Below are positions 1 through 64,000 of a stretch of 64,000 nt of DNA, piece by piece (positions within the stretch are counted from its first letter, which is position 1; every line of letters begins with the position of its first letter). A model generated the notes under the pieces. That model was not told the origin of the DNA. It did no database searches and saw only the letters and a program-made list of their open reading frames with translations. Source of the stretch: Tianweitania aestuarii (lineage in GTDB: Bacteria; Pseudomonadota; Alphaproteobacteria; Rhizobiales; Rhizobiaceae); assembly GCF_018457165.1 (NCBI RefSeq), contig NZ_JAFMNX010000002.1:310001-374000 (forward strand). The letters are read 5' to 3'. The position numbers were made by a program, and so were the translations under genes.

Positions 1-1433
1 ATGCCCGCGCGCTCGACCTTGCGCGGTGCGGTGATTTCCTTCCAGGTCGACAGCGCGCGGTTGACGGCCGCAAAGGGCTGGCGCGCCACGAACTCGCCGT
101 GGCCGGGCTTGGCGTCGACTGTGTCTTCGGTGATCGCCAGTTCGCCGCGCGTGAACACGAAGCGCGGCAGGCCGGTGACTTCGACGCCTTCGAACACGTT
201 GTAGTCGATCACCGACTGCTGCGATCCGGCCGAAATCGTCTTCGAGCGCTTGGGGTCCCACACGATGATGTCGGCGTCCGATCCCTCGAGGATGGCGCCC
301 TTCTTGGGGTACATGTTCAGGATCTTGGCGATGTTGGTGGAGGTGACCGCCACGAACTCGTTCATGGTGAGCCGGCCGGTGGCGACGCCGCGCGTCCAAA
401 GAACCGGAAGCCGGTCTTCCAGCCCGCCGGTGCCGTTCGGGATCTTGGTGAAATCGTTCAAACCGGTGCGCTTCTGTTCGGTGGTGAAGGCGCAGTGATC
501 GGTGGCGACGACCTGAAGCGAGCCGGCCTGCAAACCGGCCCAGAGCGAATCCTGATGCTGCTTGTTGCGGAAAGGCGGGCTCATCACGCGGCGCGCGGCA
601 TGGTCCCAGTCCCCGTTCATGTATTCGGTTTCGTCGAGCACGAGATGCTGGATCAGCGGCTCGCCGAACACGCGCATGCCCTTCTGGCGCGCGCGCCGGA
701 TGGCTTCGTGGCTTTGTTCGCAGGAGACATGCACGACATAAAGCGGCGAATTCGCCATGTCGGCGATCATGATGGCGCGGTTGGTGGCCTCGCCCTCGAC
801 TTCCGCCGGACGGGAATAAGCGTGGGCTTCCGGGCCGTTATTGCCGGCGGCGAGAAGCTTCTGGCTGAGCGCTGCAACCACGTCGCCGTTTTCGGCATGA
901 ACGAGCGGCAGCGCGCCGAGATCGCTGCAGCGCTGGAAGGACGAGAACATTTCGTCGTCATCCACCATCAGCGAGCCCTTATAGGCCATGAAGTGCTTGA
1001 AGGTATTGATGCCGCGATCGACGACCTCGGCCATCTCGTTGAACACCTGCTCGCCCCACCAGGTGACCGCCATGTGGAAGGTGTAGTCGGTGGCCGCCTT
1101 GACCGACTTGTTGTCCCACATCTTAATGGCATCAAGCAGGGACTGGCCGGGGTTCGGAAGGCAGAAATCCACCACCATCGTGGTGCCGCCGGCAAGGGCG
1201 GCGCGCGTGCCGCTTTCGAAATCATCGGCGGAATAGGTGCCCATGAACGGCATTTCGAGATGGGTATGCGGATCGATGCCGCCAGGCATGACATAGCAGC
1301 CGGTGGCATCGAAGCTCTCGTCACCCGACAGATTCTGGCCGATCCTGGCGATCACACCACCCTCGATCAGCACATCCGCCTTGTAGGTGCGGTCTGCGGT
1401 GACGATCGTGCCGTTCTTTATGACTTTGGACAT
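1..1433 (-). CDS. hydA: Dihydropyrimidinase (C-terminus cut by window edge)
   Basis: Cytoplasmic amidohydrolase that opens the dihydrouracil/dihydrothymine ring to the N-carbamoyl-beta-amino acid, step 2 of reductive pyrimidine breakdown. Reading from the ATG at 1433 gives about 477 residues before the window ends; the family is usually about 480-490, so only the last few residues are missing. The binuclear metal site is visible: HTH at residues 56-58 (context GGIDPHTHLEMP), the lysine expected to be carbamylated at about 152 (MAYKGS), VHAEN, HVSCEQ and the catalytic aspartate at about 312 (ATDHCAF). It follows the carbamoyl-amino acid hydrolase gene by 52 bp on the same strand, consistent with one operon starting at the aminotransferase gene. 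D-hydantoinase activity is possible for the family, but the neighbours favour pyrimidine catabolism. Confidence 0.93.
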   Translation of the reverse strand, partial: MSKVIKNGTIVTADRTYKADVLIEGGVIARIGQNLSGDESFDATGCYVMPGGIDPHTHLEMPFMGTYSADDFESGTRAALAGGTTMVVDFCLPNPGQSLLDAIKMWDNKSVKAATDYTFHMAVTWWGEQVFNEMAEVVDRGINTFKHFMAYKGSLMVDDDEMFSSFQRCSDLGALPLVHAENGDVVAALSQKLLAAGNNGPEAHAYSRPAEVEGEATNRAIMIADMANSPLYVVHVSCEQSHEAIRRARQKGMRVFGEPLIQHLVLDETEYMNGDWDHAARRVMSPPFRNKQHQDSLWAGLQAGSLQVVATDHCAFTTEQKRTGLNDFTKIPNGTGGLEDRLPVLWTRGVATGRLTMNEFVAVTSTNIAKILNMYPKKGAILEGSDADIIVWDPKRSKTISAGSQQSVIDYNVFEGVEVTGLPRFVFTRGELAITEDTVDAKPGHGEFVARQPFAAVNRALSTWKEITAPRKVERAG

Positions 1434-1485
1434 GGAGTTCCCCAACTCTTTTTATGTGTGCGTCCAGGAGATCAGATGGATAGCG

Positions 1486-2736
1486 TCAACTGACGATCTC
1501 CGCTGTTTCGACGACGGCATGAAACAGCACGTCGCAGCCTGCGGACGCCCATTCTTTTGAAATTTCTTCCGCTTCGTTGTGGCTCAAGCCGTCGACGCAG
1601 GGGCAGAAGATCATGGCCGTCGGTGCGACGCGGTTGATCCAGCAAGCGTCGTGGCCAGCACCCGACACGATGTTGCGATGGGAGTAGCCGAGGCGGTCAG
1701 CGGCATCGCGCACGGCCTTGACGCAGGTCTCGTCAAAGGCGACCGGGTCGAAATGGCCGACCTGCTCGACCGCGGCGCTGATCTCCAGTGTTTCGCAGAT
1801 CGTTGCGATCCCGTCGCGGATGCGCGCATCCATCTCGTCCAGCACTTCCTTGTCGGGCGAGCGGATGTCGACCGTGAAGACGCATCTGCCGGCGATGATG
1901 TTGCGGGAATTCGGATAGACGTCCATATGGCCGATCGCGCCGACCGCGTCCGGCTGATAATCCATCGCGATCTCATGCACGAGCTCGGTGACGCGCGCCA
2001 TGCCGAGGCCGGCATTACGGCGCTTGGGCATCGGGGTCGAGCCTGTATGCGACTCCTTACCGGTCAGCGTGACCTGCAGCCATTTCAGCCCCTGGCCATG
2101 CGTGACGACGCCGATGTCAATCCCTTCATCCTCGAGGATAGGGCCCTGCTCGATATGAAGCTCGAAGAAGGCCTTCATCTTGCGGGCGCCGACCGGCTCC
2201 TCGCCTTTCCAGCCGATCCGCACGAGCTCATCGCCGAAGCGCTTCCCCTTGGCGTCGGTGCGGTCGTAAGCCCAATCTTGCTCCAGCATACCGGCAAAGA
2301 CGCCGGATGCGAGCATCGCAGGGACAAAGCGCGTGCCTTCCTCGTTGGTCCAGTTGGTGACCACGATCGGATGCTTCGTTCTGATGCCGAGATCATCGAG
2401 CGAGCGGATGATTTCGAGGCCGCCCAGCACGCCCAGCACGCCGTCATACTTGCCGCCGGTGGGCTGCGTATCGAGGTGGCTGCCGACATAAACCGGAAGC
2501 GCATTGGGGTCCGTTCCTTCGCGGCGAAAGAACATGGTGCCCATTTCATCGACGCCCATGGTGAGGCCTGCGGCTTCGCACCAGGACTGGAAGAGCTTGC
2601 GCCCTTCCCCGTCTTCATCGGTCAGCGTCTGACGATTGTTGCCGCCAGCGATGCCAGGCCCTATTTTGGCCATGTCCATCAGACTGTCCCAGAGCCGGTC
2701 GGAATTGATGCGCAGGTTCTCGCCGGGCGCGGCCAT
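1486..2736 (-). CDS. M20 family N-carbamoyl-beta-alanine amidohydrolase (beta-ureidopropionase type)
   Basis: Predicted 416-residue zinc-dependent amidohydrolase. The M20 metal ligands are visible: GSHLDTQPTGG (His87), GKYDGVLGV (Asp98), the NEEGTRF motif (Glu132/133) and HIEQGP near residue 195. This family (Zn-dependent hydrolase / hydantoinase-carbamoylase) splits N-carbamoyl amino acids, N-carbamoyl-beta-alanine or allantoate, releasing CO2 and ammonia. Placed between dihydropyrimidinase and a beta-alanine-type aminotransferase, and with preTA nearby, it is most likely the third step of reductive pyrimidine degradation (PydC role). That specificity is inferred from context; the sequence alone does not separate it from allantoate or L-carbamoylase relatives. 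Length matches the family (about 410-420). Confidence 0.9.
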   Translation of the reverse strand: MAAPGENLRINSDRLWDSLMDMAKIGPGIAGGNNRQTLTDEDGEGRKLFQSWCEAAGLTMGVDEMGTMFFRREGTDPNALPVYVGSHLDTQPTGGKYDGVLGVLGGLEIIRSLDDLGIRTKHPIVVTNWTNEEGTRFVPAMLASGVFAGMLEQDWAYDRTDAKGKRFGDELVRIGWKGEEPVGARKMKAFFELHIEQGPILEDEGIDIGVVTHGQGLKWLQVTLTGKESHTGSTPMPKRRNAGLGMARVTELVHEIAMDYQPDAVGAIGHMDVYPNSRNIIAGRCVFTVDIRSPDKEVLDEMDARIRDGIATICETLEISAAVEQVGHFDPVAFDETCVKAVRDAADRLGYSHRNIVSGAGHDACWINRVAPTAMIFCPCVDGLSHNEAEEISKEWASAGCDVLFHAVVETAEIVS

Positions 2737-2771
2737 TCATTGCTCCCCAATGCAACGTCGTTGCAGTTCAT

Positions 2772-2800
2772 CGCTGCGGCCACCGTTGGCAGCCGCAGCG
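2772..2800 (-). repeat. Intercistronic hairpin behind the aminotransferase gene
   Basis: A perfect 9-bp inverted repeat (CGCTGCGGC, 11-nt loop, GCCGCAGCG) lies 12 bp past the aminotransferase stop and before the hydrolase start. No T-run follows on the minus strand, so it is more likely an mRNA-stabilising or partial attenuator stem than a full terminator. Confidence 0.55.
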
Positions 2801-2812
2801 ATCATCCTCCTT

Positions 2813-4138
2813 TTAGTCCACCGCCCGCAACACGGCGCGGACGTGGTCGATCAGTTCGTCGATTTGCCCCTTCGAAATGATGAGCGGCGGCGAAAGCGCG
2901 ATGATGTCGCCGGTGGTGCGGATCAGCGCGCCACGCTCGAACGCCTTGATGAAGGCCGAGAAGGCACGCTTGGTCGGCTCGCCGGCAATCGGGTCCAGCT
3001 CGATTGCGCCGACAAGGCCGATGTTGCGGATATCGATCACATGCGGCTCATCCTTGAGCGAATGCAGCGCTTCTTCGAAATACGGCGCGATTTCGGGTCC
3101 GCGTGTGAGCAGCCCTTCTTCCTTGTAGGTCTCAAGCGTGGCCAGACCGGCGGCAGAGGCGAGCGGATTGCCCGAATAGGTGTAGCCGTGTGCGAATTCG
3201 ATGAGATGCTCCGGCCCGTTCATGAAGGCGTCGTGGATCTCGCTCGTCACGAACACGGCGCCCATCGGCACGACACCATTTGTGACGCCCTTGGCGGTAA
3301 TCATGATATCCGGCTTCACGCCGAAATAATCCACCGCAAACGGCGTGCCGAGGCGGCCAAACCCGGTGATGACCTCGTCGAAGATCAGCAGAATGCCGTG
3401 CTTGTCGCAGATCTGGCGCAGCTTCTGGAGATAGCCCTTCGGCGGAACCAGAACCCCTGTGGACCCGGCGACCGGCTCGACGATGACGGCAGCGATCGTC
3501 GACGCATCATGCAGCGTGACGATGCGTTCGAGCTCGTCGGCGAGTTCGGCGCCATGCTCGGGAACGCCCTTGGTGAAGCTGTTCTTGGCAGGCTGATGAG
3601 TGTGCGGCAGATGATCCACGCCGGTCAGCAGCGTGCCGAACATCTTGCGGTTGCCGACAATGCCGCCCACCGAAATGCCGCCGAAGTTGACGCCATGATA
3701 ACCGCGCTCGCGGCCGATCAGGCGGGTGCGCGAGCCCTGGCCCTTCACGCGCTGATAGGCTAGCGCGATCTTCAGCGCCGTTTCAACCGACTCGGATCCG
3801 GAATTGGTGAAGAAGACGTGGTTCAGCCCGTCCGGCGCCATATCCACAAGGCGGTTGGCGAATTCGAACGCGATCGGATGGCCCATCTGGAAGGCCGGCG
3901 CATAATCGAGCTCGGCAGCCTGATGCTGGATGGCTTCAACGATCTTCGGCCGGCAGTGACCGGCATTGACGCACCACAGACCCGCCGTGCCATCCAGGAT
4001 CTGGCGGCCATCGGCTGATGTGTAATGCATGTCCTTTGCAGCCACCAGCATGCGCGGCGACTGCTTGAATTGCCGGTTCGCCGTGAACGGCATCCAGAAA
4101 GCGGAAAGGTCGTTGGGGGCGTTAACCCGGTTCAGCAT
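2813..4138 (-). CDS. Class III omega-amino acid:pyruvate aminotransferase (beta-alanine type)
   Basis: A 441-residue PLP-dependent transaminase of fold type I, subgroup III. Visible features are the N-terminal WMPFTANRQFK stretch typical of beta-alanine:pyruvate and related aminotransferases, NSGSESVETALK (phosphate-binding region), ERGYHGVNFGG, the LLIFDEVITGFGR motif and the PLP lysine at about 283 in ITAKGVTNG. In the pathway it would convert beta-alanine or beta-aminoisobutyrate to malonate or methylmalonate semialdehyde with pyruvate as acceptor, the step after the N-carbamoyl hydrolase. It is the first gene of the minus-strand operon and is divergent from rutR, with a shared 230-bp promoter region. 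Substrate is inferred from sequence type and context; GABA or taurine use cannot be excluded. Confidence 0.92.
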   Translation of the reverse strand: MLNRVNAPNDLSAFWMPFTANRQFKQSPRMLVAAKDMHYTSADGRQILDGTAGLWCVNAGHCRPKIVEAIQHQAAELDYAPAFQMGHPIAFEFANRLVDMAPDGLNHVFFTNSGSESVETALKIALAYQRVKGQGSRTRLIGRERGYHGVNFGGISVGGIVGNRKMFGTLLTGVDHLPHTHQPAKNSFTKGVPEHGAELADELERIVTLHDASTIAAVIVEPVAGSTGVLVPPKGYLQKLRQICDKHGILLIFDEVITGFGRLGTPFAVDYFGVKPDIMITAKGVTNGVVPMGAVFVTSEIHDAFMNGPEHLIEFAHGYTYSGNPLASAAGLATLETYKEEGLLTRGPEIAPYFEEALHSLKDEPHVIDIRNIGLVGAIELDPIAGEPTKRAFSAFIKAFERGALIRTTGDIIALSPPLIISKGQIDELIDHVRAVLRAVD

Positions 4139-4306
4139 GCTTCAGTCTCCTTGCTCTCACCCCGTGCGTGCATCACGGCAATGGCTTGGGATTCCACACC
4201 ATTTCTGCCGGCAATTTTGACCGAACGGGCAAAGGTTAGCATTGCCGCAGGGGCGGTCAAGCAGATACTAATCGAGCGCAAGCGGGTGGCGGGCGCACCA
4301 CCCGAC

Positions 4307-4336
4307 GCAATCAACTGGTCCAGCCTTTTGGTCCAG
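4307..4336. promoter_or_regulatory. RutR-like operator region between aminotransferase and rutR
   Basis: The 11-mer ATCAACTGGTC at 4310-4320 also occurs at 7846-7856 before preT. Aligned to the E. coli RutR consensus (TTGACCA, 2 bp, TGGTCAA), 4307-4322 matches only 9 of 14 positions, mainly in the right half. A second TGGTCCAG at 4329-4336 repeats the one at 4316-4323 in the same orientation, 13 bp apart. The site is about 47 bp before the rutR start and about 170 bp before the divergent aminotransferase start, so it could serve both. Weaker than the preT site. Confidence 0.55.
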
Positions 4337-4368
4337 AGCACAAGAGCTGAGCAGATCGACGGAGCTTC

Positions 4369-5004
4369 GTGATCATTGTGGATGCAGTTGCTCCTCGAAC
4401 ACGCATTCAGGCCGAAAAGCGCGAGCTGATCCTCGAAGCGGCGCTCGACATCTTTTCCCGCCATGGCTTTCGAGGCGCGACCATCGACCGCATCGCGGAT
4501 GCGGCCGGTATGTCGAAGCCCAATCTGCTTTATTATTTCCGGCGCAAGGACGACATCTATTCGGCCCTGATGCAGCGCCTGCTCGATACGTGGCTGCAGC
4601 CGCTGCGCGCCCTCGACGATGTCGGCGATCCCCTGACGGAGCTGCGCGGCTATATCCGTCGCAAGCTGGAAATGTCGCGCGATTATCCCCGCGAAAGCCG
4701 GCTTTTCGCCAACGAGATCCTGGAAGGCGCGCCGCGCATCATGCCGATGATCGCAGGCGAACTGAAAACGCTGGTCGACGAAAAAGTGGCGGTGATCCGG
4801 GGTTGGATGAAAGCCGGCAGGATCGCGCGCACCGATCCGCATCATCTGATCTTCTCTATCTGGGCAACAACACAGCATTATGCCGACTTCGATGTTCAAG
4901 TGCGCGCAGTGCTCGGCCCCGACAAGGGTGCTGCCGGGCGTTACGAGGATGCAGCGCGGTTTCTGGAGCAGTTGTTCATTGAGGGGTTGCGGCCAAAGGG
5001 CTGA
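4369..5004 (+). CDS. rutR: TetR-family regulator of pyrimidine catabolism, RutR type
   Basis: A 211-residue TetR protein. The N-terminal helix-turn-helix runs roughly over residues 25-65 (GATIDRIADAAGMSKPNLLYYFRRKDD), and the C-terminal ligand domain closely follows E. coli RutR: conserved stretches include LEMSRDYP.ESRLFANE, LKTLVDEK, LIFSIWATTQHYADF and EGLRP at the end. RutR binds uracil/thymine and releases its operators. The start used is GTG at 4369, preceded by GGAG five bases upstream; a second GTG three codons later is also possible. Divergent from the aminotransferase-hydrolase-hydA operon and convergent with preTA, placing the regulator between the two operons it most likely controls. 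Operator-like sequences are at 4307-4336 and 7843-7858. Confidence 0.9.
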   Translation: MIIVDAVAPRTRIQAEKRELILEAALDIFSRHGFRGATIDRIADAAGMSKPNLLYYFRRKDDIYSALMQRLLDTWLQPLRALDDVGDPLTELRGYIRRKLEMSRDYPRESRLFANEILEGAPRIMPMIAGELKTLVDEKVAVIRGWMKAGRIARTDPHHLIFSIWATTQHYADFDVQVRAVLGPDKGAAGRYEDAARFLEQLFIEGLRPKG

Positions 5005-5020
5005 CCTGCCTTTCGATGAA

Positions 5021-5043
5021 GGGAGGCAGGCCTCACGCCTCCC
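5021..5043. terminator. Hairpin between convergent rutR and preA
   Basis: A perfect 7-bp inverted repeat (GGGAGGC, 9-nt loop, GCCTCCC) fills the 39-bp gap between the rutR stop and the preA stop. No clear T-run follows on either strand, so termination in both directions is plausible but not certain. Confidence 0.45.
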
Positions 5044-6381
5044 TCACTCCGCGGGCTCCGGCACCTGAACGGGCGTTGGTTTTTGCGCCATCGGGTTGTT
5101 TGGATGTTGCGTCCAGTTGGCGTAGGTGGGCTGCACCACCTTGCCGGTGCGCCGGTCAAGCTCGCCTGCGGCAAGCGGGATCATGTCGATGCAGCCGGAC
5201 ACCGGGCAGACATTGACGCACAGGTTGCAGCCGACGCATTCCTCCTCGATCACCTCAAAGTGCCGGGCGCCGTCCACGAGATGGGTGATCGCCTGGTGCG
5301 AGGTGTCCTCGCAGGCGATGTGACAGCGGCCGCATTTGATGCACAGATCCTGATTGATCTTGGCCTTGGTGACATAGTTGAGGTTGAGGTACTGCCAGTC
5401 CGTGACGTTCGGCGTGGCGCGGCCGATCACGTCGTCGAGCGTCGCGTGCCCCTTCTCGTCCATCCAGCTCTTGAGGCCTTCGATCATTTCCTGAACGATC
5501 TTGAAGCCATAGGTCATCGCCGCCGTGCAGACCTGCACATTGCCGGCGCCCAGCGCCAGGAACTCGGCCGCATCGCGCCATGTGGTAACGCCACCGATGC
5601 CCGAGATCGGAAGGCCGCGCGTTTCCCCATCCCGCGCAATCTCGGCCACCATGTTGAGCGCGATCGGCTTCACGGCCGGGCCGCAATAGCCGCCATGACT
5701 GCCGCGCCCATCGATCGAGGGTTCGGGCGAAAAACTGTCGAGGTTGACGGCGGTGATGGAAGAGATCGTGTTGATCAACGACACGGCGTCGGCCCCGCCA
5801 CGCTTGGCCGCGCGCGCGGGATACCGAATGTCGGTGATGTTGGGCGTCAGCTTCACGATCACCGGCATGCGCGTATATTGCTTGCACCAGCGCGCCACCA
5901 TTTCGATATATTCCGGCACCTGGCCAACGGCCGATCCCATGCCGCGCTCGCTCATGCCATGCGGGCAGCCGAAATTCAGTTCGATGCCGTCGACTTCCGT
6001 TTCCTCCACCAGCGGCAGGATCGCCTTCCAGGCCTCTTCTTCGCAGGGCACCATGATGGAAGCGATGATGGCGCGGTCCGGCCAGTCCTTCTTGACCTGC
6101 TTCATTTCCTGCAGGTTGAGCTGCAGGTTCCGGTCGGTAATGAGCTCGATATTGTTCAAGCCGAGCAGCCGGCGATCCGCACCCCAGATCGCGCCGTATC
6201 GCGGACCGTTGACGTTGACAACGGGCGGCCCCTCCTCACCCAGCGTCTTCCAGACGACACCGCCCCAACCTGCCTGAAAGGCGCGCACGACGTTGTAGGC
6301 CTTGTCGGTGGGCGGCGCGGAAGCGAGCCAGAACGGATTAGGTGACTTGATGCCAATGAAGTTGTTGCGGATGTCAGCCAT
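5044..6381 (-). CDS. preA: NAD-dependent dihydropyrimidine dehydrogenase subunit PreA
   Basis: Predicted 445-residue flavoprotein/iron-sulfur subunit that, with PreT, reduces uracil and thymine to the 5,6-dihydro forms using NAD(P)H. The first about 320 residues form the FMN-binding TIM barrel of the dihydroorotate dehydrogenase family (SPNPFWLASAPPTDK, ELNFGCPHGMSERGMG, SHGGYCGPAVKP, ISGIGGV). The C-terminal part carries two ferredoxin-type 4Fe-4S motifs, CIKCGRCHIAC and CVGCNLCVNVCPVSGC. The ATG at 6381 is preferred over one five codons upstream because GAGGGA lies just before it and it begins with the conserved MADIRNNF. It starts 11 bp after the preT stop, so the two are co-transcribed and probably co-translated. 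Confidence 0.95.
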   Translation of the reverse strand: MADIRNNFIGIKSPNPFWLASAPPTDKAYNVVRAFQAGWGGVVWKTLGEEGPPVVNVNGPRYGAIWGADRRLLGLNNIELITDRNLQLNLQEMKQVKKDWPDRAIIASIMVPCEEEAWKAILPLVEETEVDGIELNFGCPHGMSERGMGSAVGQVPEYIEMVARWCKQYTRMPVIVKLTPNITDIRYPARAAKRGGADAVSLINTISSITAVNLDSFSPEPSIDGRGSHGGYCGPAVKPIALNMVAEIARDGETRGLPISGIGGVTTWRDAAEFLALGAGNVQVCTAAMTYGFKIVQEMIEGLKSWMDEKGHATLDDVIGRATPNVTDWQYLNLNYVTKAKINQDLCIKCGRCHIACEDTSHQAITHLVDGARHFEVIEEECVGCNLCVNVCPVSGCIDMIPLAAGELDRRTGKVVQPTYANWTQHPNNPMAQKPTPVQVPEPAE

Positions 6382-6392
6382 GATCCGTTCCC

Positions 6393-7781
6393 TCAAACGC
6401 GTTCGAGCATGGCAGGCGCGACAGCCTCGCCTTGGGTGAGCATGCGGTGAATGCTTTCAGCGGCGTCGCGCCCCTGGGCCGTCGCCGAGACGGTGAGGTC
6501 TTCGCCAAGCGACACGCAGTCGCCACCGGCCCAGACGTTCGGCAGCGACGTGCGGCCTTCGGCGTCAACGCGGATCTTGCCGCCTTCGAAGGCGGTGGCT
6601 TCACCCGACCCATTCAGGACTTTCGGCCGGAAGCTCTGCCCGATGGCCCGAAACACCTGATCGACCTCGATCACCATCGTTTCGCCCGTGCCGACCAGCC
6701 GATCGCCTTCGATGGTCGTGTGTTCGAGCTCGATGCCGGTGACCTTGCCGCCTTCCGACAGCACGCGCTTGGGTGCCACCCAGTGGCGGATCACGACACC
6801 GTTTGCGGTTGCGAGATCCTGTTCATAGCCCGACGCATTCATCTGCTCCTTGCCACGCCGATAGGAGATCGTGACCTCTTCGGCGCCAAGCAGCTTGGCC
6901 TGAATGGCAGCGTCGATTGCGGTCATGCCGCCGCCGATCACCACCACGCGCCTGCCGATCGGCAAGGCAGCCTTGTCTTCGGCCTGCCGCAAGGCTGCGA
7001 TGAAATCGACCGCGTTTTCGGTGCCCGTCGCGTCCTCGCCTTCAGTGCGCAAGGCATTGACGCCGGCAAGCCCCATGCCCAGGAACACGGCATCGAAGTC
7101 AGCGGTCAGTTCGGACAGCGAGAAATCGCGGCCCAGCATGCGATCATGCTTGATCTCGATGCCGCCGATGCCAAGGATGTAGTCAACCTCAGCCTGCGCG
7201 AAGTCGTTGGTGCTCTTGTAGGTGGCGATGCCATATTCGTTGAGGCCGCCGGCTTTTGGCCGGGCTTCAAAAATCGTGACATTGTGCCCGTGCATGGACA
7301 ATCGATGCGCCGCCGCCAGACCTGCGGGACCGGCGCCCACCACGGCGACCCGTTTGCCCGTCGACGCTTCGCGGCTGTAGAACTGCTTGTTCTGGGCCAT
7401 TGCAGTGTCGGTGGCATAGCGCTGCAGCATGCCGATCTTGACCGGCTTGCCTTCCGCGATTTCGCGGACGCAGACTTCTTCGCACAGCGTTTCGGTGGGG
7501 CAAACACGGGCGCACATGCCACCCATGATGTTCTGGTCGAAGATCGTCTTGGCGGCACCGATCGCATTGCCGGTGGAGATCTCGCGAATGAACAGCGGAA
7601 TGTCGATCGATGTCGGACATGCCTGCATGCAGGGCGCATCATAGCAGAAGTAACACCGATCGCTTTCAACAAGCGCCTCATGCCGATCGAACGGCGGATG
7701 AAGATCGGCGAAGTTTTCGGCAAGCTGGGTCGGCGAGAGCCGAGCGCCCACAATGCCTCCCTTTGAAAGGCGTACGTTCAT
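6393..7781 (-). CDS. preT: NAD(P)-dependent dihydropyrimidine dehydrogenase subunit PreT
   Basis: A 462-residue FAD/iron-sulfur electron-input subunit, related to the glutamate synthase small chain. N-terminal cysteines at about 43, 46, 51, 55 (CYFCYDAPCMQACP) and 90, 94, 100, 104 (CARVCPTETLCEEVC) match the adrenodoxin-reductase-like 4Fe-4S domain. The FAD-binding motif VVGAGPAGLAAA is near residue 148 and the NAD(P)-binding GGGMTAIDAA in the second half. The GGDCVSLGEDLTVSATAQGRDAA-like region near the C-terminus is the flavin-binding tail. It forms the heteromer with PreA encoded directly downstream. A strong RutR-like box lies about 62 bp upstream of the start codon. Confidence 0.95.
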   Translation of the reverse strand: MNVRLSKGGIVGARLSPTQLAENFADLHPPFDRHEALVESDRCYFCYDAPCMQACPTSIDIPLFIREISTGNAIGAAKTIFDQNIMGGMCARVCPTETLCEEVCVREIAEGKPVKIGMLQRYATDTAMAQNKQFYSREASTGKRVAVVGAGPAGLAAAHRLSMHGHNVTIFEARPKAGGLNEYGIATYKSTNDFAQAEVDYILGIGGIEIKHDRMLGRDFSLSELTADFDAVFLGMGLAGVNALRTEGEDATGTENAVDFIAALRQAEDKAALPIGRRVVVIGGGMTAIDAAIQAKLLGAEEVTISYRRGKEQMNASGYEQDLATANGVVIRHWVAPKRVLSEGGKVTGIELEHTTIEGDRLVGTGETMVIEVDQVFRAIGQSFRPKVLNGSGEATAFEGGKIRVDAEGRTSLPNVWAGGDCVSLGEDLTVSATAQGRDAAESIHRMLTQGEAVAPAMLERV

Positions 7782-7842
7782 CGATGTTCCCCGTAGCTGG
7801 CTTTAACGCTGGCTTTTAAGGGACGCTACCACGTCGAAAATT

Positions 7843-7858
7843 TTTATCAACTGGTCAA
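7843..7858. promoter_or_regulatory. RutR-like operator upstream of preTA
   Basis: The 16-mer TTTATCAACTGGTCAA matches the E. coli RutR consensus (TTGACCA, 2-bp spacer, TGGTCAA) at 12 of 14 defined positions; the right half-site is perfect. It is about 62 bp before the preT start. The core ATCAACTGGTC recurs in the rutR/aminotransferase intergenic region. Binding and repression are inferred from the presence of a RutR-type gene in the same cluster. Confidence 0.75.
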
Positions 7859-7974
7859 AACACAGATAAAGCAAAATGAAAGAAGAGGCTCAGTCTCCTG
7901 TTTTGCTTGCCATCATCTCCATGAAGCCGGCGTCAGCTCGCTTGAACAAAGGCAATGCTTGAGCCCGACAAAGA

Positions 7975-8003
7975 AAAGAGCAGCCGGCTCGCGACTGCTC
8001 TTT
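7975..8003 (-). terminator. Rho-independent terminator behind the DUF3072 gene
   Basis: On the minus strand AAAGAGCAG, an 11-nt loop and CTGCTCTTT form a perfect 9-bp stem, followed by TCTTTG. It lies about 45 bp past the DUF3072 stop and would end the ABC transporter/DUF3072 transcript before the preTA promoter. Confidence 0.75.
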
Positions 8004-8047
8004 CAAGACTTGGACATGTCGTGTTCTTTGGAAGCAGGCGTTTCGCC

Positions 8048-8275
8048 TTATTCCATGCCGGATTTTTCACGCAGGGCATCGATGCGCTTGGAGGCCTCGG
8101 CCTTGCTGATGTCCTCGGCATAAGCCTCGGGATCATGCGCCTTTTCCGAAAGCGTCTTCAGATAGGACCGCTGCGCGCCGGTCATCGGCTCGTCGCCCGT
8201 GACCCAATCATCCGGGTCCTTTTCGGCGTTATCGGTGGGATGGTTCTTCGGGTTCAGCTCGTCTTCGTCAGCCAT
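8048..8275 (-). CDS. DUF3072 domain protein
   Basis: A 75-residue, highly charged protein with no signal peptide or membrane segment. The central MTGAQRSYLKTLSEKA followed by an alternating acidic/basic helix (EDISKAEASKRIDALREKSG) is the pattern of the DUF3072 family, whose function is not known. It follows the fused transporter ATPase gene by 62 bp on the same strand and precedes a good terminator, so it may be the last gene of that operon; a separate promoter is also possible. Assignment is to family only. Confidence 0.8.
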   Translation of the reverse strand: MADEDELNPKNHPTDNAEKDPDDWVTGDEPMTGAQRSYLKTLSEKAHDPEAYAEDISKAEASKRIDALREKSGME

Positions 8276-8337
8276 AACAGCACCTCTTGTTTCGACAAGA
8301 ACAATGCACGAACATGATGGATGTTCCGAATCCGCGC

Positions 8338-10812
8338 CTAATCGTCCAATCCAAGCTTGCGCCGCGCATCTGACGGTGAGGCTGCTGTTTCCACCGGATG
8401 AATCGGCTGCGCAACGCCCTCGCCCGATGCAGCTTCTTCTTCCGGTGTTCTGGCCAAGGCGGGCTCGACCTCGGCGCTCGCGCCCTGGCGACCATCGCCG
8501 GCTTCCGTTTGCAGCTTCTCCGGAGATGATTCGCCCGGCAAGGCAGACACTGCCCGCGAGCCGTGCACATCGGTGCGGACCTGTGCCTCCTGGGCCTCGG
8601 CCGGCGTCAGCGGCTCGCCGAGTGCGTCTTCTTCGACCGGTTGCCCGCCGTGAACGGGTTGTGCGTGGCTTTGATCGGGCGTGCCGCTCGCAGCGTCAGG
8701 ATTGTTCTTGGCGGCGAAGCTGATGACCGGCTCCATGCCGGCAAGCACATCATCCGGCAGCCAGCACAGGCTGCGATGGCCGTCATCGAGTTCGCGCAAG
8801 GGCGGCACCTCAGTTTCGCAGAGGTGGTCCGGCACGAGATGCTTGTAGCGGCAGCGGGTCTGGAACGGGCAGCCGGTCGGCGGGTTCATGGCCGACGGAA
8901 TGTCGCCTTCCAGGACGATGTGCTTCTTCACCACGCTCGTATCGGCAATCGGGATCGCCGACAGCAGCGCCTCGGTATAGGGGTGATAAGGCGGCGCGAA
9001 GATCTGGTCGGTGGTGCCCTGCTCCACGATATAGCCGAGATACATCACCACGACACGATCGGCGATATAGCGCACGACGGACAGATCGTGGCTGATGAAC
9101 AGCATGGTCGTTTTCGACTCGCGCTGAATGTCCATCAGAAGCTCGGTCACCGCGGCCTGCACCGACACGTCGAGCGCCGACACCGGCTCGTCGGCCACGA
9201 CGACCTTGGCCCGCCCGGCAAAGGCGCGTGCGACGCCGATGCGCTGCTTCTGTCCGCCTGAAAGCTGGCGCGGCTTGCGGGTGGCGAAGGCTCGCGGCAG
9301 CTTCACGAGATCAAGCAGCTCGAACATGCGCTGCTGGCGATCGGCCAGCGTCTTGCCGACGCCGAACTTCTCCAGCGTGCGGATGATCTGCGAGCCGACC
9401 GAATGGCTGGGATTGAGTGTGTCGAAAGGGTTCTGGAACACCATCTGGATCGAGGAGATCGTCTCGACGTCGCGGCCCTCGATGGCGGTGCCCTGGATCG
9501 GCTTGTTGCCGAGCAGGACCTCGCCGGAGGTCGCAGTTTCCAGACCGAGCAACACCTTGGCGAGGGTCGACTTGCCGCAACCGCTTTCGCCCACGATCGC
9601 GACCGTTTCGCTTTCGCGCGCCTCGAACGAGATGGACTCGTTGGCCTTGACCGTACGGGTTTCGGCCGCGCCGAACATCGCGTTGGCGGCGACCTGATAA
9701 TACTTTTTGAGATTGTCGATCTTCAGCACGGGCGCGCCGGGCGTCACCGGCGGCTTCTCGGTTTTCACGCCTTCCGGCACGGCCGCCCAGTCGATCTGGT
9801 CGAAGCGGATGCAGCGGCTGGCATGGTTTGGATGACCCGGCACATCGATCATCGGGATCTCGGCCGCATCACACACGCCTTCCACGAAGTGATGGCAACG
9901 CGGACCGAAATTGCAGCCCTTCGGCCGTTCATGCGGCAGCGGCAGCTGGCCGGGAATGGCGATCAGCGGGCGCGAGTTCTTGTCGGCGCCCGGCAGCGGA
10001 ATGGAGCGGAACAGCCCTTGCGTGTAGGGGTGCCGCATATGATCGAACACGTCCTTGACCGGCCCGGATTCCACCGCTTCGCCGGAATACATCACGGTGA
10101 TGCGGTCGCAGGTCTCGAGGATCAGACCGAGATTGTGCGACACGAAGATCATGGACGTGCCGAGCTCCTTGCCGAGCCCTTTCACGAGTTCGACAATGCC
10201 GGCTTCCACCGTCACGTCGAGGGCGGTGGTGGGTTCGTCGAGAAGAAGCAGCGCCGGCTTCGACAGAAGTGCCATCGCAATCACGATGCGCTGCTGCTGA
10301 CCGCCCGACAGCTGGTGCGGATAGGAGCGCATCATGCGCTCGGGATCCGGCAGCTTCACCGCCTGCACGGTTTCCAGCGCGCGCTTGTAGGCTTCTTCCT
10401 TTGAAACCTTGTCGTGGATGATCGGCACTTCCATCAGCTGCTGGCCGATCTTCATGGCCGGGTTCAGCGAGGCCATCGGCTCCTGATAGATCATGGCGAT
10501 CTTGTTGCCGCGAATGGCGCGCAGTTCTTCCTCGGACATGTCACCCATGTCCTTGCCCTGAAACTTGATGCGGCCGCCGACGATCTTTCCGACATTCGAA
10601 AGATCGCGCATGATGCCGAGCGACACGGTCGACTTGCCGCAGCCGCTTTCGCCGACGATCCCCATCGCCTCGCCCGGCATCACCGAGCAGGAGAAATCCA
10701 TCACCGCGGGGATCTCACCCTTGCGGGTGAAGAAGGAGATCGACAGGTTCTCGATCTCGAGGATCGGCTGGGTGCCGGGTTCACCTTGCAGATTGCTGAC
10801 GTGCTGGTTCAT
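8338..10812 (-). CDS. Dipeptide/oligopeptide-type ABC transporter, fused double ATPase
   Basis: An 824-residue fusion of two nucleotide-binding domains (DppD-like then DppF-like). Domain 1 has Walker A GESGCGKST near residue 54, signature LSGGQQQR and LLLLDEPTTALDV; domain 2 has Walker A GESGCGKST near residue 409, LSGGQKQR and VVADEPVSALDV. Each domain is followed by the oligopeptide-ATPase C-terminal cysteine region (GCNFGPRCHHF; GCPFQTRCRYKH), which in relatives can hold an Fe-S cluster. After about residue 700 comes an unusual 120-residue acidic, Ala/Glu/Pro-rich tail with no recognised domain, ending RRKLGLDD. It begins 10 bp after the upstream permease stop. It would energise uptake by the two permeases upstream; the substrate is not determined by sequence. 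Confidence 0.93.
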   Translation of the reverse strand: MNQHVSNLQGEPGTQPILEIENLSISFFTRKGEIPAVMDFSCSVMPGEAMGIVGESGCGKSTVSLGIMRDLSNVGKIVGGRIKFQGKDMGDMSEEELRAIRGNKIAMIYQEPMASLNPAMKIGQQLMEVPIIHDKVSKEEAYKRALETVQAVKLPDPERMMRSYPHQLSGGQQQRIVIAMALLSKPALLLLDEPTTALDVTVEAGIVELVKGLGKELGTSMIFVSHNLGLILETCDRITVMYSGEAVESGPVKDVFDHMRHPYTQGLFRSIPLPGADKNSRPLIAIPGQLPLPHERPKGCNFGPRCHHFVEGVCDAAEIPMIDVPGHPNHASRCIRFDQIDWAAVPEGVKTEKPPVTPGAPVLKIDNLKKYYQVAANAMFGAAETRTVKANESISFEARESETVAIVGESGCGKSTLAKVLLGLETATSGEVLLGNKPIQGTAIEGRDVETISSIQMVFQNPFDTLNPSHSVGSQIIRTLEKFGVGKTLADRQQRMFELLDLVKLPRAFATRKPRQLSGGQKQRIGVARAFAGRAKVVVADEPVSALDVSVQAAVTELLMDIQRESKTTMLFISHDLSVVRYIADRVVVMYLGYIVEQGTTDQIFAPPYHPYTEALLSAIPIADTSVVKKHIVLEGDIPSAMNPPTGCPFQTRCRYKHLVPDHLCETEVPPLRELDDGHRSLCWLPDDVLAGMEPVISFAAKNNPDAASGTPDQSHAQPVHGGQPVEEDALGEPLTPAEAQEAQVRTDVHGSRAVSALPGESSPEKLQTEAGDGRQGASAEVEPALARTPEEEAASGEGVAQPIHPVETAASPSDARRKLGLDD

Positions 10813-10822
10813 GGCCGTCTCC

Positions 10823-11980
10823 TCAATCTTTCATCGACTGCTCACGCAGGGCATCGGCCAGCAGGTTGAGCCCCAAAACGAAGGACATGAGCGCGATCGT
10901 CGGCGGCAGGGCCGGATGGATCTGCGCGCGCAGGAGGCGGCTCGCTTCCTTGATCGACGTGCCCCAATCCGGACTTTCCGGTGCCAGGCCCAGGCCGAAA
11001 TAACCGAGCGTGCCGAGCAGGATCGTGGTGTAACCGATGCGCAGACAGGCATCCACGATCAGCGGGCCGCGGGCATTGGGCAGGATTTCCCAAAGCATGA
11101 TGTACCAGGGCGTCTCACCGCGTGTTTGCGCCGCCGCTACATAGTCACGCGTCTTGATGTCCATCACCAGGCCGCGCACGATGCGAAACACGCCGGGGCT
11201 TGAGGCGAACACAACGGCCACGAAGATATTGAGCTGGTTCGGCGAGATTGAAATCAGATCGAGCGGATCGGCGTCGAACACCAATCCGGCATAGATCCAG
11301 GCGCCGAGCACGAATGTCAGGCCGAGCAGCGGATAAAGCCGCTCCGGTCGCGTCTTGAAGCGCGTGTAGAACAGCACCGCAAAGAACACGATCGGAAACA
11401 GAAAGAACACCGCCGCCAGCGTGTAAGGGATCGGCGTGTCCATGATGCCCGGCGTGACCAGCAGGTAGAACAGCAGGATCACCGGGAATGCGAGAACGAG
11501 GTTCGCCAGAAATGATAGAACCGAGTCGATGCGCCCGCCGTAATAGCCCGCCGGCAGGCCAAGCGTCGTGCCGACCATCAAGGCAAAAGCGGTGGCGGCC
11601 GGGGCGATGATCAAAACGATGCGGCTGCCGTAAACCATGCGGCTGAAGATATCGCGCGCCAGACGGTCGCCGCCGAAGAGATAGGCGGCCCCCGATTGCG
11701 GATCGACCGCGCCGGGCAGCGCGCCCTTCATGATGGCGACCTGAGCCAGGGGATCAAAGGTCACGATCACGGACGCGAACATGGCCGTGAACAGCCAAAA
11801 CAGGCAGATCAGAATGCCGGTGACGCCAACGCCGGAGTCAAACAGATGCCCGTAAAGCCCAAGCCGCTTCTTGAAGGTCAGGCTCACAACCAGCACGAGC
11901 CCAAGCGCCAGCCACACCGGCCAGAACTGTTTGAGAACGCCGAGAACGATGCCCGTGATGCCGAGATATTCCAGTTGCAT
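10823..11980 (-). CDS. Peptide-type ABC transporter permease, DppC-like
   Basis: A 385-residue inner-membrane permease. The C-terminal half carries the permease core with the cytoplasmic coupling loop (YVAAAQTRGETPWYIMLWE...LPNARGP) and ends LNLLADALREQSMKD. At the N-terminus are two hydrophobic segments (about 10-35, 52-75), and FGGDRLARDIFSRMVYGSR is the conserved DppC periplasmic entry. It is longer than typical DppC proteins (about 280-310): there is an extra stretch with further hydrophobic segments at roughly 165-240 before the coupling loop. It lies 12 bp after the DppB-like gene and 10 bp before the ATPase gene, forming one operon. Confidence 0.9.
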   Translation of the reverse strand: MQLEYLGITGIVLGVLKQFWPVWLALGLVLVVSLTFKKRLGLYGHLFDSGVGVTGILICLFWLFTAMFASVIVTFDPLAQVAIMKGALPGAVDPQSGAAYLFGGDRLARDIFSRMVYGSRIVLIIAPAATAFALMVGTTLGLPAGYYGGRIDSVLSFLANLVLAFPVILLFYLLVTPGIMDTPIPYTLAAVFFLFPIVFFAVLFYTRFKTRPERLYPLLGLTFVLGAWIYAGLVFDADPLDLISISPNQLNIFVAVVFASSPGVFRIVRGLVMDIKTRDYVAAAQTRGETPWYIMLWEILPNARGPLIVDACLRIGYTTILLGTLGYFGLGLAPESPDWGTSIKEASRLLRAQIHPALPPTIALMSFVLGLNLLADALREQSMKD

Positions 11981-11992
11981 CGGGTATCCGCC

Positions 11993-13030
11993 CTACTGCA
12001 CGCGAATGCGCGGGTTGAGATAGGCATAGCCGATGTCGGAGATGAGCTGCGTGAACAGCACAACGAAAACCGAGATCAGCGAACAGCCGAGAAGAAGGTC
12101 GATGTCGTTGTTGGCAGCACCCTCCACGAGCGCGTAGCCGAAGCCTTGGTAACGAAACATCGTTTCAACGATCACGACGCCCGTCAGCAGCCATGGAAAC
12201 TGCAGCATGATGACGGTGAACGGCGCGATCAGGGCATTGCGCAGCGCATGCTTGATGACCACGGAACTGAACGACAGGCCCTTTAGACGTGCGGTTCGGA
12301 TATATTGCTGCGTCATCACCTCCACCATGGAAGCGCGTGTCATGCGGGCGATATAGCCGATGCCGTAGATGGCCATGGTCATGACCGGCAGCGTGAAGTT
12401 GGAAAAGGTGATGCCTGTATTGGTCGCCGACGCAGCCGAGCCGTTGAGCCATCCCAGCCACGATGCAAAGATGACGGTGAAGATGACGCCCGACACATAT
12501 TCCGGCGTTGCTGTCGTGGTGATCGACGCCATCGACAGGGTGCGATCGGTCCGCGTTCCTTCGCGCATGCCGGCCAGAACGCCGATCAGCAGCGAGATCG
12601 GCACCATCACCGCCATAACCCAGAACATCAGAATGCCGGTGGCACCCAGCGCCGGAAACAGGCGCTCGGCAACCGACACGCGGAACTTGGTGGAACAGCC
12701 GAACTCACCCTGCAACAGGCCGGAATAAGCGGCTTCAGACGGTTCGTCGCAGAAGCGGAAGCGCGGCACGGCCTCGCCGGTCGCGGGGTCGATGTTCGGC
12801 TGCTTCGGCATCACGCCCAGCCATTGGCCGTAGCGCACAAAGAAGTTCTGGCGGTAGCCGTTGCGCGTCAGCCAGGATTCCAGCTGCTCCTCGGTCGCGC
12901 GCGACTCCGTTTGCGTGATCGCCAGTTTCTTGAGGTTGGGTTCAAGATTGACGAGAAAGAAGACAACCACAGTCAACGCAAACATGGTGAGCACCATGAC
13001 GCCCAGTCTGCGCAAGATGAAAGAAAACAT
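11993..13030 (-). CDS. Peptide-type ABC transporter permease, DppB-like
   Basis: A 345-residue inner-membrane permease. It opens with the DppB/OppB pattern (FILRRLGVMVLTMFALTVVVFF), has a longer than usual periplasmic loop of about 90 residues containing two cysteines (FRFCDEPSE...GEFGCSTKFR), and shows the coupling motif RTARLKGLSFSSVVIKHALRNALIAP followed by GVVIVETMFRYQGFGYALVEGA. It is separated from the binding-protein gene by 144 bp containing a hairpin, and from the DppC-like gene by 12 bp. It forms the transmembrane pore with that partner. Confidence 0.92.
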   Translation of the reverse strand: MFSFILRRLGVMVLTMFALTVVVFFLVNLEPNLKKLAITQTESRATEEQLESWLTRNGYRQNFFVRYGQWLGVMPKQPNIDPATGEAVPRFRFCDEPSEAAYSGLLQGEFGCSTKFRVSVAERLFPALGATGILMFWVMAVMVPISLLIGVLAGMREGTRTDRTLSMASITTTATPEYVSGVIFTVIFASWLGWLNGSAASATNTGITFSNFTLPVMTMAIYGIGYIARMTRASMVEVMTQQYIRTARLKGLSFSSVVIKHALRNALIAPFTVIMLQFPWLLTGVVIVETMFRYQGFGYALVEGAANNDIDLLLGCSLISVFVVLFTQLISDIGYAYLNPRIRVQ

Positions 13031-13145
13031 CGCATCCCCTGCCGCGGATCGAGCACGCCCGCCGGGGCGTGCCTGAGGTTGGGGTCAGTCCATTCGCGTC
13101 GAAACAAACGAGTGGCTGAAGGCCTGGATCAGACCTTCATGAAGC

Positions 13146-13167
13146 GGGCGGCGCCGGAACGCCGCCC
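13146..13167 (-). repeat. Hairpin between binding-protein and permease genes
   Basis: A perfect 8-bp GC stem (GGGCGGCG, 6-nt loop, CGCCGCCC) lies 8 bp past the binding-protein stop. No T-run follows. In ABC operons such stems often protect the binding-protein part of the mRNA so that it is made in excess over the membrane subunits; that role is inferred here. Confidence 0.55.
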
Positions 13168-13174
13168 TTGGGGA

Positions 13175-14827
13175 TCAGGCCTCCTCGAGCCAGACCTTGC
13201 CCAGATTGACCTGCTGCATCGGGTGCTGGATGTAGTTGTGCACCACCGGCTGGTAGTGATTATACACCTTGCGCCAGTAAGGCAGGATGATGATGCCGGA
13301 GTCCTGCAGGATCTTCTCGACGTCGCCCATCACCGTCTTGCGCTCTTCGGGATCGACGATCGACAGCGCCTTGGCGAGCTTTTCGTCGAATTCCTTGTTC
13401 GACCAGCCGGTTTCGTTCCAGGCTTCGCCGCTGCGATAAGCAAGCGCCAGAACCTGCACGCCGAGCGGACGCATGGTCCAGTTGGTGAGCGAATACGGAT
13501 ACTTCGTCCAGTCGTTCCAGAAGGTCGAGCCCGGCAGAACGGTGCGCTTGATCTTGATGCCGGCATCGCGAAGCTGAGCGGCGATCGCGTCGCCCGTGTT
13601 CTTGTGCCAGTCTTCGTCCGACGAGATCAGTTCGTGCTCGAAATCGGCCGCACCGGCCTCCGCAAGAAGCGCCTTGGCCTTTTCGACATCACGCGGCACC
13701 TTCGGCAGTTCGACATATTCAGGGTGGATCGGCGCGACATGGTGGTTTTCGCCCACCACGCCGGCATTGTCGACGCCAAGCTGCATCACCACGGCATTGT
13801 CGACGCCGAGCTGAAGAGCGTTGCGTACGCGCTGATCGTCATACGGCTTGTTGGTGACGTTGGTGCGCGCAACGATGGTGATCGAGGTCACCGCCTCGTT
13901 CCGCTCCAGGCCGAGACCATCCATGATGTCGAGGTAATCGGGCGTGGTTTCATAGTTCGCATGAACTTCGCCAGACTCGAAGGCGTTCACCGCGGCCGAT
14001 GGATCGGTGCCGTAGTCGATGAACTCGCAGCCATCGAGCATGACCTCGCCGCCCCACCACTTGCCGTCCTCGCGCCGCTTGTAGACGACGCGCTCGCCGA
14101 CCGCGAAGGATTCCAGCTGGAACGGGCCGGTGCCGATCTTGTTGCGGGTGAAGTCCGAGCCATCCTCGTCGAAGGTCGGGTGAACGACGAGGCAGGGATA
14201 ATCCGCCAGGTTCGGGATAAAGGAGATGTCCGGCTCGGTGAGCGTGACCTTGACGGTATGATCGTCGACGATCGTAGCGGCGCCTTCGCGGATCTTGCCG
14301 GTTTCCTGGTCCACCAGCGTACCCATGCGGGCGACCATCGAGTTGCCTTCAACCGACTTGTCGCACCAGCGGGTCAGGTTGAACATCAGATGCTCGGCAG
14401 TTAACGGGTCACCGTTCGTCCAAACCGCTTCTGGACGAAGCTTCATGACGTATTCGGTGGCGTCTTCGTTCACTTCCCAGCTTTCAAGCAGATAGGGCTC
14501 GAACGTGTATTCCGGCGTGTAATAAACCAGCGCTTCAAGCGATTGACGCATCGTGTTGGCGATCTCGGTCCAGTCCGCGAGGCGCGGATCCTTTGGCGCC
14601 TTGATGAACATCTGAACCTTCAACACGCCGCCTTTGGTCGGCTCGGCATCCTGAGCGCGAGCCGGCGTTGGCAAACCGATCATGCCATAGGCCATCGCGG
14701 CGGACGCACCGAAGACGCTGGCAAGCGCCAGGAACTCGCGCCGATCCAGACCACCTGCCTTCACCTGCTCGGCGGCAGCGTGGATGTGGTCCGGTACTTT
14801 GTTCCCATTGTTCTTGAAGAAGGTCAT
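13175..14827 (-). CDS. ABC transporter family 5 substrate-binding protein, Tat-exported
   Basis: A 550-residue periplasmic solute-binding protein of the DppA/OppA class. The N-terminus has a twin-arginine signal: LDRREFLAL with RR at about residues 29-30, a hydrophobic stretch, and a likely cleavage after PARAQ near residue 59. Typical family 5 features follow: SLEALVYYTPEYTFEPYLLESW, TNGDPLTAEHLMFNLTRW and NKIGTGPFQL. The ATG at 14827 is chosen because GGGAG precedes it; the reading frame continues 39 codons upstream but without a better signal. It heads the operon of two permeases, the fused ATPase and perhaps DUF3072. Near pyrimidine catabolism genes, but the ligand is unknown; peptides are only one option for this class. 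Confidence 0.92.
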   Translation of the reverse strand: MTFFKNNGNKVPDHIHAAAEQVKAGGLDRREFLALASVFGASAAMAYGMIGLPTPARAQDAEPTKGGVLKVQMFIKAPKDPRLADWTEIANTMRQSLEALVYYTPEYTFEPYLLESWEVNEDATEYVMKLRPEAVWTNGDPLTAEHLMFNLTRWCDKSVEGNSMVARMGTLVDQETGKIREGAATIVDDHTVKVTLTEPDISFIPNLADYPCLVVHPTFDEDGSDFTRNKIGTGPFQLESFAVGERVVYKRREDGKWWGGEVMLDGCEFIDYGTDPSAAVNAFESGEVHANYETTPDYLDIMDGLGLERNEAVTSITIVARTNVTNKPYDDQRVRNALQLGVDNAVVMQLGVDNAGVVGENHHVAPIHPEYVELPKVPRDVEKAKALLAEAGAADFEHELISSDEDWHKNTGDAIAAQLRDAGIKIKRTVLPGSTFWNDWTKYPYSLTNWTMRPLGVQVLALAYRSGEAWNETGWSNKEFDEKLAKALSIVDPEERKTVMGDVEKILQDSGIIILPYWRKVYNHYQPVVHNYIQHPMQQVNLGKVWLEEA

Positions 14828-15183
14828 CGAGGTTCTCCCACTTGATGTTGCCTTAGTTTCGCTACAATTCAGCATTGCGCCCGAGATGTCAAAGCGCTCT
14901 TTTTCTAAGTGTTCCCGACCGCAAATCTGCAACGTTCGCTTCATTTCGGTTGGTGCGATTGCGACAGATAAAAGGAAAATTAGACCACGACTTCGAAGTC
15001 GATGGGGCAGGCAAATTTCGATGAGTTCATGCCTGCAGGTGTCGCTGCCACGAAGCTGATCACCAGCCTTTCGCCGGCTTGTGATACCGGCGGTTCAACT
15101 TTCGTTGGCTCGCTCTGACAGATTGACTCACGCGCCGAGCAGCGTTCATGTGCTTGTCCAACTGACAGGTCTCGGGGGATGAC
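14828..15183. other. Divergent promoter region, ABC operon / alpha-2-macroglobulin gene
   Basis: This 356-bp gap separates two divergently transcribed genes and must hold both promoters. A perfect 14-bp palindrome lies at 14988-15001. A GGGGGATGAC Shine-Dalgarno region precedes the ATG at 15184. No gene or RNA was recognised. Confidence 0.6.
14988..15001. repeat. 14-bp perfect palindrome, possible operator
   Basis: CGACTTCGAAGTCG is a perfect uninterrupted palindrome in the divergent intergenic region, 160 bp from the binding-protein start and 183 bp from the alpha-2-macroglobulin start. It could be a dimeric-regulator site; no regulator is assigned. Confidence 0.4.
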
Positions 15184-18100
15184 ATGGCGTTGCAGGAGGC
15201 AAGGAAAGTCAGCAGCTGGTTGAGCGCCCTTTTGCTTGGGCTGGCGATGATATCGAGTGCTTCGGCGCAGTCCGCACGCACGATCGAAACCACGCCGGAT
15301 GTCGATTATTTCGGCTTCGACCTGCGCACAGAAAAGGGCCTGTCGCTCGATCAATGCGAAGCGACTTGCCTCGACGACCAGAGCTGCCGCGCTTTCACCT
15401 ACAACACAAAGGCGCAGTGGTGCTTCCTCAAGTCGGATTTCGACACCACGATCGAAGCGCCGGGCGCCATCGCCGGCAAGGTGGTCGACAAGAATGCCGA
15501 ACCTGACCTCGGCGCACCGGCCAAGCTGACCTACCTGCCAGCCGATATCGTCGATGAAGCGCGCAAATACCGTGCGACGATCACGGCAGGGCAGGACACG
15601 GCCGGGGCCGGCCTGAACGATCTTCTCAACGAAGCCCGGCAAACGGTTGAAGCCGATCCAACGGGAGCAACCGCGCTTTATACCAAGGCCCTCGCGCTTT
15701 CGCCGGATGACGGGGCGATCTGGGCCGAGCTGGCACGCGCATCGCTTGCCGCAAGCCCTTCGGGCTATAGCGATCAGCAGACCTTCAACACCAATGCGAC
15801 GTCGGCAGCCCTGAACGCCTATCTCGTGAGCAGAACCGCAACGCAGCGCGCTAAGGCACTGGCCGCCTTGGGTGCCGCGCTCGACCGCAAGGACCTGTAT
15901 CGTCCCGCCCTCAGCGCCTACGAAGCGAGCCTCGATCTCGTCAACGATGCCGAAACACAGGCAGCCTTTGCCGACCTGAAGATGCGCAAGGGTTTTCGCA
16001 TCGTCGACAATTCCGTGGATGCCGATTCCGATACGCCGCGCATCTGCGCGCAGTTTTCCGAAGAGCTGGTGAAGTCGGGCACGGATTACGCGACGTTCGT
16101 GACGCTGGACGGCAAGGCGCCGCCGTCGATCGAGGCCAAGAACAAGCAAATCTGCATCGACGGGCTGGAACACGGACACGAATACCGCGTCACCTTCCGC
16201 AGCGGATTGCCGGCCGCCATCGGCGAAAGCCTGCAGGCGCCGGTGACGCTGAACCTTTATGTGCGCGACCGCACGCCATCGACGCGCTTTACCGGCGATG
16301 CCTTCGTGCTGCCTTCTGCCGGCCGCCACGGCTTGCCGCTCGTCACCGTCAACATGGACTCGGCCAAGCTGCAGCTGTTTCGCATCGGCGATCGCGCGCT
16401 GAGCCAGCTTTTGTCCGGCCAACAGTTCCTGCGCCAGCTCGACGGCTACAGCCTGTCCACGGTTGAAAGCGATCTCGGCATGCCGGCCTGGGAAGGCACG
16501 ATCGACGTGGCCAACGAGCTCAACAAGGAGGTGATCACCTCCTTTCCCGTCGATGAAGCTTTGCCCGAGCGCAAACCCGGCGTTTACGTCATGGTGGCGA
16601 CGCCAGCGGATGAACGCGGCGAAACCTACAGCAACAAGGCCACCCAATGGTTCGTGGTCTCCGATATCGGTCTTGCGACCTTTACCGGCCAGGATGGGCT
16701 CACCGTTTTCGCACGCTCGCTGAACAGCGCCGAGCCGATGGAAGGTGTCGAGCTGACTTTGCTTGCCCGCAACAACGAGGTTCTGGGCACCGCAACCAGC
16801 GATGACGACGGCAAGGCGACATTCACGCCGGGCCTGGTGCGCGGCAAGGACGGCCTGGTGCCGACGGCCTTGCTGGCGCGTTCGGGCGACGACTTCGTGT
16901 TCCTCGACATGACGCGCGCGGGCTTCGACCTGTCCGACCGTGGCGTCACGGGGCGTGCGCCCCCCGGCGCGCTCGACACCTTCGCGTGGACGGAACGCGG
17001 CATCTACCGCTCCGGCGAAACCGTGCATGCCGCAGCCCTCGTGCGCGATAATGAAGCCAAGGCCGTCGGCGCCCTGCCGCTCACCTTCATCTTCACGCGC
17101 CCCGACGGCGTGGAAGACCGCCGCATCGTGGTGTCCGACGCTTCGCTCGGCGGCTATGCGGTGGATTTCGCCACCCAGCCGAACGCCATGCGCGGCACGT
17201 GGCAGCTGCGCATCCACGCCGACCCGAAGCAGCCGGCGCTTGCTACGCAGAGCTTTCTTGTCGAGGACTTCGTGCCGGATCGCATCGAGTTCGATCTGAC
17301 CGCGGCGCGGCCCGAGATTGCGGTGGGCGAAGCCGACACGATGACGGTTGACGGCCGCTTTCTTTACGGCGCTCCGGCTGCCGGTCTTACAATCGAAGGC
17401 GAGGTCAATGTCCGCACCACCCGGGACTGGGCACGCTTTCCCGGATACCAGTTTGGTCTGGCCGATGAAGACAGCGAGGAACAGGGCCAGGTTCTGCCGC
17501 TCGAAAATCTGCCGGTGCTCGACGACCAAGGCAAGGCCAGCTTCGACATCTCCGTCGATGCACCGCCTTCCACCACGCGCCTCCTGAACGCCGAAGTCGT
17601 GGTGCGCATGCGCGAAGGCGGCGGCCGCGCCGTGGAGCGCCGCACCGATGTCGCGATCCGACCCGAAACCGATATGATCGGCATCAGGCTCGAAGGCGGC
17701 AGCGACTCGGTGCCGGAAGGATCGACGGCGCGGTTCTCCGTGATTGCAGCCGATCCGCAAGGCAACCGCATCGATGCACCCGGCTTGTCCTGGCGGCTGA
17801 TCAAAATCGACCGCGATTACCAGTGGTATCGGGCGAACGGCTCCTGGAATTACGAGCCCATCATTCGCACATCCAAGATCGCGGAAGGCAAGGTCGATGC
17901 GACAGCCGACGCCGAAGCGCAGATCGCGACCCCGGTGGCCTGGGGCCGTTATCGCCTGGAAATCGAGACCGATGATCCAGCCGGTCCGGCCACCAGCCGC
18001 GAATTCGAGGCGGGCTGGTATGTGGAAGCAAGCTCGACCGAAACGCCGGACGCGCTCGAAATCGCCTTCGACAAGCCCTCTTATGCCATCGGCGACACCG

Positions 18101-20649
18101 CGCAGCTGAAGGTCACACCGCGCTTTGGCGGTGAAGCCCTGATCACGATCGGGTCCGAGCGGCTGGTGTCCACCATCACCGCCACCGTTCCGGAAGGCGG
18201 CACCACGATCGACGTTCCGGTGACGGAAGCGTTCGGTGCCGGCGCGTATGTGACCGCCACCTTGTTCCGGCCGGGCGAAGCAGTGGAAAGCCGTTTGCCG
18301 ATGCGCGCGATCGGCATCAAGTGGCTGGCGGTCGATCCTGGCGCCCGCAAGCTCGACGTCGCCCTCGACACACCGGAGAAAAGCGCGCCACGCGCGCCGC
18401 TCGTGATCCCGGTTTCGGTGCCGGGCGCGGCGAATAAACAAGCCTACGTCACGGTGGCCGCCGTGGATGTCGGCATCCTCAACTTGACCAGCTACAAGGC
18501 GCCCGATCCCGAAGGCTGGTATTACGGCCAGCGCCAGCTCGGGCTGGAGATCCGCGACCTGTATGGCCGCTTGATCGACGGTTCACTCGGCGCCACCGGC
18601 CGTATTCGCACCGGTGGTGATGGCGGCGACATGCAGGTGCGCGGCAACCCGCCGAAGGAAAAGCTCGTCGCCTTCTTTTCCGGTCCGGTTGCGCTGGATG
18701 ATAAAGGAAAGGCGGACATCTCGTTCGACCTGCCGCAGTTCAACGGCACCGTGCGCGTCATGGCCGTGGCCTGGACCGAAGATGCCGTCGGCCATGCGGA
18801 AAAGGACGTGATCGTGCGGGATCCGGTGGTGATCACTGCCGGCCTGCCCCGTTTCATGACACCCGGCGACGCCGCCGAGCTGCGTCTCGACCTCGCCAAC
18901 ACCGATGGTCCAGCCGGCAGCTGGACCCTCGACATAACGACCAACGACCAGATCGTTGCCGACGCCGGCACGAATCCAGTCAAACTTGCCGCTGGCGGCA
19001 AGGCCACAATCAAGGTGCCGCTGACCGGTATGCAAACGGGTGACGGCCGGATCATGGTCAGCCTGCGGCATCCCGATGGCACTGAGGTCGAACAGGAACT
19101 GTTCCTGCCGCTGCGCCCCTCCAATGCGCCGGTCACCACCCGCAATGTCGTGGCGCTCGCACCGTCAGCCAGTTTGACGGTGGATCGCGAGCTGCTGGCT
19201 TCCTCGATCCTCGATGGCGCAACCGTCTCTATCGGCGTCACGCCGAACGCAGCCTTCGACGTGGCTTCGCTGGTCATGACGCTCGACCGCTATCCCTATG
19301 GCTGTGCCGAGCAGACGACGAGCCGCGCCATGCCTCTGCTTTATCTTTCGGAATTGGCAAAGGCCGCAGGCATCCCCGATGATCCAGCCATTGCGGGCCG
19401 CATCCAGGATGCGATCGCGCGGGTTCTGTCCAACCAGTCGTCGTCCGGCAGCTTCGGTCTTTGGGGTCCGGGCTACGGCGATCTCTGGCTCGACGCCTAT
19501 GTCACCGACTTCCTGACGCGGGCTCGCGAACAGGGTTATGAGGTGCCGGCGCAGGCCATGATGCTGGCGGTCCAGAACCTCGGCAATTCGATTGCCTATG
19601 ATGTCGACCTTCAGTCCAGGGACAGCGAGATCGCCTACGCATTCTATGTTCTGGCGCGCAACAAGAAGGCCTCGATCGGCGATCTGCGCTATTATGCCGA
19701 CACTCGCCTGGAGGAGTTCAAAACGCCGATGGCGCGCGCGCAGCTGGGCGCCGCCCTCGCTTTTTACGGCGACACCAATCGCGCAGAAGCAGCCTTCGGC
19801 TCGGCCTTCCGGCTGGCCAGCAGCAAAACGGAAAACCAGCTTTATCGCTCTGACTACGGTTCGGACCTGCGCGATGGAGCGGCCATGCTGGCTCTGGCGG
19901 CGGAAACCAAGCCGTCGCCCGCCTTTATTCCGCAGATGATCAGCCTCGTCTCGAAGGAGCGTAGCACGCGCAGCTCGACGAGCACCCAGGAAGAAGCCTG
20001 GATGACGCTGGCTGCCCGCGCAGTTGTCGCCTCCACCGGCGGCATGAAGCTCGACATCAACGGAACGCCGCAGAGTGGCGGTTATGCACAGCGTATCGAC
20101 GGCAACACGCTGCAGGATCAGCCGATCACGATCACCAACAACGGAGAGGCCCCCGTTGATGCCGTTGTCACCGCCGTAGCTCCGCCGGTGCAGCCGCTGC
20201 CGGCCGGCGGCAACGGCTTTACGATCGAGCGCAGCTACTACCAGTTGAATGGCGAGCCGGTGAGCCCGAGCGAGGTCGAGCAGAACCAGCGCTTCGTTGT
20301 GGTGCTGAAGATGCGCGAAGACAATGCGTGGCCCTCGCGCGTGCTCCTCACCGACCTCCTGCCCGCCGGCTTCGAGATCGACAATCCGTCGATCGTCAAC
20401 AGCGCCAGCCTGGCGAACTTCGACTGGCTGGAGGAAACAGAAGCCGCGCATCTCGAATTCCGCAACGACCGCTTCGTGGCTGCCTTCAACCGCACGGCCG
20501 ACAGCCCGCGTGACGTGACGGTGGCCTATGTCGTGCGGGCCGTGACGCCCGGCGTGTATGCCCACCCCGCCGCCAGCGTCGAGGACATGTACCGCCCAGA
20601 ATTCTCGGCCCGCACGGCGAGCGGCATGATGGAGGTCAAGGCGCCCTGA
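15184..20649 (+). CDS. Bacterial alpha-2-macroglobulin family protein with PAN domain
   Basis: A 1821-residue protein like YfhM, a presumed periplasmic trap for proteases that attack a damaged envelope. A Sec signal peptide ends near ASAQS (residue about 28). A PAN/Apple module follows at about 35-90 with four cysteines (DQCEATCLDDQSCRAF...WCFLKSDF). Multiple macroglobulin domains then lead to the thioester motif C-A-E-Q at residues 1374-1377 (YPYGCAEQTTSRAM), so the covalent trap is intact. The bait region is not recognisable. The signal peptide has no lipobox cysteine, unlike membrane-anchored E. coli YfhM. Its stop is one base before the pbpC start; the pairing of this family with pbpC is well known. 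ATG 15184 is preceded by a GGGGGAT ribosome site. Confidence 0.95.
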   Translation: MALQEARKVSSWLSALLLGLAMISSASAQSARTIETTPDVDYFGFDLRTEKGLSLDQCEATCLDDQSCRAFTYNTKAQWCFLKSDFDTTIEAPGAIAGKVVDKNAEPDLGAPAKLTYLPADIVDEARKYRATITAGQDTAGAGLNDLLNEARQTVEADPTGATALYTKALALSPDDGAIWAELARASLAASPSGYSDQQTFNTNATSAALNAYLVSRTATQRAKALAALGAALDRKDLYRPALSAYEASLDLVNDAETQAAFADLKMRKGFRIVDNSVDADSDTPRICAQFSEELVKSGTDYATFVTLDGKAPPSIEAKNKQICIDGLEHGHEYRVTFRSGLPAAIGESLQAPVTLNLYVRDRTPSTRFTGDAFVLPSAGRHGLPLVTVNMDSAKLQLFRIGDRALSQLLSGQQFLRQLDGYSLSTVESDLGMPAWEGTIDVANELNKEVITSFPVDEALPERKPGVYVMVATPADERGETYSNKATQWFVVSDIGLATFTGQDGLTVFARSLNSAEPMEGVELTLLARNNEVLGTATSDDDGKATFTPGLVRGKDGLVPTALLARSGDDFVFLDMTRAGFDLSDRGVTGRAPPGALDTFAWTERGIYRSGETVHAAALVRDNEAKAVGALPLTFIFTRPDGVEDRRIVVSDASLGGYAVDFATQPNAMRGTWQLRIHADPKQPALATQSFLVEDFVPDRIEFDLTAARPEIAVGEADTMTVDGRFLYGAPAAGLTIEGEVNVRTTRDWARFPGYQFGLADEDSEEQGQVLPLENLPVLDDQGKASFDISVDAPPSTTRLLNAEVVVRMREGGGRAVERRTDVAIRPETDMIGIRLEGGSDSVPEGSTARFSVIAADPQGNRIDAPGLSWRLIKIDRDYQWYRANGSWNYEPIIRTSKIAEGKVDATADAEAQIATPVAWGRYRLEIETDDPAGPATSREFEAGWYVEASSTETPDALEIAFDKPSYAIGDTAQLKVTPRFGGEALITIGSERLVSTITATVPEGGTTIDVPVTEAFGAGAYVTATLFRPGEAVESRLPMRAIGIKWLAVDPGARKLDVALDTPEKSAPRAPLVIPVSVPGAANKQAYVTVAAVDVGILNLTSYKAPDPEGWYYGQRQLGLEIRDLYGRLIDGSLGATGRIRTGGDGGDMQVRGNPPKEKLVAFFSGPVALDDKGKADISFDLPQFNGTVRVMAVAWTEDAVGHAEKDVIVRDPVVITAGLPRFMTPGDAAELRLDLANTDGPAGSWTLDITTNDQIVADAGTNPVKLAAGGKATIKVPLTGMQTGDGRIMVSLRHPDGTEVEQELFLPLRPSNAPVTTRNVVALAPSASLTVDRELLASSILDGATVSIGVTPNAAFDVASLVMTLDRYPYGCAEQTTSRAMPLLYLSELAKAAGIPDDPAIAGRIQDAIARVLSNQSSSGSFGLWGPGYGDLWLDAYVTDFLTRAREQGYEVPAQAMMLAVQNLGNSIAYDVDLQSRDSEIAYAFYVLARNKKASIGDLRYYADTRLEEFKTPMARAQLGAALAFYGDTNRAEAAFGSAFRLASSKTENQLYRSDYGSDLRDGAAMLALAAETKPSPAFIPQMISLVSKERSTRSSTSTQEEAWMTLAARAVVASTGGMKLDINGTPQSGGYAQRIDGNTLQDQPITITNNGEAPVDAVVTAVAPPVQPLPAGGNGFTIERSYYQLNGEPVSPSEVEQNQRFVVVLKMREDNAWPSRVLLTDLLPAGFEIDNPSIVNSASLANFDWLEETEAAHLEFRNDRFVAAFNRTADSPRDVTVAYVVRAVTPGVYAHPAASVEDMYRPEFSARTASGMMEVKAP

Positions 20650-20650
20650 G

Positions 20651-22717
20651 ATGCGGCTTCTTCGTAAGCTCACGATCGGACTTGGCCTTGCCGCTGGTTT
20701 GACGATCGGTGCGTGGCAGAGCCTGCTTGCGCTCGATCGCGCCTACCCGCCCCCGCTCGATCAGCCGCCCGCCGTGTCGCGCGAAGTGATTGATCGAAAC
20801 GGCGCTTTGCTGCGCGCCTTTGCGGCGCCCGATGGTCGCTGGCGGTTGACGGTCGATCTCGACACGATTGATCCGGCTTTGATCGACATGCTGGTCACCT
20901 ATGAGGACCGCCGCTTCTGGGACCATCACGGCGTCGATCCCTTCGCCGTTCTGCGCGCCGCCGGCCAACTCGTCACGCATGGGCGCATCGTGTCGGGCGG
21001 ATCGACGATCACGATGCAGCTCGCTCGTTTGCTGGAACCACGCGAGGAACGCTCGATGGGCGCAAAGCTCAGACAGGCGCTTCGTGCTTTGCAGATCGAG
21101 CGCCGCCTGAGCAAGCGCGAGATCCTGGAGCGCTATCTCACGCTTGCGCCTTATGGCGGCAATCTCGAAGGCGTGCGGTCGGCGTCGCTCGCCTGGTTTG
21201 GACGCGAGCCGCGCGGGCTGGGCGTCGGCGAACAGGCCCTGCTGGTCGCCCTGCCCCAATCGCCGGAAAGCCGCCGACCCGATCGCCACCATGACCGAGC
21301 CGTTGCGGCGCGCGACCGGGTTCTCGCCCGCATGGTGGAAGCAGGGCTGCTTGAGGCACCTGAGGCGGCACGCGCGAAAGGCGACCTCGTGCCGTCGCGC
21401 CGTCGTGCCCTGCCCGCGCTTGCCGCTCATGCCACGCATTGCATGCAGCGCGACACGCCCGACGCAACCCGCATGCAGCTTACGCTCGACGCCGGCGTGC
21501 AAAGCGGGCTCGAAGCCGTAGCGCGCGAAGCGGCGGTGAGGCTCGGACCGAAACTGTCGGTTGCCATGATCATGGCCGATGCTGGTACGGGCGAGATCAT
21601 CGGCGATGTCGGCTCGGCCGCCTTCTTCGACAATCAGCGCGCCGGCTGGATCGACATGACGCGGGTGCCGCGCTCGCCCGGCTCGACGCTGAAGCCCTTC
21701 ATCTATGCGCTGGCCTTCGAGGAAGGGCTGGTCGCGCAGGAAACGATCATCGAGGATCGGCCAGCTGATTTCGCGGGCTATCGGCCCAAGAACTTCGACA
21801 TGCACTACCAGGGCGATGTGCCGGTCCGGCAAGCGCTGCAGATGTCGCTCAACGTTCCGGCGATCCGCCTGCTGGATGCCGTTGGTCCCGCAAGGCTGGT
21901 CGGACGTTTCCGGCAGGCCGGCGTGTCGGTGCAGCTGCCGCGCGGGGAAAAGCCTGGACTGGCGATCGGCCTCGGCGGCGCGGGTCTGACCCTGCGCGAT
22001 CTCGTTCAGCTTTACACCGCGCTTGCCAATCGTGGCCGTGCGGCGGTGCTGACGGAGGTGCCGCAGGACAGCCCGATCCTCACCGGCATGATGGAGCCGC
22101 AGGCGGTCTGGCAGATCGGCGACATGCTGTCGGGCGTGATGCCGCCGGAAGGCGCGCCCGATCTGCGGCTCGCCTATAAGACGGGCACGAGCTACGGTCA
22201 CCGCGATGCCTGGTCGATCGGCTATGACGGAAGGCATGTTTTGGGCGTGTGGGTCGGTCGCGCCGATGGTGGATCGGTGCCGGGCCTGTCCGGTTTCGCC
22301 TCCGCTGCGCCGATCCTGTTCGAAGGCTTCAAGCGCTCCGGCGTCGGGCAGATCCAGCTGCCGCCGGCGCCCGCCGGTGCCTTGCGGCAGAACCGCGCCG
22401 ATCTGCCGGTGACGCTGCGCCGCTTCACCAGCGCCTTGGACACGACGCCAAAGGTCAGCGAAGCCGCACCGCAGATCATCTTCCCGCCGGAAGGCGCACG
22501 CATGGCGCTGGACGCGGCGAGCGGCGAGCCGCTTGCCCTGTCCTTGAAACTGCAGGGCGGACGCGCACCCTTCCGATGGCTGGCCAACGGCAAGCCTTTG
22601 GAAGGCATCGTTCGGCGACGCACCGCCAGCTGGACGCCGGATGGAGCGGGTTTCTCGACGTTGACGGTGATCGATGCGGCCGGACGCGCCGCCAGCGTCA
22701 ACGTGTTTGCCGAATAA
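20651..22717 (+). CDS. pbpC: Penicillin-binding protein 1C
   Basis: A 688-residue bifunctional murein synthase anchored by an N-terminal membrane segment (about 5-28). The glycosyltransferase domain (family 51) shows TYEDRRFWDHHGVDP at about 83-97, with the catalytic Glu85, and GGSTITMQLARL from 117. The transpeptidase domain has the serine of S-T-L-K at about 345-348, an SLN motif (MSLNVPAIRLLD) and KTGTS at about 510. The last about 90 residues match the PBP1C C-terminal domain (APFRWLANGKPL). Its start lies one base after the alpha-2-macroglobulin stop, indicating translational coupling; repair of peptidoglycan and trapping of invading proteases are thought to act together. Confidence 0.95.
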   Translation: MRLLRKLTIGLGLAAGLTIGAWQSLLALDRAYPPPLDQPPAVSREVIDRNGALLRAFAAPDGRWRLTVDLDTIDPALIDMLVTYEDRRFWDHHGVDPFAVLRAAGQLVTHGRIVSGGSTITMQLARLLEPREERSMGAKLRQALRALQIERRLSKREILERYLTLAPYGGNLEGVRSASLAWFGREPRGLGVGEQALLVALPQSPESRRPDRHHDRAVAARDRVLARMVEAGLLEAPEAARAKGDLVPSRRRALPALAAHATHCMQRDTPDATRMQLTLDAGVQSGLEAVAREAAVRLGPKLSVAMIMADAGTGEIIGDVGSAAFFDNQRAGWIDMTRVPRSPGSTLKPFIYALAFEEGLVAQETIIEDRPADFAGYRPKNFDMHYQGDVPVRQALQMSLNVPAIRLLDAVGPARLVGRFRQAGVSVQLPRGEKPGLAIGLGGAGLTLRDLVQLYTALANRGRAAVLTEVPQDSPILTGMMEPQAVWQIGDMLSGVMPPEGAPDLRLAYKTGTSYGHRDAWSIGYDGRHVLGVWVGRADGGSVPGLSGFASAAPILFEGFKRSGVGQIQLPPAPAGALRQNRADLPVTLRRFTSALDTTPKVSEAAPQIIFPPEGARMALDAASGEPLALSLKLQGGRAPFRWLANGKPLEGIVRRRTASWTPDGAGFSTLTVIDAAGRAASVNVFAE

Positions 22718-22860
22718 GCTGACCACCAAAGCGGCATCTGCTTAACCGATCGGCAGATCGGCACTGGCCCAATTGACCTCGCCGCTGACCTGTCGCAAGG
22801 AAGGCGACAAGCGGGCTGTGCGCCGAAACGGCTGCCGCGCTGACACTTGCAGGTGATGGG

Positions 22861-24282
22861 ATGACCAGCCTCGCGCTTCCCGCGCAGAGCCGCTCTTCGC
22901 TTTGGCGTATGGAAATCATGGCGATGCTGGCGCTCGCCTGGCCGATGGTGATGACCAATCTCGGCCAGATCGCGATGACCACCACGGACGTTCTCATGGT
23001 CGGTCGGCTCGGACCGGACGCGATCGCTGCGGCAGCACTCGGCACCAGCCTGTATTTTCTGCCGACGATCTTCGGCATCGGCCTGGTCACGGCGACGTCG
23101 CCGATGGCGGCGCGTGAACTTGGCCGCAACCGGTTTGCCGTGCGCGAAACGCGCCGGACCATCCGGCAGGGCTTGTGGCTCGCGATCCTGTATTCCGTTC
23201 CCGCCTGGATCTTTCTGTGGAACGCGGAAGCAATTTTTCTGCTGATGGGCCAATCACCCGAATTGGCAGCGGGCGCCGGCGCTTATGTGCGGGCGCTGCA
23301 ATGGGCGACGCTGCCGTTTCACGCTTATCTCGTTTTGCGCTCCTTCATTTCCGCGCTGGAGCGGCCCGGCTGGGCGCTCGTCGTGGTGGCCTTCGCCATC
23401 GTCTTCAACATTCTGGCGAACTGGCTGTTGATCTTCGGGCATTTCGGCTTCCCCGCAATGGGCGTGCCGGGGTCAGGCGCGGCGACCACGCTGTCCAGCA
23501 CGCTGATGTTTCTGGGACTGGCGGCGGTTGTCGCGTGGAAAGCGCCCTTTCGGCGCTACCATATCTTCGGACGGTTCTGGCGCTCCGACTGGCCGCGCTT
23601 CGTGGCCTTGTTGAAGCTCGGCTTGCCGATTGCCGCCATCCTCACCTTCGAGGTCTCGATCTTCAACGCTGCCGCCTTCCTAATCGGGTTGATCGGCACC
23701 GATTCCCTTGCCGCGCATGCCATCGCGATGCAGATCGCGTCCGTGACCTTCATGGTGCCGATGGGGCTTGGACAAGCCGTCACCGTGCGCGTGGGTCTGG
23801 CGTTCGGTGGCGAAGACAAGGCGGGCGTCACACGCGCCGGCTGGACGGCATTCGTCATGGGTGTGCTGTTCATGGGCGTGGCGGCGCTGGTGATGATCGT
23901 GTTTCCGGGCTTGTTGATCGGCGCCTTCATCGATCTCGGTGATCCTGCCAATGCACGCGTCGTGGATCTCGCTATCGTCTTTCTGGCTGTGGCCGGCCTG
24001 TTCCAGATCGTCGACGGCGCGCAGGCGGTGGCAAGCGGCATGCTGCGCGGTTTACAGGATACCACCATCCCGATGATCTATGCCGCGATCGGCTACTGGG
24101 GCATCGGCCTGCCGCTCGGCGCGCTTCTGGCGTTCCACTTCAACATGGGCGGCCTTGGCATCTGGATCGGCCTGTTTGCCGGTCTGGCGGTGGTCGCCGT
24201 GCTTCTGGTTTACCGCTGGACGCGCCGCGACACCTTCAAACCCGCACCGCTTCCGGAAGATGTCGTGGTCGCGGTGCATTGA
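22861..24282 (+). CDS. MATE family multidrug/sodium exporter
   Basis: A 473-residue inner-membrane protein with about 12 hydrophobic segments arranged in two related halves. The MATE pattern is visible: LAWPMVMTNLGQIAMTTTDVLMVGRLGPDAIAAAALG at the start of the first half and GLPIAAILTFEVSIFNAAAFLIGLIGTDSLAAHAIAMQ in the second, followed by PMGLGQAVTVRVG. It belongs to the NorM-like branch that exports cationic drugs in exchange for Na+ or H+. The ATG at 22861 is 143 bp after the pbpC stop, so it may have its own promoter. Substrate cannot be read from sequence. Confidence 0.92.
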   Translation: MTSLALPAQSRSSLWRMEIMAMLALAWPMVMTNLGQIAMTTTDVLMVGRLGPDAIAAAALGTSLYFLPTIFGIGLVTATSPMAARELGRNRFAVRETRRTIRQGLWLAILYSVPAWIFLWNAEAIFLLMGQSPELAAGAGAYVRALQWATLPFHAYLVLRSFISALERPGWALVVVAFAIVFNILANWLLIFGHFGFPAMGVPGSGAATTLSSTLMFLGLAAVVAWKAPFRRYHIFGRFWRSDWPRFVALLKLGLPIAAILTFEVSIFNAAAFLIGLIGTDSLAAHAIAMQIASVTFMVPMGLGQAVTVRVGLAFGGEDKAGVTRAGWTAFVMGVLFMGVAALVMIVFPGLLIGAFIDLGDPANARVVDLAIVFLAVAGLFQIVDGAQAVASGMLRGLQDTTIPMIYAAIGYWGIGLPLGALLAFHFNMGGLGIWIGLFAGLAVVAVLLVYRWTRRDTFKPAPLPEDVVVAVH

Positions 24283-24505
24283 GGTCGACCGGGCGCGTTC
24301 AGCCCGGCGCGATCATCCGCGTCGTTCTTTTGCCCTTTTGATCAGGCTTCTGGAGCACTCGCACCATGCCGTTGGCAGCAGAAAACGCTTGTCTGATCGC
24401 CGCCTTTTACTGGCGGCGTTGGCAAGATCGTCACCATCTAGGTTGACGTTCGCTCTCATGATTGCATGTTCGTGCGCACGATAAACGGGACCGCTGCCGT
24501 CTATA

Positions 24506-26728
24506 ATGTCTAAATTGCTGCGCCTTTTGTTCGCGCTTTTCCTCCTATCCAGCCCTGCCCTCGCACAGGTCGACGCTTCCAGCCAGACCGAAGCGCCGCA
24601 GGCGAGTGTGGATGATCTTGTCCGGCTGCTGGAAAACGAAAAAACGCGCAACGAGCTGATCGAGCGCCTGCGCACGGCCGCACCTCCCCAAAACGCGGAA
24701 CAGGCTGCTCAGCAGGCCGAAGGCATGGCGGATCCCACCATTGCACGCCAGATCGCCGAATATACCCGCACCATAGCGGAAGGCGCATCGAACACGGTCG
24801 GTGCCATGGTCGATCTCGTGGGTGAGGTGGACGAGGTCTTTGCCGGTTCCGCCACCCGCGATTATTCGCAGTTTCTCGGTCTTCTCACGCAGATCGGCAT
24901 TCTCGCCGGCATCCTGATCGGCGGCTATTTCCTGCTGCGCGGCATCGCAGCCTGGCTCGAACACAAGATCTACAAGCGTGTCAGCACAGCCGGTTGGGTC
25001 CCGCGGGCCTTCGGCATGTTCTTCGGACTGCTCCTGCGGATGGGCGCGGTGATTGCCGCATGGGCTGCCGGATACGCGGTCAGCCTTTATCTTCTGGGCG
25101 GCTCCCATGGTCGGATGACCATCAACCACACCCTGCTCCTCAACGCCTTTCTGGCGGTGGAAACCTGCCGGGTCGTTCTGCTCGTTCTCCTTCAGCCCCA
25201 TAGCCCACGGCTGCGCTTCATCCGGATGAGCGATACCACGGCGGCCTACTGGTACTTCTGGGTTGCGCGGATCATCGGCCTCGCAGGCTACACCTTCATG
25301 TTCTTCGCACCCGTGCTCGCCGCAACGGTCAGTCCGAACGCCGCGCAGGCCCTGCGCATCCTGGTGATGCTGACGACGCTGATCATCGGCATCGTCATCG
25401 TGCTGCAGAACAAGGACAATGTTCGACGCGCCATGATGCACCGGGTGAGCGAAGGCCATAACGACGTTCTGGCCAAGACGCTCGCCTTCGTGGGCACCTA
25501 CTGGCACATCATCGCGATCATCTATCTCGTCGCCATCTTCGTTCTGTGGCTCGCCAATCCCGAAGACGCCCTTCCCTTCGTTCTGGGCGCCACGATCCAG
25601 TCGATCGTGTCGGTCGCAATCGGCCTCCTGATCATCGCCTTCATCTCGCGTTTCATGCGCGCCGGCATCTGGTTGCCCGAAGACGTGAAGGAGCGCCTGC
25701 CACTGCTTGAAGCGCGTCTGCACGCCTTTGTGCCGCGCGTGATGCAGGCGGTGCGCACGGTCGTTCTCATCGGCATCCTGATCGCGATCGCGCAGGCCTG
25801 GGGGCTGATCGACTTCCTGGGCTGGGCGGCCAGCGAAACGGGCCAGCGTCTCACCGGCTCGGTGATCTCGGCGCTGATCATCCTGCTGGTCGGTTTCGTG
25901 ATCTATCTCGCCGTTTCATCCTGGGTGGAATACCGGTTGAACCCGAACTTCGGCACGATACCCACGGCGCGCGAACGAACGCTTCTGTCGCTCTTCCGCA
26001 ATGCCTTCACCGTTGCCCTGACCGTGTTCGTGGTGATGCTGGCGCTGGCGCAGATCGGCATCAACATCGCCCCGTTGCTGGCTGGTGCGGGCGTTCTCGG
26101 CTTGGCCATCGGCTTTGGTGCGCAGAAGTTCGTTCAGGACATCATCACGGGCGTCTTCATTCAGCTGGAAAACATCATGAACGAAGGCGACGTCGTGGAA
26201 GCCGGCGGAAAATCAGGCGTGGTGGAAAAACTCACCATCCGCTCCGTGTCGATCCGCTCGCTGGACGGAACGCTGCATCTGATCCCGTTCTCGTCCGTGG
26301 ACATGGTGTCCAACTCGATGAAGGGCTTCTCCTATCATCTCGCCGAGATCGGCGTGGCTTATGACAGCGACATCGACACGGTGCGTCTGGCCATGAACGA
26401 GGCTTTCGAGGAGTTGATGCAGACCGATTTCAGCGCCTCGATCATCGAGCCGCTCGATATCCAGGGCATCACGCTGTTCGGCGATTCCGCCATTACGGTT
26501 CGCGGCCGCATCAAGACATTGCCGGGCTCGCAATGGGCGATCGGCCGCCGCTACAACGAAGCGATCAAGACGGCGTTCGAACGGCATGGCATCGAGATCC
26601 CGTTCCCGCAGGTAACCTATCACGCTGCGGCGGGCGCCAAGCCGGCCGCAGATCAGCCGGCGATCCTTGGACTGGGTGCGTCTGGTTCGGAAACGTCGAA
26701 GGAACCGAAGGAAGCGGGAGCGACCTGA
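24506..26728 (+). CDS. Large MscS-family mechanosensitive channel
   Basis: A 740-residue protein. A signal peptide (LLRLLFALFLLSSPALAQ) is followed by a periplasmic coiled region to about residue 120, then about ten hydrophobic segments between 130 and 520. The MscS pore and beta domain follow near 500-650: AGVLGLAIGFGAQKFVQDI at about 527-545, then FIQLENIMNEGDVVEAGGKSG. The C-terminal domain ends in a short Ala/Pro/Glu tail. It is a large relative of MscS like YnaI/YbiO/YbdG-type channels that release solutes on osmotic downshift. In an organism that makes osmoregulated cyclic glucans this fits, but no regulatory link is seen. A 223-bp gap with a 7-bp hairpin (24398-24418) precedes it. Confidence 0.93.
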   Translation: MSKLLRLLFALFLLSSPALAQVDASSQTEAPQASVDDLVRLLENEKTRNELIERLRTAAPPQNAEQAAQQAEGMADPTIARQIAEYTRTIAEGASNTVGAMVDLVGEVDEVFAGSATRDYSQFLGLLTQIGILAGILIGGYFLLRGIAAWLEHKIYKRVSTAGWVPRAFGMFFGLLLRMGAVIAAWAAGYAVSLYLLGGSHGRMTINHTLLLNAFLAVETCRVVLLVLLQPHSPRLRFIRMSDTTAAYWYFWVARIIGLAGYTFMFFAPVLAATVSPNAAQALRILVMLTTLIIGIVIVLQNKDNVRRAMMHRVSEGHNDVLAKTLAFVGTYWHIIAIIYLVAIFVLWLANPEDALPFVLGATIQSIVSVAIGLLIIAFISRFMRAGIWLPEDVKERLPLLEARLHAFVPRVMQAVRTVVLIGILIAIAQAWGLIDFLGWAASETGQRLTGSVISALIILLVGFVIYLAVSSWVEYRLNPNFGTIPTARERTLLSLFRNAFTVALTVFVVMLALAQIGINIAPLLAGAGVLGLAIGFGAQKFVQDIITGVFIQLENIMNEGDVVEAGGKSGVVEKLTIRSVSIRSLDGTLHLIPFSSVDMVSNSMKGFSYHLAEIGVAYDSDIDTVRLAMNEAFEELMQTDFSASIIEPLDIQGITLFGDSAITVRGRIKTLPGSQWAIGRRYNEAIKTAFERHGIEIPFPQVTYHAAAGAKPAADQPAILGLGASGSETSKEPKEAGAT

Positions 26729-26760
26729 GGGGTTCAAACCCTCAAGCGAGCTGGCCGCGA

Positions 26761-26789
26761 GTGGATGCGTTTGGTGTCAACGCATCCAC
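26761..26789. terminator. Hairpin between convergent mscS-like and ugpC genes
   Basis: A perfect 11-bp inverted repeat (GTGGATGCGTT, 7-nt loop TGGTGTC, AACGCATCCAC) lies between the two convergent stops. A smaller stem (TGAGGG/CCCTCA) occurs at the end of the channel gene. T-runs are absent, so a bidirectional stop is inferred from location and stem strength. Confidence 0.5.
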
Positions 26790-26801
26790 CAATTCGAAGG
26801 C

Positions 26802-27866
26802 TTAGCCTTCGACGCGCTTTCCGTTGGCATCAAAGAAATGCAGCTTGGCGCGTGGCGCAAAGATCGGCAGCACGGCGCCCGGTTCGGCGATTGAACGGCC
26901 GGGCACGCGAACAACGAGGCGGTGTGTGCCCGCCTTGCCATGCAGGAAGCTTTCGGCGCCGACAGGCTCCACGGCTTCCACGGTCAGCTGGGTCTTCAGG
27001 CCCTCGCCGGCATAATCGCCCTGCTCGATGTCTTCCGGCCGAATGCCGAGCGTGGTGGTGCCGGGCGGAACGCTGACGCCGAGATCGGACAGATCGGCCA
27101 CCGTCAGCGGCGCACCCGTCTTGCCGCCATTGCCACCAAGCAGGTTCATGGGGGGCGCGCCGATGAAGCTCGCGACAAAGGTGGACGCCGGCTTCTCGTA
27201 GATGTCGAGCGGCTTGCCGACCTGTTCCACCAGGCCGCCATTCATCACCACGAGCTGGTCGGCCAGCGTCATGGCTTCGAGCTGGTCATGCGTGACGTAA
27301 ACGCTGGTGACTTCAAGCGAACGCTGCAGGTTCTTGATCTCGACGCGCATCTGGCCGCGCAGCTTGGCGTCGAGGTTGGACAGCGGCTCATCGAACAGGA
27401 AGACCTTGGGATTGCGCACGATGGCGCGGCCCATGGCGACGCGCTGACGCTGACCGCCGGACAGTTCGCGCGGGCGACGATCAAGCAGCGCAGAAAGCTC
27501 GAGCGTTTCAGCGGCACGCTTCACGCGCGCGTCGATCTCGTCCTTCTTCATGCCCCGGTTGCGCAGACCGTAGGCCATGTTGTCGTAGACCTTCATATGC
27601 GGATAAAGCGCATAGTTCTGGAACACCATGGCGATGTCGCGTTCGGCCGGACCGACCTCGTTGACCACGCGGCCATCGATGTCGATCGTGCCGTGGGTGA
27701 TGGATTCCAGTCCGGCGATCATGCGCAAAAGCGTGGATTTGCCACAGCCGGACGGGCCGACCAGCACGCACATCGCCTTGTCGGCAATGGAAATGTCGAC
27801 GCCCTTCACGGCCTCGACGCTGCCACCATAAACCTTGCGGACGCCTTTCAGCTCAACGGTTGCCAT
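26802..27866 (-). CDS. ugpC: sn-Glycerol-3-phosphate ABC transporter ATPase UgpC
   Basis: A 354-residue ATPase of the MalK/UgpC class. Walker [17 protein letters not shown] near residue 38, the UgpC-like [25 protein letters not shown], signature [18 protein letters not shown], Walker [17 protein letters not shown] and the TOBE-type regulatory C-terminus (LGIRPEDIE...[14 protein letters not shown]). The ATG at 27866 is used: it begins [15 protein letters not shown], typical of the family, and leaves 7 bp after the ugpE stop; an in-frame extension 20 codons upstream overlaps ugpE and has no homology. It powers the UgpAE permease and is last in the ugpBAEC operon. Confidence 0.94.
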
Positions 27867-27873
27867 TCCGGTC

Positions 27874-28737
27874 TTATTTCTCCGTTTCAACGAGGCCGCG
27901 CACGAACCATCGTTGCATGAACACAACCACCAGAACCGGCGGTACGATCGACAAGATGCAAGTGACCATCACCAGATGCCACGGCGTGTCTGCATCGGCG
28001 AAAGAGATCATCTTCCGCAGTCCGATGACGATCGTGTTCATGTCGTTGCGATTGGTAACAAGCAGCGGCCAGAGATACTGCGTCCAGCCATAGATGAAGA
28101 GGATCACGAACAGGGCTGCGATGTTGGTGGCCGACAGGGGAAGAAGGATGTCCTTGAAGAAGCGCCAAGGCCCTGCCCCATCCACGCGCGCGGCTTCCAC
28201 CAGCTCACCGGGAATGGTGAGAAAGAACTGGCGAAAAAGCAAAGTCGCGGTCGCCGAGGCGATCAGGGGCACGATCAGGCCGGCATAGGTATCGATCAGA
28301 TTGAGATCGACCATCACCTTGTAGGTCGGCAGAATGCGAACCTCGACCGGCAGCATCAGCGTGATGAAGATCAGCCAGAAGAACACCATGCGCAGCGGAA
28401 AGCGGAAGAACACGATCGCATAAGCGGACAGGATCGAAATGAAGATCTTGCCCAGCGCGATGCCGAGCGCCACGATGGTGGAATTGAGCAGCAGTGTCCA
28501 GACAGTCACGCCGCCGAGCTGACCGATGCCGCCAAACAGCGCCTGATAATAGTTGGCGAAGAACTCGCGTCCGGGCAGCAAGGGCAGCGGCGGGCGCAGG
28601 ATCGTTTGCAGCGAATGAGTCGACGCCACGAAGGTGTAATAGATTGGAAAGGCGACGATCAGGATGCCAATGATCAGCGTCACATGCGCTATGATCCGGG
28701 AAACACTGGATTGGCCGATCATGCGCGCCTCAGCCAT
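27874..28737 (-). CDS. ugpE: sn-Glycerol-3-phosphate ABC transporter permease UgpE
   Basis: A 287-residue inner-membrane permease with six hydrophobic segments. The coupling loop [29 protein letters not shown] is in the second half, followed by [27 protein letters not shown], a stretch characteristic of UgpE. The ATG at 28737 ([11 protein letters not shown]) is chosen because it overlaps the ugpA stop by 8 bp, indicating coupling; a start seven codons further upstream is less likely. It pairs with UgpA to form the channel. Confidence 0.93.
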
Positions 28738-29614
28738 AATGCACCTTCTTTTCGACATAGCGGAACTGCACGGCGGTAAGCGCGATGACGATCACCATCA
28801 GGATCACAGATTGCGCAGCGCTTTCGCCGAGGATGAGGTTCACGAAGCCGTCGTTATAGACCTTGTAGACCAGCGTTTCAGTGGCCTTGCCCGGACCGCC
28901 GCCTGTCACGGCATGGATGATGCCGAACGTGTCGAAGAAGGCATAGGTCGTGTTGATCACGAGCAGGAAGAAGGTGGTGGGGGCCAGCAGCGGAAAGATG
29001 ATCGTCCAGAAGCGCTTCGTTTCGCCCGCGCCATCAATGGCAGCGGCTTCAACCAGTGTCTTCGGGATTGCCTGCAAGCCAGCGACAAAGAACAGGAAAT
29101 TATAGCTGATCTGCTTCCAGGCCGCGGCAACGATCACCAGCAGCATGGCCTGTGGGCCGTTCAACAGCGGATCCCAGTAAATGCCGGCCGAGCGCAGCAT
29201 GTAGGCGAATGTGCCCATCGAGGGGTTGAACATGAAGAGCCACAACATACCGGCGATCGCGGGTGCCACCGCATAGGGCCAGATCATCAGTGTGCGGTAG
29301 AACCCCTTCCCGCGGATCACCTTGTCAGCCATCACGGCAAGGAACATGGCGACCGCCATGGCAAGCACGGCCGTGGCAACCGAGAAGATCACCGTCACCT
29401 GAATGGAGTTCAGGTAGTTCGGGTCGGACAATACGCGGCGAAAGTTGTCCAGACCGACAAAGGCGCTGTCGAGACCGAAGGGATCTTCGCGCAGCGTCGA
29501 CTGGTAGATCGCCTGGCTGGCCGGCCAGTAAAAGAAGACCAGCGTAATCGCCAGCTGCGGCGCAACCAGCAGATAAGGCAGGAACTTGTTGGGAAACGTG
29601 ACGCGGGGGCTCAA
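28730..29614 (-). CDS. ugpA: sn-Glycerol-3-phosphate ABC transporter permease UgpA
   Basis: A 294-residue permease. The N-terminus ([29 protein letters not shown]) and [25 protein letters not shown] closely follow E. coli UgpA. The coupling loop [32 protein letters not shown] and the following [25 protein letters not shown] are family hallmarks. The start used is a TTG at 29614, eight bases after GAGGA, which gives the expected length; no ATG or GTG lies between it and the conserved start of homology. A 119-bp gap separates it from ugpB. Confidence 0.92.
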
Positions 29615-29733
29615 ACGGGGTCCTCACGATAAGAGCTTTCCCGCACCCGGACCGGATGCGAGAGCGGCCTACCCCTCACCTCTCGAAGGGTAAGCCGTTG
29701 CTTCATCTAACACATTTCATTTTGCCGGCAAGC

Positions 29734-31044
29734 TTAGTTGCCGAGTGCCTGCTTGATGGCCTCATTGCCGCGCTGAACGGCGTTGTCGAGCGCCTGCTGT
29801 GCGGTCTGCTGACCGGCCAGCATCTTCTCATATTCCTCGTTGAGGATGTCGCGAACCTGCGGAAGGTTGGCGAGGCGCACGCCCTTCGAATTGGCGGTCG
29901 GCTCCTTGCCCATCATCTGCTGGATCGGGATCTCACGGCCCGGATTCTTTTCATAGAAGCCGGACTTCTTGGTGTCCTCGTAAGCAGCCAGCGTCACCGG
30001 CATGTAACCGGATACCTGATGCAGGCGAGCCTGGATCGGGGTCTGCGACAGGAACTCGAAGAAGGCGGCGACGCCCTTGTACTTCTCTTCATCCTTGCCA
30101 CCGAACACCCAAAGGCTCGCGCCACCGGGGATCGTGTTCTGCGGCGCGCCTTGGACGCCTTCTTCATAAGGCAGCTTGCCGGTGCCGAAGTTCATGCCCG
30201 ACTTCACGACGTCGCCGAGACCACCCGACGATTCGGTCAGCATGGCGCATTCGCCCGACAGGAACAGGTTCTTCGCCTCAGAAGTGCGGCCGCCATATTT
30301 GAAGGTGCCGTCCTTCGCGAGATCGGCGATATCCTGGAAGTGCTTCACGAATTCCGGCGAGTTGACCTTCAGCTCGACGTCGAGCGACGCGATGCCGTTC
30401 TCGTTCGTGCCCCACTGCAGGTTGTTCCAGGCAGCGAAGTTCTCCGTCTGGATCCAGGTCAACCAGGTCGAGGTGAAGCCGCAATTGGCAGCGCCGCTGG
30501 TCTTGATCTTCTTGGCGGCGTCCCACACTTCCGACCAGGTCTTGGGCGGATTGTCGACGTCGAGACCAGCCTTCTGGAAGGCGTCCTTGTTGTAATACAG
30601 GATCGGCGAGGACGAGTTGTACGGGAAGGACAGCATCGTGCCGTCCGGCTTCGAATAATAGGAAACGATGCCGCCGAGGTATTTGCTCTTGTCGAAGGTC
30701 GCACCGCCCATCGACAGGATTTCGGCGACCGGCTTGATCGCCTTTTCGGCCTGCATCATGACGCCGGTACCGGCATCGAAGACCTGAATGATATCGGGCG
30801 CCTGGCGCGCGCGGAAAGCGGCAATGCCGGCATTCAGCGTTTCAGGATAGGTGCCCTTGAACACCGGCACGACCTTGTAGTCGGACTGGCTTTCGTTGAA
30901 TTCCTTGGCGAGCGTCTCGACGACCTCGTTGTTGGCGCCCGTCATGGCGTGCCACCAGCTGATCTCAGTCACGGCAAACGACGCCGATGTCGAAAGCAGC
31001 GTCACCGACGCGGCAACAATGGCTGTAAGCCCAATGGTCTTCAT
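29734..31044 (-). CDS. ugpB: sn-Glycerol-3-phosphate ABC transporter binding protein UgpB
   Basis: A 436-residue periplasmic binding protein. A Sec signal (about residues 1-24, ending SASFA) is followed by the family 1 solute-binding fold with UgpB features: TEISWWHAMTGANNEVVETLAKEFN, YKVVPVFKGTYPETLNAGIAAFRARQAPDIIQVFDAGTG and PYNSSSPILYYNKDAFQKAGL. It binds glycerol-3-phosphate and probably glycerophosphodiesters. It is first in ugpBAEC, and a PHO box about 84 bp upstream suggests induction by PhoB under phosphate starvation, as is known for ugp in enteric and rhizobial species. Confidence 0.95.
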   Translation of the reverse strand: MKTIGLTAIVAASVTLLSTSASFAVTEISWWHAMTGANNEVVETLAKEFNESQSDYKVVPVFKGTYPETLNAGIAAFRARQAPDIIQVFDAGTGVMMQAEKAIKPVAEILSMGGATFDKSKYLGGIVSYYSKPDGTMLSFPYNSSSPILYYNKDAFQKAGLDVDNPPKTWSEVWDAAKKIKTSGAANCGFTSTWLTWIQTENFAAWNNLQWGTNENGIASLDVELKVNSPEFVKHFQDIADLAKDGTFKYGGRTSEAKNLFLSGECAMLTESSGGLGDVVKSGMNFGTGKLPYEEGVQGAPQNTIPGGASLWVFGGKDEEKYKGVAAFFEFLSQTPIQARLHQVSGYMPVTLAAYEDTKKSGFYEKNPGREIPIQQMMGKEPTANSKGVRLANLPQVRDILNEEYEKMLAGQQTAQQALDNAVQRGNEAIKQALGN

Positions 31045-31127
31045 AATCTCGCTCCCATATCTTTGGCGAAATGTGGTCTTCCGCTCACGGGAGTATTCAC
31101 GCTGAATGACTGCGCGACAACTCTTTT

Positions 31128-31145
31128 ATGACAGTTTCGTGACAA
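31128..31145 (-). promoter_or_regulatory. PHO box upstream of ugpB
   Basis: Read on the minus strand the site is TTGTCAC-GAAA-CTGTCAT: two direct 7-mers, 4 bp apart, matching the PhoB consensus CTGTCAT-N4-CTGTCAT/C at nearly every position. A weaker third repeat (GTTGTCGC) follows in register. Distance to the ugpB start is about 84 bp. PhoB control is inferred from the site and from known ugp regulation. Confidence 0.85.
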
Positions 31146-31162
31146 TCCAACAACAAACAAGA

Positions 31163-31191
31163 AAGCCGACTTACAATCGGTAAGCCGGCTT
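31163..31191 (-). terminator. Terminator of galU
   Basis: On the minus strand AAGCCGGCTTAC, a 5-nt loop and GTAAGTCGGCTT pair over 12 bp with one mismatch, followed by TTCTTGTTTGTTG. It is 31 bp past the galU stop and just upstream of the ugpB PHO box, insulating the two transcripts. Confidence 0.8.
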
Positions 31192-31221
31192 CCTCAAATC
31201 AGCAAGATTGTTGCTGCGAAA

Positions 31222-32088
31222 TCAGACTTTTCCGGCGTATTCGCCGACTTCGATCTCGCCTGCAATGTCCGGGCGCATCATTGCCATATGAAGGTTGGCA
31301 TTCACAAAACCGGCCGGCGAGCCGCAGTCGAAGGTGCGGCCGGAGAATTCATAAGGACGAATGTCCTGCGTTTCCATCAGCTTGATGAGCGCATCGGTCA
31401 GCTGGATTTCACCGCCGGCGCCGGGTGTCTGGTTCTGCAACAAATCGAAGATCTGCGGCTGCAGGATATAACGGCCGGAGATATAGAGGTTTGACGGCGC
31501 CGTGCCCTGTGGCGGCTTTTCAACCATGCCGGTGATGCGACGGTCGTCGCCGTCCGACAGCGACACGATGCCGAACTTGTGGGCTTCTTCCGGCTTGCAC
31601 TGCTCGACCGCGATGACGTTGCCGCCGGCCTTGTCATAGACCGACACCAGCGACTGCATGCAAGGCTGCTGATCCACCATGAGCATGTCAGGCAGGAGAA
31701 CGGCAAACGGCTCGTCGCCAATCACATGGCGGGCAGCCCAAACGGCGTGGCCGAGACCACGCGCTTCCTGCTGACGCACAAACGAAATGGAGCCGGCCTT
31801 GGGCGTCATGGATGTGAGCTTGTCGGCAACGCCGAGCTTGTTCTTCGAGCGCAGCGACGAATCGAGTTCGAAAGCATGATCGAAATGATCTTCGATCACG
31901 CCTTTGCCGCGACCGATCACCACCACGATATGCTCGATCCCGGAGGCGAAAGCCTCTTCCACGATGTAATCGATGATAGGACGATCCACCACGGTGAGCA
32001 TCTCCTTGGCGACGCTCTTGGTGGCTGGAAGCATGCGGGTACCGAAGCCCGCTGCTGGAATTACGGCTTTGCGAATGTTTTTGGTCAT
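31222..32088 (-). CDS. galU: UTP-glucose-1-phosphate uridylyltransferase
   Basis: A 288-residue nucleotidyltransferase making UDP-glucose. The signature IPAAGFGTRMLPATKSVAKEML is near the N-terminus; further family motifs are FVRQQEARGLGHAVWAAR, FAVLLPDMLM and GGEIQLTDALIKL. The ATG at 32088 (MTKNIRKAVIPAAG) is used since the 17 codons upstream in frame have no homology. UDP-glucose is the donor for the cyclic beta-1,2-glucan synthase encoded divergently next door, as well as for other envelope sugars. A terminator follows at 31163-31191. Confidence 0.95.
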   Translation of the reverse strand: MTKNIRKAVIPAAGFGTRMLPATKSVAKEMLTVVDRPIIDYIVEEAFASGIEHIVVVIGRGKGVIEDHFDHAFELDSSLRSKNKLGVADKLTSMTPKAGSISFVRQQEARGLGHAVWAARHVIGDEPFAVLLPDMLMVDQQPCMQSLVSVYDKAGGNVIAVEQCKPEEAHKFGIVSLSDGDDRRITGMVEKPPQGTAPSNLYISGRYILQPQIFDLLQNQTPGAGGEIQLTDALIKLMETQDIRPYEFSGRTFDCGSPAGFVNANLHMAMMRPDIAGEIEVGEYAGKV

Positions 32089-32293
32089 GCAGCGTTCAGC
32101 TTCGATCTGACAGGGATGGCTGAGCATATGGTGCAGCAAAGAAGTTACACAATGGTTCCGTTAAAGCGCGATATTGCAAGCGCAGGCCGGTACACAAAGA
32201 ACGATGCACCCTTTTTCCGATTGCCTTGGCAACCATTTAGCCTCAAATCGGTTGAACCGGGTCGCTGGCCTTAGACCTTGAGGCTGCGAAATC

Positions 32294-35200
32294 ATGAGCA
32301 TGGATAAGAATATGGATGTTCGGACGGATTCTTCGCGCCTGAGTTTCTCAGACGTGGCGCTTCCCGCAGCAGCGGACTTGCCGATCCGGTCCACCTTCAT
32401 CCGAGAAGAAAGCCTTCGCTCTCTCGGCGCGGATTTTGCCAACAACAGCCAAAGCTTCCTGAGCGATCTGCAGCCGTTCGACGTGCAGGAGCGGCTGAAC
32501 GACAATGCGGCGCGGATCCTGGCCGTTTATCGCGCGACGAATGATGCAGTGGCACGCGGCGACACGATTACCCCCGCCGCCCAATGGCTGCTCGACAACA
32601 ATCATGTGGTGGAAGAAACCATCCACCAGGTTCGTCGCGATCTGCCTCATCGCTTTTATCGGGAACTGCCCCTGATCCGCGTTGGCAGCGGACAGGAGAT
32701 CCCGCGCGCCCTTGCTTTGGCGTGGATCTATGTCGCTCATACCGACAGTGCCGTTTCGGAAAGTTCGTTCCAGGCGCTTGTTCAGGGCTTCCAGACCGTT
32801 CAGCCGCTCAAGATCGGCGAGCTTTGGGCCCTGCCCTCGATCCTGCGCTTCGTTCTGATCGAGAACCTGCGTCGTCTCGCTCTGCGCGTCGATCGCGCGC
32901 GCGAAATGCGCCAGATCGCCAATGTGGTCGCCGATCGCATCCTCGGCTCGGGTTCGGTGCGGGCCGGCGAAGAAGCGCTCAAGCCGCTGGCGAAGCACGC
33001 GCAGGACAAATCCTTTGCGACGCAGCTTCTTTATCGCTTGCGCGACGGCTCCCGTAACGCGGGCGAAGCCTTGCGCTGGCTCGAAACGGAACTGGAAAAC
33101 GCCGGCGGCGACGCCGACGTCGTGATCCACAACGAACACCAGACGCTTTCGTCCGGCAATGTCACCACCGGCAACATCATCCGCAGCCTGCGCCTTGTGG
33201 ACGATGTTGAATGGAGCGACTGGTTCGAAGCCCTGAGCTATGTCGACGATGAACTGCGCAAGACCGCGCATTTCTCCGAACTCGATTTCGCGTCGCGCAA
33301 TGAATACCGCAAGGCGATCGAGACGCTCGCACGACGCTCGGGCAAGACCGAAGTCGAGGTCGCGCGGTTGACGCTGGACCATGCCGGGACCGACGGCGAT
33401 GCCGGCGTCTTCCTGGTCGGATCCCGGCGTGAAGAATTCGAGCGCGAGCTTGGCTATCAGCCGACATTCGCGCAGCGTTTTCACCGCGCCTGGCGCAAGG
33501 CAGGCTGGATCGCAGTTGCCGGACCTGTCGCGGTTCTGACCGCGCTTCTTCTTCTGGCGGCGGGTCTTGGTCTTTGGGCTTTGGGTGCGACGCCCGCGGC
33601 CATGACCGTTCTTCTGATCCTTTTTGCGATCCCCGCGATCGAAGGCGCGGTCGGTCTCTACAATACGCTGACGCTGCTCTTCCTGACGCCGTCGCGCATG
33701 ATCGGCTATGAATACAAGGAAGGCGTGCCGGCCGAAGCCCGGACGCTGGTCGTTGTGCCGGCGCTGATCGGTTCGCGTGACGACATCGACGAAAGTGTGC
33801 GCAATCTCGAAGTGCACTTCCTCGCCAATATGAAGGGCGAACTGTCTTTCGCGCTGCTGACCGACTGGAACGACAGCAAACACGAGATTTCGCCCGAGGA
33901 TCAGAACCTTCTCGATTACGCGCGCGGAGAAATCCGCATCCTGAACGAGCGCTATCCGCGCGACACCACTGCGCGCTTCCACGTCCTTCACCGTCGTCGC
34001 CTTTGGAACGAGGCGGAAGGTGTGTGGATGGGCTGGGAGCGCAAGCGCGGCAAGCTGCATGAGCTCAACCTGCTTCTGCGCGGCGATGACGACACCACCT
34101 TCCTGACGCCGGATTCTCCGCTGCCGGACGGCGTGGTCTATGTCATGACCCTCGACGCCGACACGCGCATGACGCGTGAAGCGGCGACCCGCCTGATCGG
34201 CAAGATGCAGCATCCACTGAACCGCCCGGTCAACGATCCGAAGACCGGCCTTGTCGTCAGCGGCGCCGCGATCCTGCAGCCGCGCGTGACCCCGTCTTTG
34301 ACGACGGGCGATGAAGCCTCGTTCTTCCAGCGGGTGTTTTCGGCCAATCGCGGCCTCGACCCTTATGTCTTTGCCGTGTCCGACGTTTATCAGGACGTGT
34401 TCGGCAGCGGCACGTTTACCGGCAAGGGCTTGTACCACATCGACGCCGTGGAAGCGGCCTGGAAGGGACGCATTGCCGAGAATTCGGTGCTCAGCCACGA
34501 TCTTCTGGAAGGCTCACTGGCTGGTGCGCAGCTCGTCACCGATGTCGAGCTGATCGAGGATTATCCGACCCGCTACACAACGGACGCTTCGCGCCACCAT
34601 CGCTGGGCACGCGGCGACTGGCAGCTTCTGCCATATCTATTCGATCCCAAATCCGGCGTTCCCGGCCTTTCGCGCTGGAAGATGGTCGACAATCTGCGCC
34701 GCACCCTCACCCCGATCTTCTGGGTGTTGGCCTCGATCGCCGGCTGGAGCCTGCTGCCCTTCACCTTTGCGGTGCAGTGGCAGGCACTTCTGATCATCAC
34801 CTTGTTCCTGGCGCAGACCTTCGAACTGATGGACTCGCTCTTCCCGCGGTCCTTCGACGTCACCATGCGCGGCCATGTCAGCGGCGTTCTGCGCGACATC
34901 GCCTTTGCCACCGCCCATGTCGTGCTGAAGGTCGTGCTGGTCGCGCATTCGGCCTGGCTGATGGGCGATGCGATCATCCGCACCTTGTACCGCATGTTCG
35001 TCAGCCGCCGGGATCTCTTGGAATGGCGCACCGCTTCGCAGGCATCGAAGGGCGGCAACGATCTGCTCGGTACCTTCAACACCATGCATGGCGCGCTTGT
35101 GATCGCCGTGGTGGGCGTCGCCGTTCCAACGATCGCCAACTCCAGCGGTGCCTTCCTCGGCGCACTGTTTGCCTTGTTCTGGATCGGCTCGCCGGCTTTT

Positions 35201-38200
35201 GCCTGGCTGATCAGCCGCTCCGCGCAGTCTGAAGACCGCCTCGAAGTGTCGGCTGACGACCAGCAGTCCCTGCGCGTCGTGGCGCGCCGCACCTGGCTTT
35301 ATTTCGAAACCTTCGTCACATCGGGCGAACACTTCCTGCCGCCGGACAATTACCAGGAAAACCCGGTCGGCATCGTTGCGCACCGAACCTCGCCGACCAA
35401 TATCGGCGTTTATCTCCTGTCCGCTGTGTCGGCACGCGACTTTGGCTGGATCAGTCTGGCCGAAACCGCGGAGCGCATCGACCAGACCGTTTCAACGATG
35501 GAAAAGATGCAGCGTTATCGCGGGCATCTCTACAACTGGTACGACACGCAAACCCTCCAGCCGCTCCTGCCGCTCTATGTCTCCGCAGTGGATAGCGGCA
35601 ATCTCGCCGGCCACCTGATTGCGGTTGCACGCGCCTGCTCCGACTGGGCAGAAGCGCCGGCCGCCTATCTCCAGGGCGACTTCGACGGCGTGCTGGATGT
35701 CACCACCATCCTCGACGAAACCCTTACCGCCCTACCCGACGATCGCCGCCCGCTGCGCCCCCTGCGTCAGCGCTTGAGCGATCGCATCACCGGTATGCGG
35801 CGCGCGGTCGCGACCTTGCAGAGCGAACCCGAAACAGCCTCGATCCGCACGATCAACCTTGCTGTCCTGTCCGGCGAAATCCGCAAGCTCGCCGGTTCCA
35901 TTCATGCCGAAGTGAAATCGACGGCATCGGAAGAACTGCAGCTTTGGGCCGCCAAGCTGGCTCAGACCTGCGAAGCCCATGTCAACGACGCGCATACGGA
36001 TGAAGCCGGTGTTGCGGCTTTGCGCGAACGCCTGGGCGCGCTCCATGACCGCGCACGGCTGCTTGCCTTCGAAATGGATTTCTCGTTCCTGTTCCGCGAA
36101 GACCGCAAGCTCCTGTCGATCGGCTACCGCACCGACACGCATCAACTGGATGAGAGCTGCTATGATCTGCTGGCATCCGAAGCGCGTTTGACCAGCCTGT
36201 TCGCGATCGCGAAGGGTGATCTGCCAACCGAGCACTGGCTGCGGCTTGGCCGTCCCATCACCGAAATCGGGTTCCGCGGCGCGCTTGTGTCGTGGTCGGG
36301 CTCGATGTTCGAATATCTCATGCCACCGCTGGTCATGAAGGAGCCGCAAGGCGGCATTCTCAACCAGACCAACAATCTCATCATCCGCCGCCAGATCAGC
36401 TATGCCCGCTCGAAGGGCATTCCATGGGGCATTTCGGAAGCTGCGTTCAATGCGCGCGACCGCGAGATGACCTACCAATACACCAATTTCGGTGTGCCCG
36501 GTCTTGGCCTCAAGCGCGGTCTCGCCAACAACACGGTGATCGCGCCCTACGCGACCCTGCTCGCCTCGCAGTTCATGCCGCATGAAGCAGTAACGAACCT
36601 AAATCGTTTGACGACGATGGGCGCACGTGGCCGTTATGGCTTCTATGACGCCGTGGATTTCACGCCGTCCCGCGTGCCGGAAGGCTCGGATCATGCGGTG
36701 GTCCAGAACTACATGGCACACCATACCGGCATGTCGATCGTGGCCGTGGCAAACGTCGTGTTCGAAGGTCGCATGCGCGATCGCTTCCATTCCGATCCCG
36801 TGATCGTGGCGGCCGAACTGCTTCTGCAGGAAAAGGCTCCGCGCGCCGTGCCAGTTACGACCGTGCGCACGGAAGCCGCCGAGCAGCCTGCAACCGGTGG
36901 CGAGGAACTGTCGCCGGATACGCGGCTGATCGAAAACCCGCTGGCCGGGGTGGTTTCCACCAACCTCATCTCCAACGGCCACTACTTCGTCATGACCACG
37001 GCGACCGGCACCGGCTACAGTCGTTTCAATGATCTTGCCGTCACCCGCTGGACCGGCGATGCGTCGGAAGACCGGTCGGGCTCCTTCCTGTTCGTGCGCG
37101 ACTGCGACGACAACCGGTGGTGGTCGGCAACGGCCGAGCCGAAGCGAGTCGAGGGCGAAGAAACCCGCGTCATTTTCGCCAATGACCGGTCGGTGTTTTC
37201 CAAGCGTGTCGGTCATATCCTGACCGAAGTGGAAGTCATCGCGGTCACCGAAGGCGACGGCGAAGCGCGCCGCATCACCGTCTACAACGAAGGCGAAACG
37301 GAGCGCACGATCGAGATCACCTCGTTCGGCGAAATCGTTCTGGCGCCTGATATGGCCGACAGTGCTCACCCCGCTTTCTCAAAGATGTTCGTGGAAACCG
37401 AGATCGACGCGCAAAGCGGCGCGATCTACGCCACGCGCCGCAAGCGCTCCACGGGCGAGCCGGACATCACCCTCGCTCATTTCGTGACCACCGATGCCGG
37501 CGGCATTCGCGAAACGGAGGCCGAAACGGACCGCCGCGCCTTTATCGGCCGCGGCCGCACCATCGCCGATCCCGCAGCCCTCGAGCCGAAAGCGCATCTG
37601 ACCGGCAGCGCCGGCTTCACGCTCGATCCCGTCATGGCACTGCGCGCACGTGTGCGTGTGCCGGCCATGAAGAAAGCCGCCCTCACCTTCTGGACCATGG
37701 TTGGTTCGAGCCGGGAAAATCTGCAGGAGGTAATCGACCGGCTCGATCATCCCGAAAGCTTCAGCCGCCAGAGCATGATGGGCTGGACCCACAGCCAGGT
37801 GCAAACGCGCCATGTTGGCCTGTCGCTGGCCGAAGCTGCCAATGTGCAGCGCCTCGCGCGCTATCTCCTGTTCCCGAGCCCGGTCACTCGCACGCCACCG
37901 GATTCCATTTCCGCCGGCATGGGCGCGCAGTCGGCACTCTGGTCGCTGGCGATTTCCGGTGATTTCCCGATCTTCGTTCTGCGCATCAGCGATCAGGCCG
38001 ATCTCGGCATCATCGCCAAGGCCATGCGCGTGCAGGAATATCTGCGCACGCGCGGCCTCATTGCCGATCTCGTGATCATCAACGAGCAGGCCTCATCCTA
38101 CGCACAGGACCTGCAGCAGGCGATCGAGTGGCATTGCGAGAATGCCAGCATGCACAGCCACGATCTCGGCCCGCGCCAGCACATCTTCAACGTGCGCCGC

Positions 38201-40864
38201 GATCTGATGGACGAAGGCACCTATCGCACGCTTCTTGCCACCGCCCGCGTCGTTCTCCATGCCCGTCATGGCACCATTGCCGACCAGATCGAGCGTGCCG
38301 AGATCGCCGAACTCGACCTTCTGCAAGCCAATGGCACCGGCGATAAGCCGACGACGACACAGCAGCCGACCAATCGCCCGGCGGTTGCGGAAACGAGCCG
38401 TTCATCCACCACCCTCACCCACACGCCACCCGCCACGCTGCAAAAGCGTGCCAGCGGAACGGGTCTCGAGTTCTGGAACGGGTTCGGCGGCTTTGACCGT
38501 GACGGACGCGATTACGTCATCCGTCTTGATGGCCGCCGCTCGACGCCGCAGCCATGGATCAATGTCATCGCCAACCAGGACTTCGGCTTCCATGTTTCGG
38601 CCGAAGGCTCCGCCTTCACCTGGAGCCGCAACAGCCGCGACTTCCAGCTGACGCCGTGGTCGAACGACCCGGTGAGCAACCGTCCCGGCGAAGCGATCTA
38701 TATCCACGACATCAAGGCGGGCACGACCTTCTCGCCGGTTGCAGGCGTTGTGCGCAACGAACACGCGGTCTACGAAGCGCGTCACGGCCAGGGCTTCTCG
38801 ACCTTCACGGCGCGTCATGGTGCTGTGGAAACGGAACTGACCCATGTGGTCGATCCCGCAGATGCCATCCGCCTGTCGCGCCTCACGCTCCACAACAAGA
38901 GCGACGCGGCCGTGACCCTGCGGGTCTACGCCTATGTTGAATGGGTGCTTGGCCAGAACCGCGCGCGCAATGCGCCGAACATCGTGTCCTGGCAGGAGCC
39001 GGCGACGGGCGCCTTGCTCGCGCGCAATCCGTTCAACCTCGATTTCGGCGAACGCTGCGCGTTCCTGGCATCCGATGCGCCGTCGCAGTCGGTCACCGTG
39101 GATCGCGCCGAGTTCCTGGGTCGCCACGGCGATGTGTGGTCTCCCGAAGCAGCCATCACCGGCAAGACCTTGTCTAACAAGGTGGAAGCCGGCATCGATC
39201 CCTGCTCGGCCATTGCCCGCGACGTGACGATCGCCCCCGGCGAAAGCGCCGAAATCCTGTATCTGTTGGGTGATGCAGGCTCGCCTGACGAAGCACGCGA
39301 CCTCTACACCAAGCATGTCGCGCTCAACTTCGACGAGCGGCTGAACGCCATCGACGCGCAATGGAATCGCTTCCTCGGCACGCTGCAGGTCAACACGCCG
39401 GATCCGGCGATGAATGCCATGGTCAATGCCTGGCTGCCTTATCAGGCTGTGGCCTGCCGCATCCGTGCGCGCTCCGCCTTTTATCAGGCGAGTGGCGCAT
39501 ATGGCTTCCGCGATCAGCTGCAGGACACGCTCGCCTTCCAGCTGCATGATCCGAGCCTGGCGCAAGCGCAGGTGCTGAATGCAGCTGGCCGCCAGTTCCC
39601 CGAAGGCGACGTGCAGCATTGGTGGCTGCCGCGCAGCGGTGCCGGTGTCCGTACCACCATCTCCGACGACGTGGTGTGGCTGGCCTACGGCACCTTCAGC
39701 GCCATTACGGCAACCGGTGACGCATCGATCCTCGACAAGGAAATCCCGTTCATCGAGGGCGAAGTGCTGAAAGACGGCGAACATGATGCCTTCTTCACGC
39801 CCAAGACCTCCGAAACCACGGCAACGCTTTACGAACACTGCGCCCGTGCGCTCGATCTCGGCATCAAGCGCACCGGTGCGGACGGGCTGCCGCTGATTCT
39901 CGGCGGCGACTGGAACGACGGCATGAACGGCGTCGGCAAGAACGGCGCAGGCCAGAGCGTGTGGCTCGGCTGGTTCATGGCCAAGACGCTGGCGGACTTC
40001 GCCCCGATCGCTCGTGAGCGCGGTGATGTGGCCCGCGCCGATGCCTGGGAACAGCATGTCGAGCGGTTGAAGACAGCCCTCGAAACCACGGCGTGGGACG
40101 GTGAATGGTATCGTCGCGGCACTTACGATGACGGCTCACCCCTCGGCTCAAAACACAGCGACGAATGCAGCATCGACTCCATCGCCCAATCGTGGAGCGT
40201 GTTGTCCGGCATGGGTGAACCCGAGCGGCAGCAAACCGCGATGGATCAGGTCGAGCGCCAACTGGTCGACGACAAGCTCGAGATCGTGAAGCTCTTCACG
40301 CCCGCTTTCTCGAAGACATCGAAGGAACCGGGCTACATCAAGAGCTATCCGCCGGGTGTGCGCGAAAACGGTGGCCAATACACCCATGCGGCAACCTGGA
40401 CGGTGTTCGCGCTGGCCCAACTCGGCCGTGCCGACGCTGCCTATCGCGCCTTCCAGATGCTGTTGCCGGCCAACCATGCGCTGGATGAGAAGGCGGCGGA
40501 ACGCTACCGGGTCGAGCCCTATGTCGTGGCAGCCGACATCTATTCGTCGGATGACAAGGGCGGGCGCGGCGGCTGGACCTGGTATACAGGTTCTGCCGGC
40601 TGGCTTTATCGTGCTGCCGTGGAAGCCATTCTCGGCATCCGACGCGAAGGCAACCGCATCTTTATCGAGCCCGTCCTGCCTTCGAGCTGGGATGGTTTTG
40701 AAGCCACCTTGCGGCTCGACGAAGCCACCTATCAGATCAAGGTGCAGTGCGGCGATAAACGCGAAATATCTGTCAACGATGCTGTCCTGAATGATGCGTT
40801 CATGCAGCATTCAGGCGCAGGGGTCCATGAAGTCAGGGTAATCGTTCCTCGTTCCATTCCCTAA
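32294..40864 (+). CDS. ndvB: Cyclic beta-1,2-glucan synthase
   Basis: A giant 2856-residue inner-membrane enzyme (NdvB/ChvB/Cgs; family about 2800-2870) that initiates, elongates, sizes and cyclises beta-1,2-glucan from UDP-glucose. Membrane segments lie at about 404-460 and 805-975. The GT84 glycosyltransferase domain lies between, with VYVMTLDADTRM near residue 614 and QxxRW-like HHRWARGDWQ near 770. A glucoamylase-like region follows (SAVDSGNLAGHL near 1100, WSGSMFEYLMP near 1336). The C-terminal GH94 phosphorylase domain, which controls chain length, contains GGDWNDGMN at about 2536 with the catalytic-type aspartate. The products act in osmoadaptation and host interaction. Start ATG 32294; a second in-frame ATG three codons on is equally possible. 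Divergent from galU. Confidence 0.97.
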   Translation: MSMDKNMDVRTDSSRLSFSDVALPAAADLPIRSTFIREESLRSLGADFANNSQSFLSDLQPFDVQERLNDNAARILAVYRATNDAVARGDTITPAAQWLLDNNHVVEETIHQVRRDLPHRFYRELPLIRVGSGQEIPRALALAWIYVAHTDSAVSESSFQALVQGFQTVQPLKIGELWALPSILRFVLIENLRRLALRVDRAREMRQIANVVADRILGSGSVRAGEEALKPLAKHAQDKSFATQLLYRLRDGSRNAGEALRWLETELENAGGDADVVIHNEHQTLSSGNVTTGNIIRSLRLVDDVEWSDWFEALSYVDDELRKTAHFSELDFASRNEYRKAIETLARRSGKTEVEVARLTLDHAGTDGDAGVFLVGSRREEFERELGYQPTFAQRFHRAWRKAGWIAVAGPVAVLTALLLLAAGLGLWALGATPAAMTVLLILFAIPAIEGAVGLYNTLTLLFLTPSRMIGYEYKEGVPAEARTLVVVPALIGSRDDIDESVRNLEVHFLANMKGELSFALLTDWNDSKHEISPEDQNLLDYARGEIRILNERYPRDTTARFHVLHRRRLWNEAEGVWMGWERKRGKLHELNLLLRGDDDTTFLTPDSPLPDGVVYVMTLDADTRMTREAATRLIGKMQHPLNRPVNDPKTGLVVSGAAILQPRVTPSLTTGDEASFFQRVFSANRGLDPYVFAVSDVYQDVFGSGTFTGKGLYHIDAVEAAWKGRIAENSVLSHDLLEGSLAGAQLVTDVELIEDYPTRYTTDASRHHRWARGDWQLLPYLFDPKSGVPGLSRWKMVDNLRRTLTPIFWVLASIAGWSLLPFTFAVQWQALLIITLFLAQTFELMDSLFPRSFDVTMRGHVSGVLRDIAFATAHVVLKVVLVAHSAWLMGDAIIRTLYRMFVSRRDLLEWRTASQASKGGNDLLGTFNTMHGALVIAVVGVAVPTIANSSGAFLGALFALFWIGSPAFAWLISRSAQSEDRLEVSADDQQSLRVVARRTWLYFETFVTSGEHFLPPDNYQENPVGIVAHRTSPTNIGVYLLSAVSARDFGWISLAETAERIDQTVSTMEKMQRYRGHLYNWYDTQTLQPLLPLYVSAVDSGNLAGHLIAVARACSDWAEAPAAYLQGDFDGVLDVTTILDETLTALPDDRRPLRPLRQRLSDRITGMRRAVATLQSEPETASIRTINLAVLSGEIRKLAGSIHAEVKSTASEELQLWAAKLAQTCEAHVNDAHTDEAGVAALRERLGALHDRARLLAFEMDFSFLFREDRKLLSIGYRTDTHQLDESCYDLLASEARLTSLFAIAKGDLPTEHWLRLGRPITEIGFRGALVSWSGSMFEYLMPPLVMKEPQGGILNQTNNLIIRRQISYARSKGIPWGISEAAFNARDREMTYQYTNFGVPGLGLKRGLANNTVIAPYATLLASQFMPHEAVTNLNRLTTMGARGRYGFYDAVDFTPSRVPEGSDHAVVQNYMAHHTGMSIVAVANVVFEGRMRDRFHSDPVIVAAELLLQEKAPRAVPVTTVRTEAAEQPATGGEELSPDTRLIENPLAGVVSTNLISNGHYFVMTTATGTGYSRFNDLAVTRWTGDASEDRSGSFLFVRDCDDNRWWSATAEPKRVEGEETRVIFANDRSVFSKRVGHILTEVEVIAVTEGDGEARRITVYNEGETERTIEITSFGEIVLAPDMADSAHPAFSKMFVETEIDAQSGAIYATRRKRSTGEPDITLAHFVTTDAGGIRETEAETDRRAFIGRGRTIADPAALEPKAHLTGSAGFTLDPVMALRARVRVPAMKKAALTFWTMVGSSRENLQEVIDRLDHPESFSRQSMMGWTHSQVQTRHVGLSLAEAANVQRLARYLLFPSPVTRTPPDSISAGMGAQSALWSLAISGDFPIFVLRISDQADLGIIAKAMRVQEYLRTRGLIADLVIINEQASSYAQDLQQAIEWHCENASMHSHDLGPRQHIFNVRRDLMDEGTYRTLLATARVVLHARHGTIADQIERAEIAELDLLQANGTGDKPTTTQQPTNRPAVAETSRSSTTLTHTPPATLQKRASGTGLEFWNGFGGFDRDGRDYVIRLDGRRSTPQPWINVIANQDFGFHVSAEGSAFTWSRNSRDFQLTPWSNDPVSNRPGEAIYIHDIKAGTTFSPVAGVVRNEHAVYEARHGQGFSTFTARHGAVETELTHVVDPADAIRLSRLTLHNKSDAAVTLRVYAYVEWVLGQNRARNAPNIVSWQEPATGALLARNPFNLDFGERCAFLASDAPSQSVTVDRAEFLGRHGDVWSPEAAITGKTLSNKVEAGIDPCSAIARDVTIAPGESAEILYLLGDAGSPDEARDLYTKHVALNFDERLNAIDAQWNRFLGTLQVNTPDPAMNAMVNAWLPYQAVACRIRARSAFYQASGAYGFRDQLQDTLAFQLHDPSLAQAQVLNAAGRQFPEGDVQHWWLPRSGAGVRTTISDDVVWLAYGTFSAITATGDASILDKEIPFIEGEVLKDGEHDAFFTPKTSETTATLYEHCARALDLGIKRTGADGLPLILGGDWNDGMNGVGKNGAGQSVWLGWFMAKTLADFAPIARERGDVARADAWEQHVERLKTALETTAWDGEWYRRGTYDDGSPLGSKHSDECSIDSIAQSWSVLSGMGEPERQQTAMDQVERQLVDDKLEIVKLFTPAFSKTSKEPGYIKSYPPGVRENGGQYTHAATWTVFALAQLGRADAAYRAFQMLLPANHALDEKAAERYRVEPYVVAADIYSSDDKGGRGGWTWYTGSAGWLYRAAVEAILGIRREGNRIFIEPVLPSSWDGFEATLRLDEATYQIKVQCGDKREISVNDAVLNDAFMQHSGAGVHEVRVIVPRSIP

Positions 40865-40938
40865 GGGAAGGAAAAGATGCCTTACCTTCATGTCCTCCTG
40901 GCTTCAGCGCCAGTTTGTGTTGGTTATCAATTGGTTGG

Positions 40939-40998
40939 CTCTGCGGCATCAAACGCCGCAGAGATCAAGAACATGGCTGCGAATGCGCAACCATGTTC
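40939..40998. repeat. Two perfect inverted repeats between ndvB and ndvA
   Basis: In the 223-bp gap, CTCTGCGGC/GCCGCAGAG (40939-40963, 7-nt loop) and GAACATGG/CCATGTTC (40969-40998, 14-nt loop) form adjacent perfect stems. Neither is followed by a T-run. They may attenuate read-through or process the transcript between synthase and exporter genes. Confidence 0.55.
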
Positions 40999-41087
40999 CC
41001 GACCGGGCATTCTCTAAGCTCACATTGGTATTTCATCAGTCGCTCATGATGCGGCGCACAAATTAAGACCTGGCCGGAGTCCTGCTC

Positions 41088-42854
41088 GTGTCTCTTTTCG
41101 ATATTTATCTTCGCGCTCTTTCCTATCTGGGCGCTGAAAAAAAGAAGGTCGCCTTGATCTGCGGCGCCAACGTGGTTCTGGCTCTGGTGACCATCGCCGA
41201 GCCGATCCTGTTCGGCCGGATCATCGACTCCATTTCCTCGTCCGGTGACCTGTTTACGAACATGGCGATGTGGGCGGGTCTTGGCCTGTTCAACATTATC
41301 GCCTTCGTGCTGGTAGCCCGTTCGGCCGACCGCCTGGCGCATAAGCGCCGCGTCGCCGTGTTGTCGGATGCGTTTGAAAAGACGATCACGATGCCGCTTT
41401 CGTGGCATCAGCAGCGTGGCACGTCCAACTCCCTGCACACCCTGCTCCGCGCCGTGGAAACGCTGTTTTCGCTGTGGCTGGAATTCATGCGCACCCATTT
41501 GGCAACGGCTGTTGCCCTCGTGCTGCTGGTTCCGACCGCGCTCAGCATGGACCTGAGGATGTCTGCTGTGCTGTTGGTACTCGGCATCGTTTACATCGCG
41601 ATCGGCCGCATGGTCATGAAGCGCACCAAGGACGGCCAGGCTGCCGTCGAGGGCCATTATCACCGCGTTTTCTCGCATGTGTCGGATGCCGTCAGCAACG
41701 TGGCCGTGCTGCAGAGCTTCAACCGCACCAGCACCGAAGCGCGTGAACTGCAGCGCCACACCGGCGATCTGATCCGCGCCCAGTATCCGGTTCTCGACTG
41801 GTGGGCACTGGCCAGCGGCCTCAACCGCATCGCCTCGACTCTGTCGATGATGATCGTGCTTTTGATCGGCGCCTGGATGGTGACCCGCGGCGAAATGCGC
41901 ATCGGCGACGTCGTTGCCTTCACCGGCTTCGCGACCCTGCTGATCGGCCGCCTCGACCAGGTCAACGCCTTCTTCAACCAGATCTTCGAAGCCCGCGCCA
42001 AGCTGGAAGAGTTCTATCGCCTCGAAGACGCCGTTGAAGCACGCCAGGAGCCGCTGGGCACTGTCGACCTGCCGAAGATCCGCGGCGACATCGTGTTCGA
42101 CAATGTGAGCTTCCGCTTCCCCGGCGCGAACCATGGTCTGGACGACGTGTCCTTCGAAGTGAAGGCTGGCCAGACCGTTGCCATCGTTGGCCCGACGGGT
42201 GCCGGCAAAACCACGCTGATCAACATGCTGCAGCGCGTTTATGATCCGTCGGAAGGCCGCGTGCTGATCGACGGCATCGACACCCGCGCCGTGACCCGCC
42301 GCTCGCTGCGTGCTTCGGTCGCCACCGTGTTCCAGGATGCGGGCATGCTCAACCGTTCGATCGAGGACAACATCCGCGTCGGCCGTGAGGATGCATCTTA
42401 TGAAGACATCCATGCCGCCGCTAAGGCCGCCGCTGCGCAGGAGTTCATCCTGAACAAGAGCGAAGGCTATGACACGGTTGCCGGCGAGCGCGGCTCACAG
42501 CTGTCGGGTGGTGAGCGCCAGCGTATCGCGATTGCCCGCGCCATCCTCAAGGATGCTCCGGTGCTCGTGCTCGATGAAGCGACCAGCGCGCTTGACGTGG
42601 AAACCGAAGAGCGTGTGAAGCAGGCGATCGACGATCTGCGTGCCAACCGCACGACCTTCATCATCGCCCACCGCCTGTCGACGGTTCGTGATGCCGATAT
42701 GGTTCTGTTCATGGATCAAGGTCGCATCGTGGAAAAGGGTGGCTTCGACGAGCTCGCCGCCACCAACGGCCGCTTCGCCAGCCTCCTGCGCGCCGGCGGC
42801 CTGCTGACCGACGACGACGTCCGCAAGATGGCTCGTCTGGCGGAAGCCGCCTAA
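41088..42854 (+). CDS. ndvA: Cyclic beta-1,2-glucan ABC exporter
   Basis: A 588-residue half-transporter (NdvA/ChvA/Cgt) that moves cyclic glucan to the periplasm as a homodimer. The first about 310 residues form the six-helix exporter domain; the ATPase domain has Walker A GPTGAGKTT near residue 369, signature LSGGERQRIAIARA and LVLDEATSALD. The N-terminus VSLFDIYLRALSYLGAE matches NdvA proteins. The start is GTG at 41088 with GGAG nine bases upstream; no suitable ATG is near. It lies 223 bp downstream of ndvB and is closed by a strong terminator. Confidence 0.95.
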   Translation: MSLFDIYLRALSYLGAEKKKVALICGANVVLALVTIAEPILFGRIIDSISSSGDLFTNMAMWAGLGLFNIIAFVLVARSADRLAHKRRVAVLSDAFEKTITMPLSWHQQRGTSNSLHTLLRAVETLFSLWLEFMRTHLATAVALVLLVPTALSMDLRMSAVLLVLGIVYIAIGRMVMKRTKDGQAAVEGHYHRVFSHVSDAVSNVAVLQSFNRTSTEARELQRHTGDLIRAQYPVLDWWALASGLNRIASTLSMMIVLLIGAWMVTRGEMRIGDVVAFTGFATLLIGRLDQVNAFFNQIFEARAKLEEFYRLEDAVEARQEPLGTVDLPKIRGDIVFDNVSFRFPGANHGLDDVSFEVKAGQTVAIVGPTGAGKTTLINMLQRVYDPSEGRVLIDGIDTRAVTRRSLRASVATVFQDAGMLNRSIEDNIRVGREDASYEDIHAAAKAAAAQEFILNKSEGYDTVAGERGSQLSGGERQRIAIARAILKDAPVLVLDEATSALDVETEERVKQAIDDLRANRTTFIIAHRLSTVRDADMVLFMDQGRIVEKGGFDELAATNGRFASLLRAGGLLTDDDVRKMARLAEAA

Positions 42855-42877
42855 CCCGGCCATTCCCGACCATCACC

Positions 42878-42912
42878 AAAACGCCTGCCGGGGAAACCCG
42901 GCGGGCGTTTTT
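42878..42912 (+). terminator. Rho-independent terminator of ndvA
   Basis: AAAACGCCTGCCGGG and CCCGGCGGGCGTTTT form a 15-bp stem (one G-T wobble) around a GAAA tetraloop, followed by a T-run. It lies 24 bp past the ndvA stop. Confidence 0.92.
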
Positions 42913-43600
42913 CGTTTGTGCCTGTCTTCCAGATGGTCCGGCGGCTTGTCAGTCGAGGCTTTGCCGCAGGAAATGACGTCTGACGGGTTGAGCACAGTAC
43001 GGGTAGCCAGATGGTGTCAAAGATCCCAGGACGGCGCCGAGCCTGGTCTGTTTCTGCGCATGCAGTGACGCCTTCCCGCCCGGTGAAGGCTCGGGAAGCG
43101 GACGCAAGGTTCCGCGACTCTGATTAAAATCTATACGGCGGGGCGATCTCGCGTCCGTCGGTGCGCTCGCCGCGAACAAGTGGGCTGATCCGGGGTGGTC
43201 CCAACGCACCACGGCTGAAGGGTGCCTAAACCAACACTGACCTGCCCTCGGCCCGGGTTTAGGGAGGGACTGACTACCCTCCAAGCCAGGCTACCGTAGC
43301 CCAACCAACCCGGACACCGCCGCCCTCCTCTGATCCCCGGTGCGCACCAGAGTTCCCGACAAGAGCGATGAATGGAGGATAGAAGGGTTGGCTGCGGGCG
43401 TGGATAAGTTTCTGCTTGAAGGGACGGCGGCTGGGCGTTTGCCCGCGATTATATCCAACAACGTTCGTCGGCGTCGTAAGGCCGGCCCCACACAGGCGGA
43501 TGCGCGCCCTACTCACGATATGCGGCACTTATCGGTGTGACCGCCATACGCGAGACCAACAGGCACGCTCGAAGAGAAGCTTGTTTGAAGCGGATACGAC
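42913..43600. other. Unexplained ~690-bp intergenic region with many local inverted repeats
   Basis: No reading frame here resembles a known protein. Two frames on the minus strand (42949-43284 and 43274-43528) and one on the plus strand (43340-43540) are Pro/Arg/Ser-rich with no ribosome site and look accidental. A series of short perfect stems is visible: CCGAGCC/GGCTCGG (43037-43094), CCTAAACC/GGTTTAGG (43225-43263), GGAGGG/CCCTCC (43263-43282), GGCTACCGTAGCC (43289-43301) and GGTGCGCACC (43339-43348). This could be a structured RNA or a decayed element. I looked for RNase P RNA, tmRNA, SRP RNA and 6S RNA signatures and found none that hold. Confidence 0.4.
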
Positions 43601-43634
43601 AAGGCCCGCCGCATTCGGAGACGCGACGGGCCCT
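43601..43634 (-). terminator. Probable terminator of opgC-like gene
   Basis: AAGGCCCGCCGC and GCGACGGGCCCT pair at 10 of 12 positions around a 10-nt loop, starting 22 bp past the stop of the opgC-like gene. The T-run is weak, so efficiency is uncertain. Confidence 0.5.
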
Positions 43635-43655
43635 GTGATCGATCGAACCGAAAAC

Positions 43656-44861
43656 CTAGTCCTTGCGGCGGACGCGAACGGGCACCAGGGCGCCGTCGGC
43701 AATCGGCCTCGGCTTGGCTTCCTTGCGCAGCTTGATCTCGGCGGCCGCGCTCTTCTGCAGGCCCTTGTACCAGTCAAGATAAAAGGCCAGCGCGAACTGC
43801 AGGGCAATGCCGGTGCCGATCAGCAGCGTGTCCAGCATCAGGCTTTCGGGACGCGACAGCTTGATCACCTGAGCCACCATCGCCAAAAGCGTACCGGCGA
43901 TGAACACAGGCAGGGAATGACGGCCAAGGCTCGCAAGCGGATTGCTTTCCTTCAAGCGTGCCAGTTCCGACAGGCCTGGAATGGCAACCAGCAGATAAGC
44001 CAGCGACAACACATGCAGCAGGCGCGGCAGCGACAGGAAGGTCTTGTCGAAGCCCGTCAACACGGCCGGCAGGCCGAGCGAGGCATCCACGCCCCAAAGC
44101 GGCCAACGCACCCAAACAAAGGCGAGCACCAGATAAGCCGCAGCAGCCGCCATCAGGAACGGGTTGGCAACGATCTTGCCGCCGCGGCGCACATGCAGCA
44201 TGCCGCCCAGACCAATCGCAAACAGGAACTGCCACGACAGCGGGTTCAGGAACCACATGCCCGGCGTGGGATAATTCGGCGGAGCGACCTGGTAGATGCC
44301 GGCGAGCAGCCACAGCGTGCCCGATACGCCGACCATGAGACCGAGGCTGATCGTGCTCAACCACAGGAGCATGGGCAGCAACAGCATAACCGCCGCATAC
44401 ATGGACAGGATGTTGTTGTAGCCGAGCTGATGGCCAAGCGTTGCAAGCCCCAGCAGCGAGCGCGCCGGATCGTCGATCATCGGCTCGATGTTGATCTGCG
44501 CCAAAAGAGCGGGATTGGCGAGCCAGGTCGCGCCGAGCACGAAGATCGCGATCGTGGCCAGCGCCGTCATGATCTGCGTGACATACAGCACCCCTGCCCG
44601 CCGAAGCGCCTTCAGCGCCATCAGCAGGCGAACGCCGGGAACGAACTTGCCGCCATAGGCCAGGCCGATGGCGATGCCAGAGATCAGCACAAAGGCTTCC
44701 GCGGAATCGGAAAAGCCGAAGTTCTTGTGCGTCGCGTTCTCGTAGATCGTGCCTGGCACGTGGTTGACGAAAATCGAAAGAAGCGCGAGCGCGCGAAACA
44801 CGTCGATGCGCGTATCGCGGGCGGATTGAGATTTGAGGGGCAAGTGCGGATCAGCAGTCAT
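43656..44861 (-). CDS. opgC: OpgC family membrane protein, probable cyclic glucan succinyltransferase
   Basis: A 401-residue inner-membrane protein with about ten hydrophobic segments. The N-terminal RIDVFRALALLSIFVNHVPG and FSDSAEAFVLISGIAIGLAYG are the OpgC/acyltransferase-3-like signature; in E. coli OpgC succinylates osmoregulated periplasmic glucans, and the Brucella relative Cgm modifies cyclic beta-1,2-glucan. A cytoplasmic basic tail ends the protein (LRKEAKPRP...VRVRRKD). It lies beside ndvB and ndvA but on the opposite strand, so it is separately transcribed. The glucan substrate is inferred from the neighbourhood; the acyl group is inferred from the family. Confidence 0.9.
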   Translation of the reverse strand: MTADPHLPLKSQSARDTRIDVFRALALLSIFVNHVPGTIYENATHKNFGFSDSAEAFVLISGIAIGLAYGGKFVPGVRLLMALKALRRAGVLYVTQIMTALATIAIFVLGATWLANPALLAQINIEPMIDDPARSLLGLATLGHQLGYNNILSMYAAVMLLLPMLLWLSTISLGLMVGVSGTLWLLAGIYQVAPPNYPTPGMWFLNPLSWQFLFAIGLGGMLHVRRGGKIVANPFLMAAAAAYLVLAFVWVRWPLWGVDASLGLPAVLTGFDKTFLSLPRLLHVLSLAYLLVAIPGLSELARLKESNPLASLGRHSLPVFIAGTLLAMVAQVIKLSRPESLMLDTLLIGTGIALQFALAFYLDWYKGLQKSAAAEIKLRKEAKPRPIADGALVPVRVRRKD

Positions 44862-45015
44862 GTGTGATTAAGCCCTCAGCTACATGATCGTTCCCACGGC
44901 GTCGTTCAGTTTTGCTGCGTTGCGATATTTTCCTGGGGATCATTGCGATGCATTCAGTTGAGGCTTGACCACTGGCCTGTTTCAGCCCGATCAATTCACG
45001 AGAACGGGAGCCGAC

Positions 45016-46062
45016 ATGCACACGATCTTCGACGGCCATAATGATTTGCTGCTGCGCTTGTGGAGTGGGGAAAAGGCGGGACGCGATCCTTTAAAGGAGT
45101 TCGAATCCGCAACCGGCACAGCCCATATCGACCTCAAGAAAGCGGCGGAAGGAGGTCTGGTTGGTGGCTTCTGCGCGATCTACGTGCCGTCAGGCGGGCT
45201 GTCCTTCGGCAGGCCCGACGCCAAGGGGCATTACAGCACGCCGGTCGCCTCGCCGCTCGAGCGCGCGCCCTCGCTGGAAACAACGATGGCGCAGATGGAC
45301 ATTGCCTGTCGCCTCGACCGCGCCGGCCTGTTGAAGATCTGCCGCAGCGTTGATGAACTCGAAACCGCCATCGCAGCCGGCACGTTCGCCGCCATCGCCC
45401 ATATCGAAGGTGCGGAAGGCATCGGCGAGGATCTGTCCGGCCTTTATACGCTCTACGCCGCCGGTCTGCGCTCCATCGGCCCGGTCTGGAGCCGCAACAA
45501 CGTGTTCGGCCATGGCGTGCCCTTTGCCTATCCGTCGTCGCCCGACACGGGCCCGGGCCTCACCGATGCCGGTCGCGCGCTGGTAAAGGCCTGTAACGAA
45601 ATGGGCATCCTGATCGACCTGTCGCACATCACCGAACAGGGCTTCTGGGATGTTGCCAAGCATTCCACCGCGCCGCTGGTCGCGACCCATTCCAACGTCC
45701 ACGCAATCACGCCCTCGGCGCGCAATCTCACCGACAAGCAGCTTGGCGCGATCAAGGAAACGCAAGGCGTCGTCGGCCTGAACTATGCCGTCGCTTTCTT
45801 GCGCGAAGACGGCCAGGAGCGCGCGGATACCGGCATCGCCACGATGATCCGCCATATCGATCATATGGTCGAACAGGTCGGCATCGACGGCGTGGCGCTC
45901 GGTTCGGACTTCGATGGCGCCATGATCCCGGCCGAAATCGGCTCGGCTGCCGGCCTGCAAAAACTCGTTGCCGGTCTGCAAGGTGCCGGATACGCTGACG
46001 CCGAAATTAACAAAATCTGCCGCGAAAACTGGTTCCGCGTTCTGCGCCTGACGCTTCGCTGA
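45016..46062 (+). CDS. M19 family membrane-type dipeptidase
   Basis: A 348-residue zinc dipeptidase of the renal dipeptidase family. The metal-site pattern is clear: FDGHNDLLLRL at the N-terminus (HxD), IEGAEGI (bridging glutamate), ATHSNVHAITPSARN (histidine) and GSDFDGAMIP (aspartate). Such enzymes split dipeptides, often with a D-residue at the C-terminal position. The ATG at 45016 is used because GGGAG lies five bases upstream and homology starts there; the frame could extend to a TTG at 44965. No signal peptide is seen, so it acts in the cytoplasm. It is 48 bp upstream of the dppA-like gene and probably the first gene of that operon, cleaving imported dipeptides. Confidence 0.93.
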   Translation: MHTIFDGHNDLLLRLWSGEKAGRDPLKEFESATGTAHIDLKKAAEGGLVGGFCAIYVPSGGLSFGRPDAKGHYSTPVASPLERAPSLETTMAQMDIACRLDRAGLLKICRSVDELETAIAAGTFAAIAHIEGAEGIGEDLSGLYTLYAAGLRSIGPVWSRNNVFGHGVPFAYPSSPDTGPGLTDAGRALVKACNEMGILIDLSHITEQGFWDVAKHSTAPLVATHSNVHAITPSARNLTDKQLGAIKETQGVVGLNYAVAFLREDGQERADTGIATMIRHIDHMVEQVGIDGVALGSDFDGAMIPAEIGSAAGLQKLVAGLQGAGYADAEINKICRENWFRVLRLTLR

Positions 46063-46110
46063 CCCACCATCGACGGCAGAAAACAACAACCATAATCGGG
46101 AACCACTGAC

Positions 46111-47754
46111 ATGATGATGTCGAAGATCAACACCCATGCCCGCCTGCTTTTCGCCGGCGCAGCCCTGACCGCCCTCGTTGCCGGAACGGCGCCGACGCTG
46201 GCCGACACCCCTGCCGACACGCTCGTTCTCGCCTGGGCGATCGACGACACGATCACGCTCGATCCGGCCGAATCCTTCGAGCTGAGCCCGGCCGAGTTCA
46301 TCGGCAACGGCTATGACATGCTGGTGCGCCTCGACATCAACGACACCACCAAGGTGGTTGGCGGTGTCGCCGAAAGCTGGTCGGTGTCCGATGACGGCCT
46401 GACCTATACGTTCAAGCTCAAGCCCGACCTGAAGTTCGCCTCCGGCAACCCGCTCACGGCCGAAGACGTCGCCTTCTCGATGGAGCGTGCGGTCAAGCTC
46501 GACAAGAGCCCGGCCTTCATCCTCACCCAGTTCGGCCTCAACGGCGACAATGTCACCGAGAAAGCCAAGGCTGTTGATGACAACACCTTCGTGCTGACCG
46601 TCGACAAGTCCTATGCGCCAAGCTTTGTGCTGAACTGCCTGACCGCGACCGTCGGCGCAGTGGTCGACAAGAAGCTCCTGATGGAGCATGCCGAAGCCGT
46701 CACGCCGAGCGACGACAACAAATACGACACAGACTTCGGCTATGCCTGGTTGAAGACCAACTATGCGGGCTCGGGCCCGTTCAAGATCCGCGATTGGCGC
46801 GCCAACGAGATCCTCGTGATGGAGCGCAACGACAATTATTACGGCGAAAAGCCGGCGCTGGCCCGCGTCATCTATCGCCATGTCAAGGAAAGCGCGACGC
46901 AGCGCCTGATGCTCGAAACCGGCGACATCGATGTTGCCCGCAATCTCGATCCGGGCGATCTCGAAGCCGTCAGCAAGAACCCTGACCTGTCCACGACGGA
47001 TGCTGCCAAGGGCACCGTTTATTACATCAGCCTCAACCAGAAGAACGAGAACCTCGCCAAGCCGGAAGTGCGCGAAGCGTTCAAGTATCTGGTTGATTAC
47101 GATGCGATCGGTTCAACCCTCATCAAGGGCATCGGCGAAATCCGCCAGACCTATCAGGCCAAGGGCGTGCTCGGTGCGCTCGAAGCGAGCCCCTACAAGC
47201 TCGATGTTGCCAAGGCCAAGGAGCTGCTGGAAAAAGCAGGCCTCAAGGATGGTCTCACCGTCACCTTCGACGTTCGCAACACCCAGCCTGTCACCGGCAT
47301 CGCGGAAGCGTTCCAGCAGACGGCAGGCCAGGCCGGCATCAAGGTCGAAATCATTCCCGGCGATGGCAAGCAGACGCTGACCAAATACCGCGCCCGTAAC
47401 CACGATCTGTATATCGGCCAGTGGGGCATGGATTACTGGGATCCAAATTCGAACGCGGAAGCCTTCACCTCGAACCCCGACAATGCAGACGATGCTTCAA
47501 CGAAGACGCTGGCCTGGCGCAACGCGTGGGACATTCCCGAGCTGACCGAACAGACCAAGGCCGCTCTTCTGGAGCGCGACGACCAGAAGCGTGCCGAAAC
47601 CTACAAGACGCTTCAGCAGGAAGCTCTGGATAGCAGCCCCTTCGTCATGCTCTTCCAGCAGATCGAAGTGGCGGGCCTGCGCAACAACGTGAAGAACTAC
47701 AAGCTCGGTCCGAGCTTCGATACGAACTTCGTTGGTCCCGTGACCAAGGATTGA
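46111..47754 (+). CDS. ABC transporter family 5 (DppA-like) substrate-binding protein
   Basis: A 547-residue periplasmic binding protein with a Sec signal peptide (residues about 1-30, ending TLADTP). Family 5 features: AESFELSPAEFIGNGYDMLVRLD, GVAESWSVSDDGLTYTFKLKP, SGNPLTAEDVAFSMERAV and GSGPFKIRDWRANEILVMERNDNYYG. It is the receptor for the importer encoded downstream (two permeases, two ATPases). Peptides are the likely ligands given the dipeptidase gene just upstream. Three consecutive ATGs occur at the start; the first (46111) is used. Confidence 0.93.
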   Translation: MMMSKINTHARLLFAGAALTALVAGTAPTLADTPADTLVLAWAIDDTITLDPAESFELSPAEFIGNGYDMLVRLDINDTTKVVGGVAESWSVSDDGLTYTFKLKPDLKFASGNPLTAEDVAFSMERAVKLDKSPAFILTQFGLNGDNVTEKAKAVDDNTFVLTVDKSYAPSFVLNCLTATVGAVVDKKLLMEHAEAVTPSDDNKYDTDFGYAWLKTNYAGSGPFKIRDWRANEILVMERNDNYYGEKPALARVIYRHVKESATQRLMLETGDIDVARNLDPGDLEAVSKNPDLSTTDAAKGTVYYISLNQKNENLAKPEVREAFKYLVDYDAIGSTLIKGIGEIRQTYQAKGVLGALEASPYKLDVAKAKELLEKAGLKDGLTVTFDVRNTQPVTGIAEAFQQTAGQAGIKVEIIPGDGKQTLTKYRARNHDLYIGQWGMDYWDPNSNAEAFTSNPDNADDASTKTLAWRNAWDIPELTEQTKAALLERDDQKRAETYKTLQQEALDSSPFVMLFQQIEVAGLRNNVKNYKLGPSFDTNFVGPVTKD

Positions 47755-47763
47755 TCTGACGTC

Positions 47764-48828
47764 ATGAGCGTCGCATCCGACACGCAGCCGGCGCCTCGAG
47801 GGCGCCGGGCCCGCAGTCTCGTGAAATCCCTGCTGAGCTTCCTCGTGGTGGTCGTCGTAACCTATCTCGGCCTGCTCGCAGTGACCTTCTTCATCGGCCG
47901 CGTCATTCCCGTTGATCCGGTTCTCGCGATCGTGGGCGACCGGGCACCGGCCAATGTGGTGGAGCGCACACGCGAAGAGCTCGGCTTCAACGAGCCCCTG
48001 ACCACGCAGTTTGTGATCTATGTGCAAAAGGCGCTGTCGGGCGACTTCGGGCGTTCGGTTCTGACCACCAATCCGGTCATGACCGACATCAAGCGCGTGT
48101 TTCCCGCGACCATCGAGCTTGCGACGCTCGGCACAATCCTCGGCGCCGTGCTTGGCATTCCGCTGGGCGTGCTCGCAGCTGTGCGGCGCGGCGGCTGGCT
48201 CGATCAGATCGTGCGCATCATCGGGCTGGTCGGCTATTCCGTACCGATCTTCTGGCTCGGACTTCTGGCGCTGCTTGTTTTCTACGCCCGCCTGCAATGG
48301 GTCGGTGGTCCCGGACGAATCGACGTCGTGTACGAATACACATTCACGCCGATCACCGGCTTCTATCTGCTGGATGCGATCATCCAGCGTGACTGGTCGG
48401 CCTTCAACAATATCCTCTCGCATCTAGCCTTGCCGTCGCTTCTGCTCGGCTATTTCTCGCTGGCTTACATCTCGCGCATGACGCGCTCCTTCATGCTGAA
48501 CGAGCTGAGCCAGGAATATATCGTCGCCGCGCGCGCAAAGGGCCTGTCGGAACGACGCATCGTTTGGCGGCACGCCCTGCGCAATGCCGCCGTGCCGCTG
48601 GTGACCGTGATCGCCCTGTCCTATGCCGGCCTTCTGGAAGGATCGGTGCTGACCGAAACCGTGTTCGCATGGCCGGGGCTCGGCCTTTACATCACCAACT
48701 CGCTGCAGAATGCGGACATGAATGCCGTGCTTGGCGGCACGATCGTCATCGGCTCTGTGTTTATCGCCATCAACCTCCTGTCGGACCTGCTTTACCGGCT
48801 ACTCGATCCAAGGACGCGGGCACGATGA
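47764..48828 (+). CDS. Dipeptide-type ABC transporter permease, DppB-like
   Basis: A 354-residue inner-membrane permease starting 9 bp after the binding-protein stop. Hydrophobic segment at about 20-42, then the DppB periplasmic region (GFNEPLTTQFVIYVQKALSGDFGRSV), TM core, and coupling loop YIVAARAKGLSERRIVWRHALRNAAVPLVTV followed by LTETVFAWPGLGLYI. It ends in the typical DPRTRAR tail. The next permease gene starts inside its stop codon (ATGA), indicating translational coupling. Confidence 0.94.
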   Translation: MSVASDTQPAPRGRRARSLVKSLLSFLVVVVVTYLGLLAVTFFIGRVIPVDPVLAIVGDRAPANVVERTREELGFNEPLTTQFVIYVQKALSGDFGRSVLTTNPVMTDIKRVFPATIELATLGTILGAVLGIPLGVLAAVRRGGWLDQIVRIIGLVGYSVPIFWLGLLALLVFYARLQWVGGPGRIDVVYEYTFTPITGFYLLDAIIQRDWSAFNNILSHLALPSLLLGYFSLAYISRMTRSFMLNELSQEYIVAARAKGLSERRIVWRHALRNAAVPLVTVIALSYAGLLEGSVLTETVFAWPGLGLYITNSLQNADMNAVLGGTIVIGSVFIAINLLSDLLYRLLDPRTRAR

Positions 48829-49775
48829 GCGTGATGGGAAACACGACGCCCCCGCCGATGGCGGAAGGGAAGCTGTCGCGCCGCGAATGGCTCTTGAGCG
48901 ACCGGCCTGCGTCCCGCACCCAGGCGAAGCTCGGCCGCGCCTACGTGTCCTGGCGCCGTTTCGCGGAAAACCGTCTGGCCCTGATCGGCCTGATCATCAT
49001 TCTGGCTCTGGTGCTGGTGGCGATCTTTGCCGATCTGCTGGCACCCTATTCGCCGACGATCGGCGATCTCGCCAATGCGCGTTTGCTGGCGCCCGCCTGG
49101 GATCACTGGCTGGGCACCGACGATCAGGGTCGCGATATCCTTTCGCGCCTCATCTACGGCTCGCGGCTGACCCTTTATGTGGTTGTTCTCGTTGCCGTCA
49201 TTGCTGCACCGATCGGCCTTCTGGTCGGAACCGTGTCCGGCTATGCCGGTGGGTGGGTCGATGCCGTTTTGATGCGCATCACCGACATCTTTCTGGCTTT
49301 TCCGAAACTGGTTCTGGCGCTCGCGCTGGTGGCCGCCCTCGGACCCGGTATCGAGAACGCGGTTATCGCCATCGCCATCACCTCATGGCCGCCTTATGCC
49401 CGCATCGCACGTGCTGAAACCATGCAGGTGCGCAATTCCGATTACATCTCGGCCGTGCGGCTGATGGGCGCTTCGCCGATCCGCATCGTGTTGCGCCACA
49501 TCATGCCGCTTTGCATGTCCTCGCTGATCGTGCGCGTGACCTTGGATATGGCGGGCATCATCCTGACCGCCGCCGGCCTCGGCTTTCTCGGCCTAGGCGC
49601 ACAGCCGCCGCTGCCCGAATGGGGCGCGATGATCGCATCGGGGCGGCGCTTCATTCTCGATCAATGGTGGGTCGCAGCCGCACCAGGCGTCGCGATCCTT
49701 CTGGTCAGCCTCGGCTTCAACCTGCTGGGTGACGGTCTGCGCGATGCGCTCGATCCGCGGAGTGCCGGCCAATGA
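48825..49775 (+). CDS. Dipeptide-type ABC transporter permease, DppC-like
   Basis: A 316-residue permease. The start is taken as the ATG at 48825, which overlaps the upstream stop as ATGA; an in-frame extension further upstream runs through the dppB-like gene and has no homology. It shows a cytoplasmic N-terminus, the first membrane segment at about 50-72 (LALIGLIIILALVLVAIFADLL), GTDDQGRDILSRLIYGSR, and the coupling loop YISAVRLMGASPIRIVLRHIMPLCMSSLIV, ending LGDGLRDALDPR. It pairs with the DppB-like subunit. Confidence 0.94.
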   Translation: MSVMGNTTPPPMAEGKLSRREWLLSDRPASRTQAKLGRAYVSWRRFAENRLALIGLIIILALVLVAIFADLLAPYSPTIGDLANARLLAPAWDHWLGTDDQGRDILSRLIYGSRLTLYVVVLVAVIAAPIGLLVGTVSGYAGGWVDAVLMRITDIFLAFPKLVLALALVAALGPGIENAVIAIAITSWPPYARIARAETMQVRNSDYISAVRLMGASPIRIVLRHIMPLCMSSLIVRVTLDMAGIILTAAGLGFLGLGAQPPLPEWGAMIASGRRFILDQWWVAAAPGVAILLVSLGFNLLGDGLRDALDPRSAGQ

Positions 49776-50608
49776 GCGCGCCTTTGCTGGACGTCCAGAA
49801 CCTCGCCGTTCGCTTTCCAACCCGCACCGGCACCGTGGAAGCGGTGCGCGGCGTGTCGTTCACGCTCGGTCGCGAGCGGCTCGGCATCGTCGGCGAAAGC
49901 GGATCGGGTAAGTCGCAGACCGGGCGCGCGATCCTCGGTTTGACCGCGCCCAGCGCTCAAGTCACGGCGGACAGGCTGCGCTTCGACGGCCAGGATCTTC
50001 TCACGATCAGCAATGCCGAGCGCAGGCGCCTGCGCGGCAAGCGCATCGCCATGGTTCTGCAGGACCCGAAATATTCGCTCGATCCGGTGATGTCGATCGG
50101 CCGGCAGATCGTGGAAACCTTGCGCACGCATGAGCGCGTATCGCGCAGCGAAGCGCGCAAACGGGCGCTCGCCATGCTTGAAGCCGTGCAGATCCGCGAT
50201 CCCGAACGCGTGTTCGACCTTTACCCTCATGAAGTCTCGGGGGGCATGGGCCAGCGCGCGATGATTGCGATGATGCTGATCGCCGGTCCCGAACTGCTGA
50301 TTGCGGACGAACCGACCTCGGCGCTCGATGTGACGGTGCAGCTCGAAATCCTCGCCATTCTCGACAGCCTGGTGCGCGACAAAGGGATGGGGCTGATCTT
50401 CGTGTCCCACGACCTGCGGCTGGTATCGTCCTTCTGCGACCGCGTACTGGTGATGTATGCCGGTCGTGTCGTGGAGGAACTCGCCGCCAAGGATCTGTCG
50501 CAAGCGCAGCATCCCTATACGCAAGGCCTTTTGAATTGCATGCCGAAGATCGGCGCAAGCCGCCATCCGCTTCCCGTGCTTGAACGTCAGGCGGAATGGG
50601 CACGATGA
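49772..50608 (+). CDS. Dipeptide-type ABC transporter ATPase, DppD-like
   Basis: A 278-residue ATPase with Walker A GESGSGKSQT near residue 42 (a Gln-Thr pair replaces the usual Ser-Thr after the lysine-serine), signature VSGGMGQRAMIAMML, Walker B LLIADEPTSALDV and VSHDL. The signature motif has MG in place of the usual QQ, as seen in this ATPase class. It overlaps the upstream permease gene as ATGA. It is shorter than E. coli DppD (about 327) at the C-terminus and lacks the cysteine-rich oligopeptide-ATPase tail, so a C-terminal Fe-S site is absent. Confidence 0.92.
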   Translation: MSAPLLDVQNLAVRFPTRTGTVEAVRGVSFTLGRERLGIVGESGSGKSQTGRAILGLTAPSAQVTADRLRFDGQDLLTISNAERRRLRGKRIAMVLQDPKYSLDPVMSIGRQIVETLRTHERVSRSEARKRALAMLEAVQIRDPERVFDLYPHEVSGGMGQRAMIAMMLIAGPELLIADEPTSALDVTVQLEILAILDSLVRDKGMGLIFVSHDLRLVSSFCDRVLVMYAGRVVEELAAKDLSQAQHPYTQGLLNCMPKIGASRHPLPVLERQAEWAR

Positions 50609-51378
50609 TGATTGAAGCCGCTTCCACCCCTGCCCTGTCGGTCCGCGACCTTGAAGTTACCTACGACCAGTTCCGCGCCCTGAAAGGTGTCAGCCTCGAT
50701 ATCGCGCCGCGCGAAAGCTTCGGCCTGGTCGGCGAAAGCGGCTCGGGCAAATCCACCTTGCTGCGTGCGGTCGCCGGTTTGGCCCCAGTCAGCGGCGGTG
50801 CGATCACGATCGACGGCAAGCAATTGGGCCGCCGCCGCGACAAGGCGTTCTACCGCCGCGTTCAGATGGTGTTTCAGGACCCTTACGGCTCGCTTCATCC
50901 GCGCCATACGGTCGACCGCCTACTGCGTGAGCCGCTCGACATTCATGGCGTCGGCGATGGCGAAAGCCGCATCAATCGTGCGCTGGATGAAGTCGGCCTG
51001 GGCTCCGGCTTCCGCTTCCGCTATCCGCACCAGCTTTCCGGCGGACAGCGGCAGCGCGTGGCGATCGCCCGCGCCTTGATCGTCGAACCGTCCATTTTGC
51101 TTCTGGACGAACCGACGTCTGCGCTCGACGCCTCGGTGCAGGCTGAAGTGCTCAACCTCCTGGAACAGATCCGCCGCGACCGCGCGCTGACCTTTGTCAT
51201 GGTCAGCCATGATCTCGCGGTCGTCACCCATATGTGCGACCGGCTGATGGTGATGCAGGATGGCGCCGAGGTCGAGCAGCTGACCTCGGCCGAGCTGGCC
51301 GAGCGCCGCATCACCAAGGACTATACGATCAACCTTTTGCGGGCGAGCGAAGGCTTCACCCGCCGCCAGTCGGCGTAA
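50605..51378 (+). CDS. Dipeptide-type ABC transporter ATPase, DppF-like
   Basis: A 257-residue ATPase: Walker A GESGSGKSTLLRAVAG near residue 45, signature [15 protein letters not shown], Walker B ILLLDEPTSALDAS and MVSHDLAVVTHMC. The start at 50605 is chosen since it overlaps the upstream stop as ATGA, the third such overlap in the operon; an ATG nine bases earlier is in frame and possible. Like its partner it lacks the C-terminal cysteine-rich extension. It ends 11 bp from the convergent hlyU stop. Confidence 0.92.
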   Translation: MMIEAASTPALSVRDLEVTYDQFRALKGVSLDIAPRESFGLVGESGSGKSTLLRAVAGLAPVSGGAITIDGKQLGRRRDKAFYRRVQMVFQDPYGSLHPRHTVDRLLREPLDIHGVGDGESRINRALDEVGLGSGFRFRYPHQLSGGQRQRVAIARALIVEPSILLLDEPTSALDASVQAEVLNLLEQIRRDRALTFVMVSHDLAVVTHMCDRLMVMQDGAEVEQLTSAELAERRITKDYTINLLRASEGFTRRQSA

Positions 51379-51389
51379 CAGCGCCGACC

Positions 51390-51683
51390 TCAGCCGAAGA
51401 TGCGGTCGCCCTGCTCGTCCACGAGCTGGCGACCTTTGGCGATCGCAATGTCGGCAGCCGTGTTGATGTCGGGGAAACGGTCGGCGCGCACGAAGCGGTG
51501 CTCCTTCACCGCGCCGTCGATCTCCTTGGAAACCACGCCGCAGGTCTGGAACTCCGAGCCTTCCTTGTAAGGCGTCGCCTTGATCAGGAAGCCCTTGTGC
51601 TCGAGCTCCTTGACGGGCTCCGCGGGTGTTGCCGTCTTGGTTTCGGAGCCGCCGCCGCCAAACAGCTTCTTCAGAAATGACAT
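51390..51683 (-). CDS. HlyU family small protein
   Basis: A 97-residue protein. After MSFLKKLFGGG and a short linker, the HlyU family domain runs from about residue 27 (ELEHKGFLIKATPYKEGSEFQTCGVVSKEID) to the end (FPDINTAADIAIAKGRQLVDEQGDRIF). The family was named after the Vibrio haemolysin regulator, but many alphaproteobacterial members are short, uncharacterised and lack a DNA-binding winged helix, and a regulatory role should not be assumed. Monocistronic by position, convergent with the dpp operon. Confidence 0.82.
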   Translation of the reverse strand: MSFLKKLFGGGGSETKTATPAEPVKELEHKGFLIKATPYKEGSEFQTCGVVSKEIDGAVKEHRFVRADRFPDINTAADIAIAKGRQLVDEQGDRIFG

Positions 51684-51753
51684 TGGTGGCTCCTCATGGC
51701 TTGATCACGTGACACCTGACCTAGCGCATCAGCCTTCCCGCTTCCAGCCGCAC

Positions 51754-52178
51754 TCAGTCAAGTTGCAGGTGAAGAACGATCTCGCGGCGATGCGGCGCAT
51801 CACGATGCTCGAACAGGTATAGTCCCTGCCACGTGCCCAGCGCCAGCCGGCCGCGCGTGACCGGCACCGACAACGACACCGCCGTCAGCGCCGACTTGAT
51901 ATGCGCCGGCATATCATCCGGCCCTTCAAAGCGATGCACGAGGTAGTCCATCGAAGGATGATCGGCCGGCGGCACGAGACGCTGAAAGAACGCATCGAGA
52001 TCACGCCTGACATCCGGATCGGCATTTCCTGGATCAGGAGCGAGCAGGATGTGTGACGCACGAAAAGCGTCAAAACACCGGTCTCCACCCCTTCATTGGC
52101 TACGAAGTTCGCGGCTTCGCGCGTAAACTCGTAAAGCCCTGCGCCACGCGTGGCGATCGTCGTGGTGATTTGCGGCAT
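51754..52178 (-). pseudogene. yjbQ: YjbQ/UPF0047 family gene broken by a one-base deletion
   Basis: The first part, from the ATG at 52178 (MPQITTTIATRGAG), reads FVRHTSCSLLIQE as in YjbQ proteins and then shifts to unrelated sequence. The expected continuation (NADPDVRRDLDAFFQRL) is found in another frame and leads to the intact C-terminus, including MDYLVHRFEGPDDMPAHIKS, LALGTWQGLYLFEHRD and RREIVLHL. The break is at a short A-run (T-run at 52025-52027 on the plus strand): three bases where four would restore frame. With one added base the gene would be 141 codons, the usual family length. Either a recent mutation or a homopolymer sequencing error. YjbQ proteins have weak thiamin phosphate synthase activity. 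Confidence 0.88.
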
Positions 52179-52221
52179 GAACAAGAACCTGTGGCGAGCC
52201 TGTCAGGAAAATGCAGGGGGC

Positions 52222-52542
52222 TTACGAGACAACCCAAGCGCCGTGGGCTTTAATCTCGTCATACATCGCGTCCGGGGCGAGATCCAGCTCGCCTGGCCAC
52301 GTGACAACACCTCCATCGAGGTAGGCTTGGCGGAACAGGTGCGGATCGCGCAGCGGTGCTAAAACGCCCGCCTGCTCCGACGCCAGCATGGGACCAAGGT
52401 CAACCCTACCGGCCAAACCGTCGCGAAAACGAACCGATAGACGATAATCTTCAAGCGGCTGAACGGCCACGACCCGCCACTCCGCAGCGGACTGGATCAA
52501 GCCAGACCCTGGATCTTGTTCGGCATCTGACGCGAGCGACAT
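52222..52542 (-). CDS. DUF2442 domain protein
   Basis: A 106-residue protein. The DUF2442 domain covers WRVVAVQPLEDYRLSVRFRDGLAGRVDLGPML and the ending GELDLAPDAMYDEI. The ATG at 52542 is chosen because GGGAG lies six bases upstream; it overlaps the end of the DUF4160 gene by 46 bp. DUF4160 and DUF2442 genes are commonly found as an adjacent pair and have been proposed as toxin-antitoxin-like modules, but a toxic activity is not established. The function here is unknown. Confidence 0.8.
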   Translation of the reverse strand: MSLASDAEQDPGSGLIQSAAEWRVVAVQPLEDYRLSVRFRDGLAGRVDLGPMLASEQAGVLAPLRDPHLFRQAYLDGGVVTWPGELDLAPDAMYDEIKAHGAWVVS

Positions 52543-52757
52543 AGCTCCCAATCCTCCAGCAACTCGGCGCGATGCTCTTGCGCCCATTCGAGCACAAGAA
52601 CCAAAGCGCGCCTAGGGAGAGCCCCACGTATCACTGAAAGGCTCTCGATGGCGAAGAACGCTTCATGCTCACCATACACCGCATGAAAGTGCGGCGGTGC
52701 ATGATCGTTCAAGAACATCTGAATGACGATGCCGTAGAAAATGGAAATCGTCGGCAT
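52497..52757 (-). CDS. DUF4160 domain protein
   Basis: An 86-residue protein with the DUF4160 pattern: MPTISIFYGIVIQMFLNDHAPPHFHAVYG, a histidine-rich segment (H, PPHFH) followed by LPRRALVLVLEWAQEHRAELLEDWE. Partner of the overlapping DUF2442 gene. It starts only 10 bp after the rpoD stop on the same strand with no obvious promoter between, so read-through from rpoD is likely unless a promoter lies inside the rpoD end. Function unknown. Confidence 0.82.
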   Translation of the reverse strand: MPTISIFYGIVIQMFLNDHAPPHFHAVYGEHEAFFAIESLSVIRGALPRRALVLVLEWAQEHRAELLEDWELCRSRQMPNKIQGLA

Positions 52758-52767
52758 CGTCGGAAAC

Positions 52768-54789
52768 TCAGCTGTCGAGGAAGCTCCGCAGCTTGCGCGA
52801 ACGGCTCGGATGCTTGAGCTTGCGCAGCGCCTTGGCTTCGATCTGGCGGATACGCTCGCGCGTCACCGAGAACTGCTGGCCGACTTCTTCCAGCGTGTGA
52901 TCGGTGTTCATGCCGATGCCGAAGCGCATGCGCAGCACGCGCTCCTCACGCGGGGTGAGCGAGGCCAGAACGCGCGTGGTGGTTTCGCGCAGATTGGCCT
53001 GGATCGCCGCGTCGATCGGCAGGATCGCGTTCTTGTCCTCGATGAAGTCGCCGAGGTGTGAATCTTCCTCGTCGCCCACCGGGGTTTCGAGCGAGATCGG
53101 CTCCTTGGCGATCTTCAGGACCTTGCGGACCTTTTCGAGCGGCATTGCGAGCTTTTCCGCCAGCTCTTCCGGCGTCGGCTCGCGACCGATCTCGTGCAGC
53201 ATCTGGCGCGATGTCCGGACGATCTTGTTGATCGTTTCGATCATGTGCACCGGAATGCGGATCGTGCGGGCCTGGTCGGCGATCGAACGGGTGATCGCCT
53301 GACGGATCCACCAGGTCGCATAGGTCGAGAACTTGTAGCCGCGACGATATTCGAACTTATCGACGGCCTTCATCAAGCCGATATTGCCTTCCTGGATCAG
53401 GTCCAGGAACTGCAAGCCGCGGTTGGTGTACTTTTTGGCGATCGAGATCACGAGACGCAGGTTCGCCTCGACCATTTCCTTCTTGGCGATCGCCGCTTCG
53501 CGCTCGCCCTTCTGGACCTGGTTCACGATCTTGCGGAATTCCAGGATCGAGATCGCGGTTTCGGTTGCGAGATTCTGGATCTCCGAACGGATGTCGGCAA
53601 TCGCCGCGTTGGACGACTTGGCGAATTCCTTCCAGCCGCGGCTGGACAATTCGCCGACCCGGCCCATCCAGTTCGGATCGAGCTCCGAACCCTGATATTC
53701 GCGCAGGAACTCCTCGCGGCGAACACCATAGCTTTCAGCCAGACGCAACAGCTTGCCTTCGTTCTGCACGAGGCGCTTGTTGATGTCGTAGAGCTGCTCG
53801 ACCAGCGCTTCGATACGCGCAGGGTTGAGCGACAGCGACTTCACGGCCGTGATCAGCTCATCCTTGAGCTTCTTGTAGGCGCGCTCCTGGCTGGACGACA
53901 GCGCATCGGCATCGGCCAGACGCGCTTCAACGGCCTGGTCCTGCAGCTTGCGCAGTTTCTTGTAGGTCGAGGCGATGACATCGAGCGTTTCCATCACCTG
54001 CGGCCGGAGTTCTGCCTCCATGGCCGCCAGCGAGAGGCTGGCCTCGTCGTCGTCGTCGTCGTCGTCTTCGACGCGGTTTTCGCCGCCGACATTGGTGATG
54101 TCGTCATCTTCGCGAACGCGACGGCCGCGCTCGTCGACCTTCGGCTTTTCGGCTTCTTCCTGATTATGCACGACAACCGGCGCCTGCTTGGCTTCCGGAC
54201 CGGCATAAGTGGCTTCGAGATCGATGATCTCACGCAGAAGGATCCGGGCTTCGTTGAGCTCGTCGCGCCAGATGATGATCGCCTGGAACGTCAGCGGGCT
54301 TTCGCACAAGCCCGCGATCATCGTTTCACGGCCAGCCTCGATGCGCTTGGCGATGGCGATTTCGCCTTCGCGCGACAAAAGCTCCACCGAACCCATTTCG
54401 CGCAGATACATGCGCACCGGATCGTCGGTGCGATCGGTCGGCTCTTTCTTGGTGGTGGTCGCGGCAACGGCGGTGCCGGTGCGCTCGGCCAGCTCGTTGG
54501 CGTCTTCTTCGCCATCGGCCGCATCGCGCTCGCCACCTTCTTCGGCGGCTTCGTCGTCTTCAACCACGTTGATGCCCATGTCGGACAACATCGCCATCGT
54601 GTCCTCGATCTGCTCGGAAGTCACTTCTTCCGACGGCAGAACCGAGTTGAGCTCGTCCATCGTCACATAGCCGCGTTTTTTCGCGGCCTTGATCATCTTC
54701 TTGACGGCGTCATCGGAAAGGTCGAGCAATGGCCCATCGGTAGCGCTTTCGCGTTCCGTTTCGACCTCTTCCTTTTCTTTCACTGCCAT
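52768..54789 (-). CDS. rpoD: RNA polymerase primary sigma factor RpoD
   Basis: A 673-residue housekeeping sigma factor. Region 1.1 lies near the N-terminus ([39 protein letters not shown]), region 1.2 at [29 protein letters not shown], and a non-conserved acidic insert with an Asp run at about 240-250 ([11 protein letters not shown]). Regions 2 to 4 are fully conserved: [57 protein letters not shown] and the -35 recognition helix [41 protein letters not shown]. Downstream of dnaG on the same strand, with a 329-bp leader containing two perfect hairpins. Confidence 0.98.
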
Positions 54790-54978
54790 GATTCAGCTTC
54801 TCCAAGAAGACGGTTGCGTCACGAATGCACATCCGTCTCAATCAATGCGGCGGGGCCGCTCCCGCACAATCCACCGCGTAGCCGAGCCCAATTAATGCCG
54901 GATTAACCCTCGTCACAAAGGGGGGTTCCCCCGGCTGGCCGCACGGTTCATTCTGTTGTTTGCGTCACTAACGTCCTT

Positions 54979-54997
54979 CGCGGAAACCCTTTCCGCG
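54979..54997. repeat. Perfect 8-bp hairpin upstream of rpoD
   Basis: CGCGGAAA, loop CCC, TTTCCGCG. It lies about 190 bp upstream of the rpoD start and is not followed by a T-run on the minus strand. Confidence 0.55.
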
Positions 54998-55055
54998 ATC
55001 CGAAATCGAATTGTCCCTGATTCCGCGTCTTGGCCACAAGGTCAAGGCAGCTGTC

Positions 55056-55081
55056 ATGATTCGCTTCGCAAAGCGAATCAT
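55056..55081. repeat. Perfect 11-bp hairpin downstream of dnaG
   Basis: ATGATTCGCTT, loop CGCA, AAGCGAATCAT. It lies 38 bp past the dnaG stop. No T-run follows on the minus strand, so it could be a weak terminator, processing site or mRNA-stabilising stem. Confidence 0.6.
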
Positions 55082-55118
55082 TCATCGACAAAGATCGCCC
55101 AATGCGCCTTGTCGTTCG

Positions 55119-57062
55119 TCAACTCTGCCGCGCCCGACCCGAGGAAATCCCAAACCCGTCGATCAAAGCGTCCACAGCCTGGAACTCGCGAAACTGCGCC
55201 TGAATATCCAGGAGATGACGGAAATTCTCCTCGGTCGTATCACTTGCAAGTGCGAGCTCGGCCGCTTTCAGTTCCCTATGTAGAGTGGATGCGCTGCGGT
55301 GCAAGTATAGAAGCTGAAGGAAGGCGTCGCGAGTATCGGCGATATCGGCATCTTCGAGCACGGTCCAGATCCCGACGCGCCGCACGAGCAGGCTCGCTTT
55401 TTCCAGCGGCTCGCTCAAGCCCGAATTGGTGAGATAATCCGACAGCGCCTGGCGATCGCCGGCAGCATGGTGGGCAGCCGCATCGAGAATGCCGGCATGC
55501 AGATGCCGCAGAACGGGATGATCGAGCTCCAGCCGCTCGATGTCGTCGAAAAACGCGTCGATCAGGCCGGGATGATTGACCAGCGCCACCAGCATCGCGG
55601 CTTCGCGGATCGGCAGGGCGCCGCTGTTCTTGACCAGTGCCGAGCGCGTCAGGCTTTCCGAAACCGCCATCGGACCGCGCGATCCACCGCCAGGCCTCGT
55701 ATTGCCACCACCGCGATTGTCGCCGCCGCGCCCACTGCCGCCGCGATCATTGTTGTTGTAGCGGTTGTTGGGTCGCGTCGAGCCGAAAAAGGAATGAACG
55801 CGGTCGCGCATGTCCTGCTGATAATGGCGACGAACGCTTTCATCCTTGATGCGCCCGGTGATCTCGCGCAGCACCTGTTCAAGTGCTGCCCGCCGTTCGG
55901 GCGTTTCAAACACCTGTCCGCCGGTTTCGCGGCTCCAGATCAGATCCCCCAGCGGCCGCGCGTCACCCAGCACGCGGCGAAACGCTTCTGAGCCCTGCTC
56001 TCGCACCAGATCGTCGGGATCCTTGCCTTCGGGCAAAAGCACGAAGCGCGCCGTGCGCCCAGCGGCGACCGTCGGCAGGATCAGGTCGGCGGCACGCCAG
56101 GCCGCGCGCTGGCCCGCGCCATCGCCATCGAAACACAGCACCGGCTCGCCAGTGGCGCGCCAGATCAGTTCCATCTGGTTTTCGGTCAAAGCCGTGCCGA
56201 GCGGCGCCACCGCATTGGTGAACCCTGCCTGCGCCAGGGCGATCACGTCCATATAGCCTTCAACGAGGATCAGCGTGCCGTCCTTGCCCTGGCCTTTGCG
56301 GGCACGGGCAAAGTTGTAAACGACATTGCCCTTGTGAAAGAGCTCGGTATCCGGCGAGTTGAGGTATTTTGCCGACACTTCCGACGACATCGCGCGCCCG
56401 CCAAAGGCGATGATCCGCCCACGCGTATCCTCGATCGGAAACATCACCCGGTCGCGGAAGCGATCATAGGACACGGGAATATCTTCGCCGAACACAACAA
56501 GGCCGCAGGCTTCGATCTGGGTCTTGTCGACACCCTTCGCGGCCAGATGCTCCTTCAGGGCATTGCGCGAATCCGGCGCATATCCCAGGCGAAACTCCCG
56601 CTGCGTCACGGAAGTCAGGCCGCGATCGCGCAGATAAGCGCGCGCCTTGGCGCCTGCCGCATTCTGCAGCTGATCCTCGAAAAACGCCGTCGCCATTTCC
56701 ATGACGTCATGCAGCGAAGCGCGTTCCTTGTCGCGCTTTTCGGCCATCGGATCGCGCGCCGGCATCGGCACGCCCGCCATTTCGGCGACCCGCTCAACCG
56801 CTTCGGGAAAGGACAGCCCGTCCAACTCGCTCAGAAACCGGAAATGATCGCCGGACACGCCGCAACCAAAGCAATGGTAACGGCCCTTCTTGTCCTCGCA
56901 GTGGAAACTCGGGCTCTTTTCGCCATGAAACGGGCAGCACGCCCAGTAATCGCCCCGCGACGCATTGGTCTTGCGCCGATCCCACGACACGCGCGTCCCG
57001 ATCAGCGATGAAATCGGCACGCGGTCGCGGATCTCGTCGAGAAAGCTGTCGGAAAAGCGCAT
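55119..57062 (-). CDS. dnaG: DNA primase
   Basis: A 647-residue primase. The N-terminal zinc-binding domain has the CHC2 pattern with Cys43, His46, Cys64 and Cys67 (CCPFHGEKSPSFHCEDKKGRYHCFGC region). The TOPRIM catalytic core shows LILVEGYMDVIALAQAGF near residue 265 and VLCFDGDGAGQRAA near 310. A Gly/Arg/Asn-rich linker (DRGGSGRGGDNRGGG) at about 440-465 separates the core from the C-terminal helicase-interaction domain. It makes RNA primers at the replication fork. Upstream of rpoD as in many bacteria. ATG 57062 begins MRFSDSFLDEIRDRVPIS, the standard start. Confidence 0.97.
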   Translation of the reverse strand: MRFSDSFLDEIRDRVPISSLIGTRVSWDRRKTNASRGDYWACCPFHGEKSPSFHCEDKKGRYHCFGCGVSGDHFRFLSELDGLSFPEAVERVAEMAGVPMPARDPMAEKRDKERASLHDVMEMATAFFEDQLQNAAGAKARAYLRDRGLTSVTQREFRLGYAPDSRNALKEHLAAKGVDKTQIEACGLVVFGEDIPVSYDRFRDRVMFPIEDTRGRIIAFGGRAMSSEVSAKYLNSPDTELFHKGNVVYNFARARKGQGKDGTLILVEGYMDVIALAQAGFTNAVAPLGTALTENQMELIWRATGEPVLCFDGDGAGQRAAWRAADLILPTVAAGRTARFVLLPEGKDPDDLVREQGSEAFRRVLGDARPLGDLIWSRETGGQVFETPERRAALEQVLREITGRIKDESVRRHYQQDMRDRVHSFFGSTRPNNRYNNNDRGGSGRGGDNRGGGNTRPGGGSRGPMAVSESLTRSALVKNSGALPIREAAMLVALVNHPGLIDAFFDDIERLELDHPVLRHLHAGILDAAAHHAAGDRQALSDYLTNSGLSEPLEKASLLVRRVGIWTVLEDADIADTRDAFLQLLYLHRSASTLHRELKAAELALASDTTEENFRHLLDIQAQFREFQAVDALIDGFGISSGRARQS

Positions 57063-57296
57063 GGAAAACCTCTAAAGGCGGTAGATAGCCCCACCCGGCT
57101 GCGAATACCATCTTTGCACAACGCAGTGCCCGCTGTTCACAGGTTTTCAGAAACACCAGCGACACGCCTTGTCGCTTGGAGCGCCCTATACATTTACACT
57201 GGAAGCCATTATCCGGCTAAACCACAACGTGCCGAAATCAATGCGAAAAATGCTGAATCATCAGGGCGCACAGTGCCCGCACGCCGGATGGCGGCC

Positions 57297-58964
57297 ATGA
57301 CGGGATCGGTGTTCTTCCTGCATCTCGCGGGCGCCATCGCGCTGCTGCTTTGGGCGACCCGCATGGTGAAGACCGGTGTCGAGCGCGCTTATGGCGATGT
57401 GCTGCGCATCAAGCTGCGCTCCACCATGCGCAATCCGCTGGCGGCCGTTGCAACCGGCGCGGGACTGGCGATCGCGCTGCAAAGCTCGACGGCAGTGACC
57501 TTGCTGGTCGGGTCTTTCGCAGGTTCCGGCATCGTGTCGGGCATCGCCGGCCAGCTTGCCGTGCGCGGTGCCGAAATCGGCTCGGCTCTTGTTGTGCGCC
57601 TGCTGACTTTCGATCTGTCTTTGCTTGTGCCGATCTGCCTTGCCGCCGGCACCACCATGTTCATGGCGACCGAGAAGCGCGAATGGCGCCAGCTTGGCCG
57701 CATTCTGGTGGGCATCGCCCTGCTGCTTCTGTCGCTCGAGATGATCGGGCATGCTTCGGAACCGCTGCGTGAAAGCAAGCTGTTGCCGTTGATCATCGAT
57801 TATTTCTCGAGCGATCCGATCACGGCCTTCTTGTTGTCGGCATTTGTGACCTGGCTATTTCATTCGAGCATCGCGGCCGTGCTGCTTCTGGTGACGCTGG
57901 CGGCGCGCGGCGTGATCCCGCCCGAACTCGGCGTGGTGATGGTGCTCGGCGTCAATCTCGGCAGTTCGCTGATCGCGCCGCTTCTGACACGGACCTCGCC
58001 TGCCCCTGTGCGGGTTGTTCCGATCGGCAATCTCCTGATGCGCGGCTTTGGGTCCATTACCGTGCTGGCCTTGTTCCTGTCGTTCGAGCCCGACGTCACG
58101 CTTCTCGGTGCAACAAGCGCGGACCAGATCGTCAACGCCCACATCGCCTTCAACTGCCTGATGCTGATTGCCGGCATCCCGCTGGCAAGCCTGATTCTTG
58201 CGGCATCCGAGGGGATTGTGCGGATGTCCACCAAGGCGGAAGCCGAGCCGGAACTAAGCAATATCGAGCCGACCATCCTGCATGACGAGGCCTTGAAGAC
58301 GCCGCATCTGGCGCTCGGCAACGCAACGCGTGAGGCCATGCGCATCTGCGAGATCATCGAGGTCATGCTGGCGCGGATCTTCGAATTGTATGAAGCGGCC
58401 GATCCCAAAGGCATCGACGCCCTGTCGCGTCTCGATGACCTTGTTGATCGCCGTCACGCCCGCCTCAAGCTTTATCTTGCCCGTATCGATCCCGCCGAAA
58501 TGTCGGAAGACGATGCGCAGCGTTGCGCCGAACTGCTCGGCGCCTGCGTGAAACTCGAACAGGTCGGCGACATCATCGTGCGCAACATGCTGGTGCATGT
58601 TCGCAAGAAGCTGCAGCACAAGCTGGAATTTACCGGCGAAGGCTGGCGCGAGCTTGCGGCCTTCCATGCCTCGGTCGCGGCCAACGCACGGCTTGCCTTC
58701 AACGTGCTGGTGTCGCGCGACGCCACGACGGCGCGTCAGCTAGTGGCGGAAAAGGACCGGCTGCGCGATACGGAAAAGGAAACGGCGCGCCGCCACTTTG
58801 CACGGCTGCGCGAAGGCTCCGTGCGCAGTGTCGAGACGAGCACCATTCATCTCGACACGATCCGGGACCTGAAGCAGATCAACTCGCTTCTGGCTTCGAT
58901 CGCTTATCCGGTTCTGGAAGAACGTGGCCTGCTCAACAACTCGCGGCTTCGCGCCGCGAGCTGA
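57297..58964 (+). CDS. Na/Pi cotransporter family protein with PhoU-like C-terminus
   Basis: A 555-residue membrane protein. The first about 310 residues hold two inverted repeats of the Na/Pi cotransporter family, each with the QSSTA/HSS type motif (AIALQSSTAVTLLVGSFAGSG; WLFHSSIAAVLLLVTLAARG). The C-terminal about 230 residues are helical, resembling PhoU (REAMRICEIIEVMLARIFELYE). The start is uncertain: ATG at 57297 (MTGSVFFLHLAGA) or ATG at 57288; a further 58 in-frame codons upstream show no homology. It probably moves phosphate with Na+. Divergent from dnaG, convergent with the DUF2076 gene 12 bp downstream. Confidence 0.9.
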   Translation: MTGSVFFLHLAGAIALLLWATRMVKTGVERAYGDVLRIKLRSTMRNPLAAVATGAGLAIALQSSTAVTLLVGSFAGSGIVSGIAGQLAVRGAEIGSALVVRLLTFDLSLLVPICLAAGTTMFMATEKREWRQLGRILVGIALLLLSLEMIGHASEPLRESKLLPLIIDYFSSDPITAFLLSAFVTWLFHSSIAAVLLLVTLAARGVIPPELGVVMVLGVNLGSSLIAPLLTRTSPAPVRVVPIGNLLMRGFGSITVLALFLSFEPDVTLLGATSADQIVNAHIAFNCLMLIAGIPLASLILAASEGIVRMSTKAEAEPELSNIEPTILHDEALKTPHLALGNATREAMRICEIIEVMLARIFELYEAADPKGIDALSRLDDLVDRRHARLKLYLARIDPAEMSEDDAQRCAELLGACVKLEQVGDIIVRNMLVHVRKKLQHKLEFTGEGWRELAAFHASVAANARLAFNVLVSRDATTARQLVAEKDRLRDTEKETARRHFARLREGSVRSVETSTIHLDTIRDLKQINSLLASIAYPVLEERGLLNNSRLRAAS

Positions 58965-58976
58965 GCGAAGGACGGC

Positions 58977-59669
58977 TTAGATATCGTCGAAGCCGCCATC
59001 ATCGAAACCACCATCGTCGAAGCTTGCATCTTCCACCTGCGGCTCGTCATGAGCTTCCGCCGCCGCTGGTTCGGCGGCAGGCTCTGCAGCCGGCTCGGCA
59101 GCCTGCGCTTCGTCACCACCGAACATGCCGGCAATGGCGTTGCCGAGCAGCACGCCACCAGCCACGCCCATCGCGGTCTGCGCAGCACCGGCGAGAAAGC
59201 CGCCACCGCCCATGCCGCCCATGCCGCGGCCACCACCAAAGCCGCGCTGATCGGTTGCGGCACCGGGACCCGGATTGGCGCCCGGAGTGGCACCGGCACC
59301 CGAACCCCACTTGCTCGCACCCGCCGCTCCTGCGGCAGCACTGCCGACGCGCGGCACGGCACCGGCTGGGCGGCGCTGTTGTTCGCTGCGATCGCCGCCA
59401 CCGAACAAGCCGCCGAACAAACCACCACCGCTGCTTTGCGGCTGTGCCTGAGGCTGGCGTTCCAGTTCCTCGATGCGGCGCTGTGCGGCTTCCAGCGCCT
59501 GCTCCTGCACCACGATCGTTTGCGCCATGTAATAAGGCGCGCCGGGATGACGTGTGATTTCTTCCTGGATGAAGCGTTCGGCTTCCGCGTCGCGCTGCGG
59601 TGCCTGCCGCTCCACGGTTCCAAGCTTATCGAACAGGCTTTCGATCGCTTTCCGGTCGTTCGTGTCCAC
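58977..59669 (-). CDS. DUF2076 domain protein
   Basis: A 230-residue protein. The N-terminal half has the DUF2076 pattern: DRKAIESLFDKLGTVERQAPQRDAEAERFI and PYYMAQTIVVQEQALEAAQRRIEELE (coiled coil at about 45-75). The middle is very Gly-rich and contains a hydrophobic stretch (GGFLAGAAQTAMGVAGGVLLGNAIAGMF). The C-terminus is acidic with an Ala-Glu-Pro repeat (EPAAEPAAEPAAA) and ends with a tandem FDDGG repeat (DDGGFDDGGFDDI). Domain function is not known; relatives are described as periplasmic ligand-binding sensor-like proteins without clear proof. No signal peptide is visible. Confidence 0.85.
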   Translation of the reverse strand: MDTNDRKAIESLFDKLGTVERQAPQRDAEAERFIQEEITRHPGAPYYMAQTIVVQEQALEAAQRRIEELERQPQAQPQSSGGGLFGGLFGGGDRSEQQRRPAGAVPRVGSAAAGAAGASKWGSGAGATPGANPGPGAATDQRGFGGGRGMGGMGGGGFLAGAAQTAMGVAGGVLLGNAIAGMFGGDEAQAAEPAAEPAAEPAAAEAHDEPQVEDASFDDGGFDDGGFDDI

Positions 59670-59753
59670 GGTTAGGCTCCTTCAACTGCGTTGTTGAAGC
59701 GGAATATGGTGGTGGCCCATCCAGCCACCAAGACGCCGAAGCATGAGCATCAT

Positions 59754-60872
59754 CTACAATAATGTTACCGGCGGAACTGGAACGTTCCGCCGAGTGCGGC
59801 GACGGGGATAAGGCGGCAACACCGTTGCAACGGCGCGTGCGATCACCCGCACACTGCGGCGAAACAGGAGAAACGCGGTCAGAAGCCAGAGAAGCGCGGT
59901 GCCAAGCAGTTCAAGCAGACGAAACAGCGGCCTGAGCAACCGCGCGGCCACGCGCCCGGCATCCGACACGAGGCGCAGCACCGCGCGATATCCCGGACCG
60001 AAATGCTCGGAAATCGCTGCCAGCCGCCTCAGCCGTGCTGGTCGATCAACCAGCGCCAATGTTTCCAACGTGCCGCGTACACCCTGCCGGCGTCCGACGC
60101 GTCCGAGATCAGCGGCACTATCCTGCAAGCGAGACAGCACGGTTCGATCGAGACTTTGCGCAGCAGCCCGCCGGGCCGCCGTAATATCGAGCCGCCGCAA
60201 GGCCGTCGCCGCTTCCTCGATCTTGCCAATGCGAAGCGCGCCGCCCAGTTCGCGCATCATCACCCTCACAAAGCGCGGATGGAGAAGCCGTGCCTTGCGC
60301 GCGATCTTCAGCGTCGAAGCGCCGAGCTTGGCCGGCGTGGCCGCACCCACAGACACCACGCTCGCGCCGGTCAGCGCCAAACCGATGCTGGCGAGGCTCA
60401 TGATCAGAATATCGTGGTCGGGATAAGCGGCAGCCTGGACGACGAGGTCCTTCACGTCGCCGATGGCAGTAAGATCGAGCGCCAGCGCCGCCCCGAAGCC
60501 CGCCGGCGTCGTGGCCTCGCCATGAACGAAGCCCGCCCAGACATCGCCGCCGAACTCGGCAACGTCGAAGGCATTCGCATCCGTCACCGCCTGACGAAGA
60601 TCGTCCGGCACGGCCAGCGATCGCCCGTCGGCCAGAACAAGATAACTAGCCGCCAGCTCGCCATCCCCCTCGCCCAGCGCCTGTTTGGCATTGGCGAGGA
60701 TCTGCTCGGACGGCACGGCTTCAAGCTCGATCTGCGTTTGTTGCACAGGATCGAGCGCCACGCGCACCAGCCGCACGGCGGTCAGAGCGTGCGGCAGTGT
60801 TTCGAGCCCACTCGCCAGCGCCGCCACAAAGGCGAGCAGCGTGGCCAGCCTGCGAAGACTGCGCCGGATCAC
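59754..60872 (-). CDS. Unrecognised membrane-associated protein
   Basis: A 372-residue protein that I do not recognise. A basic N-terminus and a hydrophobic segment (LATLLAFVAALASGLE) look like a signal anchor. About 100 residues follow that may be periplasmic (SEQILANAKQALGEGDGELAASYLVLADG, small-repeat-like). Two further hydrophobic segments lie at about 155-180 and one near 325-345 (LGTALLWLLTAFLLFRR); the end is strongly basic and Arg-rich. Codon usage and GC look like neighbours. It is on the same strand as yqeY, whose stop is 33 bp away, and could be co-transcribed with it. Homologues would be expected within Hyphomicrobiales; function unknown. Confidence 0.7.
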   Translation of the reverse strand: MIRRSLRRLATLLAFVAALASGLETLPHALTAVRLVRVALDPVQQTQIELEAVPSEQILANAKQALGEGDGELAASYLVLADGRSLAVPDDLRQAVTDANAFDVAEFGGDVWAGFVHGEATTPAGFGAALALDLTAIGDVKDLVVQAAAYPDHDILIMSLASIGLALTGASVVSVGAATPAKLGASTLKIARKARLLHPRFVRVMMRELGGALRIGKIEEAATALRRLDITAARRAAAQSLDRTVLSRLQDSAADLGRVGRRQGVRGTLETLALVDRPARLRRLAAISEHFGPGYRAVLRLVSDAGRVAARLLRPLFRLLELLGTALLWLLTAFLLFRRSVRVIARAVATVLPPYPRRRTRRNVPVPPVTLL

Positions 60873-60905
60873 GCGCGGTTCACCGCAGCATGATGACCAA
60901 CCGCC

Positions 60906-61358
60906 CTACTGCAGCATCTCCTTGACGATGCCGCTGGCCTTACTGAAGTCCATCGCGCCGGGATAGCGCTCCTTCAACGCGTTCATGCACTTGCCCATGT
61001 CGCGCAGGCCGCTCGCATTGGTGTCTGCGATGACACCCTGGCAGGCCTGTCGCACCTCGGTTTCGCCGAGCTGCTTGGGCAGGTAATCGCGGATCACCTC
61101 GATTTCCTCGCGCTCCTGCTGCGCCAGTTCGATCCGGCCGCCTTCCTCGAAAGCCTTGGCGGATTCTTCGCGCTGACGCACCATCTTGCCGAGGATCGCC
61201 AGGATCTCGTCATCCCCCACGGGATCCTTGGCGTGGCCACGATTGGCGATATCGCGATCGTTGATGGCAGCCAGAATGAGCCGCAGCGTGGAAGTGCGGC
61301 GCTTGTCGCCACTCTTCATCGCGGTCTTGAGGCCGTTCGCGAATTGATCGCGCAGCAT
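60906..61358 (-). CDS. GatB/YqeY domain protein
   Basis: A 150-residue protein of the YqeY family: MLRDQFANGLKTAMKSGDKRRTSTLRLILAAI at the start, then DDEILAILGKMVRQREESAKAFEEGGR and EEIEVIRDYLPKQL, ending with GAMDFSKASGIVKEMLQ. The domain is the tRNA-binding tail of GatB; free-standing members are thought to bind tRNA and affect misacylated tRNA handling. The ATG at 61358 is preceded by GGAG nine bases upstream; an ATG five codons earlier (61373) is possible. Divergent from carA. Confidence 0.92.
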   Translation of the reverse strand: MLRDQFANGLKTAMKSGDKRRTSTLRLILAAINDRDIANRGHAKDPVGDDEILAILGKMVRQREESAKAFEEGGRIELAQQEREEIEVIRDYLPKQLGETEVRQACQGVIADTNASGLRDMGKCMNALKERYPGAMDFSKASGIVKEMLQ

Positions 61359-61653
61359 GATGGTCGTCTCCATTTGTTCAAGTCCATAGTGGCTTTGCGA
61401 AGCGGCAGGAAGGTCTTCCGAGGCCGGATGCAGGGGAAACCGCAATATGCCGCGCAAAAACACCGGCTTTCCTGTTGTTCGGCGAAGCCAAGGGGATTAT
61501 GTGGGGGAGGTTCCGGTCCATGAGCTTGCGCTCGGCCGACAACCGTCCCGCCATATGGCTTTTGCATCGCACCTTTTCAAGCGCGGCTCACAGCGTGCGC
61601 TCGAGAAGAGCCAAAGCCAAACCGAAGGCGCAGCGAGGCAGTGGAGAACGAAG
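61359..61653. other. yqeY-carA divergent promoter region
   Basis: This 295-bp gap holds the promoters for yqeY and carA. No clear pyrimidine- or arginine-responsive attenuator, PyrR site or riboswitch was identified. GGAGAACGAAG just before 61654 is the carA ribosome site. Confidence 0.5.
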
Positions 61654-62880
61654 ATGGATCAGGCAACCGAAACAACGGCAAACCAGGCAACCCAGCCCTG
61701 GGATGATGAAATCGCCACCGCCGTTCTGGTGCTGGCCGATGGCACGGTGATCGAAGGCAAGGGCCTCGGCGCAACCGGCGAAGCGGTCGCGGAAGTCTGC
61801 TTCAACACGGCGCTGACGGGCTACCAGGAAATTCTGACCGATCCGTCCTATGTCGGCCAGATCGTCACCTTCACCTTCCCCCATATCGGCAATATCGGCG
61901 CCAACAACGAAGACATCGAAGACCTGACGCCTGCTGCCCGCAACGGCGCGGTCGGCGCGATCTTCAAGGCCGACATCACCAATCCCTCGAACTACCGCGC
62001 CGCCAGCAATCTCGATGAATGGCTGAAGCGTCGCGGCGTCGTAGCGCTTTCGGGCATCGACACCCGCGCCCTCACAGCGCTTATCCGCGACAAAGGCGCG
62101 CCCAACGCCGTGATCGCGCATGATCCGAGCGGCAAGTTCGACATTCCCGCGCTGAAGGAAAAGGCGAAGGCCTGGTCCGGCCTTGTCGGCCTCGACCTCG
62201 CCAAGGACGTCTCCTCGGGCCAGAGCTCGGTGTGGAACGAAACGCCTTGGGCCTGGAACGAAGGCTTCGGCGAACAGACCGAGCCGACCATGCATGTGGT
62301 CGCCATCGATTACGGCGTGAAGCGCAACATCCTGCGCCTTCTGTCGGGTCTCGGCGCCAAGGTCACGGTTGTGCCGGCCACCACGGCTGCGGAAGACATC
62401 CTCGCCATGAAGCCGGACGGCATCTTCCTGTCCAACGGCCCCGGCGACCCGGAAGCAACCGGCGCCTATGCCGTGCCGGTGATCCAGGACCTGCTCAAGG
62501 CCGGTCTTCCGACCTTCGGCATCTGCCTCGGTCACCAGATGCTGGCGCTGGCGCTCGGCGGCAAGACCGCAAAGATGCATCAGGGCCACCATGGCGCGAA
62601 CCATCCGGTAAAGGATCACACCACCGGGAAGGTCGAGATCGTGTCGATGAACCACGGCTTTGCGGTGGACAGCCAGTCCCTGCCGGACACCGTCGAGGAA
62701 ACGCACATCTCGCTGTTCGACAATTCGAACTGCGGCATCGCGCTCAAGGGCAAGCCGGTCTTTTCCGTGCAGCATCACCCGGAAGCCTCCCCCGGCCCGC
62801 AAGACTCCCACTACCTGTTCCGCCGCTTCGTAAACCTGATCCACGAACGCCGCGGCGAACCAGCTCTCGCCGAACGCTAG
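61654..62880 (+). CDS. carA: Carbamoyl-phosphate synthase small subunit
   Basis: A 408-residue glutamine amidotransferase subunit that supplies ammonia to CarB for carbamoyl phosphate, feeding pyrimidine and arginine synthesis. The N-terminal CarA domain includes ATAVLVLADGTVIEGKGLGATG and FNTALTGYQEILTDPSYVGQIVTFTFPHIGN; the class I amidotransferase domain has the nucleophile Cys at about 291 (FGICLGHQMLALALGG) and HHPEASPGP. The ATG at 61654 follows GGAG; the in-frame upstream codons from 61447 show no homology. carB is not in the window. Followed by a strong terminator. Confidence 0.97.
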   Translation: MDQATETTANQATQPWDDEIATAVLVLADGTVIEGKGLGATGEAVAEVCFNTALTGYQEILTDPSYVGQIVTFTFPHIGNIGANNEDIEDLTPAARNGAVGAIFKADITNPSNYRAASNLDEWLKRRGVVALSGIDTRALTALIRDKGAPNAVIAHDPSGKFDIPALKEKAKAWSGLVGLDLAKDVSSGQSSVWNETPWAWNEGFGEQTEPTMHVVAIDYGVKRNILRLLSGLGAKVTVVPATTAAEDILAMKPDGIFLSNGPGDPEATGAYAVPVIQDLLKAGLPTFGICLGHQMLALALGGKTAKMHQGHHGANHPVKDHTTGKVEIVSMNHGFAVDSQSLPDTVEETHISLFDNSNCGIALKGKPVFSVQHHPEASPGPQDSHYLFRRFVNLIHERRGEPALAER

Positions 62881-62886
62881 AAACTT

Positions 62887-62916
62887 AAAAGGCCGGCTTC
62901 CAAGCCGGCCTTTTTT
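62887..62916. terminator. Bidirectional terminator between carA and the metallopeptidase gene
   Basis: AAAAGGCCGGC and GCCGGCCTTTT form an 11-bp perfect stem around a TTCCAA loop, with a T-run on the plus strand and A/T-rich flank on the minus strand. It serves convergent genes. Confidence 0.9.
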
Positions 62917-62940
62917 ATTCAGCGGCCCCAGGGCCTTCAA

Positions 62941-63825
62941 TCACACCGGATTGTTGAACGTATCGCAGTCGCTCAGGCGGCCGTTTTCGATGCCGCGCTG
63001 GAACCAGTTGCGGCGCTGGGCAGAGGTGCCGTGGTTGAAGCTGTCGGGCACGACATAGCCCTGTGTGCGCTTCTGCAGCGTGTCGTCGCCGATCTGGGTT
63101 GCCGCATTCAGGGCTTCGTCCACGTCGCCGGCATCCAGAAGGCCCTTCTGCTGTGTGTAATGGGCCCAAACGCCCGCGAAGCAATCGGCCTGAAGCTCGA
63201 CGCGTACCGACATGCGGTTGGCTTCTTCGGGGCTCATGGTCTGGCGCATCTGGTTGAAGCGCGGCAGGATGCCGGTCAGGTTCTGAACGTGGTGGCCGAC
63301 CTCATGCGCAATCACATAGGCCTGTGCGAAATCGCCCGATGCGCCGAACTTCTGGTCCAGTTCCTGGAAAAATGTCGTGTCGAGATAAACGCGCTCATCG
63401 TTCGGGCAGTAGAACGGACCTGAGGCCGACGACGCCGTGCCGCAGGCCGAACGCACCTGGTTGCTGAACAACACCATGCGCGGTTCCTTGTAGGTCTCGC
63501 CTTCCGCCTGAAAGATGCCGTTCCAGGTGTCTTCCGTTTCCGCCAGCACGGTTGAAACGAACTGGGTCATCTCGTCGGAACTGGTGGTATCTGCCGTGCG
63601 CGTCTGCGTTTGACCGCCGCCACCCATGCTGCCGCCGCCCGAAAGAAGCTCGAGTGGGTTGATGCCGAAGATCCAGGCACCGATCAGCAGAATGATGATG
63701 CCGCCGATCCCCAGTCCTCCGCCGGCACCGCGGATTGGGATGCGACCTCCGCCGCCGAAACCACCACCGCCGCCACCGCGACGATCCTCGACATTGGAGC
63801 TTTGACGGCGCCCTCTCCACTGCAT
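62941..63825 (-). CDS. ypfJ: Neutral zinc metallopeptidase, YpfJ/KPN_02809 family
   Basis: A 294-residue protein. A Gly-rich N-terminus is followed by a membrane segment at about 40-56 (GIGGIIILLIGAWIFGI) and another low-complexity Gly/Ser linker. The domain of the putative neutral zinc metallopeptidase family runs from about 85 to the end, with HEVGHH at residues 174-179 (HExxH metal site), two cysteines (SACGTA; FYCPND) and RVELQADCFAGVWAHY, which supplies the third ligand region. The ending FQRGIENGRLSDCDTFN is typical. Likely inner-membrane-anchored, with the domain in the periplasm. Substrates unknown. The 175 bp upstream to the window edge hold its promoter and nothing else recognised. 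Confidence 0.92.
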   Translation of the reverse strand: MQWRGRRQSSNVEDRRGGGGGGFGGGGRIPIRGAGGGLGIGGIIILLIGAWIFGINPLELLSGGGSMGGGGQTQTRTADTTSSDEMTQFVSTVLAETEDTWNGIFQAEGETYKEPRMVLFSNQVRSACGTASSASGPFYCPNDERVYLDTTFFQELDQKFGASGDFAQAYVIAHEVGHHVQNLTGILPRFNQMRQTMSPEEANRMSVRVELQADCFAGVWAHYTQQKGLLDAGDVDEALNAATQIGDDTLQKRTQGYVVPDSFNHGTSAQRRNWFQRGIENGRLSDCDTFNNPV

Positions 63826-64000
63826 GGCAACTTCCCTCGCACAGATAGGCCGGCAGCAATGTTGCTCCGGCTTCGGCGGATAACTTGCGGGAAGGTCGTA
63901 AGTTGCAGCCGCGCAACAATTTCCTTTCCTGTTGTTTGTTCCACCGAAACAACTTCACAAAGGCGTGTTTCAATGCTGCAGTGCCACATTCGTGCTGCAT

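What the first reader, a model, noticed from the sequence alone, without database searches (positions are those of the whole stretch)
42913..43600. Unexplained 690-bp block with many local stems, a candidate new structured RNA
Between two terminators, one for ndvA and one for the opgC-like gene, lies a gene-length region with no credible protein. Several perfect local inverted repeats (43037/43088, 43225/43256, 43263/43277, 43289-43301, 43339-43348) are packed within about 310 bp. Known RNAs of this size were considered and not matched. Space of this length is rare in this compact window.
Basis: partly seen in the sequence, partly recalled or inferred. Interest (0 to 1): 0.7.

Follow-up and report, generated by a model that had tools for sequence, protein, structure and literature searches.

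The report
New multicopy structured RNA in rhizobia
This stretch holds one of about ten copies per genome of a previously uncatalogued, roughly 300-nucleotide folded RNA of rhizobia-like bacteria, and one copy in the genome sits in front of a gene for an equally uncatalogued small cysteine-rich protein, which suggests an unknown RNA-protein regulatory pair.

Summary
The finding is real and larger than reported. The block holds a structured RNA gene read from the MINUS strand: promoter-like block 43406-43376, RNA start about 43369, conserved fold to about 43072. Single-sequence folding is unremarkable (z -0.7); comparison makes the case. The host (Tianweitania sp.) has 10 dispersed copies and T. 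populi 8. A covariance model built from these finds the RNA in 34 of 396 Rhizobiaceae genomes, often in 3-24 copies, and nothing outside that family. Across 68 copies, 96% of pair cells are paired (36-47% when partners are slid), with 218 double-sided changes (70 in shuffles). No Rfam family matches. Copies share a promoter-like block found nowhere else in the genus. The apical loop is a self-complementary hexamer in five sequence classes, suggesting kissing-loop dimers. In 29 of 30 loci (25 strongly) encoding a small four-cysteine protein absent from Pfam, NCBIfam and PHROGs, a copy lies directly upstream as a leader; other copies stand alone. Best explanation: the protein binds this RNA, the leader copy autoregulates it, and solo copies are sRNA partners or decoys. 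RNA class and protein linkage are shown computationally; transcription, binding and dimerisation are inferred.

The parts
43376..43406 (-). Promoter-like block TATCCACG-N17-TATCCT (-35-like and -10-like), shared by nearly all copies
   Evidence: about 83 distinct upstream sequences; 13 exact matches in three Tianweitania genomes, all at RNA copies, none for the reversed control
43072..43369 (-). Conserved structured RNA; 5' end about 43369 inferred from the -10-like hexamer, true 3' end unknown
43320..43368 (-). First hairpin (43368-43361 with 43327-43320; 43355-43346 with 43341-43332)
   Evidence: (helices 1 and 2, 98.5% and 93.0% paired)
43339..43348 (.). Palindrome GGTGCGCACC; central TGCGCA (43341-43346) is the self-complementary apical loop, proposed kissing loop
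   Evidence: UGCGCA, UCAUGA, UCCGGA, UCGCGA, GUGCAC in different copies
43253..43313 (-). Three-way junction: stem 43313-43307/43259-43253, hairpins 43306-43284 and 43282-43263
   Evidence: (helices 3-5)
43169..43252 (-). Variable central domain
   Evidence: helices 7-10
43159..43319 (-). Closing helix of the multibranched domain: 43319-43314 with 43164-43159
   Evidence: helix 3; nearly invariant in Tianweitania, so weakly tested
43099..43157 (-). Long hairpin (43157-43148/43108-43099, 43144-43137/43118-43111)
   Evidence: helices 11, 12
43072..43098 (-). 3' hairpin CTTCCCG...CGGGAAG
   Evidence: helix 13
43016..43024 (-). boxA-like TCTTTGACA downstream of the fold; fuller GTTCTTTGAMAA in many other solo copies
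   Evidence: rRNA leader of a Phyllobacterium has TTCTTTGAAAA; function untested
42878..42911 (.). Symmetric ndvA terminator; on the minus strand it could end the RNA
   Evidence: inference

Best explanation
The block is a gene for a structured, roughly 300-nt (possibly longer) RNA transcribed from the minus strand by its own promoter, one of ten copies in this genome. Shown by computation: the fold, the strand, the multicopy distribution, the shared promoter-like block, and the linkage of a copy, as 5' leader, to a gene for a small protein with four invariant cysteines. Inferred: the protein (perhaps zinc-stabilised) binds this RNA; the copy in front of its own gene makes its expression self-regulating; the solo copies are trans-acting partners or decoys that set the free protein level, as CsrB does for CsrA; self-complementary apical loops let RNAs of one class pair as kissing dimers and so form a two-fold scaffold. 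What the protein controls is unknown.
For: Fold and covariation. Copies. Dedicated promoter block. Leader position upstream of the protein gene on the same strand in 29 of 30 loci, including loci the RNA scan had missed. Genome co-occurrence 26 of 34 RNA-positive genomes, Fisher p 3e-22. Coding selection on the protein. Palindromic loops in five classes. T. sediminis lacks the protein and keeps only one partial RNA copy.
Against: No expression or binding data. T. populi has a frameshifted protein gene yet 8 copies, and eight genomes with the RNA gave no protein match, one of them with ten copies. The protein is poorly conserved outside its cysteine motif. The order-wide scan used stricter filters.
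Confidence: 0.45

Rival explanations
1. A SINE-like selfish repeat: an RNA gene carrying its own promoter, copied around the genome by an unknown enzyme; the protein-linked copy is the ancestor and the solo copies are descendants without present function.
For: Dispersed near-identical copies in some genomes (24 in G133), contig breaks at copies in G237, absence of the window copy at the same site in two sister species, clustering of copies by species.
Against: Fold, promoter block and loop palindromy are kept under compensatory change in divergent copies; three sites are shared between species; no terminal inverted repeats seen in the copy alignments; no match in plasmids, phages or viral contigs beyond chance or the neighbouring REP.
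Confidence: 0.25
2. A cis-acting leader (riboswitch or protein-sensing element) whose only function is in front of the cysteine-protein gene; the solo copies are by-products.
For: The leader position is nearly universal and extends to RNAs with few or no detected solo copies (G009, G063, G238, G315).
Against: Solo copies keep the promoter block and fold and often carry their own 3' module, a covarying hairpin.
Confidence: 0.12
3. A type III toxin-antitoxin-like pair: the RNA neutralises the small protein, and extra RNA copies add protection.
For: RNA gene directly before a small protein gene; protein lost or frameshifted in some genomes while RNA copies remain.
Against: No PADLOC, Pfam or NCBIfam match to a toxin; the RNA is one large fold, not short tandem repeats; chromosomal, not found on plasmids or phages.
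Confidence: 0.08
4. An rRNA-like antiterminated long noncoding RNA or Nus-factor-binding RNA, with boxA as the functional core.
For: GTTCTTTGAMAA followed by a conserved hairpin in many solo copies, similar to an rRNA leader.
Against: The motif is missing in many copies and in leader copies, and lies at the 3' end, where antitermination would serve little RNA.
Confidence: 0.05

Closest known systems
CsrA/RsmE with CsrB/RsmZ-type decoy sRNAs
   Same: Proposed logic: a small RNA-binding protein, an autoregulated leader and several sRNA copies titrating it
   Different: The protein is not CsrA; the RNA is one large multibranched fold shared by leader and sRNAs rather than repeated GGA hairpins; binding untested
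Type III toxin-antitoxin (ToxIN-like)
   Same: RNA gene immediately upstream of a small protein gene
   Different: No tandem-repeat antitoxin, no toxin family match, many dispersed solo RNAs
Large ornate bacterial RNAs OLE, ROOL, GOLLD (PMC12286853)
   Same: Large structured noncoding RNA; those form homo-oligomers, here palindromic loops suggest dimers; OLE also has protein partners (own knowledge)
   Different: No Rfam match to any of them; about 300 nt; multicopy; restricted to Rhizobiaceae as sampled
Rhizobial REP/RIME-type intergenic repeats
   Same: Dispersed, intergenic, multicopy
   Different: About 300 nt with a multibranched covarying RNA fold, a promoter block and protein linkage; short REP palindromes lie beside it as separate elements
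HIV-type dimer-initiation loops
   Same: Self-complementary hexanucleotide loop on a hairpin (GUGCAC is one of the loops; own knowledge and PMC4588261)
   Different: Only an analogy of the loop; no relation implied

Membership tests
Any Rfam 15 family (tmRNA, RNase P, 6S, introns, OLE, ROOL, GOLLD, HEARO, ar sRNAs and others) | Covariance-model match at the gathering score in the RNA region | tested here: not met
   no match in the element in the window or in 18 other loci from several genera
Csr/Rsm system | Protein is CsrA/RsmE | tested here: not met
   no CsrA match for the linked protein
Csr/Rsm system | Multicopy RNA titrates the protein | not testable with these tools
   Needs binding assays
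Type III toxin-antitoxin | Toxin of the ToxN/CptN/TenpN families | tested here: not met
   no toxin or defence-family match
Type III toxin-antitoxin | RNA antitoxin of short tandem repeats | tested here: not met
   one multibranched fold, no tandem repeats
Insertion sequence or MITE | Terminal inverted repeats and target duplications | tested here: inconclusive
   None visible at the ends of the aligned copies; no clean empty site aligned
Group I or group II intron | Intron core matched by Rfam | tested here: not met
Protein-coding gene | Frame open across copies | tested here: not met
Structured RNA | Compensatory changes above shuffled and slid controls | tested here: met
Structured RNA | Transcript present | not testable with these tools
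   No RNA-seq available
rRNA-type antiterminator (boxA) | boxA sequence as in the host's own rRNA leader | tested here: inconclusive
   Match to a Phyllobacterium leader; no 16S found in the host assembly

The most novel reading that the evidence does not exclude
A new ornate RNA class with a cognate, new small four-cysteine protein: the RNA forms class-specific kissing dimers, binds the protein, and is produced from up to 24 dedicated genes per genome plus the protein's own leader. It would be a global RNA-protein regulatory or structural system of Rhizobiaceae that no database searched here describes.
Probability: 0.35. Interest if true: 0.9.

Novelty: categorically new. Interest (0 to 1): 0.8.

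Why it matters
Large structured bacterial RNA classes are rare, and several have pointed to unexpected biology. This one is multicopy with signs of concerted evolution, has a dedicated promoter-like block and apical loops that change sequence while staying palindromic, and is genetically tied to an unannotated protein family. That tie makes a direct biochemical test possible at once. It also shows that a 690-bp 'empty' gap can hide a system spread over at least 18 sampled genera.

Tried and rejected
Protein-coding gene: no frame is open across copies, and indels are not multiples of three. Known RNA: Rfam and ARAGORN negative. Plus-strand RNA: weaker consensus energy (-83 against -125 kcal/mol) and fewer standard pairs. 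Wide spread of the invariant 18-mer outside Tianweitania: hits in other taxa and one viral contig do not extend into the fold. Phage or plasmid origin: no real matches (the hits cover only one end of the query, outside the RNA). Single-sequence folding energy as evidence: not significant. Protein identity: no Pfam, NCBIfam, PHROG, PADLOC or PDB match above noise. Fixed gene neighbourhood of the leader locus: none seen by eye. rRNA boxA in the host itself: no 16S found in its assembly. Literature searches found no description of this RNA or protein; most subscription papers are not held.

Full report
WHAT IS IN THE WINDOW. Between ndvA (+, 41088-42854) and an opgC-like gene (-, 43656-44861) lies a block without a credible protein gene. 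Rfam and tRNA/tmRNA searches are negative.

IT IS A MULTICOPY FAMILY. BLAST of the block against its own genome gives ten dispersed copies of a core of about 340 bp, the others 74-78% identical to the window copy. One relative has eight full copies plus a fragment, another has part of one copy. Named contigs of the same lengths show the relatives to be Tianweitania populi and T. sediminis, so the host is another Tianweitania. The copies align from end to end with unrelated or variable sequence on both sides.

FOLD AND STRAND. The consensus fold is far stronger for the minus strand (-125 against -83 kcal/mol). On 18 Tianweitania copies a 94-pair structure is 97.0% paired, against 39-51% when partners are slid by 1-3 columns; there are 75 double-sided changes against 29.5 in shuffles. 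The 206 G-U cells make the minus strand 97.0% standard and the plus strand only 85.8% (1442 of 1680 cells). The parts are a first hairpin, a three-way junction, a variable central domain under a closing helix, a long hairpin and a 3' hairpin.

FAMILY-WIDE. Covariance model R1 (121 nt), trained on Tianweitania only, finds matches in 34 of 396 genomes of the family (18 of 109 genera), with E-values down to 5e-13 outside the genus, and 3-24 copies per genome in 14 genomes counted. Of 397 genomes drawn from the whole order, only two family members match. On 68 copies (56 distinct) the R1 pairs are 96.0% paired against 36-47% slid, with 218 double-sided changes against 70 in shuffles, and 24 of 40 pairs have double-sided changes. 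This alignment was fitted to the model, so the numbers lean towards the structure, but the slid controls and the alignment A8, which was not fitted, agree.

PROMOTER BLOCK. Upstream of nearly all of 83 distinct copies stands (T)TTATCCMC, 16-18 nt, CATAAT/CATACT/TATCCT, and 6-12 nt later the RNA. In the three Tianweitania genomes the exact Tianweitania pattern occurs 13 times, each time at an RNA copy, with no hit for the reversed control. The -10-like hexamer is ordinary; the -35-like sequence is not a standard sigma-70 hexamer, so an activator or another sigma factor may act there (inference).

PALINDROMIC LOOP. The apical loop of the first hairpin is UGCGCA in most copies, UCAUGA, UCCGGA or UCGCGA in others, and GUGCAC in one divergent locus; one copy has UACGCA and one keeps only CCGG. 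Five different hexamers that all stay self-complementary argue for loop-loop pairing between two molecules. Dimerisation itself is untested; a two-fold symmetric DNA site is an alternative reading.

LINKED PROTEIN. In several genomes a copy lies directly before an ORF of about 90-150 codons with four invariant cysteines. In the host this is G000 C5:226233-226601, downstream of the copy at C5:225872-226219. The family has no significant Pfam, NCBIfam, PHROG, PADLOC or PDB match. A profile search finds it in 44 of 396 genomes. R1 lies upstream on the same strand in 29 of the 30 loci fetched: 25 at E below 0.006, four at 0.014-0.07. Part of this set was used to discover the protein, but loci that the RNA scan had missed (in G009, G184, G207, G238, G262, G289 and G315) behave the same way; the locus in G180 is the exception. 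Genome-level co-occurrence has Fisher p 3e-22, though genomes are not phylogenetically independent. dN/dS of about 0.13 and 0.22 in two pairs and 0.5-0.65 in three others fits a coding gene. The T. populi gene is frameshifted, and no match was found in T. sediminis.

SOLO COPIES. Most copies have no such ORF after them. Many carry a boxA-like GTTCTTTGAMAA and a hairpin GCCAGA-stem-tetraloop-stem-GGCGTGGC with compensatory changes; the hairpin also occurs in a few leader loci. The boxA-like motif resembles the rRNA leader of a Phyllobacterium. In the window TCTTTGACA stands at 43024-43016, and the symmetric ndvA terminator could end the RNA. Three copies, including the leader copy, are syntenic between the host and T. 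populi, yet sequences cluster by species with modest to good support, which suggests concerted evolution or turnover. The window copy lies outside the main host cluster, and the ndvA-opgC gaps of the other two species lack it.

HOW IT MOST LIKELY WORKS. The nearly universal leader position, the many solo copies under the same promoter block and the genome co-occurrence are best explained by a protein that binds this RNA: the leader gives autoregulation and the solo RNAs act as partners or decoys, perhaps as kissing dimers. The RNA class, strand and linkage are shown. Transcription, binding, dimerisation and regulation are inferred. The main rival is a SINE-like repeat. The RNA family itself I hold at about 0.95, the regulatory mechanism at 0.45.

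LIMITS. 'Categorically new' refers to the RNA class and its protein partner matching no described family by any test made here, not to a demonstrated new mechanism.

Noticed in passing
window 12238-12416 (+): Rfam match to Cis52_sRNA (RF02647), 56.8 bits, just over the gathering score.
   Followed up: no
3' module of L115:1739-1764 and L200:1657-1680 against other copies: In the internal loop of the tail hairpin, A...G becomes G...A together in two loci, like covariation of a sheared G-A pair (kink-turn-like).
   Followed up: no
L095 about 2700-3300 (T. populi, ndvA-opgC gap): Where the host has the RNA copy, T. populi has an unrelated apparent protein gene; this intergenic site is variable.
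   Followed up: partly
L006, L013, L016, L018, L019 flanks: A short rhizobial palindromic repeat (CTTCGTCATCCTCGGGCTTGACCCGAGGATCCATG) often stands about 50 nt upstream of the RNA promoter block; other REP-like repeats follow copies in G129.
   Followed up: no
G237 contigs C4, C16, C34 (first 200 bases): Several contigs end inside RNA copies, as expected if near-identical copies break short-read assemblies.
   Followed up: no
G129: L102, L118, L132, L148 against L149, L150, L187; also G076 C2 against C46: One genome can hold two loop classes (UGCGCA and UCAUGA), which would keep dimers within a class.
   Followed up: partly
L015:1873-2139 and L103:1806-2042: Two disrupted protein genes both lose frame close to the first cysteine of the motif while the RNA leader stays intact.
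   Followed up: no
L012:2259-2316 (T. populi): terC RNA (RF03067) next to one copy, 54.1 bits.
   Followed up: no
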